Shown here piece by piece: positions 1 through 64,000 of a DNA stretch of 64,000 nucleotides (position 1 is its first letter; each line of letters starts with the position of its first letter). This DNA is from Okeania sp. KiyG1 (GTDB lineage Bacteria; Cyanobacteriota; Cyanobacteriia; Cyanobacteriales; Microcoleaceae): NCBI RefSeq assembly GCF_014132355.1, contig NZ_BLZO01000187.1, positions 164,416 to 228,415 on the forward strand. Direction: 5' to 3'. The translations under genes and the position numbers were made by a program. The notes beneath the pieces are model-generated. The model searched no databases. It was not told the origin of the DNA and worked only from the letters and a program-made list of their open reading frames with translations.

Positions 1-512
1 GGCATATCTTTAAAAACACTACTCCTAGCACCAATAACTGCATTAGCACCAATATTAACCCCTGGAGCAATAAAACAATCTGTAGCAACCCATGCACCAT
101 TACCAATATTAATACTTGCTGTTTGTAAACCAAATGTGTGGTCTTCCATATCATGACTTCCAGTGCAGAGGTAACTTTTTTGAGAGATAATGCAATGTTT
201 ACCTATTTCTATACGGTCAAGACTGTATAAAACTACGTCGTCTCCTATCCAACTATAATCGCCGATCGCTATTTTCCAAGGATAGGTAAATCTGGCGGTG
301 GGGCGAATTAAAACTCCTTGACCAATTTTTGCCCCAAAGAGATTTAATATTAATCGTCTCACACTATATAAGGGTTGGGGAGTTAAGGGAAAGGTAATTG
401 CTTGTACGAACCACCACAGTAATACAAACCAACCTGGTTTACCTCGGTCATACCAAGATTGGTTGTATTTACGAAGATCGACCCAAGATTCTGTTTGTTG
501 GTTATTTGTCAT
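1..512 (-). CDS. WcaF-like hexapeptide-repeat acetyltransferase (3' end outside window)
   Basis: Reading the minus strand from an ATG at 512 gives an open frame to the window edge, so the C-terminus is missing. The protein starts MTNNQQTESWVDLRKYNQSW and shows a left-handed beta-helix acyltransferase pattern: isoleucine/valine-rich hexapeptide turns (IGAKIGQG-like, IAIGDYSWIGDD, IEIGKHCIIS) and the CTGSHD motif with its histidine, followed by INIGNGAWVAT and APGVNIGANAVIGA. This matches putative colanic acid biosynthesis acetyltransferases (WcaF family), which O-acetylate sugars of exopolysaccharide precursors using acetyl-CoA in the cytoplasm. The glycosyltransferases further along on the same strand fit a polysaccharide region. 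Exact sugar substrate is unknown. Confidence 0.85.
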   Translation of the reverse strand, partial: MTNNQQTESWVDLRKYNQSWYDRGKPGWFVLLWWFVQAITFPLTPQPLYSVRRLILNLFGAKIGQGVLIRPTARFTYPWKIAIGDYSWIGDDVVLYSLDRIEIGKHCIISQKSYLCTGSHDMEDHTFGLQTASINIGNGAWVATDCFIAPGVNIGANAVIGARSSVFKDM

Positions 513-746
513 TGGGAGTTAAATTTTTTTAGGCTTGACTTTAATTCAACAATTTTATAGCATTGAGATGTTTATTGTAGATAAATAGTCATTTTTATAA
601 TCTTACCAAAAGTTGATAATAATATACCATTTTATCTTTCTAAGTATTTTACTACAAAATAGTTAATTTTAAAAGGCTTATTCAATTTATTTTGACTGTG
701 TAATAGATTAATGAACTGAGTCAGAAAAAGAGCAAACCTCCAGAAT

Positions 747-2415
747 AATTTTATCTATTTGTGTCATTAGTCTTCCACTCTCTCTGGTGACAAGAATAAT
801 TTTTGCTGACTTATTGTTTGTGGGATAGGTAAATAGTTACTTGGGAAAGTTGAGAGAATTTTGGCAAATTTTCCTAGCTCATCTCTAGGTAGATGAGATG
901 ACAACTATATATAGATAAATCAATTTTTTATCCTCGGTTTGACTCTGTGAATATCTGAGGGGGAAAGTCGGACAGAATTTTATCTATTTGTGTCATTAGT
1001 CTTCCGGTTTCTCTCAGGGCAACAATAATAATTTTTGCTGACTTATTGTTTGTGGGATAGGTAAATAGTTACTTGGGAAAGTTGAGAGAATTTTGGCAAA
1101 TTTTCCTAGCTCATCTCTAGGTAGATGAGATGACAACTATATATAGATAAATCAATTTTTTATCCTCGGTTTGACTCTGTGAATATCTGAGGGGGAAAGT
1201 CGGACAGAATTTTATCTATTTGTGTCATTAGTCTTCCGGTTTCTCTCAGGGCAACAATAATAATTTTTGCTGACTTATTGTTTGTGGGATAGGTAAATAG
1301 TTACTTGGGAAAGTTGAGAGAATTTTGGCAAATTTTCCTAGCTCATCTCTAGGTAGATGAGATGACAACTATATATAGATAAATCAATTTTTTATCCTCG
1401 GTTTGACTCTGTGAATATCTGAGGGGGAAAGTCGGACAGAATTTTATCTATTTGTGTCATTAGTCTTCCGGTTTCTCTCAGGGCAACAATAATAATTTTT
1501 GCTGACTTATTGTTTGTGGGATAGGTAAATAGTTACTTGGGAAAGTTGAGAGAATTTTGGCAAATTTTCCTAGCTCATCTCTAGGTAGATGAGATGACAA
1601 CTATATATAGATAAATCAATTTTTTATCCTCGGTTTGACTCTGTGAATATCTGAGGGGAAAGTCGGACAGAATTTCATCTATTTGTGTCATTAGTCTTCC
1701 GGTTTCTCTGGTGACAATAATAATTTTTGCTGACTTATTGTTTGTGAGATAGGTAAATAGTTACTTGGGAAAAGTTGAGAGAATTTTGGCAAATTTTCCT
1801 AGCTCATCTCTAGGTAGATGAGATGACAACTATATATAGATAAATCAATTTTTTATCCTCGGTTTGACTCTGTGAATATCTGAGGGGGAAAGTCGGACAG
1901 AATTTCATCTATTTGTGTCATTAGTCTTCCGGTTTCTCTGGTGACAATAATAATTTTTGCTGACTTATTGTTTGTGAGATAGGTAAATAGTTACTTGGGA
2001 AAAGTTGAGAGAATTTTGGCAAATTTTCCTAGCTCATCTCTAGGTAGATGAGATGACAACTATATATAGATAAATCAATTTTTTATCCTCGGTTTGACTC
2101 TGTGAATATCTGAGGGGGAAAGTCGGACAGAATTTCATCTATTTGTGTCATTAGTCTTCCGGTTTCTCTGGTGACAATAATAATTTTTGCTGACTTATTG
2201 TTTGTGAGATAGGTAAATAGTTACTTGGGAAAGTTGAGAGAATTTTGGCAAATTTTCCTAGCTCATCTCTAGGTAGATGAGATGACAACTATATATAGAT
2301 AAATCAATTTTTTATCCTCGGTTTGACTCTGTGAATATCTGAGGGGGAAAGTCGGACAGAATTTCATCTATTTGTGTCATTAGTCTTCCGGTTTCTCTCA
2401 GGGCAACAATAATTT
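747..2415. repeat. ~230 bp tandem repeat array, 7 full copies plus a partial
   Basis: A unit of about 229-232 bp recurs head to tail, with unit starts near 747, 976, 1208, 1440, 1671, 1901, 2131 and a partial one from 2360. Copies 2-4 share one set of variants (aattttatc, ctcagggcaac, gtgggatagg) and copies 5-7 another (aatttcatc, ctggtgacaa, gtgagatagg), so the array grew in at least two rounds. Each unit holds a short hairpin (CTCATCT...AGATGAG). Read on the minus strand, each unit carries the last ~30 codons and stop of the adjacent restriction-modification pseudogene (…LSDFPPQIFTESNRG-stop) plus its downstream DNA. The array is therefore an amplified gene 3' end. Confidence 0.95.
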
Positions 2416-3402
2416 TTTGATACTGATTAATCTCTTCATCGGATAATTCCTGGTTAGATTTTTTTCTGTCTTTAAGCCATTTATCTAAAACTTGGTAGCT
2501 ACCAATTTTAAATTCCCATATTTTTTGACTTACCCCTGTGAAATAACAATTTTTGTTAATCCATATTTTTAACTTGTCGGGTCATATTTAATTTCTTTGA
2601 CTAGATTTTTACCATCCCCTTGATAATCAATGGTTGTTTTTTCTTCCTGATGGAAAACTGGTAAATTTTTGAGTAAATTTAGATTAACTAATGCTTCTCC
2701 TTAAGTTGTTAATTGTTCAAATAATTGATTATTGCTTGTGAGTGGAAGACGCGGAAAGTCTATTTGTAAAAATTAAACATATCTTTGTCTATAAGTAGGG
2801 GAATGAAATATGGCATAAGCGTAATAAAAGATATTTTCTGGTGTGGAGATATATCCTAATTTTTCTTGGATGGTAGTTAAAAATTTTGAGGATAAGTTGG
2901 CTGTTTTTTCCACAAATAAGTTTGTTTGCCCGCTTTCGGTGTCGGGGTAAATGTAGAGAGGAAAATAATAACTTCTTTCTCTTGAATGAATTGAAATCCA
3001 GTTTCCATCTCCTATATTTTCAGTCACTAAACAATGTCTAAACCCTACCTCTTTTTATTGGCGGCATAAAATTAACCCTAGATTATCTGATTGTAAATGT
3101 ACCATCACTTCATTCCTCGAATATTCAACAATATTTTGATGATAAAAACAGAATATTTTATCAAAAGGACGATATAAACAAGTAGTTAAATAACTTTTCC
3201 AGTTTGGATTATTAGACAATAACTTTCTATTTACTTCAATTTTCCAATCACGGGTATTTTTAAGATTATATCTATGAGATAGTTGTTCATCAGTTATGGT
3301 TAAATCTCGAAAATCCTGGATTCGTTTGAGAAGAACATTCCTATCAAAATCTATGACAAAATTATCTCTATGAGTTTGTAAATCCTGTATAGTTAATTAG
3401 TC
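2312..3402 (-). pseudogene. Type ISP/IIG-like restriction-modification enzyme, C-terminal remnant
   Basis: The minus strand can be read through in pieces: DWKIEVNRKLLSNNPNW, then TTCLYRPFDKIFCFYHQNIV, then GLILCRQ-stop-KEVGFRHCLV, NIGDGNWISI, PENIFYYAYAIFHSPTYRQRY, DFPRLPLTSNN, LVNLNLLKNLP, and a tail ending at the stop at 2312. The RPFD and YAIFHSPTYRQRY motifs belong to the C-terminal specificity region of type ISP (LlaBIII-like) and related single-chain restriction-methylase enzymes. The helicase and methylase halves are absent, and there are at least three in-frame stops and a frameshift near 2770, so it is dead. Positions 2773-3027 are the longest open piece (84 codons). Exact R-M subtype is inferred. 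Confidence 0.75.
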
Positions 3403-3667
3403 GCTTAATGCCTAAAATCGTTAAAAAGCGTTTCAGTCCGGAAATGATGTTTGCGGAGCATTCCAATACGGAAAATGCTGATAGCCAGTTAATGCTATAA
3501 AAATCAAAATAGGGAAGTAGAAAATAGGTTAACTTTCCTTTTTCTACCTCCCTTAAATGTTCGGTTAACTTCAGATTAATTAGCTAAATTTTGGCACTAC
3601 TGATTCTAGCTATCAACTCAAGTATGAGGATAAATTTAGAGTTATCGATATATCAGAATCATCAGCA

Positions 3668-3722
3668 TTGACATCCTCCCGATGTTGCGCTTACGCGACA
3701 ACATGGGATTCCGTTCTTAGAA
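3668..3722 (-). mobile_element. IS200/IS605-type right-end hairpin
   Basis: Read on the minus strand this is GGAATCCCATGTTGTCGCG followed by its complement arm and GGGAGGATGTCAATGC, the hairpin that closes many cyanobacterial tnpB (IS605/IS1341) elements. It lies just downstream of the tnpB remnant on the same strand, as expected for the right end. Similar ends occur near 9843 (+) and 37570 (-). Confidence 0.6.
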
Positions 3723-3773
3723 ACCTATGATTATCTGTAAAAATCTATGATTTTATATAATAAATAATCTGTT

Positions 3774-4137
3774 CTATTCCTGCTTCAACCTGGCAACGTC
3801 GGCGTTATCCAGTCCACAGGCTGTCACGGTCGTTTGCTTTTGCTTTTGCTTTTGCTTCGCAAAGCTGGCGCAACGCAAAGCTGGCGCAACGCAAAACTGG
3901 CGTAACGCAACGCTGACGCGAAACGCGCTAGCGTTGCGGAGCAAACTGACCGCCATAGCTAAATTTAACGCTGCATTCAAGTCTCGTTCGCGCTAGCGTT
4001 GCGGAGCAATCACAGCTAAAATTACAGTGTTCGCAATTGAAGACGCGCTCTGATAAAAACAGAGACTCACGATTCAGTTCCACACCTACTGCAAGTCTTA
4101 GAACTAGGAAGTAAATATTTTTGGATATTTTGCTTGC
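3774..4137 (-). pseudogene. tnpB: tnpB remnant (IS605 OrfB), C-terminal end
   Basis: The minus strand encodes the zinc-ribbon and tail of a TnpB RNA-guided nuclease: LSERVFNCEHCNFSCD in one frame, then LNAALNLAMAV and finally TVTACGLDNADVARLKQE in another. The frame change falls at a small inserted repeat (gcgctagcgttgcggagcaa and related, 3985-4005), and a second block of the same GC-rich micro-repeat (3845-3950) expands the tail. The N-terminal RuvC part is missing, and the upstream side runs into a copy of dispersed repeat A. Not expressed as a functional protein. Confidence 0.7.
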
Positions 4138-4285
4138 CGAATAATTAAGGTAAAAAGCCTCTCCTTTAAAGGAGAAACAAGCGGTCGAGGGATGGCGAGG
4201 TCTCGGAGCCATATCCATGAGACTAAAAGAAGAGGTAATTGTTAATTATTAATTATTAATTATTAATTATTAACTTCGCCTAACT
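4138..4285. repeat. Dispersed repeat A copy
   Basis: Contains the family's core: a pair of complementary gctctcc/ggag arms (cctctcctttaaaggag), then agcggtcgagggatggcgagg, and an end made of repeated ttaattatt. Other copies lie at about 46070, 48385, 48748, 56195, 56790, 57588 and 59245. No coding capacity. Confidence 0.7.
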
Positions 4286-4286
4286 A

Positions 4287-5237
4287 CTAACTACTACTGG
4301 CTGAATCTACCTGAGCAACTGACCGAGGTTTAGCAGTTTTTTCTATTTTCTGAACAGTATTTAACTGACCACCACAATCTTTAAGTTCATAAAGTTTAAC
4401 GCCTATTTGATACTCATATTGACTCAGTAACCTACCATAAATATATCCTGCTTTACCATCTAAAAATCCTAATTGAATGAAGTAAAATAAAATAAACCTC
4501 AACATCGGTTTAAATGGTAACCTTACCCATATCTTCTTCAGAAAACGTTTACGCTGTACCGCATCCCCAAACAAACTTGCACCAATAGTTCCATCATCAT
4601 CCTGACCAGTCAATATATTATAATGTACTCGTGCCTCCCAATTAGAATAACGATTATGTCTTTCCAACCAGTGAAATAAATCGCGAAAATCTTCGTGAAG
4701 CATATCATTTTTCAGATAGCCTACCTTTCCATTTAAAACAACGTGTTCATGGACTTCATTATCCCCCGTATTGGGAACTCCCTCAGTTCCTAAATTCTCG
4801 TAGCGACCCTCTTTATGCTTAAATAAACGCAGATTCCAATCAGGATATTTACCGCCATAACGAATCCATTTACCTAGAAAAAATACTCGTCTATTAAGGT
4901 AGTAACCATTGTAATTTTGGTCTTGAATAGCTACAGCAATTTCATCCCATTGCTCAGGAGTAATACGTTCGTCACAATCAACAATAAGTACCCACTCATT
5001 CCGAAATGGCAGATTTTCTAAAGACCAATTTTTCTTTTTTGGCCATTGACCATTAAAATGAAATTGTACTAAATTTGCTCCATAACTTTCTACAATTTCC
5101 CCAGAGCGATCGCTGCTTTGAGAATCTACTACAAATATCTCATCTGCTCTTGCAACACTATCTAGACAAGCGGATAAATTTTTTTCTTCATTCTTAGCCG
5201 GGATGAGAACTGAAACTGGTACCTTAGATGATGTCAT
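4287..5237 (-). CDS. Family 2 glycosyltransferase, WaaE/KdtX-like
   Basis: A 316-residue GT-A fold glycosyltransferase. The N-terminus VSVLIPAKNEEKNL is the nucleotide-sugar binding strand-loop of GT2 enzymes, and VDCDE at residues 86-90 supplies the metal-binding DxD. GKYPDWNLRLFKH and HEHVVLNGKVGYL with a later LHEDFRDLFHWL resemble WaaE/KdtX proteins, which add a sugar to lipopolysaccharide core or exopolysaccharide acceptors from the cytoplasmic side. There is no large membrane domain, only a hydrophobic stretch near residues 240-260. The start at 5237 is the first ATG. Downstream is repeat A; upstream is IS debris, so it is probably transcribed alone. Donor and acceptor are unknown. Confidence 0.85.
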   Translation of the reverse strand: MTSSKVPVSVLIPAKNEEKNLSACLDSVARADEIFVVDSQSSDRSGEIVESYGANLVQFHFNGQWPKKKNWSLENLPFRNEWVLIVDCDERITPEQWDEIAVAIQDQNYNGYYLNRRVFFLGKWIRYGGKYPDWNLRLFKHKEGRYENLGTEGVPNTGDNEVHEHVVLNGKVGYLKNDMLHEDFRDLFHWLERHNRYSNWEARVHYNILTGQDDDGTIGASLFGDAVQRKRFLKKIWVRLPFKPMLRFILFYFIQLGFLDGKAGYIYGRLLSQYEYQIGVKLYELKDCGGQLNTVQKIEKTAKPRSVAQVDSASSS

Positions 5238-5330
5238 AGTTCAGAATTTTATAGATGGGAATTACCTTATTTTATTATCGCTATCCTCTGAAGGCACTAG
5301 GGGTTTTGTATTGAGTTGCCGTGATGTCCT

Positions 5331-5356
5331 CCCTCGTTATAGCGCTATAACGAGGG
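5331..5356. repeat. 26 bp perfect palindrome
   Basis: CCCTCGTTATAGC and its exact complement meet with no loop (13 bp arms). On the minus strand it is followed by GAGGACATCACGG, similar to the closing hairpins of IS605-type elements, so it may be a right end whose element is gone. Confidence 0.7.
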
Positions 5357-5910
5357 CTTCCCTCCCTCACGGAAAAGGGCTTCCTGTTTTGCTGGCGCAA
5401 CGCTGCGCGAACAAAGGTTTAGCATCCTCGCGCGCGTCCACTGGCAGCAACGATGAGGCCCACCGCCGTTTTGTACTGTCCAGTTCTGTACTCACCTAGC
5501 TACCTTCAAGATTTTACCTTCTCACGGAAATTACTAGGACTTCTGAGTTGAACCCCATATCTTGAGTTGTCTCGGTTCTGCTTTCAGGTGCGTATTACCG
5601 CTACTCCTAATAACACTAATCATAGCATAATTCTTGTTACTTTGCTGTAGAGATGAGTTTTTTTGCAGGTCGCACCCTCCCATTCAATCCTATCTCTTAC
5701 CCATAAGTTTTGAAACCCTTGTGGGGAGAGGGGGAGCAAGGAGCAGGGGAGAAAGGAGAAAGAATCATAGTAGCTAAGTAAAACTACTGAAATTTTCAAA
5801 AAAAATGTATGGGAAAATACATTTTTCTCCCGAAAAAGCCTAACCAAGACTCACCCATGACTTGTCTATTTTGTCAAGTTTTATATTAAGCAAAGATGTG
5901 GGTAATGGAT
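5357..5910. other. Non-coding region with IS debris
   Basis: No convincing gene. On the minus strand 5390-5620 gives broken stretches such as GQYKTAVGLIVAASGR that look like a decayed transposase tail, and it contains the gctggcgcaacgctgcgcg micro-repeat. The remainder is purine/pyrimidine-rich filler. Confidence 0.4.
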
Positions 5911-5941
5911 AGCGTTAAATCGGAGATTATAACGGGAGGCC
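5911..5941. repeat. Solo CGTTAAATC...AACGGGAG hairpin
   Basis: Same hairpin sequence that borders the tnpB elements at 17044-17073, 43174-43203 and 44673-44703, but here without a tnpB gene. Probably an orphan element end. Confidence 0.55.
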
Positions 5942-5993
5942 CCTCGCGACATTTAGTTGGGTTAGCCTTTTGTTCAATAATTAATAATTAAGT

Positions 5994-6478
5994 AGGGTTT
6001 GCTGAAAAAGTCTTAGAGCTGATTTATAAAGTAAATATTAAGAGGCTGAATTTCTTACAGGACACAGGTTTTGCCGATTTTGGACCAGTAAACCAGAAAT
6101 TCCTGAGACCTAGATAGCATAAGAGTTTTAGCTCAGTTTATAAATCAGCTCTGATGGGTGAGGGTAGGAGACAACCCACCCCTGCCCCTCCCAGGAGGGG
6201 AGACAGGAGACAACCCACCCCTAACCCCTCCCAACCCACCCCTAACCCCTCCCAACCCACTCCTAACCCCTCCCAGGAGGGGAGGGGGAGACAGGAGGAA
6301 CCGGGAATGAGCGAGGAGGTAGGAGCTAAGTTTTGTCAGAGTGATTTTTCGGCCCAACTATGCCCCTAAAATGCTAACTTTTTGACCGTGAAGAGCTGAA
6401 AACCAGGCACTGCAATTCGACCCCAAAAAGGCACTTACCTTTATCTGTAAATACTTTTAGATTTAATCAGCAAGCCCT
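5994..6478. mobile_element. 485 bp MITE-like element with 4 bp target duplication
   Basis: The left end AGGGTTTGCTGAAAAAGTC and the right end (inverted: AGGGCTTGCTGATTAAATC) are imperfect terminal inverted repeats. AAGT lies immediately outside both ends (5990-5993 and 6479-6482), which fits a target-site duplication. Inside there is no transposase, only a tandem of about 20 bp (cccctcccaacccaccccta, ~6170-6290). Such ends resemble those of IS4-related insertion sequences, so mobilisation in trans is plausible. Confidence 0.7.
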
Positions 6479-6639
6479 AAGTAGGTACACATGAAAAAGC
6501 CTAACTATATTAAGTTTTGTAAACTAATTCCAAACTACGACCTATAGTTGATTTGAGGGTGAATTTACATTTTGTTACATAGCGACAAATTTTAACACCG
6601 ACCTATTAATTATTAATTATTACCGAAAAGCGACGTTGA

Positions 6640-6920
6640 GAGCAAGCGTGTTTTAACCGGGGGATGAAAACAAGGGAGTCGTTTAGACAAGACTTCTTTA
6701 GTTGTCCTGTGCTATTATCTGGATATACAAACGTTTAGACAAAAGTAAGCAGAAAGCTAGGTCTAGACTTAAGCCGACTGTGTAGGGGCACCGCGGAAAT
6801 TGTCCCCAAAGAATATATCTTTGGTCAGCTAAGGAGTAACGAAGCAACAAGGATTTATCGGTGTTGCGTAGTATCAACTTAGAATCCCCTCGGCAAAAGC
6901 TGCGGGGAGTAGTCAACACC
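6640..6920 (+). mobile_element. Probable IS200/IS605-type 3' remnant with end hairpin
   Basis: The plus strand ends in GAATCCCCTCGGC then its complement arm GCTGCGGGGAG and AGTCAAC (6887-6917), the layout of a tnpB-element right end. The preceding ~230 bp gives fragments (RLKPTV, GNCPQRIYLWSAKE) interrupted by stops and may be a decayed tnpB tail or the guide-RNA region. Assignment rests mainly on the hairpin. Confidence 0.4.
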
Positions 6921-6926
6921 TACCAA

Positions 6927-7844
6927 CTACTTCGTAGATATCATTCCCTGAATAGCTGCACCTAGATAGCCTATTTGAGCATAAGCATAGACAAAATTAT
7001 CAAAACGTTTAGCCGGGTCTGCTATATTTTTGAGAGACTTATACACACCCCTAATCATTCTCTCACTTCCCTTTCCTAACTGCCTAAGACCTGCTTGACC
7101 AGCTAGTTGTTCGCGATAACATTCGCTAATGCCTTGCCACCAACCTCTTTCAATAAACCAGGCAGGTCTAACCCTTTCAGGAGCTACATTATGAGCAACA
7201 AGAGCTTCAGGTAAATAAGCCACTTGCCAACCTTGCTTTATTGCTAATTCTGTGGTATGCAACTCTTCATTAGACAATAGCTTTTTGCCCACTCGACCTA
7301 AGTTAGTATCAAAGCCACCAATTTGTTCGAGAAATGTACGACGAATAGAATAATTTAAACCTCTAGGAGTTAAACCAGGCTGATTAATATAAACTACAGA
7401 ATCACCAAGGTCATAGTAACCGAGGTTTCCTGATAACTCTGGAGACAACCATTTGGGGGGACTAATTCCTTCTGGCCAAATCAAAGTAACTTTACCACCA
7501 GCGATCGCTAGTTTTTCATTACTTTGAAAAGCTTCTTCCAATACCCTTAACCATTGGGAACTAGCCACAGCATCATCATCAAGATAAGCTAAAATTTCCG
7601 CACTGGCTGCTTTTGCTCCTGTATTTCTGGCCACAGATAATCCTGTGACTGGCTCATAGACATATTTGAGATTAGGACTAGGGGATCTTGCTTCTACTAC
7701 TTCGCGGGTGCAGTCGGTTGAAGCATTGTCTACTACTACTACTTCAAAGCTACCAGGAAAATCCTGTCCAAGCAGGCTATCTATTGCAGCTCCTAAGTAA
7801 TTGTCCCGATTATGAGTACAGATAATAGCAGATATTTGGGCCAT
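6927..7844 (-). CDS. Family 2 glycosyltransferase
   Basis: A 305-residue GT2 enzyme. ISAIICTHNRDNYL opens the GT-A domain, VVVDNASTD is the classic donor-binding loop, and LAYLDDDAV (DDD at residues 89-91) is the metal/nucleotide site. PRGLNYSIRR and GGFDTNLGR with LLSNEELH form the acceptor-side motifs. It probably extends a surface polysaccharide. No transmembrane anchor is evident, so it would act at the cytoplasmic face. It shares strand with the WaaE-like enzyme and the WcaF-like acetyltransferase, but is separated from them by repeats, so the three are relics of a common region and not a tight operon. Sugar specificity cannot be read. Confidence 0.88.
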   Translation of the reverse strand: MAQISAIICTHNRDNYLGAAIDSLLGQDFPGSFEVVVVDNASTDCTREVVEARSPSPNLKYVYEPVTGLSVARNTGAKAASAEILAYLDDDAVASSQWLRVLEEAFQSNEKLAIAGGKVTLIWPEGISPPKWLSPELSGNLGYYDLGDSVVYINQPGLTPRGLNYSIRRTFLEQIGGFDTNLGRVGKKLLSNEELHTTELAIKQGWQVAYLPEALVAHNVAPERVRPAWFIERGWWQGISECYREQLAGQAGLRQLGKGSERMIRGVYKSLKNIADPAKRFDNFVYAYAQIGYLGAAIQGMISTK

Positions 7845-8399
7845 AGTTAATTGTTACTATTTTACTTTTTTTGTGGTTTTAAGGGAGGAAAGAAAGAGTG
7901 AAATGTCCGTGAGTGGACTTGCCTCAATTGTGGAACTTTTCACGATAGAGAGTGCGATTCGTTCAGTCGAAACCAGTAATGGAAGGATGATTGACATCTG
8001 TATAGTAACTAATATTAGTTGAGTAAGGACTTAAAGTCCTATACAGATGATAACTGAGTAACCATGTAGGTGAGAACAAGTATCCTAGAAAATTCAAGTC
8101 CTACTCTCCAAGTGCAGGAGTTAAAGCATATTCCCCTATGGTAGAGAGTGGTCTTCAATCCATAAAGCGGGGGTAAAAGGTCGCTCATTACACCGAATCT
8201 CATGGTCAATGCAGACTGAGCAAGTCCAGATGGATAACGAAAGTGAAGGGACATTTGAACCGTCTAAACGTGAAACTAGCGAAAGAGATTGATACGCTAG
8301 CTGAACCAAAATGGTCATAAACATAGGAATCAACAGAATTCTCTTCTAGTTGATAAGCACCTCCTAAAAAGGCGGAGAGTTCCATATTCCATCAGGAAT

Positions 8400-9465
8400 T
8401 TCCCCGCCCGCAACCTCATCAAACAATGGCTAAAGGCAGGATACTTGGATAAAGGACAACACCACGACACTCCCAGCGGTACACCACAAGGAGGCACGAT
8501 TAGCCCTCTTTTAGCAAATATTGGACTACATGGCCTGGAAAACTTCCTCAACCAATTCCAGAAGAACAAAGGTAATTACAAATCCAATCGATATGGCTTT
8601 ATTCGGTACGCGGATGATTTCGTCGTAACCGCTACCTGTCGAAAAGACCTTGAAGAAATCCTGCCCCAAATTGAAGAATGGCTAGCACAAAAGGGACTAC
8701 AACTGAATAGAGAAAAAACCCGCATCGTACATATAAGCGATGGATTCAACTTCCTAGGGTTTAATCTCAGACAATATCAAGGCAAGCTTCTGATCAAACC
8801 GCAAAAGCAAAAAGTTCTAGAATTCCTACAATTAATTAGGGATTGGCTCTCGACCAACCGGGCGGTCGAACAGAAAATTGTCATTGAACAACTCAACCCT
8901 AAACTTCGCGGTTTGGGGAACTATTATCGTCATGCAGTCAGCAAAGAAGTGTTCAATTAATCTTCGTTCAGAAGTATGGATAGCACTTTGGAGATGGGCC
9001 AAAAGACGACACCCTAATAAGGGGAAAAGGTGGATTGCGAACCGATACTTTCAAATTCGAGGCAAAGGATGGGAATTTGCTTGTCAGGTCAAAGACCGAA
9101 AAGGAGTTTCAAAAGAAATCATCCTATTTAATATTGCAAGTATCCCCATTGAACGCCATATTAAAGTCAAGGGAACCGCACCCCCGGACGACCCCAACCT
9201 ACAAGAATATTGGGCAAAAAGAGCCATGAAATCTGGCAAAACTATCTGGGATAAAGGGTCAAAATATTACAAAATCGCCCAAAACCAGAACTGGAAATGC
9301 CCAATTTGTGGGGAAAAACTACATAAGGTCGAAGCTCTAGAAACTCACCACATCATAGCTCTGGCGAAAGGTGGTACAGAGGATATTGACAATCTTCAAC
9401 ACCTACACAAAATTTGCCATAAAACCATACACAGTGGTAGACGTTCTTTTAAAGCGGAGGCTTGA
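8400..9465 (+). pseudogene. ltrA: Group II intron reverse transcriptase/maturase-HNH, truncated and frameshifted
   Basis: The first open piece reads FPARNLIKQWLKAGYLDKG, then GTPQGGTISPLLANI and YADDFVV (catalytic YADD), so it begins in the middle of the RT palm with fingers missing. The X/maturase domain follows (LRGLGNYYRHAVSKEVFN). An extra A near 8959 (TTCAATTAA for TTCAATTAT-type) shifts the frame; the rest continues to 9465 as LRSEVWIALWRWAKRRHP, and ends in an HNH endonuclease domain with CPICGEKLHK, THHIIALAKGG and LHKICHKTIH. Retrohoming would need reverse transcription, RNA binding and second-strand cleavage; lacking the N-terminus it is inactive. Confidence 0.9.
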
Positions 9466-9540
9466 GCCGGATGATGCGAAGAGTGTCAAGTCCGGTTCTC
9501 AGGGGAGGGAGATACGGTGATGTATGCTCTCTTACCCGAC
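9466..9540 (+). ncRNA. Group II intron domain V/VI
   Basis: GAGCCGGATGATGCG then AGTGTCAAGTCCGGTTC forms the conserved domain V hairpin (GCCGGA pairing with TCCGGT). The following GGGAGGGAGATAC...CTCTCTTACCC stem fits domain VI with its branch-point region. It directly follows the stop of the RT-HNH frame, the usual layout. Confidence 0.7.
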
Positions 9541-9842
9541 AGTCTCACGTCCGGTTTTGGAGAGCAGCGGTTCTCGTGAGGGAGTCGCTGACTTTAATCA
9601 TAAACGCTGCTGTAAATATTTTAGAAGTTGTTCAACCGAAAACCAAGGTGGAAACAGCAAAAACAAAAGTAGCAGAAACGTCTGTACAATTATCACTTTT
9701 TAATGAAGTCGCCGAAGGTCAAAGGTCGATTATTTTCGGACGAGGAGACATGGTAAATCATCCCCTAAAAAGGATGTTCGTGTCAGTGAGTCGTCAACCC
9801 GCCCTGAATCTTTCAAGCAGCGATTTGTCTGTTTGATTGATG

Positions 9843-9893
9843 GATGGGAATCCCGCGCTGTCTCGTAGAGCAGCGTCGGGAGGATGTCAATAT
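9843..9893 (+). mobile_element. IS200/IS605-type right-end hairpin
   Basis: GGGAATCCCGCGCTGTC followed by its complementary arm (GCAGCGTCGGGAGGATG) and TCAATATCC. It closes the tnpB fragment ending at 9839 and lies in the untranslated lead of cobU, so the element end now sits directly upstream of cobU. Confidence 0.6.
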
Positions 9894-9936
9894 CCTTTAT
9901 TTTTCAGTTTACACTGGATTATTTGTTTGCATTCCC

Positions 9937-10500
9937 ATGAATTCTCTTCAAGTCACTTCTAAGAAAATAATTTTGGTAACAGGTCCTGCTCGCTCTGGTA
10001 AAAGTGAGTGGGCTGAAAATTTAGCTATGGGTTCTCACAAACAAGTGATTTATATAGCTACCTCTCTAGTTGATGATAAGGATCTAGAGTGGCAAACTCG
10101 AATTGAACAACATCAAAACCGTCGCCCTCGTGATTGGACTACCTTAGAAATACCCGTGGAACTATCAGAAACTTTGACTACTTATGCACATGAAGACTGC
10201 TGTATTTTGGTAGATTCTTTAGGTACTTGGTTGGCTAATATTTTAGAACAAGATGAACAAGCTTGGAATGAAACTTTAGAAGTTTTAATTGAAGCTTTAT
10301 TGAAAGCTACTGGTGATGTTATTTTAGTGGGTGAAGAAACAGGTTGGGGAGTAGTTCCTTCATTTCCTATCGGACGGCTATTTCGCGATCGCCTTGGTCA
10401 TCTGATTCGTCGAGTTGGAGTAATTTCTCAGTCTGTTTATCTAGTTACAGGAGGTCATGTTTTGAATCTTAGTGCTTTAGGCACACCTCTGAACATTTAA
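9937..10500 (+). CDS. cobU: Adenosylcobinamide kinase / adenosylcobinamide-phosphate guanylyltransferase
   Basis: A 187-residue bifunctional enzyme of cobalamin nucleotide-loop assembly: it phosphorylates adenosylcobinamide, then transfers GMP to it. The P-loop GPARSGKS (residues 16-23), YIATSLVDD, HQNRRPRDWTTLE (the histidine that takes the GMP), DSLGTWLAN and VGEETGWGVVP with the late FRDRLG motif are all present. I chose the ATG at 9937: an open frame continues upstream to 9844, but that part is the IS end hairpin. Length agrees with the ~180-residue family. It is followed after 172 bp by a conserved gene on the same strand. No cobalamin riboswitch was recognised upstream. Confidence 0.93.
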   Translation: MNSLQVTSKKIILVTGPARSGKSEWAENLAMGSHKQVIYIATSLVDDKDLEWQTRIEQHQNRRPRDWTTLEIPVELSETLTTYAHEDCCILVDSLGTWLANILEQDEQAWNETLEVLIEALLKATGDVILVGEETGWGVVPSFPIGRLFRDRLGHLIRRVGVISQSVYLVTGGHVLNLSALGTPLNI

Positions 10501-10672
10501 TTCTTAATTTATTCTAAAGGAATAAAATATTAGACTCACTGCCCCATTTTAATGATGGAAAAGTTAGAATGTAAGTAAGCATTAGGAAATGCTTACAGAA
10601 TTAAGGTAGATGAACGAGGCTATTTATTAGCTTTGAAGTTCTATTAAACGGAAAATATCGGAGCTAAAAGTT

Positions 10673-11122
10673 ATGGCATCCCACGATCGAGTCAAACAAT
10701 ATATTGCCTATTGGTTTCAGTTAGGCAAGAAAGTATTAATCAGGAATGGCAAAGCAGCTATAAAACCTCAAGTTGTACTTTTAGGCGCTCGCTACAGTCA
10801 AGATTTTGAATCATGCTGGCAACAAATTTTATCTTCTGAATCGGGAGATTGTTTTTTAGAGGGGACACATCAAACAATTACAGAATTATTATCTCCAGAG
10901 TGGGAGATTAGTGATTGTGCCCGTTGTTCGATGCCTATCCCATCTCGTGTCAAAGGAATGCCCCCAGATACTTGTCCATGTTTCGATTTACCTCACTGGC
11001 CTGATAATGAAAAGCCATTGCCGCGATCGCCCATCAATAATAAATCATATTTATTAGGTATTTGTGAGCGGTTATTCAATAAAGAGGACAATATTACTGC
11101 CGATACTGACTTTTCTAAATAG
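10673..11122 (+). CDS. Conserved cyanobacterial hypothetical protein with Cys cluster
   Basis: 149 residues starting MASHDRVKQYIAYWFQLGK. The middle has a cysteine-rich segment, DCARCSMPIP and GMPPDTCPCFDLPHWPDN, that could bind a metal, followed by LPRSPI. I recognise the pattern from uncharacterised cyanobacterial proteins but know no function. It follows cobU on the same strand after 172 bp. Its TAG stop overlaps the first bases of a MITE (TAGACATCTCC), which may have supplied or truncated the C-terminus. Confidence 0.75.
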   Translation: MASHDRVKQYIAYWFQLGKKVLIRNGKAAIKPQVVLLGARYSQDFESCWQQILSSESGDCFLEGTHQTITELLSPEWEISDCARCSMPIPSRVKGMPPDTCPCFDLPHWPDNEKPLPRSPINNKSYLLGICERLFNKEDNITADTDFSK

Positions 11123-11276
11123 ACATCTCCAGAAAATAAACTTGCCCTTTATTGGTTATAAACTAGAGTGTAATAACTTAAAAATCATTTTTCGTGTTTT
11201 TTTCCTAAAAATATCTTCCCTGTTCCCTATTCCCTACTTTTACAAAAAGTCTATATCTTTTTCACATCTATGTCTA
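11120..11276. repeat. MITE C, degenerate copy
   Basis: Begins TAGACATCTCCAG and ends with a weak inverted match (CTATGTCTA). It lies head to tail with a better copy at 11278. It includes the ttccctattccctac motif typical of the family. Confidence 0.5.
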
Positions 11277-11277
11277 A

Positions 11278-11373
11278 TAGACATCTCCAATAATAAAAAT
11301 CAAATCAATTATTATCCATAAATTATCAATTATTTCTCCCTACTCCCTACTCCCTTTTTTCTGGAGATGTCTA
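11278..11373. repeat. MITE C, well preserved copy (96 bp)
   Basis: Left end TAGACATCTCCA, right end TGGAGATGTCTA: perfect 12 bp inverted repeats. The interior carries aaaatcaa, aaattatcaattatttctcc and ctccctactccc. Related copies: 49306-49433, 59486-59583, partial 34078 and 48268. Confidence 0.8.
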
Positions 11374-11591
11374 ATAAAAGGAGTTTATACCATGCATGAA
11401 AAAAGAATGTGTTCAAATAATTAAGTACAGTAAAGGCTTTCTGGCCATTTGCTAACCTAGAGCTTCCGCAGTCCGCCCCTACTTTACCTAATAATTAATA
11501 ATTATTAATTAAATAATTCAGCTTTCTAAAAGTTTTATGGCGGGCTAAATTTTATCTTGAGAAAATCTCAAAATTCAAAATCAAAGTATAC

Positions 11592-14448
11592 TTAATTTTG
11601 AGAATCTACTATTAGTTCAGAATCATTATTTGTTTCACCTTGCTCATTAATTAATAATGCTACAGGGAAATGAGTCAATACATCTCTAATCCATAAAGTA
11701 TCTTCTCGTTCTCCTTTTAGTTGTTGTTGAGTAATTGCATTTTTCCACACCAAAGAAGAACCTGAAGGTAAACATATTCTAGTCTCACGCCATACTTGTT
11801 CGCCTAAAGGATTTTCTCCTTCATTAACTAATTTAGTTAATAATCTGGGAGCTATAATAATCGCCGTACTATCTCCCCATTTTCTAGAAAAAGCAACTAT
11901 ATGATCTTTCAAACTACCCATAACAATTAACTTTTGGTAATTTCCTCGTTGAAATAAATCCAAATAATCTCGGCGTGCCTGTAAAGCTTGGTAAATTAAA
12001 AACATTTTAATTTTACCAGTCTCTGGAGTTTGCAAAATTTCCTCAATAAATCCTAAAATATCTGACTCTATTTTTGTCTTAATTTCCTTCAGAAACTCTG
12101 CTCTTTTTTCAAAATCAACAGGACGACGGTTATCAGGGTCAACCAGACTCAAATCCCACAATTCTGTACCTTGATAAATATCAGGAACTCCAGGAGAAGT
12201 AAGTTTCAGAACAGTCTGAGATAAAGAATTAAAAACACCGTAATATTGAACCTTATGTTGTAGAGGTCGGAAAGCTGGTAAAAATTCATTATCTTCTGAT
12301 TTATTAAGTAGATGTTCTACAAACTTAATAAGTGAACTTTCGTAATCATCATCCGGTCTTAACCAACCTGTATTAACTTTTGCTTCTCGAATTGCTTTAA
12401 TAATATACTCTTTAATCCTTTCGACAAAAGTTGGATATTCACTTTCATCAACAGGAAAAGCACCTAACAAAGTCTGATATAAAAAGTATTCATCATTAGG
12501 TGCAGGAACATCTAAACCCCCTACACAATCTTTTTGAGGAGCATTAATTTCCTGCCATTTTTGTAGATAACTTTCCCATTCTTCAGGAATTTCTGATAGT
12601 ACATTAATTCGCGTTCTGACATCTTCCCCACGTTTTGTATCATGAGTAGAACTTCCACTCATAGTATGAGGCCAATACGCAATACGATGTTGATTAAATC
12701 CATGAAAATCTTCAACTGAAACTCCAAATTTACTAGGAGTTGAACCAACTTCATTGAGAGAAATAAGTCGATTATAAATATATAAAACAGTATCTTCTAC
12801 ACCCTTTGCCATTAAGGGTCCAGTAAATTGTTGTAACCGCATCACAAAGTGTAGCCATTTATCTTTATCTTCCTGGTTTAAATGCTCATCAAATTCTAAC
12901 AAAAAACTTTTCAATAAAACTCAATTCATTTAAAAGTTCATTGATAAAGAAAGGAATTTTCTCTTTCGTTTTAGCAATTACTCTCTGAATACATTCTCGA
13001 TCTGCCTTACTAACTCCTTCTTTACTAACATAAGTCCGATACACCGGAAACACCGACATAACTTCTACTAAAGCAGCTTTCAAGCCAAAAATAGTAAAAT
13101 CGCTGGCATATCGATATTTACTAGAAATATCTTTAAGTAAGTGAGCTAAATTATCAATATCTCCGGCTAAATGTTTATTAATAATCAGCCTTTGATTTTC
13201 ATCAGCTAACTGCCCATAGTTAGAAGTACCTTTAATAAACCGAGAATAAATCCGATCGAATTCTTCCTCATTAAAATGGTCACAAAAAAGACCATTAACA
13301 TAGTTTAAAAAATCGTAACCTGTAGTTCCTTGAACTGGCCAATTAACAGGTAAATCTTCGCTGGGTTCAAGAATTTTTTCGACAACTATATAGGGAGCAT
13401 TTGCTTTTTCTCTTATTCTGTTTAAATACTGAGCAGGAGAGTACAGTCCATCAATATGATCGATTCTCAAACCTGTAAATTTTTTCTGTTTTAACATTTC
13501 TAAAATTAGAGCATGAGTAGTATTAAATACTTGCTCGTCTTCTACTCTGACCGAAATTAAATCATTTACTGTAAAAAATCGTCGGTAGTTTAATTCTTCA
13601 TTACCCACTTTCCAGAAAGATAAGCGAAAGTATTGCTCGGATAATAATTTATCTAATAGGTCAAAACTTTCTGGCTTTCCCGGAACCCCGTTAAAAGTCT
13701 TTATATTTTCTTCAATGAATTCTTTAATATGTGGATTTTCATTCCATAATTCCCACAACATTCCTTTGATGAAGCTAATTTGATCATACCTTTCTCTACC
13801 CTCAGATCCAGAAGGGATATATTTTAAACTATAGAGAACTCCTTGTAACTTAACAAAATCCTGATTTTTTCTGCCTAATTTATTTCTTAATTTGCCGATA
13901 TTGTAGGTTAAAACTTGAGTATAAGAATCAATTCTAATGGGAAATTGATGGTCATAATAGTTAACAGTTAATCCATTTTGACCATAATTAAGTTTTAACT
14001 CTCCACTTTCCAAACAATCTCCATAAAATTTACCTAAAAAAGGTGCTAAAACTCTACCTTTGATACCTTCATAAGGATGATTCCAGTCAATATCAAAATA
14101 GTCACGATATTGAGATTCAGGACCATTTTCTAAGACATCTACTAGAATATGATTTTGGCTGCCAAATGCCATGTGATTAGGCACAATATCTTGTAGCCAT
14201 CCCATTTCATTACTTTTGATTTCTGCTGCTAATGCAGTAAATTTTTCTTGGCCTCCTAATTCAGGATTAAGTATATTAGGATTGACTACATCATATCCAT
14301 GTTCGCTACCTGTTTTTGCTTTAAATATAGGAGAAGCATAAATATCAGAAATTCCTAGTTCAGCTAAATATTGAACTATAACTTTAGCTGATTCAAAGCC
14401 AAAATTAGGAGTGAATTGAATTCTATAAGTTGTAATGGGAATTCGCAT
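11592..14448 (-). CDS. treY: Malto-oligosyltrehalose synthase, one frameshift
   Basis: GH13 enzyme that isomerises the reducing-end glucose of maltodextrin to an alpha,alpha-1,1 (trehalosyl) linkage. The 5' piece (12889-14448) has DIVPNHMAFG (residues 87-96), GLRIDHIDGLY (nucleophile Asp330) and VVEKILEP (acid Glu357). The 3' piece (11592-12914) has STHDTKRGEDVRTR (transition-state Asp) and GVPDIYQGTELWD. The two frames meet at a homopolymer, six A on the plus strand at 12901-12906; removing one base gives one ~950-residue protein, the normal TreY size. It may be a sequencing error or a real inactivation. TreZ is encoded upstream on the same strand, 545 bp away. Confidence 0.9.
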
Positions 14449-14993
14449 AATTAAATAGAGATAATTAAGTGGTGATTAATTGACTGTTATAGCAGAAGGA
14501 AGAAGGAAGAAGGAAGAAGGAAGAAGGAAAAATATTGTGTTATCTTAGTTTTAAGATCTTGATCTATCTGCACCCTTTCCTTCGACTGCTATAACAGTTC
14601 ATATATTTTACCTTTTAACAAATTTTTTTGAGTTCTCAAGCTAGAAGTTTGAGTACTTTTAGATAGGTTCGTTTTATCCTAAATAAAATTATATAGCGTT
14701 TCCCAAAGTCATGAGGTACAGTTATCTTTCTGTCTTTTTATTCCCTGTTCCCTAAAGCCTACAATTTTGTACCTCACGAGTATGGGAATTGCTATAAACC
14801 GATTGATATTAGCTTGAATTTAACAATACAAAACTATGGTTATATTCATTAATTTTTACCACAAATTCATCAACTCACTTCCATTCCAAGAGGAGAGTTG
14901 TCAAAGATAGGTTATATAACTTTAAGTCCCTATAATATCATAACCTTCAATAACTGATTAGATTAGGGTCTTTCTGCCAAACATTAAATTAGA
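14449..14993. other. Non-coding gap between treY and treZ
   Basis: Holds a run of the 7-mer gaagaag/gaaggaa (about 14490-14530), MITE B at 14692-14796 and AT-rich DNA. No gene seen. Confidence 0.6.
14692..14796. repeat. MITE B copy 1 (105 bp)
   Basis: TATAGCGTTTCCCAAAGTC at the left pairs with the inverted right end TATAGCAATTCCCATACTC, and both continue into TGAGGTACA. The centre is ttattccctgttccct. A second copy is at 33721-33841. Confidence 0.75.
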
Positions 14994-16817
14994 CTATCCC
15001 TCATAGAGAGCAAAGCTTAAAGGATTAATTGTCAAAGTTTGTCCAGATAATAATTTTTCAGGTAAAACAGCATTTTCTCCCATCCATTCTCGATCTGAGG
15101 AATTAATTAGCTTTTGCCAATTTCCTGTAGGTAGTTGAGGTTCAAATGTCACAGAATGCTTTTCAAAATTCATCAGACTCAATACACTACTTTTTTCTCC
15201 CCACCTGTGAAGCAATAGGACATTTTTATCGGCCAAACTTTGTACTTCTATTTGAGTGGTGTCAAGTTTAGCTAATACTGGAATTTTTTTCCGTAGTTCA
15301 ATTAACCGTTGATAAAAAGAACGTAAAATTCCATATTTACCTTCCCTAGATTTTTCCCAATTTAATTTAGAGTCCATAAATACTTTTTCACCTTGAGGAT
15401 CGGGTACTTCTCCTGACCAATTGAAAGACTTAAATTCTTCTGCCCTACCTTTTCTCACTGCTTCAACTAAGTTAGGATCTCCATGACTAACAAAATACAA
15501 AAAAGGATTTTCTTCTCCATACTCTTCTCCCATAAATAACATTGGTACAAATGGAGAAATTAAAACTGCTCCTGCTGCTAATTTTAATCCTTCAAAATTT
15601 ACTAAAGCTGATAATCTTTCTCCAATTAACCTATTACCTATTTGGTCGTGGTTTTGAATACAGACTACAAATTTTTCTCCTGCAAAACCTAGAGTTGAAT
15701 TACCATGATTTCTCTGACGGTGAGGTGAATATTCTCCAGTATAAACATATCCTTCTTTGTAAGACTTTTTCAGAGATTCTATACTCTTAAAATCAGAATA
15801 ATATCCAGAACTTTCTCCTGTTAAAAGACTATGTAAAGAGTGATGAAAATCATCACACCATTGAGCATCGTGACCAAACCCTCCATTTTCTTTTGAACGT
15901 AAAACTCGCACATCATTTAAGTCACTTTCCGCAATTAAATAACGTTTCCAACTACCATTTTTACTAAACTCTTCTACTCGGTCAGCTAACTGTTGTAAAA
16001 AAGGTTCGGCACTCATGTCATAAATGGCATGAACAGCATCTAAACGTAAACCATCAATATGATATTTATCTAACCAATACAAAGTATTTTCAATAAAAAA
16101 ATTACGGACTTCATTACTATATGCGTCGTCAAAATTAACAGCATTACCCCAAGGAGTATGATATTTATCCGTAAAATAAGGACCATAATCCCAGAGATAA
16201 TTTCCTTCTGGACCAAAATGATTATAAACAACGTCCAAAATTACAGAAATGCCTACTTGATGACAAGCATTGACAAGTTGCTTGAGACCATCCGGTCCAC
16301 CATAAGAATCTTGGACACCATAAAGATAAACTCCATCGTAGCCCCAGTTGCGATCGCCTGGAAATTGAGCTACGGGCATTATTTCTATAACGTTTATCCC
16401 TAAATCTTTTAATTCTGGCAACCTCGGAATAATTGCTGCAAAAGTTCCTTCGGGAGAAAAAGTACCGACATGAAGTTCATAGATAATCATTTCTGCCAAA
16501 GGGATACCTTGCCAAGAAGTATCATTCCAGGTAAATTTTTGATGGTCTACTATTTTTGAGGGACCATGTACTCCTTGAGGTTGCCAGTTAGAGGCGGGGT
16601 CTGGTCGGTCAGTTTCTCCGTCTAGTTGGTAAAAGTATAGAGTTTCCGGTTCAATGTCTTTTGCTTCTCCTTGCCAATATCCCCATTCATCTTTTTGCAG
16701 ACCTATTAACTTTTCTTGAGGATGTACAATATGTACAGCTAACTTTTCTCGTAGAGGTGCCCAAACATTAAATTGGCATTGTTTTTTTTCTGCTGAATAA
16801 TGGCTACCAACTCTCAT
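14994..16817 (-). CDS. treZ: Malto-oligosyltrehalose trehalohydrolase
   Basis: 607 residues, normal for the family. It releases free trehalose from the maltooligosyl-trehalose made by TreY. An N-terminal beta domain (1-100, NVWAPLREKLAVHIV) precedes the GH13 barrel: YELHVGTFSPEGTF (114-127), DVVYNHFGPEGNY (195-207), DGLRLDAVHA with nucleophile Asp260, IAESDLND with acid Glu297, and QNHDQIGNR for the third carboxylate. The start at 16817 is the ATG giving MRVGSHYSAE. Residues ~34-69 are also present as a duplicated DNA fragment upstream (16928-17034). Probably works with the frameshifted treY and with GlgX. Confidence 0.95.
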   Translation of the reverse strand: MRVGSHYSAEKKQCQFNVWAPLREKLAVHIVHPQEKLIGLQKDEWGYWQGEAKDIEPETLYFYQLDGETDRPDPASNWQPQGVHGPSKIVDHQKFTWNDTSWQGIPLAEMIIYELHVGTFSPEGTFAAIIPRLPELKDLGINVIEIMPVAQFPGDRNWGYDGVYLYGVQDSYGGPDGLKQLVNACHQVGISVILDVVYNHFGPEGNYLWDYGPYFTDKYHTPWGNAVNFDDAYSNEVRNFFIENTLYWLDKYHIDGLRLDAVHAIYDMSAEPFLQQLADRVEEFSKNGSWKRYLIAESDLNDVRVLRSKENGGFGHDAQWCDDFHHSLHSLLTGESSGYYSDFKSIESLKKSYKEGYVYTGEYSPHRQRNHGNSTLGFAGEKFVVCIQNHDQIGNRLIGERLSALVNFEGLKLAAGAVLISPFVPMLFMGEEYGEENPFLYFVSHGDPNLVEAVRKGRAEEFKSFNWSGEVPDPQGEKVFMDSKLNWEKSREGKYGILRSFYQRLIELRKKIPVLAKLDTTQIEVQSLADKNVLLLHRWGEKSSVLSLMNFEKHSVTFEPQLPTGNWQKLINSSDREWMGENAVLPEKLLSGQTLTINPLSFALYEG

Positions 16818-16927
16818 AAATTGAAATTTCCTTAGACGGTTAAGTTTTGGATCAAATATTATTTGAGAATATATATTTTTTATGATTATTCAAACAATTA
16901 TAATTGAAATTGATGAAATTGGGTTTT

Positions 16928-17034
16928 CAGTTTCTCCGTCTAATTGATAAAAGTATAGAGTTTCCGGGTCAATGTCTTTTGCTTCTCCTTGCCAATATCC
17001 CCATTCATCTTTTTGCAGACCTATTAATTTTTCG
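16928..17034 (-). repeat. Duplicated fragment of treZ (~107 bp)
   Basis: Nearly identical to 16610-16716 inside treZ (about five mismatches, e.g. tagttgg/taattga). It stops abruptly at the border of the tnpB element (gtgaagttctctcccc), so the duplication and the insertion are probably connected. Confidence 0.85.
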
Positions 17035-17043
17035 TGAAGTTCT

Positions 17044-17073
17044 CTCCCCTTAAATCGGAGATTATAACGGGAG
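17044..17073 (-). mobile_element. tnpB element right-end hairpin
   Basis: CTCCCCTTAAATC...GATTATAACGGGAG: arms CTCCC/GGGAG with a partly paired interior. It follows the tnpB stop by a few bases. Equivalent ends lie at 43174 and 44673. Confidence 0.6.
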
Positions 17074-17076
17074 CTT

Positions 17077-18357
17077 CTAGAACAAAGATAATTGAACCCC
17101 AGTTTCAGAAGTTTCTTGTCTCACAGGCTGACCAACGTCTAAGCCTCCACAAGCAGACAAGATGATACCCACCTCGTTTAATGCTTTATTTAATATGTTA
17201 ATTGCAGCGTTCTCGTCTCTATCTAAAACCGTTTTACACTTAGGACAAGAATGAGTTCTGACTGATAAAGTTTTAGGTACTTTTTGACCACAATTACTAC
17301 AATGCATGTGATGTATTGTGAGGGTGTACGGGCGAATGGCCATTCGCCCCTACTTACATGAACACCGCGTTTTACCGCTACTGCATTCAATTTTTCAATA
17401 AAAGCTCCCCAGGCTACATCGTAAATTGATTTTGAGAGTTTAGTATTTTTAGCTAAACCTTTTATATTAAGGTCTTCTACAGCAATTAAATCATACTCTT
17501 TAACTAATTTATGAGCAGTTTTATAGTGGAAATCTTCTCTTTGCCTGGCAATATGTTGATGTAGTCTAGCTATTCTATTTTGTGCCTTTTTCCAGTTGTT
17601 AGAACCAATTTCTTTTCTAGCTGCTTTACTTTGTTTTCTAGCTAAATTAGATTGTGCTTTTCTATAGAAATTTGGAACAGAAACAGTCTCACCAGTATTA
17701 GTAGTTAAAAACTCTTTTAAACCTACATCAATACCTACAGAATTTTTGATATTATCTGTAGGAATTAAACTAGGAACTGACTTATCTTCCAAACTAAAAC
17801 TAATATAATAGCCGTCAGCTTTTTTAGTTATAGTTGCTGTTTTGATAACAAACCTATCTGGAATTGGTCTATGAACTATGACTCGAATCGCACCAAACCT
17901 CCTAGTAATTATTTGTTTTCCATCAAATTTAATTACTGCTTTGGGATGATTGACTCTACTGAAACAAAATGACCTTAACTTTCCTGATTTTTTAAATCTT
18001 GGTCGTCCTCCACGTTTACCAGTTTTATCAGGTATTAGCCAACGCTTCCAGGCTTTATCTAACCTTTGTAAGTTAATTTGTTGAACTTCGTATGGAGATT
18101 TCTTTATAGTCAGGAAATAGCTTTTTTGTCTGTTTAAGTGCTGATTGCTGAAAATAATAATCTGGCAACTCTTGAATCTCGCCAATAGGACATGAAATTA
18201 ATGAACAACGGTCAACTTGACATCTAGTTCTATTTAACCAATCTAGTCTTTGACCTAAAGCATAATTCCAATGCCGTCGTAATAGTTCCAGCCAATAATC
18301 AATTTTGACTGACTGTTTTGGGGTTAGCTTGATTTTATAGCAATGAGTAATTATCAT
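17077..18357 (-). pseudogene. tnpB: tnpB (IS605 OrfB/IS1341-like), copy 1, two frameshifts
   Basis: RNA-guided nuclease of IS200/IS605 elements, in three frames. 18357-18073: MIITHCYKIKLTPKQSVKID to LFPDYKEIS. 18185-17223: VQQINLQRLDKAW, GIDVGLKEFLTTNTGE (RuvC Asp), IAVEDLNIKGLAKN (Glu). 17343-17077: CSNCGQKVPKTL, CPKCKTVLDRDENAAINI (zinc ribbon and last Asp), ending VQLSLF. The first break is an extra base in GAAATCTCCATACG. The second is a 19 bp palindromic insert (GGCGAATGGCCATTCGCCC) before the zinc ribbon. Both lesions are also in copy 2 at 43278. All catalytic residues are still encoded, but a normal product is impossible. Confidence 0.88.
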
Positions 18358-18483
18358 AATTTTTATTATACACTTTACTGCTATTGTTAATTTCTTAACC
18401 CCTTAAACCTAATTACTTTAAAAAAAAATTCTAAATTCCACTTCTTGTATTAGTTACATTATTAAAACCCCAACGTTATAGTT

Positions 18484-19026
18484 ATGGATATCTCATATGT
18501 CAGTACAACGGAAGGAGCCTTTCTCCTAAATATTTCTACAGGTAGATTACGATTTCTACTTAACAGTGGCCGAGTTATCGGTGCGAAAAAAGTCAAAAGA
18601 CTTTGGCAGATTCCCCTAAATCAGAGGGGAATGCCAGAAATTACGCCTGGTCGTCGTGGTCCAGAACCAACTTGGAACAAAAATCAACGCACAGCCAATA
18701 CTTTTATTCATGTTTTGCGAAAGACCATAGACTATAACCGAGACCATGGAACTTCTCACACAGCAGTCGCCGTCAAAGTAGGAAGTAAAAAAGATTATTG
18801 CCACGCGGTAAAAATTCATGGGCCTTGTCAAATAGTCTATCAACCCCATCAACCTAATAATAGTCAAGCCGGAGGTGCCCGTCTATGGATTGAAGTAGAA
18901 CCGGGAAATATAGTAGAGCGAGTATATTTTAGTAATGGAGATTATGGTCCGCCTCCGGAAGTGCTTCAGCAGCGGGCAAAACAAAAAAGTCGAAAGGCTA
19001 AACGCTGTGTATCTGCAACGTTATAG
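18484..19026 (+). CDS. HTH/excisionase-like conserved protein
   Basis: 180 residues. Residues 1-55 (SYVSTTEGAFLLNISTGRLRFLLNSGRVIGAKKVKRLWQIP, read in two parts) have the layout of a MerR/excisionase-like winged helix: a helix-turn-helix followed by a basic wing and a tryptophan. The remainder (KTIDYNRDHGTSHTAVAVKVG, YCHAVKIHGPCQIVYQPHQP) is of unknown function, and the C-terminus is basic. It diverges from tnpB copy 1 across 126 bp. I suspect DNA binding; no partner or phage context is visible. Confidence 0.6.
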   Translation: MDISYVSTTEGAFLLNISTGRLRFLLNSGRVIGAKKVKRLWQIPLNQRGMPEITPGRRGPEPTWNKNQRTANTFIHVLRKTIDYNRDHGTSHTAVAVKVGSKKDYCHAVKIHGPCQIVYQPHQPNNSQAGGARLWIEVEPGNIVERVYFSNGDYGPPPEVLQQRAKQKSRKAKRCVSATL

Positions 19027-19199
19027 TTTTTGACTACTATATATAGTGTTTTTAGGTGAATTTTGGGAAAGGTGTGGCGATCGCTCCTCCTTAAGTAGAA
19101 ATCCTCTTGAGGAAAGATAAGAGGATTAAAGCGGTTTTCATTTTGGTAGAAACAGTAGGAGCGAATGGCTATTCGCCTCTGTAGAATAGTGTCTAACAA

Positions 19200-22100
19200 T
19201 TAATACTCATCTTCCGCCCATTCTGTAACAGGCAGAATTGAAATAGCAGCACCTGGTTCACTATTGGCAACTGTTTTGAGAGTCTCTGCCAGCCAGTAGA
19301 ATAATTCACGGAATTTCAAACTATTGAGCAACTTAGGTGGTGTGTTTAAAGGAGCAATTTCTCCCAAGCTAATCATATCTGCTCCTTGAACAGCAACTAC
19401 AAAAAAGTTGAGTTTATTCATTTCTACAGCTTGTCTTATACGCTGTGCCGATTTTTGCCAATTGTCAGTTGGGGGGCTACCTATAATCAAAAATACCCAG
19501 GGTTTTTTAGAATTCTGATAATTTTCTATTTCCTCTAATGCTAAGTCAATTCCTTTGCCTATGGTAGTTGTACCTTCGGCTTTCAGGGAAGATGGAACAA
19601 ATTTATCCATACTGACAAATTCTTGAACTGTTCGTCCGTTACTATTACAGGTAATGATGGCTAACTCTATATTCTGGGATGTGTCAGTGTTGGGTTCAAA
19701 TTCTCGTTTAAAAGAAGTAATTCCAGCATTTAAGGAATCTATACGCTGACCATACATTGAACTAGATGTATCCAATAGCAAGACGACTGGAATCTTAGGT
19801 TTAGCTGATAAACTTTTCTGTTCTTGGTTTTGGGAAAGATAATTTTTTGTGCCTGCAGTGGAAAGTAATGGTGTCGATGTTCCTGGATTAAGGCGATTTC
19901 TCAGTGCTTCTAAATGATCTAATTGCAATAACTGAAAATAATTTGATGTTGGATCTCCAGAACTACTATTGCCACTTCCAGTCATCATAATTTGAGGATA
20001 ATTGATTTCCATTTGAGCCATTGCATCCGCCCATTTTCCTTGTGTTTCTATTTGGGTATAAAGTTCAGGACTAAGAGCATTAACCCTGGCACGAAAAGCA
20101 TTTATATCTATTTCAGCAAATTTTTTCCTGCGATTTATTTCATCATCGGTATGCAGTTTATTTGCCTTTACTATTGCCTCCTGTTCCGCAAAATGAGCTT
20201 CGCCTTTCTTTTTAGCAATATATACGTCTGTCTCAGCCTGAGTTCGTTTTTCTAGAGCTTTTGTTTCTTCCTTTGTTTGAACCAGTTGTTGGTTTATTTC
20301 TTCAGTTCGTTTTTTTTCCTCAGCCAACTTAGCCTCTTCTTTAGTTTTGATTTGTTCTTGTTTTAAATCTTCTAATTCTTGCCTGCGTTTATCTAAATCC
20401 TCTGGTAAATCAATTGCATTAATATATGTGCCCTCTCCTTCCACACCATTTTTCTTAAGAACATCCTCAATATAAGCTTGAGCTGCATCTTGAGAATTAA
20501 CTATTGTTTCTTGAAACTGAATCGCTGTTTTACCAGTAGCAGCTTGTTTAAAGTGACCTTCAACAACTCCGGTTAATACACGAACCACAAGATTTCTAAT
20601 AGCCGGATATTTCTTAATAGTTTTACCATCATCCATTGTTATTTTTTCTACTTCTGCTACTTGCGCTCCAATTTGGCAAACCATCTTCGGTGCATTTTCA
20701 GGAGCAATACGAATCATCTGGGTAAACTGAACTTGGAATTCACGGCCATCGGATGAAGTTAGCTTCAATATTTTGAGCTTGGCGTCATAATTCAAAGGAT
20801 GTTTTTCTTCATCTGACCAATTCAGTATGATTTGAGTAGTTGGCACTAACTGCACTTTTTTAATTCTGGTGTTAATAGGGTAGTCACCAACCAGAAGAGG
20901 TTTTTTTTCAACCCCCTGGTATCCTCCTGGAACTAATTGGTATGTAGATTTATTCTCATCAACAGATGTATTCTGATTATCATCATTTTTGTCATACTTT
21001 TTCCCAACATAAGAGATAACAACTCCCACCTCTTCATTCTCAATTCTAGTTATTGGTACTTGTTCAACTTCAACAAACCAAGGATTTAGTTTCCATTCTC
21101 CTTCTTTGATAACCTCTTCTTGTAATCCTATATATCCTCCTAAATCTAGGAATTTTTGTGCATTTTGATAATTATCATGTCCCTCAATGATCGGTCCGGC
21201 AATTACATCTTTAGGGAGTGTTTTCCCCACATTTGTTGTCACAATACCAATTTTACCAGAGCTAATTTTGTAAATTTTTAGTTTCTTTGGTTCTTCCTTA
21301 TATTCATTGGCATTTGCCGTCGTAATGACAGTAAAAAAATCGGTATTTATTTTATAGTCACCTTCACTCAAAATAGCAAGTTGCTTACCTTTTTGTCCTC
21401 CATTTTTCAGAAATGCTTCAGCATCTTGAAAATTATTACATTCCACCACTTTACCTAATGTTTGTTCATCAGACTTAGAAGCTCCTTCGTTGGCAATTAC
21501 CAGTCCTATTTCTCCTTGAGGAATCCTAATAATAGGAACTTTACGAATAGTGAATATTTCAGGATTAATGTAATAGGTTCCTGTTTCTAAAGTAGCAATT
21601 TGTTTACCTGCTTGCCCCCCATTATCAAAAAAGGCTTGTGCATCCTGAAAATTATTACAATCAACTTTCTTAGCAAAGTTTTTTCCCTCTTCTAGAGGCT
21701 TTCCATATTTTGTTTCTACTAACCCAATTTCTCCAGGACTAATTGTCGTAGCAGAGACTTTTTTAATCTTAAATATATCCGTGTTAATGTAATATTTACC
21801 TGCTCTTAGAGTAGCAAGTTGTTTACCAGCTTGACCCCCATTATCAAAGAAAGCTTGTGCATCCTGAAAATTATTACAATCAACTTTCTTAGCAAAGTTT
21901 TCTCCCTGTTCTAGAGGCTTTCCATCTTGCGTTTCTACTAAGCCTATTTCTTCTGCAGAAATATAAGTAATAGGAACTTTACAAATCCTAAATAGTTCGG
22001 TATTAATTTGATAGGTTCCTTCCGTTAAAATAGCAAGTTGGTTACCTCTCTGACCTCCTTTTCGGATAAACTCACTTCCATCCTGAAAGTCATCACAATC

Positions 22101-22831
22101 AACCACTTTTTCAAAGCTTTCTCCTGGTTTTAAAGAGACTCCATCTTTAGCTTCTACTAAACCTATTTCTTCTGTTCCAATTGATAATTGTTCGACTGGA
22201 GTAATCTTAAATAGGTCAGTATTAATTTTGTAAGTTCCTGGCAGTAAAATATCTATTTGTTTGCCAACTTGACCTCCATTATCAAAGAAGGCTTGCGCAT
22301 CCTGAAAATTATTACAATTAACTTTATGACCAAAATTTTTACCAGGTTTTAAAGGAGAGCCATCTTGAGCTTCTACTAATCCTATTTGATGGGCTTCAAT
22401 TCTAGTAACTTTAACTTTCCGACACTTAAACATTTCTGTATTGATTTGATAAGTACCATTGGTTAAAATTGCTCGTTGTTTGCCTATTTGACCTCCATTA
22501 TTAAAAAAGCTTCTATATCTTGAAAGTTATTACAATCAACTACTTTCCCAAAGTTTTGTCCTAGTTCAAGAGGATTACCATCCTTAGCTTCTACTAATCC
22601 AATTTCTTCTTGACTAATACTTATAACTGGTACTCTAGTAATCGTATACTGCCCAGGAAAATATCCAAAATGCGGTCCTGGTTCAAGAATTTTAGCTTGA
22701 ATGCCTGGTTCTCCATTCAAAGCAATAATTCGACCAGGAGGAAGGCGAAGGGAAAGATTTCGAGCCCATTTTTTGTTAACTATTCCAATTTCATTATTTT
22801 CAATCAAAATAAATCCAGTCAACTTCGGCAT
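19200..22831 (-). CDS. Giant SPFH/flotillin-like protein with C-terminal vWA domain, one frameshift
   Basis: About 1210 residues once a missing base in an A/T run at 22503-22508 is restored (pieces 22831-22484 and 22433-19200). The N-terminus PKLTGFILIENNEIGIVNKKW is typical of bacterial SPFH (Band-7) proteins. Then come about eight ~70-residue beta-rich modules (EIGLVEAKDG...CNNFQDAQAF..GGQ.GKQ....GTYKINT), the core SPFH part (TTQIILNWSDEEKHPL to GTYINAIDLPEDL), a coiled coil rich in E/K/Q (~680-790 of the long frame), and a vWA domain in the last ~200 residues (LLLDTSSSMYG). The MIDAS third motif is LIIGSPPTD, lacking the usual Asp. It is probably a membrane-associated oligomeric scaffold. 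Last gene of the vWA/kinase cluster. Confidence 0.85.
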
Positions 22832-23362
22832 TTTAGTTCTCCAAACAAAGAAAATTAGGACATAAGTATTCAGGTGCTGGGGTTGACAAATAATTATATC
22901 TATGTATTTATCGCTTTCCAGAAACCTTTTAGTCTCATTTATAGATTTTTTTAGTATCCATTAGATACAGTTTTCAGTTCTGAAACACTGAATCTGGACA
23001 AAATGAAGAATAATGTAACCTCAAGACCTGAGTGCTTACATTAAGACAACACTACCTATGAGCACAATTACGAAAATTAGTATCATAATTTTTCCTAGTA
23101 AATCCTGCTATAACTAGGGTGAGAATGAAATTTTAAAAAGCTTCTGAGTTTCTGATGAGTTTCCGAGTAATTAGAGTTGAATAATTTATAATTTAAGGCT
23201 TTGATGGAGTAGTATCTTCATTGAGAAATACTATAAAAGTATCCTCTATCAATGTCTGTGTTTGAGATTTATTTGCCAAAATTAAAAGAAGTAATAGTAG
23301 CCATTATAAGGAAGATGGCTAATTTTCTTAGCATTAGCTGATATTTCATTTTTTGTTATTCA
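22832..23362. other. Non-coding gap inside the vWA/kinase cluster
   Basis: 531 bp of AT-rich DNA without a recognisable gene or repeat. The size suggests that the SPFH gene has its own promoter. Confidence 0.5.
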
Positions 23363-24443
23363 TTAATAGGCTTGATTTACAAGTTTAAATAAACGCGGGA
23401 AAAGACACTTAAAAGTTTCTTGCCAGCTTCTCCAACTTATTTCGTTAGTATTTTGCTTTGGAAAGCTTAAAGAAGGAAGATGTCCTGGTTTTGCATTTCT
23501 AGAAAAATCCAAGTTATCATACCTTTCGATCCAGCTTCTCCCGTCAGACCAACCTACTCTTGTAGCAAATTTCTCTCGGTAAATTTTTAATTCAAATGGC
23601 TTCTGCTTTCCCCAACATTCATCCCAAATTTTTGCTTGAATACTAAAGCCGAAACGATCGTTACTGTATTCTAGCCAGAGTCGATCTATGGTTTTTAAGG
23701 CTTCATCAGGTATTTTGTTAATATCTTTTTGTTCTAACCATGTTATTCTTTCTCTATCGTTAGGAATTTCAATACTGTCAGCAATTTCCATCATTAATCT
23801 CATTGTTTCTAGATCGGCTTTTTTCCACTGTTCATTTGCTAGATATTCTTCTAAATTTTTATAGATTGGGTATAAAATTTGGTTAGTATTATCAGTAGAC
23901 ATCTCCGAAAATGCCGATTCGTGAACAGCAGTATCAGGATGTGAAGAGCTTTTCTGGAAATGTTTAGTTGAATTTTCTGGGGTAGGGGGATTACATTGAG
24001 AATTCTTTCTTAGTAATTGAGGTATTAAGTTCTTTGGTATTCCTGCTATCTCAATTGGAGGATATGGATGTTGATCTTCTCCTCCTACTGGTTTGGGGGG
24101 ATAATTAGTTTTTTCTAGTTCTAATTTATCCCTAATTTCTTTTAACAAAGTAAAGCCTTTGTTTTCCTCATATAATTTACTAAAAATTTTTGATAATTCA
24201 TCTAAACTTAGAGCTTCGCATCGACTTAAAAATTCAGGTATAATTACTGACAGAGGTTCATAGATATTCAAATTTGCAATATTAAACCCTCCCAGTTTTA
24301 TAACATTTATCAACAGTCTGGGATTACTACCATAAAATCGTGAAAGTTTATTAATGATTTCTTCGTAAATATCTTCATTTTCACCGATTTTCCGTCTCTC
24401 TTTTAATCTCTTCTAGAATTTCTGGAAATGATAAACTAGCCAT
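23363..24443 (-). CDS. Adaptor-domain protein with C-terminal GUN4 domain, one frameshift
   Basis: About 359 residues if the frame is repaired near 24401-24404; the ATG at 24443 gives MASLSFPEILEEI, and the long open part starts at 24313. Residues ~20-110 are a helical domain (LSRFYGSNPRLL, SVIIPEFLSRCEAL, EENKGFTLLKEI) that also occurs in the next gene upstream. After a low-complexity linker comes a GUN4 domain: LANEQWKKADLETMRLM, IDRLWLEYSNDRFGFSIQ, RVGWSDGRSWI and KPGHLPSL. GUN4 binds porphyrins and stimulates Mg-chelatase; in cyanobacteria the domain is often reused in signalling proteins. The 10 bp spacing to the upstream gene indicates co-transcription. Sensing by GUN4 is inference. Confidence 0.8.
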
Positions 24444-24453
24444 AAATATTGTC

Positions 24454-25092
24454 TCATCCCCCTATTTGATTAATAACTTGTTCTTGAAGTATTAAGCTTT
24501 TTTCCTTTAAACGTTTACTACCTTTATTTTTTTGACTTAAAGTATTAAATATTTGAAGTTGTTGCTTTAATTCCTGAGCAGAACACCTGGTTAAAAAGTC
24601 ATAAATAATAACTGGTAAAGCTTCATTATGGCGAAGTTCTTCCACAGGAAAATTAGTAGAAATATGTCTTAAAAAAAGTCGGGAATCTGTCTTATAAAAT
24701 TTGCAAAGCTCATCAGCTAAAACTTCATCTGTAATCAACCCACTTGTTTCTAACTTTTCCCGATATGGTTCCATCAAAAAAGGAAGGTTTTCTTCTAAAT
24801 CTGGACTAGATAGTAATTTCCTGTTTTGAGCCAGAATAGAAAAACAAATTTCCATTCCCAAGATAAATTGTTCCCTTAATTCCTTTATATCGGTTCTAGC
24901 TTCAAATATTTCTCCAAGAGTTTCACGACTCACGTTTTGCACTTCGTTAATCATTGCATCTAATTCAGCTTGACGCTTTTCTGTTTGTTCATCTTCATAG
25001 AGACTAAGAACACCTTCAAAAGGAGCGGCTAGAGGACCAGCAAATACACGAACTGCCTTAGCTGAAGCTTTCAGATAGTTTACCATTATCAA
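24454..25092 (-). CDS. Helical protein with adaptor-like C-terminal domain
   Basis: 212 residues, no transmembrane segment except a mild hydrophobic start (VFAGPLAAPFEGVLSLY). Residues ~35-75 look like a coiled coil (EDEQTEKRQAELDAMINEVQ). The last ~85 residues (LCKFYKTDSRLFLRHI, LPVIIYDFLTRCSAQEL, SQKNKGSKRLKEK) match the N-terminal domain of the GUN4 protein encoded 10 bp downstream, so both probably dock to a common partner or to each other. The function is unknown; the sequence is all helical and polar. Start at 25092; an internal ATG two codons later is equally possible. Sits between the kinase and GUN4 genes. Confidence 0.7.
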   Translation of the reverse strand: MIMVNYLKASAKAVRVFAGPLAAPFEGVLSLYEDEQTEKRQAELDAMINEVQNVSRETLGEIFEARTDIKELREQFILGMEICFSILAQNRKLLSSPDLEENLPFLMEPYREKLETSGLITDEVLADELCKFYKTDSRLFLRHISTNFPVEELRHNEALPVIIYDFLTRCSAQELKQQLQIFNTLSQKNKGSKRLKEKSLILQEQVINQIGG

Positions 25093-25156
25093 ATACCTAA
25101 TTGTTTTAACTGTTTTATTCTCAATAATAACTATTATTTTTAGCTATTTATTTTCT

Positions 25157-26266
25157 TTAAATTTTCACATCTTTTCTCTTAAAATTTTCCCTTTTGAACC
25201 AGCCAACTTTAATTAGCCATAATATTGCGGGTGAACCTTGAGGAACAAATATATCAGAACCTATTTTCTGTTTTCTTTCACACCAGTAACATTTTCCATA
25301 ACTTTTTGCATAATAATGTGCTGCCTCAGTAGAACAGAGACCTAAATTTTTTATCGCCTCATCAAGTGCCTTCACCCAGTCCTCTGCACTTGGTCGATTA
25401 TTCGGATTATTATGTCCGTCATCAAAACATTGATAAAAACATTGTTGAAGTTGAAAATGTAAAATTTCTAAAGGCATTGATAGTTTTCCTGGACGGAGTT
25501 GAGAATTGATTCCATAGATCCAATTTCCCTCTTGGATTAGTTTGTTAATATTAGGTGGATTTCCCTCTCCTATCCATTGCCCAGAAAAAGGATGGTAGGC
25601 AAATAGTAAAAGCCAAATAATAACAGTTAAGGCAAAACGATCTTGAAGCTCAGAACGTGCCACATTTTGCACAACTTCTCCTAAATCTTCTGGTGCAGTA
25701 TATTCTCCAGAAGTTACCGGACAGAGATAAGTTTTTCCCGTGTCTGAGTCAAAAACTTGAAATGAGTCTGTATCAATAATAGAAACAAATCCTTGCTCAT
25801 TAACTAGCAGGTTATCTGGTTTTAGGTCACCAATTACATATTTTTGAGCGTGTAAATATTGGATTATTGATGCAAAAATCAAGGCGATTTGATGCAACTT
25901 GTACCAGGTAAATTTAGGAAAATTTTCTTTTCTTTTGCGAGGATTATAAGCATTAATTATTGGCAGACTTTTTTTGATTTCAGGCATAATAAATCCACAG
26001 CACTGATTATCAGAATCTATTAGTAAATCTTTTGGCCAAGCAATTGCAATACGATCGTCAGAAGAAAGATTTTGAGGTGAGCTTTTCAGCATTACCTTCA
26101 GTTTATTAACCTTTTCTCGGCTAATTGAATTATCATAAATTTTAGCTAGAAAACCTACCTTATTAGTTCGATAAATCTTGGCTTCTCCACCACGACCAAT
26201 TTCTTGATGAAGCTCAATTCGCTCTTGATTATTTAGAGTTTGAATACTAACCATAATGCGAAGCAA
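25157..26266 (-). CDS. Protein kinase, YegI/TerY-P type
   Basis: 369 residues. Glycine loop IGRGGEAKIY (23-32), Lys42 in FLAKIY, catalytic loop YVIGDLKPDNLLV (Asp147; the usual HRD is GD), metal loop IIDTDSFQV (DTD instead of DFG) and GEYTAPEDLG. The GDxxPxN/DTDSF pattern is that of the kinases paired with TerY-like vWA proteins in stress and conflict modules. The C-terminal YGKCYWCERKQKIGS has only two cysteines, perhaps half a zinc ribbon. It lies 70 bp downstream of the vWA gene on the same strand. The start may be the second ATG (26254, MVSIQTL). Targets are unknown; the neighbours are natural candidates. Confidence 0.85.
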   Translation of the reverse strand: MLRIMVSIQTLNNQERIELHQEIGRGGEAKIYRTNKVGFLAKIYDNSISREKVNKLKVMLKSSPQNLSSDDRIAIAWPKDLLIDSDNQCCGFIMPEIKKSLPIINAYNPRKRKENFPKFTWYKLHQIALIFASIIQYLHAQKYVIGDLKPDNLLVNEQGFVSIIDTDSFQVFDSDTGKTYLCPVTSGEYTAPEDLGEVVQNVARSELQDRFALTVIIWLLLFAYHPFSGQWIGEGNPPNINKLIQEGNWIYGINSQLRPGKLSMPLEILHFQLQQCFYQCFDDGHNNPNNRPSAEDWVKALDEAIKNLGLCSTEAAHYYAKSYGKCYWCERKQKIGSDIFVPQGSPAILWLIKVGWFKRENFKRKDVKI

Positions 26267-26336
26267 AGTATATAGACATTTTTACCCGTGAGAAAAACTG
26301 TCATCCTTTTTTCCAATTTATTTACAAACATTATTT

Positions 26337-27002
26337 CTATGCTCGAACCTGTGCCCATCCATCAATAGGAGGCAAATTAATTTTGTCATCAACTTGACTT
26401 GTAGAAACTCTTGTCAACGAAGCAGAAAGCCAACTAAACAATTCTTGAAATTTTAATCCATCAAGCATAACGGGTGGAGTATTAGGATGAGCGATATTCC
26501 TGAGAAAATTCAGGTTAGCACCTTGAACTCCCACTATAAAAAAGCTAAGTTTTCGCTCGTCAACAGCTTTTTTCACAAGTTTAGCTGCTTCCTCCCATTT
26601 ATCTGTGGGAATACCATCTGTAATTAAGAATACCCAAGGTTGATAATAGGAAATGCCGTATTCTTTATAGATAGATTTGCGAGCTTCTAGCTTATTAAGT
26701 GCTAAATCAATTCCTTCTCCCATAGCAGTTGAGCCAGATGCTATTAGTTTTGGTGGAATGAATTGGTCAATGGTAACAAAGTTTTGAACCATTTCCGCTG
26801 AATTATTAAAAGTGATAATGGCCACTTCAACCCTCAGAGATGCGATGGTATCCTTTTCAACTTCCTGTTTAAAAGCAGCTATTCCGCTATTTAATTTTTG
26901 AATTCGCTCCCCCGACATTGACTTAGATGTATCTAGAAGTAGGATAACTGGGCAGCGTGGTTCAGGATTGTCAGGAAAGTTAATGTCTTCTTCTAGAGTC
27001 AT
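26337..27002 (-). CDS. TerY-like vWA domain protein
   Basis: 221 residues, a stand-alone vWA domain. The MIDAS is complete: DTSKSMSG (Asp24, Ser26, Ser28), SGSTAMG (Thr92) and LITDGIPTD (Asp129). The vWA domain of the SPFH protein is closely similar throughout (LNSGIAAFK/LNAGITSFK, HPNTPPVMLDGLKFQELF/APLNTPPKLLNSLKFRELF), and both end with a proline-hydrophobic-W motif (LPPIDGWAQ / ILPVTEWAED). The TerY family pairs with a kinase and a PP2C phosphatase; the kinase is next, but no PP2C is visible. It is the first gene of the cluster, 416 bp from glgX. Probably cytoplasmic. Confidence 0.88.
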   Translation of the reverse strand: MTLEEDINFPDNPEPRCPVILLLDTSKSMSGERIQKLNSGIAAFKQEVEKDTIASLRVEVAIITFNNSAEMVQNFVTIDQFIPPKLIASGSTAMGEGIDLALNKLEARKSIYKEYGISYYQPWVFLITDGIPTDKWEEAAKLVKKAVDERKLSFFIVGVQGANLNFLRNIAHPNTPPVMLDGLKFQELFSWLSASLTRVSTSQVDDKINLPPIDGWAQVRA

Positions 27003-27418
27003 ACTATTGATATCTCCTTACGCTAGTGAATTATCGTTTATTCATTAAGTAGCTGTGCCAAATTAATTGGATATAAATGTACCTAAAAAACTTGGTTCAC
27101 AAGGGGTAAATATATAATCTCAGAACAAACTCAGAGACTTTCCTTTTCACTACAATAGTCTTGGGAAAGTTTCAGGGAAGTTTTTCCACTTAAACACCCA
27201 AACAGGGATTTTTTTACAAAAGTTAACGATTAGATGTTTAGTAGCTTGTGTATCTCCAAACTTTATTCTTTATACTAAATAGCATCCAATATAAAATCCC
27301 CATTTTGCCATCTCTTTTTTTGCCATCTCTTTGTTAGGATTTATTTAAAGAAGTTTTCTTTATTATACCAAAATGATAAATTCCTAAAATCAAGATATAC
27401 TTGGAAGTTTCTTCAACT
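27003..27418. other. Non-coding gap upstream of the vWA gene
   Basis: 416 bp, AT-rich, with a twice repeated tttgccatctct; likely holds the promoter of the cluster and the end of glgX. No gene seen. Confidence 0.5.
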
Positions 27419-29542
27419 TCATAAACGCTGTAAAACAACAATTGAACGTTCCATAACAGGAATAGGAACCTCACCTTGATATTGCTTACCATTTTCCACA
27501 AAACGAGACTTACTCGTATCAACAATAACCATCCAATTTCTATCCTGAAACTTAGGAGGAATTGTAAACTCTATTAATTCATAATGAGCATTAAAAAAGA
27601 TCATAAAACAATCATCAATAATCCTTTCCCCACGCTCGCCACTAGCAGGAATTTCCTCTCCATTTAAAAAGATACCAATAGATTTAGCAAAATCAATATT
27701 CCATTGTTCTTCAGTCATTTCTCCACCATCGGGATTATACCAACCTATATCACTCACATCCGAACCATGAATAGCACGACCTTCAAACCATTTACGTCTA
27801 TGAAATACTGGATGTTGACAACGGAAATAAATTAATTGTCGAGTAAAATCTAATAAATCTGAATTTTCTACTTGTAAATTCCAATCCAACCAAGAAATTT
27901 CATTATCCTGACAATAGGCATTATTATTACCTTTTTGCGACCGCCCAAATTCATCTCCACCTAATAACATTGGTACGCCCTGAGACAACATTAAAGTCAC
28001 CAAAAAATTACGCCTTTGACGGTTCCTTAAATCCAACACTTCTTGGTCGTCAGTTTCTCCTTCCTCTCCAGAATTCCAAGAACGATTATGTTCCTCTCCA
28101 TCATTATTATCTTCCCCATTTGCCCCATTATGTTTTTCGTTATAACTAACTAAATCATTCAAAGTAAAACCATCATGAGCAGTTACAAAATTAATACTCG
28201 CATGAGGCAACCTACCATTAGAAGCATATAAGTCAGAACTACCCGTAAAACGATAAGCAAATTCAGCTAATGTTTCCTCTTCTCCTCGCCAAAAATCTCT
28301 AACTGCATCTCTATATTTACCATTCCATTCTGACCACAATAGAGGAAAATTACCAACTTGATAACCACCTTCTCCCACATCCCAAGGTTCAGCAATTAAT
28401 TTCACATTGGAAATAACTGGGTCTTGATGAACAATATCAAAGAAAGCTGCCAAACTATCTACTTCATATAACTCTCGCGCCAAAGCAGAAGCTAGATCAA
28501 ATCGAAAACCATCAACGTGCATTTCCGTCACCCAGTAGCGCAGACTATCCATAATTAACTTCAATATTTGGGGGTGACGAACATTGAGAGAATTACCACA
28601 ACCAGTGAAGTCCATATAGTAGCGGGGGTCATCTTCTACTAGACGATAATAAGCAGCATTATCAATACCTCTAAAGGATAAAGTCGGACCGAAATGATTA
28701 CCTTCTCCTGTATGGTTATAAACCACATCCAATATCACCTCAATACCAGCCTTATGTAAAGCCTTGACCATTTGTTTAAATTCTCGAACTTGTTCCCCTG
28801 CTTTACCACTAGAGCTATAACCACAGTAAGGAGCAAAATAATTAATCGAGTCATAACCCCAGTAATTAGATAATTCCTTATCAACTAAATGTCCTGGGTA
28901 TCGGAGAAAATGATGAACTGGCATTAACTCTACTGCCGTAATACCTAGAGATTGGAGATAGGCGATCGCTTTTGGATGTGCCAACCCAGCATAAGTACCC
29001 CTCAGATTTTCTGGAATGTCAGGATGCAGTTTAGTAAACCCTCTGAGATGAATTTCATAAATTATTGTTTCGTGGTTGGCAATATTTAATAATTGGTCAT
29101 TTCCCCAATCAAAACTTTCATCAATTACCACAGCCTTTGGCATTAGATGAGCATCATCATCTAAGGTGCAGGCTAAATCTTTTTCTGGGTCATCCCAAGA
29201 ATAAGCAAATATTTCTTGACCATAGAGTATATCCCCATCAATTGCTTTTGCGTAAGGGTCAATTAGTAATTTATTGGCATTAAAACGATGACCTTGGGAT
29301 GGTTCGTAGGGGCCATGTACTCGAAATCCATATCTTTGACCTGGACCTATACCTGGTACATAGCTATGCCAGACAAAGTTACTAACTTCTGTCAGAGTGA
29401 AGCGTGTTTCTTTATTTTGCTTGTCAAATAGGCAAAGTTCAACCTTAGTAGCATTTTCAGAGAATATAGCGAAGTTAGTGCCTTTACCATCCCAGGAAGC
29501 TCCTAGAGGATATGGTTTTCCAGGCCAAAGGGGTACATACAT
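27419..29542 (-). CDS. glgX: Glycogen debranching enzyme, isoamylase type
   Basis: 707 residues, standard for GlgX. It hydrolyses alpha-1,6 branch points of glycogen to give linear maltodextrins. The N-terminal carbohydrate-binding domain (PYPLGASWDGKGTNFAIFS, residues 8-26) is followed by the GH13 barrel with IYEIHLRGFT, DVVYNHTGEGNH, VDGFRFDLASAL (nucleophile Asp), KLIAEPWDVG (acid Glu) and FVTAHDGFTLNDLVSYN. It starts at the ATG at 29542, MYVPLWPGKPYPLG. Same strand as treZ and treY. Its linear dextrins are the substrate of TreY, so the genes form a functional glycogen-to-trehalose set although the vWA/kinase cluster lies between. Confidence 0.95.
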   Translation of the reverse strand: MYVPLWPGKPYPLGASWDGKGTNFAIFSENATKVELCLFDKQNKETRFTLTEVSNFVWHSYVPGIGPGQRYGFRVHGPYEPSQGHRFNANKLLIDPYAKAIDGDILYGQEIFAYSWDDPEKDLACTLDDDAHLMPKAVVIDESFDWGNDQLLNIANHETIIYEIHLRGFTKLHPDIPENLRGTYAGLAHPKAIAYLQSLGITAVELMPVHHFLRYPGHLVDKELSNYWGYDSINYFAPYCGYSSSGKAGEQVREFKQMVKALHKAGIEVILDVVYNHTGEGNHFGPTLSFRGIDNAAYYRLVEDDPRYYMDFTGCGNSLNVRHPQILKLIMDSLRYWVTEMHVDGFRFDLASALARELYEVDSLAAFFDIVHQDPVISNVKLIAEPWDVGEGGYQVGNFPLLWSEWNGKYRDAVRDFWRGEEETLAEFAYRFTGSSDLYASNGRLPHASINFVTAHDGFTLNDLVSYNEKHNGANGEDNNDGEEHNRSWNSGEEGETDDQEVLDLRNRQRRNFLVTLMLSQGVPMLLGGDEFGRSQKGNNNAYCQDNEISWLDWNLQVENSDLLDFTRQLIYFRCQHPVFHRRKWFEGRAIHGSDVSDIGWYNPDGGEMTEEQWNIDFAKSIGIFLNGEEIPASGERGERIIDDCFMIFFNAHYELIEFTIPPKFQDRNWMVIVDTSKSRFVENGKQYQGEVPIPVMERSIVVLQRL

Positions 29543-29639
29543 AGATAAATTGAGAATTCTCCAGAATTAGAGGGATTTTTTTATATTTATAACAGCAAAC
29601 GGTGGGAGTTATCCAATGGGAGCCATCCATTGCGAGCCA

Positions 29640-29800
29640 TCCAGTGCGAGCTTCTAGCTCGCCAGAATATAATTAAAATTGTCAGAATATAATTAAAATT
29701 GTCAGAATATAATTAAAATTGCCAGAACATTATCAAAATTGTCAGAACATTATCAAAATTGTCAGAACATTATCAAAATTGTCGCCTGGTTTGGTATTAT
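29640..29800. repeat. ~20 bp tandem repeats (AT-rich), upstream of the RAYT gene
   Basis: About six units of the type gtcagaatataattaaaatt / gtcagaacattatcaaaatt. They closely resemble the ~20 bp units on the other side of the RAYT gene (30720-31430), differing mainly in the tail. A gcgagccatccagtgcgagcttctagctcgcc block precedes them. Confidence 0.85.
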
Positions 29801-29804
29801 TAAT

Positions 29805-30213
29805 ACGCGAGCAAGATGCTCGCACTAGGTAGCAAAAAATCACCATCAAATTCCCAGAATATAATTATTTTTTTACCGATTTGATATTATTAATACGCGA
29901 GCAAGATGCTCGCACTGGGTGGCAAAAAATCACCATCAAATTCCCAGGATATAATTAAAATTTATATCAATTTTGTATTATTAATACGCGAGTAATATGC
30001 TCGCACTGGGTGGCAAAAATCACCATCAAATTCCCAGGATATAATTAAAATTTATATCAATTTTGTATTATTAATACGCGAGTAATATGCTCGCACTGGG
30101 TGGCAAAAATCACCATCAAATTCCCAGGATATAATTAAAATTTATATCAATTTTGTATTATTAATACGCGAGCAAGATGCTCGCACTGGGTGGCAAAAAT
30201 CACCATCAAAATT
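29805..30213. repeat. ~85 bp tandem repeats containing a REP-like palindrome
   Basis: Five units near 29805, 29890, 29980, 30063 and 30150. Each holds GCGAGCAAGATGCTCGC (or gcgagtaatatgctcgc) with arms GCGAGCA/TGCTCGC, followed by actgggtggcaaaaa and a cagga/agaa-tataatt stretch. The last unit runs into the start region of the RAYT gene. Confidence 0.85.
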
Positions 30214-30684
30214 ATGATAAAATCTCCAGAATTTCAATTTATAGAACCTACTTATTTCATCACGTTTGTCACCTGGGAAAGATCAGAATTAACCCCAGAA
30301 GCACGGGAAATTGTTTTAAATTCATTCCTATTTTTTCATCAACAAAGATATCAAATTTTTAGCGTCGTAATTATGCCAGATCATGTACATTGTTTAATCG
30401 TACCTTTTCTGAAAAAAGAATCAGAATATTGGTCAATTGGAAGTATTATACACAGCATTAAAGGCTATAGTGCCAAGGAAATTCCTAAAGTTATGAAGCA
30501 CATTGGTAAAGTTTGGCAAGATGGCCGACACGAGAGATTAATTAAAAGTCAAAAAGAAATGATAGATGTCTGGAAATACATCAGACAAAACCCGGTCAAA
30601 GCTGAACTGGTAAATAAACCAGAAGAATATCCTTTTTTCTGGGAATTAGACAGAAATTTATCTCCATATTTTCAGAATAATTAA
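30214..30684 (+). CDS. rayT: REP-associated tyrosine transposase (RAYT)
   Basis: 156 residues from the ATG at 30214; an open frame reaches back to a GTG at 30190, but that is inside the last repeat unit. The protein is of the single-strand Y1 transposase family: FITFVTWE near the N-terminus, VVIMPDHVHCLIVPF with the HUH metal site (HVH), and WKYIRQNPVKAELV with the catalytic Tyr. RAYTs cut and join REP hairpins as single strands. The gene is embedded in REP-like palindromes and ~20 bp repeats on both sides. No frameshift, so possibly active. A further REP-like palindrome lies at 59083-59103. Confidence 0.9.
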   Translation: MIKSPEFQFIEPTYFITFVTWERSELTPEAREIVLNSFLFFHQQRYQIFSVVIMPDHVHCLIVPFLKKESEYWSIGSIIHSIKGYSAKEIPKVMKHIGKVWQDGRHERLIKSQKEMIDVWKYIRQNPVKAELVNKPEEYPFFWELDRNLSPYFQNN

Positions 30685-30689
30685 AATTC

Positions 30690-31436
30690 TTATCCAGGGC
30701 GAGCTACCCAGGGCGAGCATCTTGCTCGCCAGAACACAATTTCAATTTCCAGAACATAATTCAATTCCCAGAAGATAATTCAATTTCCCAGAATATAATT
30801 TCAATTTTCCAGAATATAATTTCATTTTCCCAGAATATAATTTCAATTTTCCCAGAATATAATTTCAATTCCCAGAACACAATTTCAATTTCCCAGAATA
30901 TAATTCAATTCCCCAGAAGATAATTCAATTTTCCCAGAACATAATTTCAATTCCCCAGAACATAATTCAATTTCCAGAATATAATTTCAATTCCTAGAAA
31001 ATAATTCCAATTCCTAGAAAATAATTCCAATTTCCAGAATATAATTTCAATTTCCCAGAACATAATTTCAATTCCCCCAGAACATAATTCAATTTCCCCA
31101 GAACATAATTCAATTTCCCCAGAACATAATTCAATTTCCCCAGAACATAATTTCAATTCCCCCAGAACATAATTCAATTTCCCCAGAACATAATTTCAAT
31201 TTCCAGAATATAATTTCAATTTCCCAGAATATAATTCAATTCCCCCAGAAAATAATTCAATTTCCCAGAATATAATTTCAATTCCCAGAATATAATTTCA
31301 ATTTCCAGAATATAATTTCAATTCCCAGAATATAATTTCAATTCCCAGAATATAATTTCAATTCCCAGAATATAATTTCAATTTCCCAGAACATAATTTC
31401 AATTTCCCAGAACATAATTTCAATTTCCAACAGGTT
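30690..31436. repeat. ~20 bp tandem repeat array (ttcccagaatataatttcaa type)
   Basis: About 35 units, each 18-22 bp, variants of ttcccagaacataatttcaa. The array begins right after a REP-like palindrome (gcgagcatcttgctcgc, ~30714-30730) and ends before another one (31453-31471). Unit boundaries drift by one or two bases through runs of c and t. On the minus strand it can be read as a repetitive peptide (CSGEIEL-type), which I regard as fortuitous. Confidence 0.9.
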
Positions 31437-31452
31437 TGGTATTATTATTAAA

Positions 31453-31471
31453 TAGGCGAGCAAGATGCTCG
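31453..31471. repeat. REP-like palindrome
   Basis: GGCGAGCAAGATGCTCGCA, same arms as the palindromes flanking the RAYT gene. It stands ~30 bp upstream of the kinase-ZipN start codon. Confidence 0.7.
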
Positions 31472-31500
31472 CACTCGATAGCTGATAACCGATAACTGAA

Positions 31501-33690
31501 ATGACTCAATGTTTAAATCCTGACTGTTTAAAACCTAACCCCCCACAAACAAAATTCTGTCAAAGCTGTGGTGAAAAATTAGTTTTAGCCGAACGTTATC
31601 GCGCTCTAAAAATTATCGGGCAAGGAGGTTTTGGCAGAACTTTTCAAGCAGTAGATGAATATAAACCTTCAAAACCTTTTTGCGTAATTAAACAATTTTT
31701 TCCTCAAGCACAAGGAACTAAAACTTTAGAAAAAGCTGCCGAATTATTTGCTCAAGAAGCTGAACGTTTAGATGGTTTAGGTAGACATCCACAAATTCCA
31801 GAACTTTTGGCATATTTTACTCAGGATAATCGACAGTATTTAGTACAAGAATTTATCGACGGGCAAAATTTACAACAGGAATTAGAAGAGTCGGGAGCTT
31901 TTGATGAAAGTCAAATCTTAGAGTTATTAAGAAATTTGTTACCTGTCTTAGAATTTATTCATTCTCAACAGGTAATTCATCGAGATATTAAACCAGAGAA
32001 TATTATTAGGAGAAAGAATGATAATCAATTAATATTGGTAGATTTCGGGGCGGCTAAATATGCCACTATGACTGCTTTAGCTGTGACGGGAACTGTTATT
32101 GGTTCTGCTGGATATTTTGCACCAGAACAAGCTTTAGGAAAAGCAACTTTTGCTAGCGATATTTATAGTTTGGGTGTGAGTTGTATTCATTTATTAACTC
32201 AAGTGGGAGTTTTTAATTTATTTGATGTGACTGAAGGTAACTGGGTATGGCGAGATTATTTAAAGTCGAGTGTGAGTGATGAAGTTGGAGAAATATTGGA
32301 TAAAATGATTGTCGGAGCAACTAAAAAAAGGTTTACAAATGTAAGAGAAATTTTGTCTCTTATTCAGGTTTCTACCCAAGTGAATGATTTGGAAAAGCAA
32401 CTGAGGAGTGAGCAACCCAGAAGACAAGAAGTTGAAAGAAGGTTAAGGTCGGGACAAATTCCACTAGATTATTACCGAATTTTAGGTTTACCAATTCAGG
32501 CTAGTGCTGAACAGTTACGGCAGGCATATCGAGACCGGACTCAGCAGTTTCCTAGAAGGGAGTATTCTGAGGCCACAATAGTTGCTCATAAACAGCTCAT
32601 AGATGAGGCTTATGCTGTTCTTTCCGATCCTGAACAACGCCAAACCTACGATAGCTTTTTAGCTAAAACTTATGAGCCAGAATCTGAGTTTCACCCCAAT
32701 ACTCCCACCATAGAAATAGAAAATTCACAATTTGTGGGAGCAATCCTGATTTTACAGGAGCTAGGAGAATATAAGCTGGTACTAAAACTTACTTATCCTT
32801 ATCTTACTAATAATAGTATTGCGATTAAAGATGGATATTTTGGAGACCCAGCATTAGTTTTGCCAGATATTTTCCTCACAGTTGCTCTAGCTAATTTAGA
32901 ACTCGGCAGAGAGGAATGGCAACAAGGACAATATGAAAATGCAGCCACAGCATTAGAAGCTGCTCAGGGATTATTGCTCCGAGAAAATCTGTTTGTCCAA
33001 GTGCGAGAAGAAATACAAGCTGACTTTTATAAGCTACGTCCTTACAGAATAATGGAGCTAATAGCACTACCAGAGGAAATGGCTCTAGAGCGTCGCCGTG
33101 GACTAGAAATTCTTCAAGATATGTTGAATGAACGAGGAGGAATTGATGGTCAAGGTGAAGATAACTCTGGACTTGGGGTAGAGGATTTTCTGAAGTTTTT
33201 TCAGCAGCTACGTCAATACTTAACTATAGCAGAGCAAAAGAAATTATTTGAGGCTGAAGCTCGTCGTCCTTCGGCAGTTCTTACATATCTAGTAGTTTAT
33301 ACTTTTCTAGCTCAAGGATTTGCTCAAAAACAACCAGCTTTGATTCGTAAAGCTAAGTTGCTGTTGATGCAGTTAGGTCGGAGTCAAGATGTAAATTTAG
33401 AGAAGTCTGTCTGTGCTTTACTTTTAGGGCAAACTGATGAGGCTATTCGTACATTAGAACTTAGCCATGAAAAGGAACCTCTATCTTTTATTAAGGAAAA
33501 TTCTCAAAAATCTCCAGATTTATTACCAGGTCTATGTCTTTATGCTGAACATTGGTTGACAGAGGAGATATTTCCACATTTCCGTGATTTGTCTGACAAG
33601 TCAGCTTCTTTGAGAGACTATTTTGCAGATCAGCAGGTTCAAGCTTATCTAGAAGCTTTACCAATAGAAGCAGAGGCAGCTAGGAGCTAG
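31501..33690 (+). CDS. Ser/Thr kinase fused to ZipN/Ftn2 (ARC6-like), C-terminal part missing
   Basis: 729 residues in four parts. 1-30: a four-cysteine ribbon (CLNPDC...FCQSCG). ~33-300: Hanks kinase with GQGGFGRTF, VIHRDIKPENII, DFGAAK and APEQ. ~320-385: a J domain starting IPLDYYRILGLPIQASAEQL, which is how cyanobacterial ZipN/Ftn2 begins, including PRREYSEATI and YAVLSDPEQR. 400-729: the helical TPR-like body of ZipN, up to YLEALPIEAEAARS. The transmembrane helix and the C-terminal IMS domain, needed by ZipN/ARC6 to anchor FtsZ at the membrane, are absent. MITE B begins 31 bp after the stop. Either a genuine signalling offshoot of the division protein or a truncated gene. Confidence 0.85.
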   Translation: MTQCLNPDCLKPNPPQTKFCQSCGEKLVLAERYRALKIIGQGGFGRTFQAVDEYKPSKPFCVIKQFFPQAQGTKTLEKAAELFAQEAERLDGLGRHPQIPELLAYFTQDNRQYLVQEFIDGQNLQQELEESGAFDESQILELLRNLLPVLEFIHSQQVIHRDIKPENIIRRKNDNQLILVDFGAAKYATMTALAVTGTVIGSAGYFAPEQALGKATFASDIYSLGVSCIHLLTQVGVFNLFDVTEGNWVWRDYLKSSVSDEVGEILDKMIVGATKKRFTNVREILSLIQVSTQVNDLEKQLRSEQPRRQEVERRLRSGQIPLDYYRILGLPIQASAEQLRQAYRDRTQQFPRREYSEATIVAHKQLIDEAYAVLSDPEQRQTYDSFLAKTYEPESEFHPNTPTIEIENSQFVGAILILQELGEYKLVLKLTYPYLTNNSIAIKDGYFGDPALVLPDIFLTVALANLELGREEWQQGQYENAATALEAAQGLLLRENLFVQVREEIQADFYKLRPYRIMELIALPEEMALERRRGLEILQDMLNERGGIDGQGEDNSGLGVEDFLKFFQQLRQYLTIAEQKKLFEAEARRPSAVLTYLVVYTFLAQGFAQKQPALIRKAKLLLMQLGRSQDVNLEKSVCALLLGQTDEAIRTLELSHEKEPLSFIKENSQKSPDLLPGLCLYAEHWLTEEIFPHFRDLSDKSASLRDYFADQQVQAYLEALPIEAEAARS

Positions 33691-33720
33691 TTCTGACCTG
33701 GTAGTCCTATAAATATAGTG

Positions 33721-33841
33721 ATACAGCAGTTTCCGAAGCCATGAGGTACAGTTGTTTTTATTCTTTTCAGTTAAGTGTTCCCTATTCCCTGTTCCCTCAA
33801 ACCTAAAATTTTGTACCTCATAACAACGGAAAGCGCTGTAT
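33721..33841. repeat. MITE B copy 2 (121 bp)
   Basis: Left end ATACAGCAGTTTCCGAAGCC, inverted right end ATACAGCGCTTTCCGTTGTT; both run into ATGAGGTACA. The centre has ccctattccctgttccc as in copy 1 (14692-14796). Confidence 0.75.
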
Positions 33842-35089
33842 TTATAAGTAAAATCCTTACCTGGACTTTGGGATTTTTTACACTGAAAGTGGCTTCAAAC
33901 CCAGTATTGGCAAGGGAAATACCTGAACTTGCTTAAAATAGCTCAAACCTAGATATATCAAGAAAACGTCTAATTTCAGGTAAAAATATTGCTGTATAAG
34001 GGTTTGACCTTATTGTTAACCTGTTTTTTCCTAAAGTCCAGTTACTCAGATAAAATCTTCTGTAAATAACAAACTAATAGACATCTCTAAAAATTAAAAT
34101 TATTCCACAAAGATATACATCACAACCTCTGGCAAAGGAAAATCTTACTCCCACTTCTTTTTTTCTGGTGGCGATCGCTCCTTCTATGACATTACCTACT
34201 CTCATTTTATGAAGCTCAAAAAAATCAGCGATGGATTTTGCCTTGCACTCCCTAAATAACCATGATATAGTTTTATTGTTGGGGGTTGCTCGCCCCTACG
34301 CATGACTTTTTATTCAACCCGGTAAAAGTATTTTTTCAGACTAATAATCTCTTTTGTCATAGAAATAGCTACCCAAACCTAGACCGCCAAAAATCATTTT
34401 GTGAAGCTCAGGAAAAATAAACCGCTGATGAATTTTTCCATGTTCGCGTCCTCTCAGTGTCAATCAACTGAAAAATTCTAGAAGCGATCGCTATCTATCT
34501 ATAAAACCCACAGCAAAAATATTCATTCTCTGAAGCTCCAAAAAAAATCGGTAATGGGAAAGATTGTTGCCTTGGCACAAAAATTCTGATACAATTTTAT
34601 TATTGGGGGTTGTTCGCCCCTGCGCATGACTTTTTATTCAACTAAAAAACACCAAAAAGCTGAAGAACTAACCAAAATAAAGACTAATATCTACCAAAAT
34701 CACAACCCAAGTATCACAAAAAAGTAGAGAGGTCAAATCCCATAAAAAAGAGAAGAGAAAAATTAGTTATCAATACTAAAGGAAGAGAGGAGCGATCGCC
34801 CGACAAAACAACGAAATAATAGGTGTTTACAGCTTTAAAATCTATTCAAGTAATAACTAACCGCTGGAATTTATCACTGTTCATAGCTTACTACAGAATT
34901 GAACAAAAGTGCTAAAAATATTGAAACTTCGTTAGCCAATAGAGAAAACTTCAACATTTTTTTGTCAGAGATCCATGACAAACTTTAAAATTTTCAAACA
35001 AAAAACTAAAACCTATAACTAAAACTTAAAAACCCACCAAATATAATTTACTAGGTGGGCAAACTCTAATTAAAAATAGAAAAAATTTA
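33842..35089. other. 1.2 kb non-coding region with diverged direct repeats
   Basis: A ~130 bp block at 34200-34325 (gaagctc, aatcagcgatgg, ttgggggttgctcgcccc, gcatgactttttattcaac) recurs in diverged form at 34522-34645, with a shorter relative near 34395. A partial MITE C lies at 34078. HIP1 octamers at 34174, 34484 and 34797. No gene seen. Confidence 0.6.
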
Positions 35090-36850
35090 TCACATCATTT
35101 TGTCCAATCTATTAATACGCTTCAACAATCGTATAAAAGCAAACCCCATAACAACAACCACTAAAATCAAAGCAAATGCTAGACCAGGCTGATTATTAAC
35201 ATAGAGAATAGTCGCCGACAAAGTAAAACCACTAATAAGCAAGGCATAATTAGTACCCATTTGCACATTACTAACCCGCCGAACCAACCTATCTGTTTCC
35301 GTAGCCCGAACCCGAACCCTAATATCCCCCTGCTCCAACTTATCAATCGCATCCTCAATACGACGAGGCAAACCCAAAGCAGTAGAACTAACCTGAGCCG
35401 CTTGACGACCTAGTTCATTAAAAATAGTATTTTGAGAATTTCCATCAGACATCAAATCCATGGCAAACGGTTGTGCCACCTCCATAAAATTAAACTCTGG
35501 GTCTAAACCCTTACCAACCCCCTCCAAAGTAGAGAAAGCTCGCATCACAAAAGTAAAAGTTGCCGGAAAACGGAAAGGTTGGTCATAAGCAACCTCATAC
35601 AAATCATCACTAATAGCTGTAATTGACTGAGCTTCAAACGGCTTATCCATAAAATTATCCAACATATATTGGATAGACCGTCTCACAGGACCCATATCTC
35701 CAGTAGGAGTTAACGCTCCTAAATCTATTAGAGAGACAACCACTCTTTCAGCATCCTTTGAAGCAATGCCATAAAGAGTTCCCATGAGTTTTTCCCGGAT
35801 ATTAGACTTGATTTGTCCCATCATGCCAAAATCGTAGAAAATTAATCCCCCTTCCGGACTAACAGCAATATTACCCGGATGAGGATCGGCATGGAAAAAC
35901 CCATCATTCAAAAGTTGCCTTAAGTAAGCTTCAGCCCCCATTCTAGCCAAAGCCTTGCGGTCTTGACCTGATGCTTCGAGAGCTTCATAATTACTAATTT
36001 TGATACCTGGAACATATTCTAAGGTCAGTACCCGTGGTGCTGAATACCGCCAATAAACTCTGGGTACTTTTACCCAGTCACATTTTCGGAAGTTACGGCG
36101 AAAGGTATCAGCATTGCGACCTTCGTTGAGATAATCTATTTCTAGCCATAGAATTCTGCAACATTCTTCATAGATACCCAACCAATCTCGGCCGCGACCC
36201 CATTCCGGGTGACTTTGAAAATAACGAGCTACCCCTTTAAGAATAGTTAGATCGATTTGGAATAGTTTTTTCAGCCCTGGTCTTTGTATTTTGACTACTA
36301 TATCTTCACCGGAGTGAAGTTGTGCTCTATGAACTTGACCTAAACTCGCCGCAGCTAGGGGTACTGGTTCAAAGCTATGGTATAGTTCGTCTATCTTTTT
36401 TCCCAGGTCTTCTAAGATTATTGTTTCTACCTGTTCGTAGTTGAAAGCGGGGACTTTATCTTGGAGTTTTGAAAGTTCTTCGACGTACTCAACAGGAAAT
36501 AAGTCTGCACGAGTAGAGAATAGCTGTCCCAACTTGATGAAGGTTGGACCTAGTTCTAGCATTGTCTCTCGTACCCAAATTGCTTGTTTGCGACGTCTGA
36601 GATTTTTCTTTTCTTCTGTTACTCCCCCTCGGTAGCTCCAATTTTTTTTGTCTACCCATAGCCAGGTTAGCCAGGTGAGAAAAAAAGCCCAAATATCAAT
36701 GTAACGACGCTGGCGAGAATAATTTTCTCTATTCCAGCGATAAGCTTTATCACTATAGGATTTTGTGGAGGCTTTGGTCATTGAGCCTCCAGTTGTATAG
36801 TTAGCTTGTCCCTTGCGGTTAATGATGTTGTCATCAAGGAGAACAGACAC
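35090..36850 (-). CDS. AarF/UbiB (ABC1) family atypical kinase
   Basis: 586 residues. Conserved ABC1 motifs: LGPTFIKLGQLFSTR (the KxGQ motif), LAAASLGQVHRA (alanine-rich loop), GFFHADPHPGN and FYDFGMMGQI. Two membrane helices lie at the C-terminus (ALLISGFTLSATILY and LAFALILVVVVMGFAF), so the protein sits in a membrane, probably the thylakoid or plasma membrane. The family supports isoprenoid-quinone and tocopherol/plastoquinone metabolism and chlorophyll homeostasis. ATG at 36850; an internal ATG (residue 24, MTKASTKSY) better matches relatives and may be the true start. The small gene at 36929-37246 lies 78 bp upstream on the same strand. Confidence 0.92.
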   Translation of the reverse strand: MSVLLDDNIINRKGQANYTTGGSMTKASTKSYSDKAYRWNRENYSRQRRYIDIWAFFLTWLTWLWVDKKNWSYRGGVTEEKKNLRRRKQAIWVRETMLELGPTFIKLGQLFSTRADLFPVEYVEELSKLQDKVPAFNYEQVETIILEDLGKKIDELYHSFEPVPLAAASLGQVHRAQLHSGEDIVVKIQRPGLKKLFQIDLTILKGVARYFQSHPEWGRGRDWLGIYEECCRILWLEIDYLNEGRNADTFRRNFRKCDWVKVPRVYWRYSAPRVLTLEYVPGIKISNYEALEASGQDRKALARMGAEAYLRQLLNDGFFHADPHPGNIAVSPEGGLIFYDFGMMGQIKSNIREKLMGTLYGIASKDAERVVVSLIDLGALTPTGDMGPVRRSIQYMLDNFMDKPFEAQSITAISDDLYEVAYDQPFRFPATFTFVMRAFSTLEGVGKGLDPEFNFMEVAQPFAMDLMSDGNSQNTIFNELGRQAAQVSSTALGLPRRIEDAIDKLEQGDIRVRVRATETDRLVRRVSNVQMGTNYALLISGFTLSATILYVNNQPGLAFALILVVVVMGFAFIRLLKRINRLDKMM

Positions 36851-36928
36851 AGCAGCAGTATATAATAATTTGTGATATGATTAAAGTTTAACTGATAGAA
36901 GTGAACAAAGTTAGTGGTCGGATTGTCT

Positions 36929-37246
36929 TTAGACAGAACCACTACGATATTTTTGTAGTTCCGATCTAACTTGAGCGACTTCAGCTCTTAAGTCGTCGAT
37001 TATAGCTTGTAGGTCTTTGGGTTGATCGTTTAAGTTGCTGGAGTTACTGATATTATTTTCTGTTTGAGCTTCCCGGTCTGCTCTTTCTAATGCTTCTTCA
37101 ATGAAACTTCGCAAATTCTCTCTTTGCTCTGCATCAAATTTTCCTAGTGTACTAAGAGAGTTGGTAACAACGTTTTCTAGTTGTTCGTAAACTCCTTCTG
37201 CAATAGCTCTACCAACGAAAAAGGCGTGAAGTGGTGATTTACTCAT
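36929..37246 (-). CDS. Small conserved cyanobacterial protein with C-terminal coiled coil
   Basis: 105 residues, PLHAFFVGRAIAEGVYEQLE at the start and KFDAEQRENLRSFIEEALERADRE in the middle. The final DLQAIIDDLRAEVAQVRSEL has the heptad pattern of a coiled coil. This resembles a short family widespread in cyanobacteria and chloroplasts (I believe DUF6825, not verified), with no settled function. Predicted soluble and helical. It precedes the ABC1 kinase with 78 bp between them and may be cotranscribed. Confidence 0.75.
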   Translation of the reverse strand: MSKSPLHAFFVGRAIAEGVYEQLENVVTNSLSTLGKFDAEQRENLRSFIEEALERADREAQTENNISNSSNLNDQPKDLQAIIDDLRAEVAQVRSELQKYRSGSV

Positions 37247-37565
37247 AATTAAAGTTGTCTATCTTGTAAAATTTACTAATTAATTTTGATTGATATTTTC
37301 TGGAAAAGCAAGTCTAATCTTTTTTCTATTTACTTAACAAGCTTTCTATTGATTTTTCAATTATGCTACTTATGGTTAAGCAAGTTTTAATGTTTTATGA
37401 TTGATTTATTTAATATATGTTTACTATAAAAATATCTTAATCACCACCCTTTTAAAACACTTCTAATTATTTACTTTGTTTGTTAATCTTTTCCAGTTTT
37501 TGAGACCTAATTATCTCAGTTGGGGATTAATACTCTCCTAATTGTAAAGTATTGTATCACATCAT
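37247..37565. other. Short AT-rich non-coding region
   Basis: About 320 bp between the small conserved gene and the tnpB debris. It should hold the promoter of the conserved gene; nothing else seen. Confidence 0.5.
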
Positions 37566-37569
37566 CTCT

Positions 37570-37620
37570 TGACATCCTCCCGACGCTGCTCTACGAGACA
37601 GGGCGGGATTCCCATTCCAT
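37570..37620 (-). mobile_element. IS200/IS605-type right-end hairpin
   Basis: On the minus strand GGGAATCCCGCCCTGTCTCG, its complementary arm and GGGAGGATGTCAAG. Near-identical to the end at 9843-9893, so the tnpB elements at 7897 and here belong to one family. Confidence 0.65.
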
Positions 37621-37704
37621 CACTGGTAGGGGCTTTCTGCTGCCTCTTGACAGAGGAGCTGCGCTAACATAGCACCCGCCTTCGAGGATTTACTCCCTTC
37701 AGGT

Positions 37705-38080
37705 CTAAAGGCGCGCTCCACAGACTGACACTGCTCCTCCCGCAGCCAAAATATTAATACTTGCATTTATGTCCCTATCATGGTAACTACCACATTCTGG
37801 ACACTCCCACTCTCTTACACTTAAAGGTAATTTTTCTACTACATGACCACAATTAGAACAACGTTTAGAACTAGGAAAATATCGGTCAATCTTAATTAAT
37901 TGACGACCATACCATTCGGCTTTGTATTCTAGCTGCCTGACTAACTCTCCCCAATTAGCATCACTACCCACCCCTCTTGCTCCCCTCCCGGGAGGATGGG
38001 GGTGGGTTATGATTCTTGACCATATTTTTTACTGCCAAGTCCTCAACTACTATCGTTTGGTTTTCTCTAATTAGTTGGGT
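37705..38080 (-). pseudogene. tnpB: tnpB 3' part, downstream of group II intron remnant
   Basis: The minus strand reads TQLIRENQTIVVEDLAVKNMVKN from 38080 (the Glu of RuvC II), then after a GC-rich inserted palindrome (cctcccgggagg, ~37985) WGELVRQLEYKAEWYGRQL, KIDRYFPSSKRCSNCGHVV and CPECGSYHDRDINASINIL, ending VSVCGARL. The 3' splice boundary is at 38081/38080. Frame is lost at the insert. Confidence 0.8.
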
Positions 38081-38244
38081 GTTAGAGTCGAAGGAAGCCT
38101 TCGGAGTTCCAACTCTCCTTCAAAACCGGACGTGAGACTTTCACCTCATCCGGCTCCTCAATAACTCCATCCTTGTCATGGACACGAGAAACCAACGGGT
38201 TATCGTTATAGCTCCTGAAGTTGGAACCATCTGATGCCGTTTTT

Positions 38245-39380
38245 TAGTCGTGGCAATGTCTATGTAGAAGTTGTAGGTTACTGAATGTATCCTTTCCACC
38301 CTTGCTTTTAGGTATGATGTGGTCAACTTCTAGTAGGTCTTCCCTTGTAAAGTTTAGACCACAGTGTGTGCAAATTCCCTTTTGTTTCTTAATTAATTTG
38401 GCTACTCTTGAAGGAGTACCTGGGTATTCTCCACGTCGCTTACTCCAGTAATTCCAATCACCGTTGTATGGAGACGCAACTATTAACCAAAAACCTTGTT
38501 AAACCTATCCATTTCCTTGATTTTTGAGCGTTCAAAATCTCAAAAATAAACTTAAATCTGGTAAGATATAGGAAATAATGCCTTTTGGAAACAGTTCGGT
38601 AGATTTTAGCTGCCAGGCGAAGTTAGCTCGGATACCAGCACTACCTTTCTGAAAACGATTCTTCTGTTATCAAAGGAGAAAAAAGGTCTCGGACGCGCTA
38701 GTTCTTTAAGGATTAGCTTTGCAGCTCATCTGCCTTTACTGTTACGGTAATGCCATACTATTATCAAAGATGTGAGCGTGATGAATAGATTTGATAAGGT
38801 TAAATGTTGCACTAGCTTCACCTTTGACTTTTGTATGTCTGATTATAGGTGTACTAGCATGGGTTATTAACTCCATTCCATCTTCGGTGCAGAAGCACCA
38901 TTTACGATTTCCTACCGTTCTCCAGTATTTATCTTTGTTGATGCGACCTTGTCCCCTGCGGTTAGCCCAGGCTCTGAGTTTTTCATAAACAAGTTTGTCC
39001 AGTTTACTGAACGTTTTCTTGCTTACTACGGTTGAGTAATAGTTTGACCATCCTCGGATTATTGGGTTCAGCTTACTTATTAAGGCAGCTTGGGGGGCGG
39101 TCTTATGAGCGTCTATTTCGTCGCCGATATGTTTCAGGTGTGCTTTAACCTTCTTTTTAGAGGGTTTGATTAGTGTGTTCATTCCTAGTGGGATTCCTTT
39201 GGTGTTCTTTGCACTTCTGTAATTTCCTGATTTGTGCTGTTGAACGTGAAATCCTAAGAACTCAAACCCTGCAACTCCATCCTCTGTTTTGAAGGTGTGG
39301 GTTAATCTTGTTTTACTAGGTTTTAATCCTAAACCCCATGTCATTGAGCCACTCTTCAATTATTTTCTGACAGTCGTTGG
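38245..39380 (-). pseudogene. ltrA: Intron-encoded maturase-HNH remnant, interrupted by an insert
   Basis: From ~39380 it reads IIEEWLNDMGLGLKPSKTRL, FEFLGFHVQQ (RT end), then the X domain LNPIIRGWSNYYSTVVSKKTF and HTKVKGEAS. After a 335 bp insertion (38476-38810) the frame continues as SPYNGDWNYWSKRRGEYPG with the HNH part GICTHCGLNF, EVDHIIPKSKGG and LQLLHRHCHD. The catalytic YADD region is missing. Confidence 0.85.
38476..38810. mobile_element. 335 bp MITE-like insert within the maturase gene
   Basis: Splits HTKVKGEAS from SPYNGDWNYW. The ends are imperfect inverted repeats (GCAACTATTAACC at the left; GCAACATTTAACC inverted at the right). No transposase inside and no clear target duplication. 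Confidence 0.6.
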
Positions 39381-39843
39381 TACACAACCAAGTGGCAGTT
39401 GCCTACTCCACCTAATTGTTAATGGTTCAGAGCATTTGGCTAGATAGACTTGACCATCTTTCCACTTAAATGCAGATTTTGTGAACTCTGCGCTATTACC
39501 ATGACGCTTTTTCTTAAAGTTGGGATATTTGGCACGTCCACTAAAGAAGTTAGTGTTTGCGCAGCATTCCGCAGGAAAAGCTGTTTGTAGATGTCTTAAA
39601 CCTTGCTGCAATGGTACACTGCTTACAACTGTCAAGAAAATCTAAATCTTCCTGCTTTTTCCAGTGAGTCAGCATAGCTGAAGTTTGCTTGTAACTCACT
39701 CGTTGCTTTTGCTTATACCAAGCTTGAGTTCTAGCAGCTAAAGCTTTGTTGTAGATTAAACGTACACAACCCAAAGTTCTCCTCAACAAATTTTCCTGTT
39801 CTGGAGTAGGGTAAAACCTAAATTTGTACGCTTTCTCAACCAT
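39375..39843 (-). pseudogene. tnpB: tnpB 5' part, upstream of group II intron remnant
   Basis: MVEKAYKFRFYPTPEQENLL from 39843 is a typical TnpB N-terminus. The frame shifts near 39600 and continues as LQQGLRHLQTAF, NFFSGRAKYPNFKKKRHG and LTIRWSRQLPLG. Between QTAF and NFFS an extra PAECCANT (24 bp) has been inserted in frame by a micro-repeat (gcgcagcattccgcagg). About 70-80 codons of the middle of tnpB are missing between this part and the 3' part at 38080. Confidence 0.8.
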
Positions 39844-39973
39844 CTACCAGTTAACTTATTATTTTCTTTACTTTACAGTTTAATATATTATATGTAAACC
39901 CCCATGGGAATGTGATAAAAGACTGCTAAAAACATTTTTATTCAGAAATTTAATTTATCTGTCAAGAATAAAA

Positions 39974-40516
39974 TTAATAGTAGTCATCAGGATACTGATT
40001 TTGTTGTTGATATTTTTGATAGTTATACTCAAGAGATTTAGATGGATAGTCATCAGGATAGTCTAATTTTTCTGGCAAATAAATTTCTTCATTGACAGAA
40101 TAACTGTGGCTAGGCATTTGAGTTTTCAAATCAGAAGAATAATATAGTTTTCCTGAATCATAATTCTCCCCATAATAGTTAGACCAACTATGACGAAAAA
40201 CTTCATCTCTGTCAACATAAGGTTTAGGTAATTTGTTCAACTTTGGTGGAGTTGTAGAGTAAGTTTTTACCGAAGGAGAATCAAAAAGAGGACTAGATGG
40301 ATCGTGTTCTCTGAAAGCATAGTCTGACTCATTCTTCAGAGTTTCTAGTAAATTACCTGAAGTCAAAGATACTGTTTTTTTGTTAGTTTTTGCATGACTA
40401 TAACGAAGGGTAATATCAAAGCCTATCCACCCAAAAATTACTGCTGTAAATAGAAACACTAAGAAAATAGTCAATTGCAGACAAAGTTGATTAATCCAAT
40501 TAAAATTATTTTCCAA
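39974..40516 (-). CDS. Small single-pass membrane protein downstream of kinase
   Basis: 180 residues. One transmembrane helix (residues ~12-35, QLTIFLVFLFTAVIFGWIGF), then a polar, proline- and tyrosine-rich tail (PPKLNKLPKPY, YPDDYPSKSLEY, QQQNQYPDDYY) that is probably disordered and exported or cytoplasmic. It has no recognised domain. It starts 29 bp after the stop of the Ser/Thr kinase on the same strand, so co-expression and possible phosphorylation by it are plausible but unproven. Confidence 0.65.
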   Translation of the reverse strand: MENNFNWINQLCLQLTIFLVFLFTAVIFGWIGFDITLRYSHAKTNKKTVSLTSGNLLETLKNESDYAFREHDPSSPLFDSPSVKTYSTTPPKLNKLPKPYVDRDEVFRHSWSNYYGENYDSGKLYYSSDLKTQMPSHSYSVNEEIYLPEKLDYPDDYPSKSLEYNYQKYQQQNQYPDDYY

Positions 40517-40545
40517 AGAACAATTTTTTAAAATATGAATTGGTG

Positions 40546-41544
40546 CTATATTATTCTTGATTTTGATTTGTTGGTAAGATTATTAGCAACTTTATCATTC
40601 ATACTTGAATTAGAGTAAGTATCCATCAAACCATAATTACCATTAATTTCACTACAGTTTTCTTTTGTCCTATCTTGTTGTTGATTTACCTCGGAAATAT
40701 CTGACTTATCCAAAAGTAGTGCAAACCAATTTTCCAAATTTTGAGGTCGTTTTTGAGGATCTATTTCCAATCCTTTGATAATAGCATTCTCAATCTTTGG
40801 AGAAAGATTCGTTTCCAGTAATCTTAGTTCAGTTTTAGATACTATAAGTGTTTGAGGAATAGCTCCACTAAGCCTTAAAGCTGCAGGAGTAGGAGCTTTA
40901 CCAGTAATTAAAGAGTATAATGTAGCAGTCAAAGCATAAATATCTGCTGCGGGGGTTAACTTTTGTTGTAAATCGCACTGTTCGGGTGGTGCATATCCCA
41001 CAGAAAATAAATTAGCGTAAGTTTGCCTAATTCCAGTAGTTAAGTCACAGGTAATGCCAAAATCAGTGAGTATTACTGTATCAGTTCCTGCTTGCCTAAT
41101 AATATTCTTAGGTTGTATATCCCGATGTAAGAAACCATTTTTGTGAACTACTGATAGGGCTGAAGCAATTTGATGTATATAATTAATAGCTTCCTTGGGA
41201 TGAAGTTTATGGCCAGACTTGATTAGATCGGCTAAATTATGACCAGGAATATAGTCCATTACCATGAAGAAGAGCTGCTCTTCCTCAAAAAAGTCCCACA
41301 CTTTAACAATGTTAGGATGTCTAGAGTTTGCTAGAAGATGAACCTCATTGATAAATTGATGCTGAAATTTAGCAAAATCTTGATGATGGCGTAGACTTTC
41401 ATTCAGGGTTTTCAGGACAACAATTTGATTGTGTTGATGATGAATAGCTCGGTAGGTTATACCAAAGCCTCCTTGGCCTAAAATACTATCAATAGTATAT
41501 TTTCCTTTTTGCAGGACAACTCCTGGTTTAAGATTCATAAACAC
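40546..41544 (-). CDS. Hanks-type Ser/Thr protein kinase
   Basis: 332 residues, one kinase domain (~15-280) and a polar tail. GQGGFGITY glycine loop (23-31), VVLKTL lysine, MDYIPGHNLADL hinge, LTDFGITCDL metal loop and GYAPPEQ. The catalytic loop is LHRDIQPKN: Asp is kept but the usual Lys (HRDxKxxN) is Gln, which could lower activity. No transmembrane helix, no PASTA or sensor domain. The start could be the second Met (MNLKPGVVLQ, residue 3). It is followed after 29 bp by a single-pass membrane protein. Substrates unknown. Confidence 0.88.
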   Translation of the reverse strand: MFMNLKPGVVLQKGKYTIDSILGQGGFGITYRAIHHQHNQIVVLKTLNESLRHHQDFAKFQHQFINEVHLLANSRHPNIVKVWDFFEEEQLFFMVMDYIPGHNLADLIKSGHKLHPKEAINYIHQIASALSVVHKNGFLHRDIQPKNIIRQAGTDTVILTDFGITCDLTTGIRQTYANLFSVGYAPPEQCDLQQKLTPAADIYALTATLYSLITGKAPTPAALRLSGAIPQTLIVSKTELRLLETNLSPKIENAIIKGLEIDPQKRPQNLENWFALLLDKSDISEVNQQQDRTKENCSEINGNYGLMDTYSNSSMNDKVANNLTNKSKSRII

Positions 41545-41619
41545 TAATTTTCAGAAAAGCCTTACTTGTCAGAATACAACAATATTTTTGTATCGCACTA
41601 CGCATTAAGGTGTTTTACA

Positions 41620-41660
41620 TGAATAGAAGCTGTTTGCGCAGCATTCCGTAGGAAAACCCT
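41620..41660. repeat. Micro-repeat (gctgtttgcgcagcattccgt)
   Basis: The same ~25 bp sequence as the in-frame insert in the tnpB at 39555-39585; related forms near 3453, 48190 and 52140. Here it lies downstream of a tnpB wreck, outside a gene. Confidence 0.55.
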
Positions 41661-41792
41661 TTTGTATTCCTGTTGCCTTGCGCATAGCGCTATAGTTGAT
41701 TCTGCTCGATTGATTATAGTTGACATTCCACGGGATAAATCCACGCGGATTCTTAAGCAGAATAAATTTGCCGGGATAAATCCACGTCAAAC

Positions 41793-43050
41793 TTAACCCT
41801 TAACGGCATAGCCAAAGATGCCTAAGCGTCTGTCTGGGGTAAACCCATTCAGCTTACTTTTTAATCCAATATTTGCTGCTCCATTGCAGTCAGCATTAAT
41901 CAATTTATTTTGCTTCGTTTTGTACAAACCACGTTTGATTCTTTTGCCACTAAAGCTATATTCAGTTGAATTATGAGCATGATAAACAGGTATATTATCT
42001 CTATCCAAAAAACTAGCCTTAGATGTGTAAGACTCCTCTTGTTCTAAATAAGTTAATCCATATCTTTCACACATAGCTTTTAACTTTAATCTCAAACTAT
42101 AGTGTGGTATTTGTACAAACTTTTGGTTAGCTTTCTTACCTAAATTGATATTTTTTTCATTCCTGGATTAACACCTACAACAATAGTAGATATTTGATTT
42201 TGACTACACCAGTTAATTAAAATACCTAACTGCTTTATTCAGATAATCCCTTACTTTATTGTTTCGATTGACTGTAATGTTAATCTGTTTCTTAGTCAAC
42301 CCTTTGATACCTTGTTTATCCTTTAATGACTGTAATAAGTGCATTTTCGCGTTTTGTACCACTGGTTGATTGATTTAAGTTTTCTTCCGTCCAAAATGAA
42401 TGACGACCCAGTATTTGATACACAGGTAGCTAAATTATTTAAACCAATGTCTATAGCTAAAGCTTTATCAGTTTTTTTAGCTGGTTGTGATTCAACTTCA
42501 GTAATAAATTCAACTTCAAAAAACCTAGCATCATACCGAGGAATTACCCGGACTTCCTTAAGATTTTTATCTATTAATCGCTCCGGAAAAGGGATTTTTA
42601 CTTCCCCATACTCAGCCTTAAATTTCCTAGACATTGGGATATTAAAATATCCATCTTTGACAATAATTCGAGGTATAATCAAAGGAAAATACCCCTCTTT
42701 ATTTAAGTATCTAGGCATTCGTATTTGTTCAAAGCGATACAGCCTCTCATTGGCAGCTTTTATTAAGTTGAAAAAAGCTCGAAAAGACCTATCAACAACT
42801 TTTAATGTTTGTTGTGCAATATCGGTTTGAAGTAGCTGGTAATTTTCATTATCTTTGCAGTGATGATAGTTGGATTCGTATCTGAGATACCCACCTTCTG
42901 CAAAATAAAACTGTCTCACAGCAGTATTGGCCTACATTGTACATATTTTTGGATAATCTGCACAACTGTCTGAGAGCTTTAAACTCTTGAGTGGACAAGT
43001 TCCTGATTTTGTTCTTTTGGGTCAGATACATTTCAACTATTATCGCCATA
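41793..43050 (-). pseudogene. tnpB: tnpB of a second family, multiple frameshifts
   Basis: Minus strand, in at least four pieces. MAIIVEMYLTQKNKIRNLST and FKALRQLCRLSKNMYNVG (start near 43050), RQFYFAEGGYLRYESNYHHC to LAIDIGLNNLATCVSNTG (RuvC Asp), a broken middle (~42100-42320, with TIVVGVNPG-like), and RLKLKAMCERYGLTYLEQEE to INADCNGAANIGLKSKLNG, ending YAVKG. NADCNGAANIG replaces the usual DRDxNAAxNI, the form found in a TnpB branch without the CxxC ribbon. Too damaged to work. Confidence 0.8.
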
Positions 43051-43173
43051 TAGTATAAGTATAGCGAAAACAATTATGAAAGGCAATATTTAGACGACAG
43101 GTTAAAACCTGTTAGTTAGTTTTCACCCAGGCGTTAAAACTACCTGGTTTCCAACTTGATACGGTCTCGGGGT

Positions 43174-43203
43174 CTCCCGTTATAATCTGCGATTTAACGG
43201 GAG
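43174..43203. mobile_element. CTCCCGTTATAATC...AACGGGAG hairpin
   Basis: Stem CTCCCGTTA/TAACGGGAG. It lies ~75 bp before tnpB copy 2, while a second copy (44673-44703) lies at its end; the pair brackets the element. Confidence 0.55.
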
Positions 43204-43277
43204 GGAATACCGAGCTGCAAATTAAATAGGTTTCGATTGCTGTTCAAATCTAGCGCTAAAGAGTAGTATAAAAATTA

Positions 43278-44697
43278 TGATAATTACTCATTGCTACAAA
43301 ATTCAGCCCACTTGTGAACAGTCAGTCAAAATTGATTATTGGCTAGAGCTCCTGTGAAGACATTGGAATTATGCACGCTTGTCAAAGACTAGATTGGTTA
43401 AATAGAACTAGATGTCAAGTTGACCGTTGTTCATTAATTTTATGTCCTATTAGTGAAATTTCTAGTAGACCAGATTATTATTTTCAACAATCAGCACTCT
43501 TACAGACAAAACAGTTATTTCCTGACTACAAAGAAATCTCCATACGAAGTTCAACAAATTAACTTACAAAGACTAGATAAAGCTTGGAAACGTTTCGGCT
43601 AAGAGCCGACATGAAAGGCTAATACCCGATAGTTCTGGTAAACGTGGAGGAAGACCAAGATTTAAAAAATCAGGTAAGTTAAGGTCATTCTGTTTTAGTA
43701 GAGTTAATCATCCCAAAGGAATAATAAAATTTGATGGAAAACAAATAATTACTACGAGGTTTGGTGCTATTCCTGTAATAGTTCATAGACCTATGCCAGA
43801 TGGATTTACGATTAAAACTGCAACTATAACCAAAAAAGCGAGTGCGTAATTCTGGGAAACCCCAGAATGTAAGACACTCAAGACGCTGATGGTCCTGGAT
43901 GTGAGTTTTAGTTTAGAAGATAAGTCAGTACCTAGTTTAATTTATACAGCAAATATCAAAACTGCTGTAGGTATTGATGTAGGCTTAAAAGAGTTTTTAA
44001 CTACTAATACTGGTGAGACTATTTCTGTTCCTAAATTTTATAGAAAATCCCAATCTAATTTAGCAAGAAAGCAAAAAAAGTATCTAGAAAAGAAATTGGA
44101 TCAAACAACTGGAGGGCAGCACAAAATATAATAGCTAGATTACATCAACATATTGCTAGACAAAGAGAATATTTCCATTACAAAACTGCTCATAAATTAG
44201 TTAAAGAATATGATTTAATTGCTGTAGAATACCTGAATATTAAAGGTTTAGCAAAAAACACGAAACTATCAAAATCAATTTATGATGTAGCCTGGGGTAA
44301 TTTTATTGAAAAGTTGAATGCAGTGGCGGCAGTTCGCGGTGTTCATGTAAGTAGGGGCGAATGGCCATTGGCTAGCGCCAAGCTCCGCTAACGCCCGTAC
44401 ATCCTCACAATACATCACATGCATTGTAGTAATTGTGGTCAGAAAGTGTCTAAAACTTTATCAGTTAGAACTCATTCTTGTCCTAAATGTCAAACAGTTT
44501 TAGACAGGGACGAAAATGCAGCAATTAACATTTTAAATAAAGCGTTAAACGAGGTGAGTATCATCTTGTCTGCTTGTGGAGGCTTAGATATTAATCAGCC
44601 TATGTTTCGCTTTGCGACATGTAACGCGCAGCGTTGCGTCAGCACTCGCAAGAAACTTCTTTGTTTGAGAAGCTCCCATTATAATCTCGAGATTTAA
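43278..44697 (+). pseudogene. tnpB: tnpB copy 2, heavily disrupted
   Basis: Nearly the same gene as at 17077-18357, on the opposite strand. MIITHCYKIQ at 43278 runs into a stop after WLELL; then RLDWLNRTRCQVDRCSL to LFPDYKEIS, with the same extra base as copy 1 at GAAATCTCCATACG. Two further small inserts (near 43600 and 43840-43890) and one deletion follow; then FSLEDKSVPSLI, GIDVGLKEFLTTNTGE, and a zinc ribbon CSNCGQKVSKTL, CPKCQTVLDRDENAAINI. The palindromic insert before the zinc ribbon is also shared, and here carries an extra gctagcgccaagctccgctaacgc block. The tail is scrambled by another micro-repeat. Confidence 0.88.
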
Positions 44698-44703
44698 CGG
44701 GAG
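44673..44703 (+). mobile_element. tnpB element right-end hairpin
   Basis: CTCCCATTATAATC...GATTTAACGGGAG, then GAGAACTTCAC as at the end of copy 1. Confidence 0.6.
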
Positions 44704-44869
44704 AGAACTTCACCATCCCTAAATTTTTACGATGAAGTTTCTCAAATTGGAAAATTTTGATATGGCATCAGGATGAAAGAAAGTAGTTAAGCACTAGCCG
44801 GAAAGAACGGAATCAGCTAATCTAAATCAGTAAGTATTAAGGGTGGTCATTTCAGTTATCAGTTATTAG

Positions 44870-44966
44870 TACCTCTGCAATAAGGAGGCTACGAAAATAC
44901 GGAATTCTCTTTTTTTTATCTCCTTAAAAGGGGAGACTTTAGACCATGATTTTTCGGTAAAACAAG
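44870..44966. repeat. Dispersed repeat A, short form
   Basis: agtacctctgcaataaggaggct to ctccttaaaaggggagactttagaccatgatttttcggtaa; the same two ends frame the copy at 56800-56975, but here the central cgaggg block is deleted. Confidence 0.55.
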
Positions 44967-44994
44967 AAAATAAATCAATAAAATCAATACAAAT

Positions 44995-45750
44995 ATGAGT
45001 GAACAAAATTCTGAGTCTTTACCTGGTCTACCCGCAAAAAATTTTGTCTTAGGTTTACCAATACATTGTATTGATGACTACTCTGGTTATTTACTTTCTC
45101 GATTAGAGAAGGGACTGGGAACTCATGTAGTGACACTAAATGCTGAAATGGTTATGCAGGGAGAGAAAAATCCCGTCTTGGCTGAGATAATCCGTCAAGC
45201 TGAGTTGGTAGTTCCTGATGGGGCAGGTGTTGTTCTATACTTAAGACTTAAGGGTAAATCTGTACAGCGTTGTCCTGGTATTGAATTAGCAGAGAGTATT
45301 TTATGGCAAGTACCAAGACAGAATCCAGACAACTTGGTATTTTTCTATGGAGGAAAACCAGGGGTAGCTATGAAAGCAGCAGACATTTGGCAACAAAAAG
45401 TGTCACAGTTAGCGATCGCTTGTCAGCATGGTTATCTATCTCCAGCAGAGGAAACAGAATTGCTCAATACTTTAGCAAAATTACAGCCGAAACTAATATT
45501 TGTAGGTTTGGGAGTACCTCGTCAGGAGTTATGGATTGCAGAACATAAACATATTTGTCCTCAAGCAGTCTGGATTGGTATTGGCGGTAGTTTGGATATA
45601 TGGGCTGGGGTGAAGGAAAGAGCGCCTGCTTGGTTTTGTGACAATTCTTTGGAGTGGTTGTATAGACTTTATCAAGAACCTTGGCGCTGGCGACGAATGT
45701 TGGCTTTACCACATTTTGCCTTGAAGACTTTAATGGATGTAAAATTTTAG
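44995..45750 (+). CDS. WecG/TagA/CpsF family glycosyltransferase (GT26)
   Basis: 251 residues. Family motifs: NFVLGLPIHCIDDY, THVVTLNAEMVMQ, VVPDGAGVV (with the conserved Asp), FFYGGKPGVA, PKLIFVGLGVPRQELWI and WIGIGGSLDIWAG, ending SLEWLYRLYQEPWRWRRM. The family transfers ManNAc-type sugars to a lipid-linked first sugar in enterobacterial common antigen, teichoic acid or exopolysaccharide synthesis at the cytoplasmic face of the membrane. The start at 44995 is preceded by AT-rich DNA. No other polysaccharide gene is adjacent, so the product is undefined. Confidence 0.9.
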   Translation: MSEQNSESLPGLPAKNFVLGLPIHCIDDYSGYLLSRLEKGLGTHVVTLNAEMVMQGEKNPVLAEIIRQAELVVPDGAGVVLYLRLKGKSVQRCPGIELAESILWQVPRQNPDNLVFFYGGKPGVAMKAADIWQQKVSQLAIACQHGYLSPAEETELLNTLAKLQPKLIFVGLGVPRQELWIAEHKHICPQAVWIGIGGSLDIWAGVKERAPAWFCDNSLEWLYRLYQEPWRWRRMLALPHFALKTLMDVKF

Positions 45751-46604
45751 TAAGGGTTAAGCCGATTATAATATTTATAGTGGCTAATTTAACCTAATTT
45801 GTAGTTGAAAGTCAACTATACCCCGTAGTGTAAGTCAAAAGTCAAAAGTCAAAAGTCAAAAGTTATCCCTGACTGAGTTTGAGGACTTATCAATGTCTGC
45901 GCTCTATTTGTGTAGTGCTATATTAATTTTCACTTATACCGATCATTTTGATCGGGAGCAAAAAAGTGTGATTGAAATTTTGTGGAATTTATCAGTTTTA
46001 TGAAGTACAGATTTATCAATTTTAGAAAGTAAGGAATAGTTCATTAATTGATAATTGATAATTGATAATTACCTCGGGTTTTAACCGTTACGGAATTGAA
46101 TATAAGGAAATATTATTTCTTCACAGGAGTCGATTGGATATGGCGAGGGGACCTCGCCATCCCACCCTTCGGGAAGCTGCGCTAACGACCGCTTTTTCCC
46201 CTTAAAAGGGGAGGTTTTAAACCAGAATTATTTAATTATTAATTATTAATAATTAATAATTCAGTAATAGTTCAAACATATGAGGGTATTTGGTATGAAA
46301 ATTAGTCGTTATTTTTGCCTATTCTGGAGCTTTCAGTATTTTTATTGGTCAAGTTTTTAAGAATTAAATTATCTGCAAAGCTATAAAAAATTGAGATAGG
46401 GAAAGCTGGGCAAAAAAATCAAACAAACTGTACAACTTATGTCATATTATTTTGGTGAATTAGTATCAATAATGCTATTTCCTAGAGCTAAATAAAAAAC
46501 TGTAATCAAACAACCAACCATAGGAAAAAATCTAGCGGTCTATCTGAGAAAGGAAAACTTAGTAAAGTACAAAATTTTATTCATCAACCAGGAGTAACAA
46601 AATC
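45751..46604. other. Non-coding region with repeats
   Basis: Short agtcaaaagtcaaa runs (45833-45863), a dispersed repeat A copy (46070-46265) and AT-rich DNA. No gene seen. Confidence 0.6.
46070..46265. repeat. Dispersed repeat A copy
   Basis: Inverse orientation to the copy at 48385: gtcgattggatatggcgagg...cctcgccatccc then cgctttttccccttaaaaggggaggttttaaaccagaatt, ending in attaataattaataatt. Confidence 0.75.
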
Positions 46605-48005
46605 ATGAGTTTTGAATATGAATATGAGTATCAACGATGCTTAGAAAAACTGAAATGGGCAACTGGGAAATTACAAGTAGAGGTTCAATCAGAAAAACTT
46701 GCTGAAATTGCTGAGTTAGTTGTCCAACCGATGATGAGTCCCTGGCGTTATTTTCATACTCCGGATCATATTTTTGAAGTGGGAGGTTCACAGGATGCGA
46801 TCGAAGTATTAGCTGCTTTATTCCACGATCTAGTGTATCTACAAATAGATCGTAGTGTGAATTTTAATCTCAGTTATTATATTACTCCTTATATTAAGGA
46901 GGTACAAGGAAAGTTAAAAATCAGGGAAAAAAATGAATTACCAAAAGATAGGAATTTTGAGATAATAGCATCTGTTTTTGGTTTTGTTGCTGGTCAGATT
47001 TTATTACCTTTCGGCGGACAAAATGAGTTTATGAGCGCTGTTGTTGCAACCAAAGCAATGGAAATATTTTTGACAACTAAACATCTGTTTAAAATCGCTG
47101 CTTGTATTGAAGCTAGTATTCCATTTCAACCTATTTCAGAAGATGGCTTAACTGCTACTGAAGGTCTTTATCAAAGACTTAAAGAAACTAATATTAAGTG
47201 GAATATTAATTTAACTGATGCTGAACTATATCAAACAATAAAAAAATCAGTTAGACTATCTAACCGAGATGTTATTGGCTTTGGTTCACCTAGCTCAATA
47301 TTTCTAGATAATACCTGGAATTTATTGCCAGAAACTAACCACAATCTTATCAATGGTAATTCATACACTATTTCTGAGTACCGAATTGCCTTAGAAAAAA
47401 CTGAAGATTTTCTTAAATCTTTAAATCCCGATTTAATTTTTCGCAAATTTGATGGAGAACCCGATGAAAAAACTTACATAAGTTGGGTTGATCGGGCAAA
47501 GAAAAATCTGGAAATTGCGAAAATTTATCTGGGAAGTAAAATTTTTACTCTAGGTTTTATTGAGGCATTATCTATGCGATTAGGCTTAAATATACCTCTT
47601 TCAACAATGATTGGAGAGTTGCCGACTCAAGGATTTGATCCGGCTCATTTAGAGAGTTTTTTACCAGAGATTCATCATCCTTATCAACCTAAAAATAGTT
47701 TGGAACGTGAAGTATTAACTTTGTTGGCAGATGGGCGATGTCAAAATGCCACTTATGATATGAGAAACTCACCATTGAGTACATTTATAGTTAGATATAT
47801 AGGATTTGAAGAAGTAAAAAAACAAAGGGAAAGAACTAAGGAATTATTTCAAAAAAATATTTCTCCTGAAGATTTTATTGATGGCTGTAACCAAGATTTA
47901 GTGAAAATGATTATTGATGGAATTTTAGAATTATTTGAGAGTCGTAAACAGGCAATTAGTGGAGTCAAAAAAGGCAATTTTATTCACTGGAATAAACATG
48001 AATAA
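46605..48005 (+). CDS. HD-like hydrolase domain protein (predicted)
   Basis: 466 residues. The N-terminal third has YFHTPDHIFEVG (residues ~49-60) followed by VLAALFHDLVYLQ (~69-81): a histidine pair then HD, the spacing of HD-superfamily metal-dependent phosphohydrolases. The rest is helical with no known motif (e.g. HLFKIAACIEASIPF, REVLTLLADGRCQNATYDMRN). The sequence looks conserved in cyanobacteria but I do not recognise a name. The metal site is a prediction only; no transmembrane helix seen. Both sides are repeat-rich, so it is monocistronic. Confidence 0.6.
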   Translation: MSFEYEYEYQRCLEKLKWATGKLQVEVQSEKLAEIAELVVQPMMSPWRYFHTPDHIFEVGGSQDAIEVLAALFHDLVYLQIDRSVNFNLSYYITPYIKEVQGKLKIREKNELPKDRNFEIIASVFGFVAGQILLPFGGQNEFMSAVVATKAMEIFLTTKHLFKIAACIEASIPFQPISEDGLTATEGLYQRLKETNIKWNINLTDAELYQTIKKSVRLSNRDVIGFGSPSSIFLDNTWNLLPETNHNLINGNSYTISEYRIALEKTEDFLKSLNPDLIFRKFDGEPDEKTYISWVDRAKKNLEIAKIYLGSKIFTLGFIEALSMRLGLNIPLSTMIGELPTQGFDPAHLESFLPEIHHPYQPKNSLEREVLTLLADGRCQNATYDMRNSPLSTFIVRYIGFEEVKKQRERTKELFQKNISPEDFIDGCNQDLVKMIIDGILELFESRKQAISGVKKGNFIHWNKHE

Positions 48006-48384
48006 TACCAGTAATATCATGTATATTTTCATCATAAAAGTTTGAGAGAATAGGCAATAGGCAATAGGCAATAGGCAATAGGCAATAGGCAATAGGCAAT
48101 AGGGAACATGGAGAAATTTATTAGAGATAAGATTTTTACCAAGAGAAAGAGAACATTCTTTATCTCCAGTCTCTTGCTTTCCTAGGTCATGCTGCGCAAA
48201 CAGCTATAGATACTGATAACTGATAACTGATATGACCCTTGACCAATTAATGAGACTTGATATAATATATCCCTCTAAAAAACCAAAATAAAATCAATTA
48301 TTATTCATAAATTATCAATTGTACAGTGTCCGGATGATTAAGTATAATAATACCAAATTCACCCAAGGGTAGTTACCGAATTAT

Positions 48385-48560
48385 TAATAATTAAATAATT
48401 CGCGCCTTGAAGCCTCCCCTTGATCGGGGAAAAAGCGGTCGAGGGATGGCGAGGTCTCCTCGCCATATCCAATCGACCAAGAGAAGAAATAATATTTCCT
48501 TATATTCAATCCTCTCGGTTAAAACCCGAGGTAATTATCAATTATCCATTATCAATTATC
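48385..48560. repeat. Dispersed repeat A copy
   Basis: ttattaataattaaataattcgcgccttgaagcctccccttgat, aaagcggtcgagggatggcgagg, cgccatatccaatcgacc, aagagaagaaataatatttccttatattcaa, ending aggtaattatcaatta. Confidence 0.8.
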
Positions 48561-48747
48561 AATTAATGAAATACTAATTTGCAGTCTATTCCTGCAATAA
48601 AAACTACAATACAAAAATTATAAATTACCATACAGTGCTTTTCAAATTGATGAACCAAATCGCCATAACCAAAATATTGTAGGGACGTTGCATGCAACGT
48701 CCCTACTGTGGTCTACCGAAATGAAAACCGCTGTAAATTATAAAAAT

Positions 48748-49010
48748 TACCGAATTATTAATAATTAATAATTAATAATTAAATAATTCGCGCCTTGAAG
48801 CCTCCCCTTGATCGGGGAAAAAGCGGTCGAGGGATGGCGTTTGCTACCGCAAAGCTTTCCGTTCCGGAATGCTACCGCAAACGCTAAAAGCGGAGCGGCT
48901 CTGTCAAGAGCGGGTCCCCTCGCCATATCCAATCGACTCCTGTGAAGAAATAATATTTCCTTATATTCAATTCCGTAGCAGTTTTAACCAGAGGTAATTA
49001 TCAATTATAC
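48748..49010. repeat. Dispersed repeat A copy with internal GC-rich insert
   Basis: Same as the copy at 48385 until agggatggcg, then a ~70 bp insert (ttgctaccgcaaagctttcc, ggaatgctaccgcaaacgct) of the micro-repeat type, then cgccatatccaatcgactcc and the shared right half. Confidence 0.75.
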
Positions 49011-49305
49011 CAATTTGAAAAAGAATGTTACGAATAATAAGCACCATAAAAAGACTTTCAGATAAAGTCTGTTTCACGAAAAAGGTAATTGGCAATATCA
49101 AAAATGGTATTAAATCTATCCCCGCGTGCATTATAAATTCGCGCATTCGCGCATTAGAATAAATACCCTAACTATTTGTAGCAAACATTTATCAATTTGG
49201 TATTATCCATTATCAATTATCAATTAATGAAAGCGCTTTTGCTGACTGATGAACCACATCGTCATAGCCAAAACCCTGTAAGGGCAAATGGGTATTCGCC
49301 ACTAC

Positions 49306-49433
49306 TAGACATCTCCAAAAATCCAAAATAAAATCAATTCTCGCACAGAAATTATCAATTATTTCTCTGTACGGACCTTGCATGGAACGTCCCTACTGCC
49401 TACTGCCTACTCTCTCTTTTCTGGAGATGTCTA
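49306..49433. repeat. MITE C copy (128 bp)
   Basis: TAGACATCTCCA at the left and TGGAGATGTCTA at the right; the interior includes aaaataaaatcaattc, gaaattatcaattatttctc and a small acggaccttgcatggaacgtccct insert. Confidence 0.8.
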
Positions 49434-49642
49434 CTGTGGTCTACTGAAATAAAAACTGCTGTAAATCTTATTTCCTGATTGTGTAGATGAGGGAATAAGG
49501 TGTAGAGGAAATGACAAGCGAGTATTTTTGATAACAGGATTTAGTATAATCAACTCTTTCGCATACTATATTGTAGAACTAAACAGAAATTAAACTAGGG
49601 TAATATAGTCTTTTTAAAGAACTGTAAAAAAACTGTAAAAAT

Positions 49643-50818
49643 ATGACTGAAATAGCAGACAAACTGCTCAAACAGGGGATTTCTCAATATCAAAATCATG
49701 AATTTGAAGCAGCTTTAGCATCTTGGCAACAGGCATTAGTTATCTACCAAAAAATTTCCGACCGCCGTAAACAAGCTGCCACTCTAGGAAATATAGGTGT
49801 TGCTTATGACGCATTATTAGATTATCACTCAGCCATAGAATATTATCAACAACACTTAAATATTGCTAGAGAAATTCAAGACCGAGAAGGAGAAGGAAAA
49901 GCCTTAGGTAATTTAGGAAATGCTTATTATGCTCTAGATAATTATTCAGAAGCAGTTGTATATCAACAAAAACGTTTGACGATCGCTCAAGAAATGCAAG
50001 ACGAATTTGGTTGTGAACAAGCCTACTCCAGTTTAGGGATAGCTTATCATGGTTTGGGAGAATTTGCCCAGGCCAAAGAATGTTATCAACAACAGTTAAT
50101 TTTTGCTAAAAAAATAGGTAATTATACTAGCCAAGGGGATGCCTTGTTTAATCTCCGGTTAGTATACCAATCAATGGAGGATGGTAGAAAGGCAGAAGAA
50201 TGTAGACAACAACAGATAGCGATCGCCAAAGAATTATTATCAAAGCAAGTGGGCAATAATTTTATAGAAATTGCTCAAACTCTAGCTCTAGATGTTACGG
50301 CAGATTTTGCAGGTAGCGATTTAAGTAGGATAGACCTCCAATATACTAATTTTGTTGGGGCGAATTTACAAAAGACTAATCTCAGTGGCGCTAACTTAAC
50401 TCTTGCGGACTTAAGTGGAGCTAATCTTAATGGTGCGAATTTAAGTCAAGCTAATCTCTGTAATGCTAATTTACGAGATGCTCAACTTGTAGAAGCTTAT
50501 CTCAAAGATGCAGATTTACGGACAAAATTACCTCGTGCCGATTTAACTAATGCTAACCTCAGTGGTGCTGACTTGAGTAGTGCTTATCTGCCCAATGCTA
50601 AATTAGTCAATGTGGATTTAAGTAATGCTTCTTTACAAAATGCTGACCTCAGTGGAGTTAATTTAAGTGGGGCCAATTTACGGGGAGCTAATTTAAAACG
50701 GACAGATTTAAAAGATGCAATTTTAGACAAGACAATATTTGCTCAAAATATAGGTATTTCTGAGCATCAAAAACAGGAGTGGGTAGAACGAGGGGCATTG
50801 TTTGAAATTTCAGAATAG
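49643..50818 (+). CDS. TPR and pentapeptide-repeat protein
   Basis: 391 residues. Residues ~1-195 are four to five TPR/Tetratricopeptide-like units (ISQYQNHEFEAALASWQQAL, LGNIGVAYDALLDYHSAIEYY, GNLGNAYYALDNYSEAVVY). Residues ~230-365 are ~27 pentapeptide units A(N/D)LXX (LSGANLTLADLSGANLNGAN, split here) that fold as a right-handed quadrilateral beta helix. The tail QNIGISEHQKQEWVERGALFE is shared in form with the two next proteins. A scaffold or interaction protein; function unknown. No signal peptide, cytoplasmic. Confidence 0.9.
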   Translation: MTEIADKLLKQGISQYQNHEFEAALASWQQALVIYQKISDRRKQAATLGNIGVAYDALLDYHSAIEYYQQHLNIAREIQDREGEGKALGNLGNAYYALDNYSEAVVYQQKRLTIAQEMQDEFGCEQAYSSLGIAYHGLGEFAQAKECYQQQLIFAKKIGNYTSQGDALFNLRLVYQSMEDGRKAEECRQQQIAIAKELLSKQVGNNFIEIAQTLALDVTADFAGSDLSRIDLQYTNFVGANLQKTNLSGANLTLADLSGANLNGANLSQANLCNANLRDAQLVEAYLKDADLRTKLPRADLTNANLSGADLSSAYLPNAKLVNVDLSNASLQNADLSGVNLSGANLRGANLKRTDLKDAILDKTIFAQNIGISEHQKQEWVERGALFEISE

Positions 50819-51220
50819 AAAATAAGCCTTGCTATATTTACTACTCCCCCACTCCCCCAGCCTCCCACTACCCTACTCCTGTACGGGCGAATGCCATTCG
50901 CCCCTACGACTTCCGTATCCGTGTATCCGTGCCATAATTCGTGTGAGCCACTCCCCCACTCCTGTACGGGGGAATGCCATTCGCCCCTACGACTTCCGTA
51001 TCCATGTATCCGTGCCATAATCCCTGTGAGCCACTCCCCTACTCCCCCACTCCCCTACTCCCCTACTCCCCTACTCCCCTACTCCCTGACCTATCCCTGT
51101 ATCCGTGCCATAATCCCTGTGAGCCACTCCCCTACTCCCCACTCCCCCACTCCCCCACTCCCCTACTCCCCTACTTCCCCACTCCCCTACTCCTCCACTC
51201 CTGAATTCTGACTCTTAAGA
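50819..51220. repeat. Tandem repeats of ~83 bp plus short 8-mer runs
   Basis: A unit of gtacgggcgaatgccattcgcccctacgacttccgtatcc... with ccgtgccataat and gtgagccactccccc occurs from 50880, 50965 and in shortened form from 51092. Runs of ctactccc/cactcccc fill the gaps. The gggcgaatgccattcgccc core is the palindrome that also disrupts the tnpB copies. Open frames here are low complexity only. Confidence 0.8.
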
Positions 51221-52042
51221 GTGAAAACTGCTATAACAATTAAAAATATAGCTGAGAAAATTGTAGATTCTATGACTGCTATTGAAGGATTATGGCCTCA
51301 TAATATTAGCCCCAACCGACTCGCTGTGTTAGAAAGAAAATTGGTGCTTTGGTTGCGATCGCAAAAATTTAACTCTAATTTAACTTCTGAGTCGTTGCAA
51401 TACAAATCTTCAGAGGAATTACAAACTTTGATATTATCTGCAACTTCTGCAGGTTGTGATTTTTCAGAGTTTAGAATGATAATTAAGAGTGTGGTTGAAG
51501 CTGAGACAGAAAATTTACTGGAGTTAGCAAATATCGCTGGTATAAATCCTGCTTTAGATTTTGCAGGAGCTAAGTTATTAGGAGTTAATTTATGTGGTGT
51601 TGATTTGAGTGGTACAAATTTGTATGGAGCTTATCTACGGGGTGCAGATTTAAGTGATGCAGATTTGAGTGAAGCTAATCTTGGTAAAGTGAATTTAGGA
51701 GGAGCAGATTTGAGTGGAGCATTGTTAAGTAATGCCGATCTAAGTGAGGCAAACTTGCACCGTGTTAGTCTAGCTTTAGCTAATTTGAGTGGGGCAAATT
51801 TGAGTGGGGCAAATTTGAGTGAGGCAAATTTGAGTAATGCAAATTTAAGTGATGCAGATTTGAGTAATACTAATTTAACTAATGCCGATCTAAGTCAAGC
51901 TGGATTAGCATTAACAAATTTAACAGGAGCTAATTTTCAGAATACAAAAGTAGAGAATGCTAGGTTATGGCATGATTCTGGTTTATCTGATGAAATGAAG
52001 CAAGATTTAATTACTCGTGGAGCATTTTTTGAGGATAATTAG
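51221..52042 (+). CDS. Pentapeptide-repeat protein
   Basis: 273 residues if GTG at 51221 is used (MKTAITIKNIAEKI); the ATG at 51272 (MTAIEGLWP) is a plausible alternative. Residues ~1-105 are helical, without a known domain. Residues ~113-245 form about 26 A(D/N)LXX units (VDLSGTNLYGAYLRGADLSD). The tail GLSDEMKQDLITRGAFFEDN closes the beta helix and matches the C-terminal form of its neighbours. No membrane segment. It follows the TPR protein on the same strand with a 400 bp repeat between. Confidence 0.88.
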   Translation: MKTAITIKNIAEKIVDSMTAIEGLWPHNISPNRLAVLERKLVLWLRSQKFNSNLTSESLQYKSSEELQTLILSATSAGCDFSEFRMIIKSVVEAETENLLELANIAGINPALDFAGAKLLGVNLCGVDLSGTNLYGAYLRGADLSDADLSEANLGKVNLGGADLSGALLSNADLSEANLHRVSLALANLSGANLSGANLSEANLSNANLSDADLSNTNLTNADLSQAGLALTNLTGANFQNTKVENARLWHDSGLSDEMKQDLITRGAFFEDN

Positions 52043-52618
52043 AATCAGAGAAAAAATCATTGGCGTTATTATTTAGGAGTCAGGAGGGAAGAAAGAAGAA
52101 GAAACAGGAGTAGAAGGAGAAAGTTTTTTGTTTGCTGGCGCACAACTTTCCTGTCGGAATACTATTCCAAATGTTAACACCAAGCGTTGCGTCAGCATCA
52201 TCGCAGAGCGCGGAATGAAGTTCTATAGCGCTCTTATCAGGACATGATATCATACCTCAAATCACCAACGCCAAATCATCTAATTAATAATTATCAACCT
52301 TATTGATTTTGTATTTTTTCTGAGATGCTTCTGTTTATCCTAGCTGATAATTTTTTAGTAATTTTTGAGAGTACAGATGAAATGGTAAAAATTAGCCATG
52401 AGAAAGTTTACTAGGTTATAATTATATTAGTCAAAGTGTAATTATTCACAATTATACTTGACTAAATTATAGCAGTTTTCATTAACATAGAATACAGAGA
52501 TTTTGCCTTAAAGACAGAGGACAGAAGTTCTGTAGTCAACATGAGTGAAAACCACTATAATTCCAGCGATCGCCTTTAAATAACATCCTATTAATATAGT
52601 GTTAAAGAATAACTTTAT
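52043..52618. other. Non-coding region
   Basis: 575 bp with a micro-repeat block (gctggcgcacaactttcctg, caagcgttgcgtcagcatca, ~52131-52210) and AT-rich DNA. No gene seen. Confidence 0.55.
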
Positions 52619-53941
52619 ATGGCTAATCAAAAATCACTTGATAAACTACAGAAACTAATTAATAATACTGCTCAAACTAACAATCAAAAATTGACTAACA
52701 ATTTTACTGGTATAAGTCTTGAGTGTGCTGACCTAAGTCTTTGCGATCTAAATGATATTGACTTCACTAAAGCTATTCTTAAAGATGCTTATCTACTTTG
52801 TGCCAACCTGAAAAGAGCTAATTTTAGTCATAGCGATCTGAGTCATGCTAATCTGAGTGGGGCAATAATGTGGTTTGCCAACCTTAATCATGTTAATTTA
52901 AAGAGTGCAGACCTCAGAGGGGTAAGTTTGAGAGGTGCTAACCTCAAGGGTGCTAACCTAGAGAGTGCTAACCTTTGGCGTAGTGAAATTACAGATGCAC
53001 AATTAATTCAAGCCAATCTTACTCAGGCTGATTTAATTCTTACTAATCTCAGAAATACTAATCTCACAGATGCTAATTTTAGTTATGCTCAACTTGATCA
53101 AGCAAACATCAGCGATGCTAATCTCACAAATGCTAATTTTAGTCATGCTAATTTGACAGATGTTAACCTAAGAGATTCTAATTTAAAAGGTGCTAATTTA
53201 TCTAAAATTAACCTGGTCAGAGGTCAATTAAATCGAGTTAATCTAGAGGGTGCTAATCTAGAAGGTGCTAATCTAGAAGGTGCTAATTTAAGTGATGCAA
53301 ATCTTAATTACGCAAAGTTGATGAATGCTAACTTAAATCATGTTAATTTCAGGGGAGTAAAAATTAATTATGCAACAGAATTAGATGATAAGTGGTATCT
53401 TGTTTGGGATATTGTGAATCATGGTGCTTATGGTAGAACTTTAAATAATGTTGACCTTGAATATGCCAACCTTAAAGGCGCTAATATAGGAAATGCTAAT
53501 TTAGCAGATGCTAACCTCAGATATGCTAATTTGAGATATGCTAACTTCAGCAATACTAATCTCTCCAATAGTAAATTAACTAATACTAATCTGAGAGATG
53601 TTAACTTGATCAAAGCCAATTTGTCTAATTCTAATATGCAAGGTGCTAACTTGAGCAATACTTTATTATTTAATGCTATTTTAACAGGAGCTTTATTAAA
53701 TGAAGCTAAATTACTAAAAGCTCAACTTTGTGATGCAGAATTATCAAATGCAAAATTAAAAATGGCAAATCTGATGGATGCTAACTTGAAAAATACTAAG
53801 TTATTGAAAGCTGATTTAAGAGGTATTAACCTAGAAGGTGCAGAATTAGAAGGTGCTATATTTGGTAAAAATTTAGGAATGACTGAAGAAATGAAGCAGG
53901 AGTTAGTTAAACGTGGAGCTATTTTTCAGGATAAAGATTAA
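52619..53941 (+). CDS. Long pentapeptide-repeat protein
   Basis: 440 residues, almost entirely A(N/D)LXX repeats in two blocks (about residues 30-245 and 280-425). The gap reads ATELDDKWYLVWDIVNHGAYG, a short globular loop that interrupts the beta helix. The N-terminus has a mixed helix (KSLDKLQKLINNT). The C-terminus NLGMTEEMKQELVKRGAIFQ has the same form as the two preceding proteins. No signal peptide. Such proteins can act as DNA mimics or scaffolds, but the role is unknown here. Confidence 0.9.
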   Translation: MANQKSLDKLQKLINNTAQTNNQKLTNNFTGISLECADLSLCDLNDIDFTKAILKDAYLLCANLKRANFSHSDLSHANLSGAIMWFANLNHVNLKSADLRGVSLRGANLKGANLESANLWRSEITDAQLIQANLTQADLILTNLRNTNLTDANFSYAQLDQANISDANLTNANFSHANLTDVNLRDSNLKGANLSKINLVRGQLNRVNLEGANLEGANLEGANLSDANLNYAKLMNANLNHVNFRGVKINYATELDDKWYLVWDIVNHGAYGRTLNNVDLEYANLKGANIGNANLADANLRYANLRYANFSNTNLSNSKLTNTNLRDVNLIKANLSNSNMQGANLSNTLLFNAILTGALLNEAKLLKAQLCDAELSNAKLKMANLMDANLKNTKLLKADLRGINLEGAELEGAIFGKNLGMTEEMKQELVKRGAIFQDKD

Positions 53942-54746
53942 AGTATAATTCAAAAATATATCGCATTTACATTATTTAAGTAGACCACAAAATTATTTTT
54001 GGGTAGGGAGTAGGGAGTAGGGAGTAGGGAGTAGGGAGTAGAAAAATGCTTTTGTGTTCTCCGTACTAACTGTAGCCTATCTATGTGAAAAGCGCTAAGT
54101 AGAACATGGTAAATTTTGGGCGCTATGTATGAAATTGTAAATTCGCTCAAAAGTTTATATTTATTGCCTTTAGGGTTTTTTTGACTAAAAATGCAAAGTC
54201 TTTTTTTTAGCTTGCTCTACTTATAATCAAATAGTTAGTTGGAATAATAGGGAAATTTTTCTGTTTTTCTAGAACTTTTTCTAACTAAATTTGTAGTATT
54301 ACCTGCACTGTCTAGAGCATATTCATGACGGAAAAAATCCGTCGATTCATTATTAATAACTAATCGTAATTTATTATTTTATCCTAGTCTTGTTACTCCG
54401 AAAAATTCACCTTGAGAACTACCACAATAAATCAATTTAATATCATGTTCGGTTGAAGACTTATAAATAACTGTTGTGAGCAGTCAGGAGTCAGGAGTCA
54501 GGAGGGAAGAAAGGAGAAAAAGAGCAAATATTGGAGAAAAGTAAAGGGGTGCATCTCAATGTTGAATAAAGCAAAAATTTATATCTTTTAGGCAACAGGC
54601 AACAGGCAACAGGGAATAGAGAATAGAGAATAGGAAATATATAGGAAAAAAGTATTTTTGCAAATATGAGATGCACTCATCCACTTTTTCCTTCTTCCTT
54701 CTTCCTTCTTCCCTCTTCCTTTTTCCTTCTTAAATGACCTAAAAAA
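53942..54746. other. Non-coding region with simple repeats
   Basis: Short tandems: gggagta (~54002-54040), cagtcaggagt (~54480-54505), gcaacag (~54590-54612), cttcttc (54675-54730). A decayed minus-strand gene piece is noted separately. Confidence 0.55.
54287..54480 (-). pseudogene. Decayed gene piece, possibly a Cache-type sensor domain
   Basis: One frame of the minus strand gives ~65 codons with a single stop: YKSSTEHDIKLIYCGSSQGEF, FGVTRLG-stop-NNKLRLVINNEST, HEYALDSAGNTTNLV. The flow resembles the extracellular sensor part of cyanobacterial cyclases or histidine kinases, but the fragment is short and no other part of such a gene is seen. Confidence 0.3.
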
Positions 54747-56126
54747 TTATCCGACTAAATTTTCAATTGAATCAATATCGCTAGGCAATTCTTGAGTCAA
54801 AACTTCAGCACCATTTGCAGTTACTAAAACATCATCCTCAATTCTAATACCTCGAACATCATCAAATTTTTCTAGCTTTTCCCAATTAACAATATTTTGA
54901 TATTTTTGACACATTTCTTTGTTATTTAAAATGTCTGGTACTTGATAAAAACCAGGTTCAATTGTGACTAACATTCCGGGAATTAATGGACGATTTAATC
55001 GTAGAAAACCTAAACCAAAACGACTACTACGTTCCCTACCTATTTCATATCCAGCTAAATCTCCCAAATCTTCCATATCGTGAACATCTAAACCTAATAT
55101 ATGACCGATTCCATGAGGAAAAAATAAGGCATGAGCATCCATTTCTACTAAGTCTTCTGCTTGACCTTTTAAAATTCCTAAATTTACTAATCCTTCTGCA
55201 ATAACTTGAGCTGCTAATAGATGAATATCTAAATATTCAACACCAGGTTTAACTTTAGCAATACAAGTATCATGGGCAGCTAAAACTACATCATAAATAT
55301 CTCGTTGAGTGGGAGAAAATTTACCAGAAACAGGCCAAGTTCGAGTCACATCACTAGCCCAACCTAAACTTGTTTCTGCTCCCACATCTGCTAATAGTAA
55401 ATCTCCTGTTTGTAGGGGGTGATGATATTCTCCATTGTGCAAAATTTCTCCATGTACAGTCACAATACTGGAGTAAGCACAAGTCATATTATGGGAGATA
55501 ATAATACTCTCCATTGCGGCTCGGATATTAGACTCGAATTTAGCATTTTTGGTGCTTGCCATACCAGCTTTATGAGCTTCTACAGTTACTGCTACTGCTT
55601 GTTTTATTTCTGTTAAAGCTGTGGCATCATGGCTAAGTCTTAAAGAGATAATAGCTTTTGTTAATTCTAAATCAATTTCTTTAGGGTTATTAGGTGCAGA
55701 AATATCTCTATTTAAAGTCTGAAATTGTGTAGTTTGAGTAGGAGAATTTTGCACAGAAATAGTCGCCGCATTAGTGGCACGAGATTTCAATTCTTGCATA
55801 GGAAAAGCAGCATCAGCACCAATAATTTCAGCTAGGCGATCACGGGTGGGCATTTCTCCATGCCAAAGTTGACTACTTGGTGGTGCATTATCCATAAATA
55901 GTTCTAATTTTTCTTCATCTAAATGTATAGCAGCATCTTTAATAGGTAGTCCGGCAAAATAGAGAAAATGACTGCTAGGACGGAAGGGAAAAGTATTAGC
56001 TGGAAAGTTACGGGGACTACTACTTCCTGACCAAAGTATGACGGGAAAATTGATTAATTTTGCTAATTTTTGTCGTCGGTTACGGAGTGTTGTTGCTAGA
56101 GAAGTTTGTAAGTTAGGAATGTGCAT
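54747..56126 (-). CDS. pepP: Xaa-Pro aminopeptidase (M24B)
   Basis: 459 residues, usual for aminopeptidase P, which removes N-terminal residues before proline. The creatinase-like N-domain (1-165) has NTFPFRPSSHFLYFAGLP. The pita-bread domain has all five metal ligands: ADVGAE (Asp), SDVTRTWP (Asp), PHGIGHILGLDVHD (His), VTIEPGFY (Glu) and RIEDDVLV (Glu). Begins at the ATG at 56126, MHIPNLQTSLATTLRNRRQ. Cytoplasmic, no signal peptide. Flanked by repeats, so it is probably monocistronic. Confidence 0.93.
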   Translation of the reverse strand: MHIPNLQTSLATTLRNRRQKLAKLINFPVILWSGSSSPRNFPANTFPFRPSSHFLYFAGLPIKDAAIHLDEEKLELFMDNAPPSSQLWHGEMPTRDRLAEIIGADAAFPMQELKSRATNAATISVQNSPTQTTQFQTLNRDISAPNNPKEIDLELTKAIISLRLSHDATALTEIKQAVAVTVEAHKAGMASTKNAKFESNIRAAMESIIISHNMTCAYSSIVTVHGEILHNGEYHHPLQTGDLLLADVGAETSLGWASDVTRTWPVSGKFSPTQRDIYDVVLAAHDTCIAKVKPGVEYLDIHLLAAQVIAEGLVNLGILKGQAEDLVEMDAHALFFPHGIGHILGLDVHDMEDLGDLAGYEIGRERSSRFGLGFLRLNRPLIPGMLVTIEPGFYQVPDILNNKEMCQKYQNIVNWEKLEKFDDVRGIRIEDDVLVTANGAEVLTQELPSDIDSIENLVG

Positions 56127-56194
56127 GGGAGTTATTTATATAAAGTAAGGAAGAATTCAAGAATTTAGAATTTAGAATTTAGAATTTAGAATTA

Positions 56195-56365
56195 CCGAAG
56201 AATTAATAATTAAATAATTAAATAATTCAGGTTTAAAGCCTCCCCTTTCAAGGGAAAAAAGCGGTCGAGGGATGGCGAGGTTTCCTCGCCATATCCAATC
56301 GACCAAGAGAAGAAATTTTTTCCTTATTGGTCAATCCTCTACCTTTTAGGGAGGAGTAATTATTC
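56195..56365. repeat. Dispersed repeat A copy
   Basis: aataattcaggtttaaagcctcccctttcaa, aaagcggtcgagggatggcgagg, cctcgccatatccaatcgacc, aagagaagaaa, ttattggtcaatcctct, aggagtaattattcatt. Confidence 0.8.
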
Positions 56366-56512
56366 ATTATTCATTAATGAACTCTCCTTTAAAAGAAGAG
56401 GATTAACTCAAAGGAAAATTTTTCTTTTTATCCTCTTAAAATAGGAGGCCTTCAACCACAATTTTTCGGTAAGAAGGAAGAAGGAAGAAGGATATAAATC
56501 AATAGTTTCTAA

Positions 56513-56788
56513 TTTCCTTTTTGCAGTATGATTTTTGATGATTTGTATCACAAATGATAGAGAATTTGAAAAATTTTCTAACTTACTATTATAGCAGGTT
56601 AAAAAGGAAGAAAGAAGAAGAAATTAAGAGAAAGTCAACAATGATATAAATAAATAGTTTCTAGGATTAAAGAGAAGTCAATTCTCGGCCAAATTTTCTA
56701 GTTTCCTTTTTGCAGTATGATTTTTGATGATTTGTATCACAAATGATAGAGAATTTGAAAAATTTTCTAACTTACTATTATAGCAGGT
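56513..56788. repeat. ~87 bp direct duplication
   Basis: tttcctttttgcagtatgat to tactattatagcaggt occurs at 56513-56599 and again, essentially identical, at 56702-56788. The spacer is ~100 bp. Confidence 0.85.
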
Positions 56789-56799
56789 CATTTCAGTTA

Positions 56800-56975
56800 T
56801 CAGTTATCAGTTATCAGTACCTCTGCAATAAGGAGGCTTGACATAAGGAATATTCTCTTTTCTCTTGGTCTCATGGATATGGCGAACCTCGCCATCCCAC
56901 CCTACGGGAAGCTGCGCTAAGGACCACTTTTTATCTCCTTAAAAGGGGAGGCGCATACCCACAATTTATCGGTAA
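56800..56975. repeat. Dispersed repeat A copy (inverse orientation)
   Basis: agtacctctgcaataaggagg, tctcatggatatggcgaacctcgccatcccaccctacggg, agctgcgctaaggaccac, ctccttaaaaggggaggcg, acaatttatcggta. Confidence 0.75.
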
Positions 56976-57070
56976 AAAATTTACCATAATACTTAATTAC
57001 TGGGAAAGGTCTATTCTCTGATATTTCCCCTAGTCAATACAGCAAAAGTAAAATCAACTAGAAATAAAAA

Positions 57071-58208
57071 ATGTCAATTATAAAAATTTTAATGATTACG
57101 TCAATCTTCTTATTAACAACAGTAGTTAGTATATTTAATGATAGTAGAACTGAAGCTAAAAATAATAAGAGTCTTGTCTCTCAAAATAATTATTTCCAAT
57201 TAGCTGAAGCTAACTCAGTCGAAAATTTACAGGATATTGTTGGGGAAGATGCACAAGTAGAAAAAGTAGTAGAAGGTTTCAAATTTATCGAGGGACCTGT
57301 CTGGCATCCTGACGGTTTTTTACTATTTAGTGATATTCCAGAAAATACAATTTATCAATGACAACCTAATCAAGAAGTCAAAGTATTTCGTCGTCCTTCT
57401 GGGAATGCTAATGGTAATACATTAGATTTACAAGGAAGATTAATTACTGGCGAACATAATAATCGTCGGGTGTCGAGAACTGAAAAAGATGGCAAAATAA
57501 TTACACTTGCTGATGAATATAACGGTAAACGTCTGAATAGTCCGAATGATTTAGTTGTCAAATCAGATGGCAGTATTTATTTTACCGAAAAATTGTGGTT
57601 TAAAGCCTCCCCTTTTAAGGGGATAATAAATAAAAATTTTCATTATTAGTCAATCCTCTTCTTTTCAAGGAGAGGGAATTATTCATTATTCATTATTCAT
57701 TATTCATTATTCATTGTTGAACAACCCTCCTTATGGAATTAAATCATAACAATAATAATTAGGTTTTTATGGTATTTATAAGATTGCACCAGATGGTAAG
57801 TTAACTTTATTAGTTGATGATTTTACTCGTCCTAATGGTATTCTTTTATCACCTGATGAAACTAAACTTTATGTTAATGATTCGGAAAAAGGTCATATTC
57901 GTGTTTTTGATGTTAAGTCCGATGGAACTCTAGAAAATGGCATGATTTTTGCTGAGTTAAAAGACTCAAATAAACGAGGTGTACCTGATGGAATGAAAGT
58001 AGATTTGCAAGGAAATGTTTATAGTACTGGACCGGGAGGAGTTTGGGTTTTTTCTCCATCAGGAAAGTTATTAGGAATTATTGCTGTACCAGAAAAAGTT
58101 GCTAATTTAGCATGGGGAAATAATGACTATAAAACTCTTTATTTAACAGCTAGTAAAAGTCTCTATCGAATTACTCTTAATGTTGCTGGAGTTAGACCGT
58201 TTCACTAA
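57071..58208 (+). pseudogene. SMP-30/gluconolactonase-like gene, split by repeat A
   Basis: The start MSIIKILMITSIFLLTTVVS is a signal peptide, so the ancestor was exported. FKFIEGPVWHPDG, FSDIPENTIYQ, then a TGA stop where Trp is expected (57359-57361), continuing GNANGNTLDLQGRLITGEHN, LNSPNDLVVKSDGSIYFTE (metal-site Asn-Asp). At ~57590 repeat A is inserted. Past it (57730) come in-frame TAA stops, then GFYGIYKIAPDGKL, TRPNGILLSPDETKLYVNDS and RGVPDGMKVDLQGNVYSTGPGG, ending AGVRPFH. SMP-30 enzymes hydrolyse sugar lactones with one divalent metal. Dead by nonsense mutations and the insert. Confidence 0.88.
57588..57730. repeat. Dispersed repeat A copy inside the SMP-30 pseudogene
   Basis: ttaccgaaaaattgtggtttaaagcctccccttttaagg, then a deleted core, gtcaatcctcttcttttcaagg and a run of attcattattcattattc. 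The target was within the codons for YFTD-PPYG. Confidence 0.75.
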
Positions 58209-58912
58209 AGTCAAAAGTCAAAAGTCAAAAGTTAGAAGTTAGAAGTGATATTAATGGAACTTAAAACTTCTGCTCTTTCACTAAAGTCAAAAGTCAAAAG
58301 TTAGAAGTTAGAAGTGATATTAATGGAACTTAAAACTTTTACTCTTTCACTAAAGTCAAAAATTAGAAGTGATATTAATGGAACTTAAAACTTTTACTCT
58401 TTCACTAAAGTCAAAAATTAGAAGTGATATTAATGGAACTTAAAACTTCTGCTCTTTCACTAAAGTCAAAAATTAGAAGTGATATTAATGGAACTTAAAA
58501 CTTCTGCTCTTTCACTAAATTCAAAAATTAGAAGTGATATTAATGGAACTTAAAACTTCTGCTCTTTCACTAAAGTCAAAAATTAGAAGTGATATTAATG
58601 GAACTTAAAACTTCTGCTCTTTCACTAAAGTCAAAAATTAGAAGTGATATTAATGGAACTTAAAACTTCTGCTCTTTCACTAAAGTCAAAAATTAGAAGT
58701 GATATTAATGGAACTTAAAACTTCTGTTCTTTCACTAAATTCAAAAATTAGAAGTGATATTAATGGAACTTAAAACTTCTGCTCTTTCACTAAAGTCAAA
58801 AATTAGAAGTGATATTAATGGAACTTAAAACTTTTACTCTTTCACTAAAGTCAAAAGTCAAAAGTTAGAAGTTAGAAGTGATATTAATGGAACTTAAAAC
58901 TTTTACTCTACA
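58199..58912. repeat. ~55 bp tandem repeat array, about 12 units
   Basis: Unit tttcactaaagtcaaaaattagaagtgatattaatggaacttaaaacttctgctc (given here in two parts in spirit: tttcactaaagtcaaaaat / tagaagtgatattaatgg / aacttaaaacttctgctc), with the first and last units slightly longer (an extra gtcaaaag). The first unit includes the final Phe-His-stop codons of the SMP-30 pseudogene, so the array grew from the gene's 3' end. Confidence 0.92.
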
Positions 58913-59082
58913 GTAATTTCAGCTTATTATTTTACTTCATCAGTTACCAACTACTTGTGACATTTTTTAAGTGAATTGGTATTAGAACTGGTTGAAGAAG
59001 GAAGAAGGCGTTTAGTTATCTAGGCAATTAGTTATAGCAGTCGCCACTATAGTTAGGATATCGGGTAATTATGATGATTTAT

Positions 59083-59103
59083 GATGCGAGCAAGATGCTC
59101 GCA
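59083..59103. repeat. REP-like palindrome, isolated
   Basis: GCGAGCAAGATGCTCGCAC, identical in core to the palindromes beside the RAYT gene 29 kb away. Confidence 0.7.
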
Positions 59104-59244
59104 CTAATTGTCAAACACCAACCTGGCAGTTGCTATATCTAGTAGAAAAGTAAAAATCTTGTGTTGCCTAATACCAATTCATAAGCATTAATGCTATATT
59201 TATACCATTTATAAATAGTAATGCTATGCTTGATTACCAATGGA

Positions 59245-59425
59245 TAATTGATAATTAATCGAATCTAGGTTTAACACCTCTCCTTTTAAGGAGAAAAAAG
59301 CGGTCGAGGGATGGCGAGGTCTCCTCGCCATATCCAATCGACCAAGAGAAGAAATCAGATTTCCTGATATTCAATTCCGTAACGGTTTTAACCAGAGGTA
59401 ATTATCGATTATTCATTATCCATTA
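59245..59425. repeat. Dispersed repeat A copy
   Basis: ggtttaacacctctccttttaaggag, aaagcggtcgagggatggcgagg, cgccatatccaatcgacc, aagagaagaaatcagatttcctgatattcaatt, accagaggtaattatc. Confidence 0.8.
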
Positions 59426-59485
59426 TCAATTAATGAATATCTCCCCTTAGACAAGTTAAATATTCACAGCTAGATTAATGTTAAA

Positions 59486-59583
59486 TAGACTTCTCCGATA
59501 ATCAAAAATAAAACCAATTCATAGTACAGAAATTCTCAATTATTTTCCCCATAGTCCCTACTCCCTCTTTTCCAAAGATGTTA
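59486..59583. repeat. MITE C copy overlapping the hydrolase start
   Basis: Left end TAGACTTCTCCG, right end CAAAGATGTTA (degenerate). aaaataaaaccaattca and gaaattctcaattatttt are shared with the other copies. Its right end contains the ATG of the next gene. Confidence 0.65.
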
Positions 59584-60468
59584 AATAATTATCTATCTAA
59601 AGCATCATATCAAGCAGTATTTCTTGGCTATAACTTTTTACCAATAATTACTTGGAAAGTATTGTCAAATCCTGCTGCTGAAATTGTGGCATTTTTCAAC
59701 AACTATCGTATTCATAAACAGATTACATATTTGACTGTCAATAATTACGATTTAAAATTAGACATTTACCAGTCTCTCAAAAACAAACCTCACCCAGTAG
59801 TTATTTTTATTCACGGTGGTGGTTGGGTAGACCGCCCAAAAGAAGTCGAACTATTTTTTTTATTGCCATATTTGAAAATGGGTTTTTCTGTTGTGAATGT
59901 GGGGTATCGTTTGGCAGCAGAGTCCTTAGCACCCGCAGCAGTAACAGACTGTCAGTCTGCTTTACGTTGGACGATAAAAAATGCCCAAAAGTATAATTTC
60001 AATCCTGAAAAAATCATTATCAGTGGCTATTCTGCTGGAGGCCATTTAGCTATGACAACTGCTATGTTACCTACTTCTGCTGATGAGGAATTGAAAGTAG
60101 CTGCGGTAGTCAATTGGTATGGCATTACAGATGTCAAAGATTTACTTGAGGGGCCGAATGTTCAAGATTATGCTCTGGAGTGGATGGGCAACCAGAGCGA
60201 TCGCTTGGAAATTGCCGAGGATGTTTCTCCTATTAATTATGTACATTCTGAACTCCCACCAATTTTTACTGTTCACGGCGATGCCGACTTAAGTGTCCCA
60301 TATAATCATGCTGTGAAATTTCACGAAGCACTTAATCAAGCTAATGTACCGAATCAGTTATTAACTATTTCAGGAGGTGGACATGGAGGATTTAGTTATA
60401 GTCAAAATCTGAAAGTTTATGAAAATATTGAAGCTTTTTTCATAAAAAATGATTTATGGGGTGATTAA
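59578..60468 (+). CDS. Alpha/beta hydrolase (carboxylesterase-like)
   Basis: 296 residues. VIFIHGGGWVDRP holds the oxyanion-hole HGGGW motif of the BD-FAE/hormone-sensitive-lipase-like group. The nucleophile elbow is GYSAGG; the other triad members are the Asp in HGDADLSVP and the His in SGGGHGGFS. The N-terminus (residues 1-45) is partly hydrophobic (AVFLGYNFLPIITWKVL), probably membrane-associated. The ATG at 59578 lies inside the right end of MITE C; no alternative ATG precedes the conserved core other than none seen, so the MITE may have replaced the original start. Substrate unknown; a carboxylic ester or lactone is likely. Confidence 0.88.
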   Translation: MLNNYLSKASYQAVFLGYNFLPIITWKVLSNPAAEIVAFFNNYRIHKQITYLTVNNYDLKLDIYQSLKNKPHPVVIFIHGGGWVDRPKEVELFFLLPYLKMGFSVVNVGYRLAAESLAPAAVTDCQSALRWTIKNAQKYNFNPEKIIISGYSAGGHLAMTTAMLPTSADEELKVAAVVNWYGITDVKDLLEGPNVQDYALEWMGNQSDRLEIAEDVSPINYVHSELPPIFTVHGDADLSVPYNHAVKFHEALNQANVPNQLLTISGGGHGGFSYSQNLKVYENIEAFFIKNDLWGD

Positions 60469-60647
60469 CAATTAGGTGGTCGTGAATAATAATGGTTGAG
60501 GCCAGGTTGAGGATTTTTAGCAACTCCCAATTCCCAATTAATATTTCTTTACTATTAATTTCTACTACCACCTAATTAACTGCCAAAATGGCTGGAAAAA
60601 CCAGAAAAAACTGAGGCAGTGTTGTTAACCTTAATCAATTAAGACGA

Positions 60648-61106
60648 ATGTTATATCTGAGTGAATTTTCAGTAGCTAATTCAGCAGTTGGTATGATATT
60701 ACCAATTTTTTTTGCACAGGAAACAATAACTCCACCAGCAGAAATAGACCCAGCTGTGGTTGATGGTTTTATGACTGCTATCAACTTAGTTTCTATTGTG
60801 GGATACTTAATAATGGCGTTTTTCTGTTACAAGATTTTCCAAAAGTTAAATGTTGAAGATGCTTGGTTTGCTTGGATTCCGATTTTAGGTACATACATTA
60901 CTTTCAAAGCTGCTGATGAGGAAAAACCTGTACTATGGACAATTTTATCTTATATTCCATGTATTAATATCATTGCTGCAATTAAATCAATTATGGCTTG
61001 GGTGAGAATCTTTAAGAAGTTGAATAAATCTCCCTGGTTACTGTTGATATGCTTAATTCCGTTAGTAGGAAGTTTATTAGTATTTGGATATGCAGCATTT
61101 ACCTAA
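60648..61106 (+). CDS. DUF5684-like small membrane protein
   Basis: 152 residues, four hydrophobic segments: ~30-60 (FMTAINLVSIVGYLIMAFF), a middle WFAWIPILGTYITF, LWTILSYIPCINIIAAI and LLLICLIPLVGSLLVFGY. The WIPxxxxxxxFKAA and SPWLLLICLIPLV motifs fit DUF5684 proteins (related in layout to signal-peptidase-associated membrane proteins). No catalytic motif. Followed after 52 bp by a 64-residue membrane peptide and then a DUF2752 protein, all on the plus strand. Confidence 0.7.
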   Translation: MLYLSEFSVANSAVGMILPIFFAQETITPPAEIDPAVVDGFMTAINLVSIVGYLIMAFFCYKIFQKLNVEDAWFAWIPILGTYITFKAADEEKPVLWTILSYIPCINIIAAIKSIMAWVRIFKKLNKSPWLLLICLIPLVGSLLVFGYAAFT

Positions 61107-61158
61107 AGTTTTTTCAACAAAGGAAGTAGTAATATTAATTACAGGAGTAATTTGAATA

Positions 61159-61353
61159 ATGCTCAAACTTAAATACAGGAAAGTAATTTTTTTGATTCTT
61201 ATTGCTATTCTGGCAGGGGGATCGATGGCTGCTTACTCTCAATCGGAGACTAATTTTTTACTCAAAACTGTAGAATTAGTTATGTTTCAACAAGCAGCAA
61301 CAATTGTAATTTATCTCAGTTGTTTTGGTTGGGATATATTGCGTAGTCGTTAA
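61159..61353 (+). CDS. 64-residue membrane protein
   Basis: MLKLKYRKVIFLILIAILAG at the N-terminus is one membrane helix; a second hydrophobic part is AATIVIYLSCFGWDIL. It is flanked closely by the DUF5684 and DUF2752 genes. No known family recognised; its placement in a row of small membrane genes supports it being real. Confidence 0.55.
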   Translation: MLKLKYRKVIFLILIAILAGGSMAAYSQSETNFLLKTVELVMFQQAATIVIYLSCFGWDILRSR

Positions 61354-61374
61354 TGAAGTCAGAAGTTAGAAGTC

Positions 61375-61470
61375 AGAAGTCAGAAGTTAACCCACCCCTA
61401 ACCCCTCCCAACCCACCCCTAACCCCTCCCAACCCACCCCTAACCCCGACCGTGGAGGGGAGGGGAAGTA
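61375..61470. repeat. Tandem ~20 bp repeat (cccctcccaacccacccctaa type)
   Basis: Three units of acccacccctaacccctccca between the small membrane gene and the DUF2752 gene; the same unit occurs inside the MITE at 5994-6478 and near 62045. Confidence 0.8.
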
Positions 61471-61551
61471 GAGGATTTGAGGAACTCTCCAAAAATATTT
61501 CGCCTTAAAAGGCGGGGTTTTAGACCCAATTATTTTGATAAATAAGTTGAA

Positions 61552-62037
61552 ATGCAAAAGTTTTCTGAATTCCTATCTGATAGAGAGCGATGTCAGCGAT
61601 ATATTTATCTGGCGATCGCTCTTCTTCCTATTATTGGTAGTTACTTTTTGAATTTTGGGCTGAAGATACCATTTATAGGATGTCCACTGTTACGTTATAT
61701 AGGTATTCCTTGCCCTGGATGGGGGTTGACCCGCTCCCTAATGGCAGTTGCACAAGGAGATTTGAGTCAGGCGATCGCTTATCATTTATTTGGACCTATA
61801 TTTTTTGCTGCGTTTGTAATTGCAATTTTACATATTGTTTTGGAATTAATAAATAATCGAAAAATCCGCACATTTTATGTACCTTTAATTCAAAATCATC
61901 ATTTTCAGATTTTTTGTTTTCTAGTTTTATTTTGTTATCATGGAACACGACTACAACAGTTGTGGAAAACTGGAGAAATTTATAATTTTTTGATTCATTC
62001 CACCCTGGGAAATTGGTTATTTGGGTTTATTAGTTAA
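61552..62037 (+). CDS. DUF2752 membrane protein
   Basis: 161 residues. Family motif CPLLRYIGIPCPGWGLTRS, then AVAQGDLSQAIAYHLFGP, with hydrophobic helices at ~18-35, ~85-105 and ~118-135. DUF2752 proteins are small integral membrane proteins of unknown function, common in cyanobacteria and Bacteroidetes. Together with DUF5684 and the 64-residue peptide it forms a row of small membrane genes that may function together. Confidence 0.88.
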   Translation: MQKFSEFLSDRERCQRYIYLAIALLPIIGSYFLNFGLKIPFIGCPLLRYIGIPCPGWGLTRSLMAVAQGDLSQAIAYHLFGPIFFAAFVIAILHIVLELINNRKIRTFYVPLIQNHHFQIFCFLVLFCYHGTRLQQLWKTGEIYNFLIHSTLGNWLFGFIS

Positions 62038-62430
62038 GTGTAGTGACCCACCCTAACCCTTCCCAGGAGTGGAATGTGGGGAGATGGGGAAATAATGAAG
62101 ATGAAATATAAAAAGAATGCTACGAATAATTTAGCTGGTTAAAAAACTTTACCGAAAAATCCTGGTCTAAAGCCTCTCCTTTTTTTATTGCCATATTTGA
62201 AAATGGGTTTTTCTGTATTAATTAGTCGTGAATAGTAATGGTTGAAGGTTGATATTGCAATCTTAGCTCCTGAGACTTATGGCACTGCTCCCACTACTTC
62301 AGCTTAATTACATTGGAGAAGTTTCATCAATTATTAAATACTGAATATTCTTTATTAAAAAAATTATTTCAACGGAAGTAATTTGCTATTTGATATAATT
62401 TCTCTAGTCAAACAAAACAATTAATTAGCA
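62038..62430. other. Non-coding region with a hydrolase-gene fossil
   Basis: A copy of 59854-59891 (tttattgccatatttgaaaatgggtttttctgt, from the alpha/beta hydrolase gene) appears at 62180-62215. It is joined directly to a version of the gene's downstream flank (cgtgaatagtaatggttga, 62226-62245), so it is a deleted duplicate. A repeat A fragment (taccgaaaaatcctggtctaaagcc) precedes it. Confidence 0.65.
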
Positions 62431-63219
62431 ATGAATCTACAAGAACAAAATTGGACTAACCTATTCGGAAATCATACCCCAGAAGGAACAGCTTGGTATG
62501 GTATTTGGACTAGATATTCTCCAGAATTAGAAGTTATAAAATCTTTTCAAGGAATCAGAAAATTCTCAGCTAATCAGGATAAAACAGTAATTACTCACCA
62601 TAATAGTTATACTTATGCTGATGGTAGTACGGAAGAAAAACAATGGCAAATTGAGAAAGAAATTGTTAATAAACCAGATGGAATCATTCATCCAGCATTT
62701 GAATCAATGAGGACATTATCTTTCAGTAAAGAAGCCAAAACTTGGATGTGTCTACAATTAAAAATAGGGAATCTTTTTGGTTGTGAATTATTTTTCCAGC
62801 ATCAAAATTTTCGGACTAGCGTTGCTTCTATGTATGGAGAGAATGGAGAACTAGCAGGATTTACACAAATTCGCGAGCATCTTAATAGTTATCCAGACCA
62901 AAAACCAGGAGCAGAATTAAAGAATATATCGGGAAATTGGGTGGGGCAAAAACAGTCCATGACTCCTGATTTACAAATTTCTCAAGAACCAGAACTGACA
63001 GAACTTAAGTTAGATCCAACTGCAGGTAAAAATCCAACATTTTTTCTGCCTGATGGTATAGTTATTAATGTTCCTGAAAAGGTAAACATAGGAGAAGAAT
63101 TTGAACTTGTAGTAGGTAAGATGATGATAGAAAATAAGTATAAACGAATGACTATTAAATATGATAAAGATGGCAAATTTATTCAGTTAATTTCTGAAGT
63201 TTTTGACAGGAAAGATTAA
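62431..63219 (+). CDS. DUF3598 family protein
   Basis: 262 residues. NWTNLFGNHTPEGTAWYGIWTRYSP, RKFSANQDKTVITHHNSYTY, and in the C-half LPDGIVINVPEKVNIGEEFEL match the two-part lipocalin-like DUF3598 family found in cyanobacteria and plastids. The family fold is a beta-barrel that probably binds a hydrophobic ligand; function is not settled. Start ATG at 62431 (MNLQEQNW). No signal peptide. Next feature downstream is the CRISPR array. Confidence 0.85.
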   Translation: MNLQEQNWTNLFGNHTPEGTAWYGIWTRYSPELEVIKSFQGIRKFSANQDKTVITHHNSYTYADGSTEEKQWQIEKEIVNKPDGIIHPAFESMRTLSFSKEAKTWMCLQLKIGNLFGCELFFQHQNFRTSVASMYGENGELAGFTQIREHLNSYPDQKPGAELKNISGNWVGQKQSMTPDLQISQEPELTELKLDPTAGKNPTFFLPDGIVINVPEKVNIGEEFELVVGKMMIENKYKRMTIKYDKDGKFIQLISEVFDRKD

Positions 63220-63470
63220 ACCTACATTCCGCACGACAAAACGTACCATAAAAATATAAGTCAAAAGTCAAAAGTCAAAAGTCAAAAGTAAGAAGTAAGA
63301 AGTAAGAAGTAAATTATAGTTGTCAATAGTCCAGTAGGGTGCGTTAGCGGAACGAAGTGGAGTGTAACGCACAATTTTTGATGTTGTGTGATGCGTTACG
63401 CTATCGCTAACAGCACCCTACAGGTGACTCTAGTTCTACTGGAGCAAAATGTTTTTACGTAGATATTTTT
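63220..63470. other. CRISPR flank with a palindromic repeat
   Basis: Runs of agtcaaaa (63258-63290), then a long inverted repeat 63334-63421 (GTAGGGTGCGTTAGCGG ... inverse GTAGGGTGCTGTTAGCG), then ~50 bp up to the first CRISPR repeat. If the leader is on this side it is short. Confidence 0.6.
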
Positions 63471-64000
63471 GTTTCAATCCCTAATTAGGGATTAGGGTTC
63501 GGAAAGTAATGGGTTTGGGTAAAATATACATGGAAGCTGTTGAGGTTTCAATCCCTAATTAGGGATTAGGGTTCGGAAAGCATATCAAATAAAGCTTATC
63601 CAAGCTTATAAAGCTACCCTGTTTCAATCCCTAATTAGGGATTAGGGTTCGGAAAGGAAGACGCTGTGTATGAGTTTAGTTACGAACCGGGTAGTTTCAA
63701 TCCCTAATTAGGGATTAGGGTTCGGAAAGTATTTATGGAGAAAAATCCAATGTCCAAGTCTTTTATTGTTTCAATCCCTAATTAGGGATTAGGGTTCGGA
63801 AAGCCAGCATATCCAGTGGCAACAACGAGTTTCTATTTATGTTTCAATCCCTAATTAGGGATTAGGGTTCGGAAAGTCCCTGCCTTTTTAGCAGTTGGAG
63901 AAGAAATCAGGGTTCTTGTTTCAATCCCTAATTAGGGATTAGGGTTCGGAAAGGCATCAGCGTTCCTGATGATGATGCAGGCTAATGATCCAGGTTTCAA
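63471..64000. CRISPR. CRISPR array, 36 bp repeat, 7 spacers in view, continues past the window
   Basis: Repeat begins GTTTCAATCCCTAATTAGGG and ends ATTAGGGTTCGGAAAG (36 bp). Copies start at 63471, 63545, 63621, 63694, 63768, 63841 and 63918, with a partial one from 63994. Seven spacers of 37-41 bp (38, 40, 37, 38, 37, 41, 40), all different. All complete repeats are identical, with no degenerate terminal repeat on the left. The repeat contains the palindrome CCCTAATTAGGG. GTTTC...GAAAG ends are seen with type I and III systems in cyanobacteria. No cas gene lies in the window, so type is open. Confidence 0.97.

What the first reader, a model, noticed from the sequence alone, without database searches (positions are those of the whole stretch)
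19200..27002. vWA / kinase / adaptor / GUN4 / SPFH-vWA cluster: a candidate undescribed system
Seen: five co-directional genes encode a TerY-like vWA protein, a YegI-like kinase (GDLKPDN, DTDSF), a helical protein, an adaptor-GUN4 protein and a ~1210-residue SPFH protein with its own vWA domain. Known: TerY-type vWA, such a kinase and a PP2C phosphatase form the TerY-P modules linked to stress and conflict responses; vWA-adaptor systems are enriched in multicellular bacteria. Inference: here the PP2C is missing, and a membrane scaffold (SPFH) plus a tetrapyrrole-sensing-type domain (GUN4) replace it, so this may be a membrane-stress or anti-phage signalling assembly.
Basis: partly seen in the sequence, partly recalled or inferred. 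Interest (0 to 1): 0.85.

Follow-up and report, generated by a model that had tools for sequence, protein, structure and literature searches.

The report
Vault-like scaffold and kinase gene cluster
A cyanobacterial gene cluster joins a large repeat protein, predicted to resemble the shell protein of animal vault particles, to a kinase, a GUN4 protein and adaptor proteins; relatives of it carry cell-death-type enzymes, so it may be an undescribed cell-defence or cell-suicide signalling system.

Summary
The five genes exist on one strand (19200-27002), but the GUN4 and SPFH genes each have a frame break in this assembly. Comparison changes the reading. The recurring core is a GUN4 gene beside an SPFH gene with 73-residue repeats: 15 of 21 annotated cyanobacterial loci, against 0 of 8 chosen loci of the ordinary one- or two-repeat SPFH. 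In 10 of the 15 the GUN4 protein carries, or lies beside, a CHAT, caspase, TIR or kinase domain; the window's copy keeps the tail of a lost CHAT domain. The vWA and kinase are a TerY-P pair without PP2C, which 26 of 27 other vWA genes examined have beside them. In Trichodesmium adaptor, SPFH, vWA and kinase form one protein. The window's SPFH protein shows no membrane helix; its model (pLDDT 80) matches major vault protein in the 12 best PDB hits, and repeat-only vault crystals too, but no sequence kinship of the repeats was found. The GUN4 domains lack the bilin motif. Best reading: a fast-changing conflict or cell-death signalling platform on a vault-like scaffold. Function and assembly are untested.

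The parts
26337..27002 (-). stand-alone TerY-like vWA protein, 221 aa; DTSKS and LITDG (MIDAS) kept
   Evidence: in the tree beside the vWA next to SPFH in Symploca SIO2E6 (90/75), inside a 7-row group (96/86) with the five SPFH-fused vWA domains
25157..26266 (-). YegI/TerY-P-type protein kinase, 369 aa (listed start TTG; an ATG lies 4 codons in), IGDLKPDN and IDTDSF kept, C-terminal CYWC
   Evidence: 54% identical to the kinase of a vWA-PP2C-kinase triad in G231, 57% to one in G411
24454..25092 (-). HEL: predicted all-helical protein, about 210 aa; N-terminal helical half plus C-terminal adaptor domain
   Evidence: no Pfam family; C-terminus related to the GUN4 protein's N-terminus; helical model, low confidence, pLDDT 45
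24128..24442 (-). adaptor domain at the N-terminus of the GUN4 protein; frame break near 24390 (limits approximate)
23996..24055 (-). remnant: C-terminal tail of a lost CHAT caspase-like domain (about residues 87-106 of the ORF)
   Evidence: aligned to the adaptor-TRADD_N-CHAT-GUN4 protein of Okeania SIO3B5 (domains)
23465..23863 (-). GUN4 domain, paralogue type, no LxNxLR bilin motif
23167..23326 (-). decayed former 5' end of the SPFH gene (signal/TM region), read as non-coding
   Evidence: 72.5% identical over 160 bp to the coding start of the Okeania SIO3I5 SPFH gene
20994..22831 (-). SPFH protein: N-terminal repeat array, period 73 residues (six units in the main ORF, a seventh across the frame break), no TM; two ORFs broken at a T6 run near 22505
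   Evidence: (35 of 48 ten-residue blocks at pLDDT 90 or more)
20394..20993 (-). SPFH/Band_7 domain
19824..20393 (-). long predicted helix and linker after the SPFH domain
   Evidence: helix 678-785, mostly pLDDT 50-71
19200..19808 (-). C-terminal vWA domain of the SPFH protein; DTSSS kept, third MIDAS acidic residue lost (LIIGSPPTD in place of LITDG)
   Evidence: dS 0.61-0.73 against 0.10-0.21 for the rest of the main ORF

Best explanation
The cluster is one local version of a fast-changing cyanobacterial signalling module of the conflict / programmed-death type. Its recurring core (shown by comparison) is a GUN4-domain protein encoded beside a repeat-rich SPFH protein. The SPFH protein is predicted to be a vault-like scaffold: six to seven 73-residue beta repeats, an SPFH 'shoulder', a long helix, no membrane helix in this version. 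Inferred steps: the scaffold oligomerises into a ring or half-shell through SPFH and coiled coil; its C-terminal vWA domain and the small helical adaptor domain (shared by HEL and the GUN4 protein) recruit the other parts; the GUN4 protein delivers an output domain (CHAT, caspase, TIR or kinase in relatives). In the window the CHAT protease has been lost, and a TerY-P vWA-kinase pair without its phosphatase is present, so the likely output here is phosphorylation of scaffold or adaptor-bound targets, switched by the stand-alone vWA. Trigger unknown; phage infection or severe stress is the favoured guess.
For: Core: GUN4 gene co-directional and within 330 bp of the repeat-rich SPFH gene in 14 loci, within 1.6 kb in one more = 15 of 21 loci L087-L107; 0 of 8 chosen canonical SPFH loci. 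Output swapping, 10 of those 15: CHAT (L087), TIR-CHAT (L089), caspase in the same protein (L091, L093) or in a separate upstream gene (L092, L095), kinase-GUN4 (L098, L100, L101, L105). Some match PADLOC component models: chat E 1e-20 (L087), caspase E 5.6e-18 (L093), ThsB TIR E 1.2e-17 (L089). CHAT remnant in the window. Fusion: Trichodesmium adaptor-SPFH-vWA-kinase in one 1204-aa protein between HEL and GUN4 genes. vWA domains of the system group together: the five SPFH-fused ones 100/99, Trichodesmium fused with Symploca SPFH-adjacent 100/100; kinases of that last pair 99/99. Vault-like fold. Same glgX-treZ site with different content in related genomes. TIR, caspase, kinase, Band-7 and GUN4 domains are parts of published conflict systems (PMC7159879, PMC8195603, passages).
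Against: No functional data. Frame breaks in two of five genes here, and decayed copies in related genomes, could mean the locus is dying. dN/dS is only moderately low for SPFH (0.34-0.51 by part and partner), 0.45-0.82 for GUN4 and 0.38-1.44 for HEL. The separate five-gene set was seen only in this genome. 6 of 21 repeat-rich loci show no GUN4 gene nearby (four Moorena, one at a contig edge, one broken). Five of the 15 GUN4-SPFH loci (L090, L094, L102-L104) show no effector domain in the GUN4 protein. No sequence kinship to MVP repeats, and the helix after the SPFH domain is modelled with low confidence. No PADLOC model covers a window protein except through parts of the kinase or GUN4 domain.
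Confidence: 0.5

Rival explanations
1. A TerY-P stress-response module: the vWA and kinase do what TerY-P does in metal or envelope stress, and the SPFH protein is a flotillin-like membrane-domain organiser; no cell death or phage role.
For: vWA and kinase are TerY-P in sequence, and relatives in gene order. The SPFH relatives with one or two repeats have an N-terminal TM; 8 of 20 scored repeat-rich relatives keep one, and DUF4407 (TM-bearing) is adjacent or fused in 9 of 21 loci.
Against: Among the 21 loci the core recurs mostly without separate TerY-P genes, but with caspase, CHAT, TIR or kinase domains in or beside the GUN4 protein in 10. The window SPFH protein has no TM by hydropathy.
Confidence: 0.22
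2. A degenerating or accidental gene group: several conflict genes piled up at the glgX-treZ site and are now decaying, with no working system in this genome.
For: Two frame breaks, a decayed SPFH start, a lost CHAT domain, and broken or shortened copies in related genomes (G418, G420, G421, G422); an IS605-type transposase gene lies inside the vWA part in Okeania SIO3I5.
Against: The stand-alone vWA has dN/dS 0.18 against G231 and Symploca, though dS is near saturation (1.4-1.6); the 1077-aa frame stays open; TreY is broken at a like T6 run, which suggests sequencing error; fusion and tree evidence for linked relatives.
Confidence: 0.18
3. A tetrapyrrole-status sensor: GUN4 reads bilin or porphyrin levels and switches the kinase, tying photosynthetic state to protein phosphorylation.
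For: A GUN4 gene lies beside SPFH in 15 of 21 loci; PMC7159879 proposes tetrapyrrole-gated effectors in general (passage). The N219G change in Chlamydomonas GUN4 keeps porphyrin binding (PMC10156173, passage).
Against: No LxNxLR motif in 17 of 17 GUN4 domains of this kind compared, against its presence in the genome's best-scoring GUN4; PMC10156173 ties loss of the Asn to loss of bilin binding and finds it lost in paralogues (passages).
Confidence: 0.08

Closest known systems
TerY-P triad (TerY-like vWA, PP2C, kinase with zinc ribbon)
   Same: vWA and kinase resemble triad members (vWA 64-65%, kinase 54-57% to the closest seen); 26 of 27 other stand-alone vWA genes examined lie beside a PP2C gene, 21 of 27 also near a related kinase
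   Different: no PP2C here, kinase ends soon after one CxxC, and the pair sits with SPFH, GUN4 and adaptor genes. The triad, its link to restriction systems, and an antiphage TerY-P-like module (Gao 2020, cited there, not read) are described in PMC11090510 (passages)
vWA-centred ternary conflict systems of Kaur et al. 2020 (VMAP, iSTAND)
   Same: vWA domains combined with Band-7 scaffolds, GUN4, TIR and small adaptor domains; mostly in multicellular bacteria (PMC7159879, passages)
   Different: no AAA/MoxR domain found in the cluster's proteins; SPFH protein carries a repeat array; vWA is TerY-type
Bacterial TRADD-N and death-domain adaptor systems of Kaur et al. 2021
   Same: Okeania SIO3B5 relative has adaptor-TRADD_N-CHAT-GUN4; TIR, caspase, kinase and GUN4 are among that paper's effectors (PMC8195603, passages)
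   Different: no Band-7 mention in that paper's text (0 occurrences of 'band'); the adaptor domain matches no Pfam adaptor or death-fold family
Major vault protein (MVP)
   Same: predicted order of beta repeats, SPFH-like shoulder, long helix; 12 best structural hits, and repeat-only crystals 3gnf/3gf5/3gng hit too
   Different: repeat is 73 residues with a short helix; Pfam gives Band_7, not MVP_shoulder or Vault; repeat profiles do not detect bacterial MVPs; C-terminal vWA is added
Canonical cyanobacterial SPFH protein with one or two repeats (about 700 aa)
   Same: closest sequence family, mostly 36-42% identity
   Different: N-terminal TM, one or two repeats, no vWA, no GUN4 neighbour in 8 of 8 chosen loci

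Membership tests
TerY-P triad | TerY-like vWA gene | tested here: met
TerY-P triad | YegI-type kinase gene next to it | tested here: met
TerY-P triad | PP2C phosphatase gene in the same cluster | tested here: not met
   none within 3 kb of either vWA in the window; five PP2C_2 matches in the genome, all on other contigs; one beside another TerY-like vWA on C40
TerY-P triad | zinc ribbon at the kinase C-terminus | tested here: inconclusive
   one CxxC pair only, seen by eye
vWA-MoxR ternary systems | MoxR AAA+ ATPase partner | tested here: not met
   Pfam of the cluster's proteins shows no AAA domain
Major vault protein | MVP shoulder / Vault repeat sequence families | tested here: not met
   Band_7 only, E up to 1; no PF11978 match in this genome
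Major vault protein | fold: repeats, shoulder, cap helix | tested here: met
   on a predicted model whose long helix is of low confidence; full-length TM-scores low (0.19-0.29), repeat-only crystals 0.54-0.58 by target length
Major vault protein | assembly into a hollow shell | not testable with these tools
   needs protein and microscopy
GUN4 (bilin-binding regulator of Mg chelatase) | LxNxLR bilin motif | tested here: not met
   (exact pattern)
SPFH / Band_7 superfamily | Band_7 domain over the Pfam cut-off | tested here: met
   36.6 bits, cut-off 23.6
Membrane-anchored flotillin-like SPFH protein | N-terminal TM segment | tested here: not met
   (hydropathy only)
Known anti-phage systems in PADLOC | cluster proteins matched over their length by a system's component models | tested here: not met
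   only partial hits through the kinase and GUN4 domains (PD-T4-6, mad6 and others); relatives' CHAT, caspase and TIR parts do hit component models
Published effector-associated adaptor domains (EADs) | match of the adaptor domain to a Pfam adaptor or death-fold model | tested here: not met
   E up to 10; fold not tested because the model was poor

The most novel reading that the evidence does not exclude
Cyanobacteria build vault-like protein shells from repeat-rich SPFH proteins and use them as switchable platforms for immune or cell-death signalling, loading exchangeable caspase, CHAT, TIR or kinase outputs through GUN4 and small adaptor domains; vault particles and prokaryotic conflict systems would then share an architectural principle.
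Probability: 0.28. Interest if true: 0.92.

Novelty: new variant of a known kind. Interest (0 to 1): 0.72.

Why it matters
Vaults have an unclear function (PMC13347060, start of abstract in the listing). A bacterial scaffold of like architecture that is genetically tied to caspase-, CHAT- and TIR-type outputs would give a tractable system in which to ask what such shells do, and would link SPFH scaffolds, TerY-P phospho-signalling and GUN4 paralogues, for whose function no assays are known (PMC10156173, passage), in one testable module.

Tried and rejected
HEL as a known domain: no Pfam, NCBIfam or PADLOC match at the thresholds used (halves gave only chance-level hits) and a poor model, so its fold stays open. 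Sequence kinship of the SPFH repeats with MVP: profile comparison gave only the coiled-coil end (E 4.3e-6, probability 86.8%), repeats at E 0.11, and a 99-unit repeat HMM found nothing in four bacterial MVPs; a PDB sequence search reached Erlin (E 0.27) and MVP (E 3.6) only over the coiled-coil region, below a chance hit at 0.15. So I claim fold and architecture, not descent. GUN4 as a bilin sensor: motif absent. 'PP2C replaced by GUN4/SPFH': rejected by the Symploca loci. Zorya link of the Symploca 328-residue/OmpA-like pair: only a weak partial ZorB hit. Literature: in the listed results of searches I saw no paper on a GUN4-SPFH repeat system or on vault-like SPFH proteins of cyanobacteria; long hit lists were shown only in part and the library lacks most subscription papers, so this is weak negative evidence.

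Counts and dropped rows: one search scored only two candidates per genome in nearly every genome listed, so it undercounts. One search kept the best 80 of 193 relatives, and says records very near the window's genome may be left out; 23 of the 80 are titled as cyanobacteria, of which 21 (L087-L107) were annotated in detail. L115 and L125, the other two, have two-repeat-type hits and were not annotated for neighbours. L108 (Bacteroidetes) was annotated but left out of the 21; L109-L166 were used only for length, TM and repeat counts and some as alignment rows. The eight canonical control loci and the 27 vWA loci were fetched from among the best hits, not drawn at random; L063 (broken canonical SPFH) was left out of the eight. 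L107 is fragmentary and was not scored for TM. TM scoring is a hydropathy window only. The repeat count is a pattern count.


Full report
Observation. The window lies in a 10.98 Mb cyanobacterial genome (G000); its glgX neighbour is 98.9% identical to that of Okeania sp. SIO3B5, so the host is probably an Okeania. Two of them are interrupted: the SPFH gene is two ORFs broken at a T6 run, and the GUN4 gene's start is in another frame. The TreY gene in the same window breaks at a T6 run as well, so sequencing error is a fair guess, not shown.

A recurring core. Searching 386 cyanobacterial genomes with the SPFH protein gave matches in 97. In six of them (G000, G155, G312, G320, G360, G018) the match begins within the first 250 residues; the others match the one- or two-repeat form or a vWA domain alone. 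A scan of a collection of 84,980 species with a profile of the repeat-rich form gave 193 relatives, of which 80 were kept; 21 of these (L087-L107) are cyanobacterial, and were annotated. In 15 of 21 a GUN4 gene lies next to the SPFH gene on the same strand, 14 within 330 bp. In eight chosen loci of the one- or two-repeat form no GUN4 domain was found in the fetched flanks, 1.5 to 16 kb a side. Of the six without it, four are Moorena with DUF4407 fused to SPFH, one (Crocosphaera) ends 1 kb upstream and has a caspase-domain gene downstream on the other strand, one is broken. By genus name, 19 of the 21 are from filamentous genera (my knowledge of the genera, not a call).

Swapped outputs. Pfam on the GUN4 proteins or their neighbours shows adaptor-TRADD_N-CHAT-GUN4 in Okeania SIO3B5 (its GUN4 domain is cut short), TIR-CHAT-GUN4 and caspase-GUN4 in two Symploca, caspase-GUN4 in Microseira, a separate caspase gene upstream of GUN4 in aff. 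Roholtiella and Nostoc, and kinase-GUN4 in two Calothrix, Scytonema and Hassallia: 10 of 15. The other five (L090, L094, L102-L104) show no effector domain beside GUN4. G235 has TIR-GUN4, HEL and adaptor genes in a row with no SPFH gene in the 19 kb fetched. The window's GUN4 protein aligns to the SIO3B5 protein over the adaptor and again from the last turns of CHAT onward: it has lost TRADD_N and the protease but kept the tail. Exchange of TIR, caspase and kinase domains behind constant parts is what Kaur et al. describe for conflict systems (PMC7159879 and PMC8195603, passages read).

TerY-P parts. Of 27 other stand-alone TerY-like vWA genes in fetched loci, 26 have a PP2C gene within 3 kb and 21 a related kinase within 7 kb; the window has vWA and kinase ORFs 70 bp apart and no PP2C. 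In Symploca SIO3C6 the order is GUN4 protein, SPFH-vWA, a 328-residue protein without family, an OmpA-like protein, vWA, PP2C, kinase-GUN4; in Symploca SIO2E6 SPFH-vWA is followed by vWA and PP2C at the contig end. In Trichodesmium GBRTRLIN201 (G320) HEL is followed by one protein of 1204 residues with adaptor, three repeats, SPFH, vWA and kinase, then GUN4. A tree of 30 vWA domains puts the five SPFH-fused ones together (100/99), next to the window's stand-alone vWA and the SPFH-adjacent one of SIO2E6 (group of 7, 96/86; midpoint root), and pairs the Trichodesmium fused vWA with the SPFH-adjacent one of SIO3C6 (100/100); the kinases of that last pair also group (99/99). All five SPFH-fused vWA domains lack the third MIDAS acidic residue (motif as given in PMC11090510, passage).

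Locus dynamics. HEL occurs in 3 of 386 genomes of the phylum sample and 10 of 62 of the family. In the window and in G418, G420, G421 and G431 the cluster, or its remains, sits between glgX and treZ; in G422 the glgX side is seen and the contig ends on the other. Content differs in each: among these six only the window has the separate vWA and kinase genes there. HEL has an in-frame stop in G418, G421 and G422. In G431 (SIO3I5) an IS605-type transposase gene lies inside the vWA part. The C-terminal vWA of the window SPFH gene is far more diverged from SIO3B5 (dS 0.61) than the repeats and core (dS 0.10), as if that module had been exchanged.

Scaffold. The repeats have a 73-residue period; by pattern count they run from one or two in the canonical form to 12 in Symploca. 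Neither window ORF has a TM segment by hydropathy, and 12 of 20 scored relatives also lack one at the N-terminus while 8 have one; DNA upstream in the window is a decayed match to the signal/TM-coding start of the SIO3I5 gene. The AlphaFold model of 868 residues, on 28 sequences, has mean pLDDT 80.2; 35 of 48 ten-residue blocks of the repeat region are at 90 or above, while the long helix after the SPFH domain is mostly at 50-71. Foldseek against PDB ranks major vault protein in the first 12 places (E 1.8e-17 to 6.1e-14), above Erlin, prohibitin, stomatin and flotillin (best E 1.7e-9); MVP crystals that contain only repeats R1-R7 are hit at E 6.6e-8 to 2.5e-6 with TM 0.54-0.58 by target length; the 50 rows shown of 276 matches are all MVP or SPFH-family proteins or complexes with them. 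Full-length TM-scores are low (0.19-0.29) and rmsd values meaningless over such long bent chains, and sequence profiles do not join the repeats to MVP. MVP shoulder domains occur in 4 of 373 cyanobacterial genomes searched, not in this one. I conclude 'vault-like architecture, predicted', not 'a vault'.

GUN4. The genome holds 27 GUN4 matches. The best-scoring one, taken as the true GUN4, has the LxNxLR bilin motif; the window domain and 16 relatives do not, as reported for paralogues in PMC10156173 (abstract and passages). Sensing of bilin is therefore unlikely; porphyrin binding is open.

Mechanism and confidence. Shown: the gene content, the GUN4-SPFH core, the exchange of outputs, the TerY-P kinship, the fusion, the CHAT remnant. 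Predicted: the vault-like fold. Inferred: oligomeric platform, recruitment through adaptor and vWA domains, a phosphorylation output here, a conflict or death role. I give the whole reading 0.5, with stress-module, decay and tetrapyrrole-sensor rivals as listed.

Noticed in passing
window 12889-12911: TreY gene is split into two frames at a T6 run, like the SPFH gene; suggests homopolymer errors in this assembly.
   Followed up: partly
window 17077-18357: Transposase-like gene of IS605 TnpB type (by eye) broken into overlapping ORFs next to the cluster.
   Followed up: no
window 31501-33690: 729-residue protein with a zinc-ribbon-like start, kinase domain and a stretch that reads like a J-type or ARC6-type domain (by eye).
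   Followed up: no
L057 5813-9661 (G262): 1282-residue protein ending GUN4-GUN4-TerY-like vWA, encoded beside an AAA ATPase gene.
   Followed up: partly
L069 7895-10489 (G235): TIR-GUN4, HEL and adaptor-plus-unknown-domain genes in a row with no SPFH gene in the 19 kb fetched.
   Followed up: partly
L089 12928-14543: Symploca: 328-residue protein with hydrophobic segments (by eye) and an OmpA-like protein (weak partial ZorB hit) between SPFH-vWA and the TerY-P triad.
   Followed up: partly
L096, L097, L099, L106 (Moorena): SPFH repeat protein fused at its C-terminus to DUF4407; in L092, L095, L102-L104 DUF4407 is the next gene instead.
   Followed up: partly
L088 5004-6671 (Crocosphaera): Caspase-domain protein with a HATPase_c_4 domain, 137 bp downstream of SPFH-vWA on the other strand.
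   Followed up: no
L071, L075, L086, L196: TerY-P kinases of cyanobacteria carry variable C-terminal domains: TPR-PDZ, FGE-sulfatase repeats, WD40, pilin-like.
   Followed up: no
L167-L170, L172-L175: Major vault protein genes (MVP_shoulder) in 4 of 373 cyanobacterial genomes, one of which (G018) also has a repeat-rich SPFH protein.
   Followed up: partly
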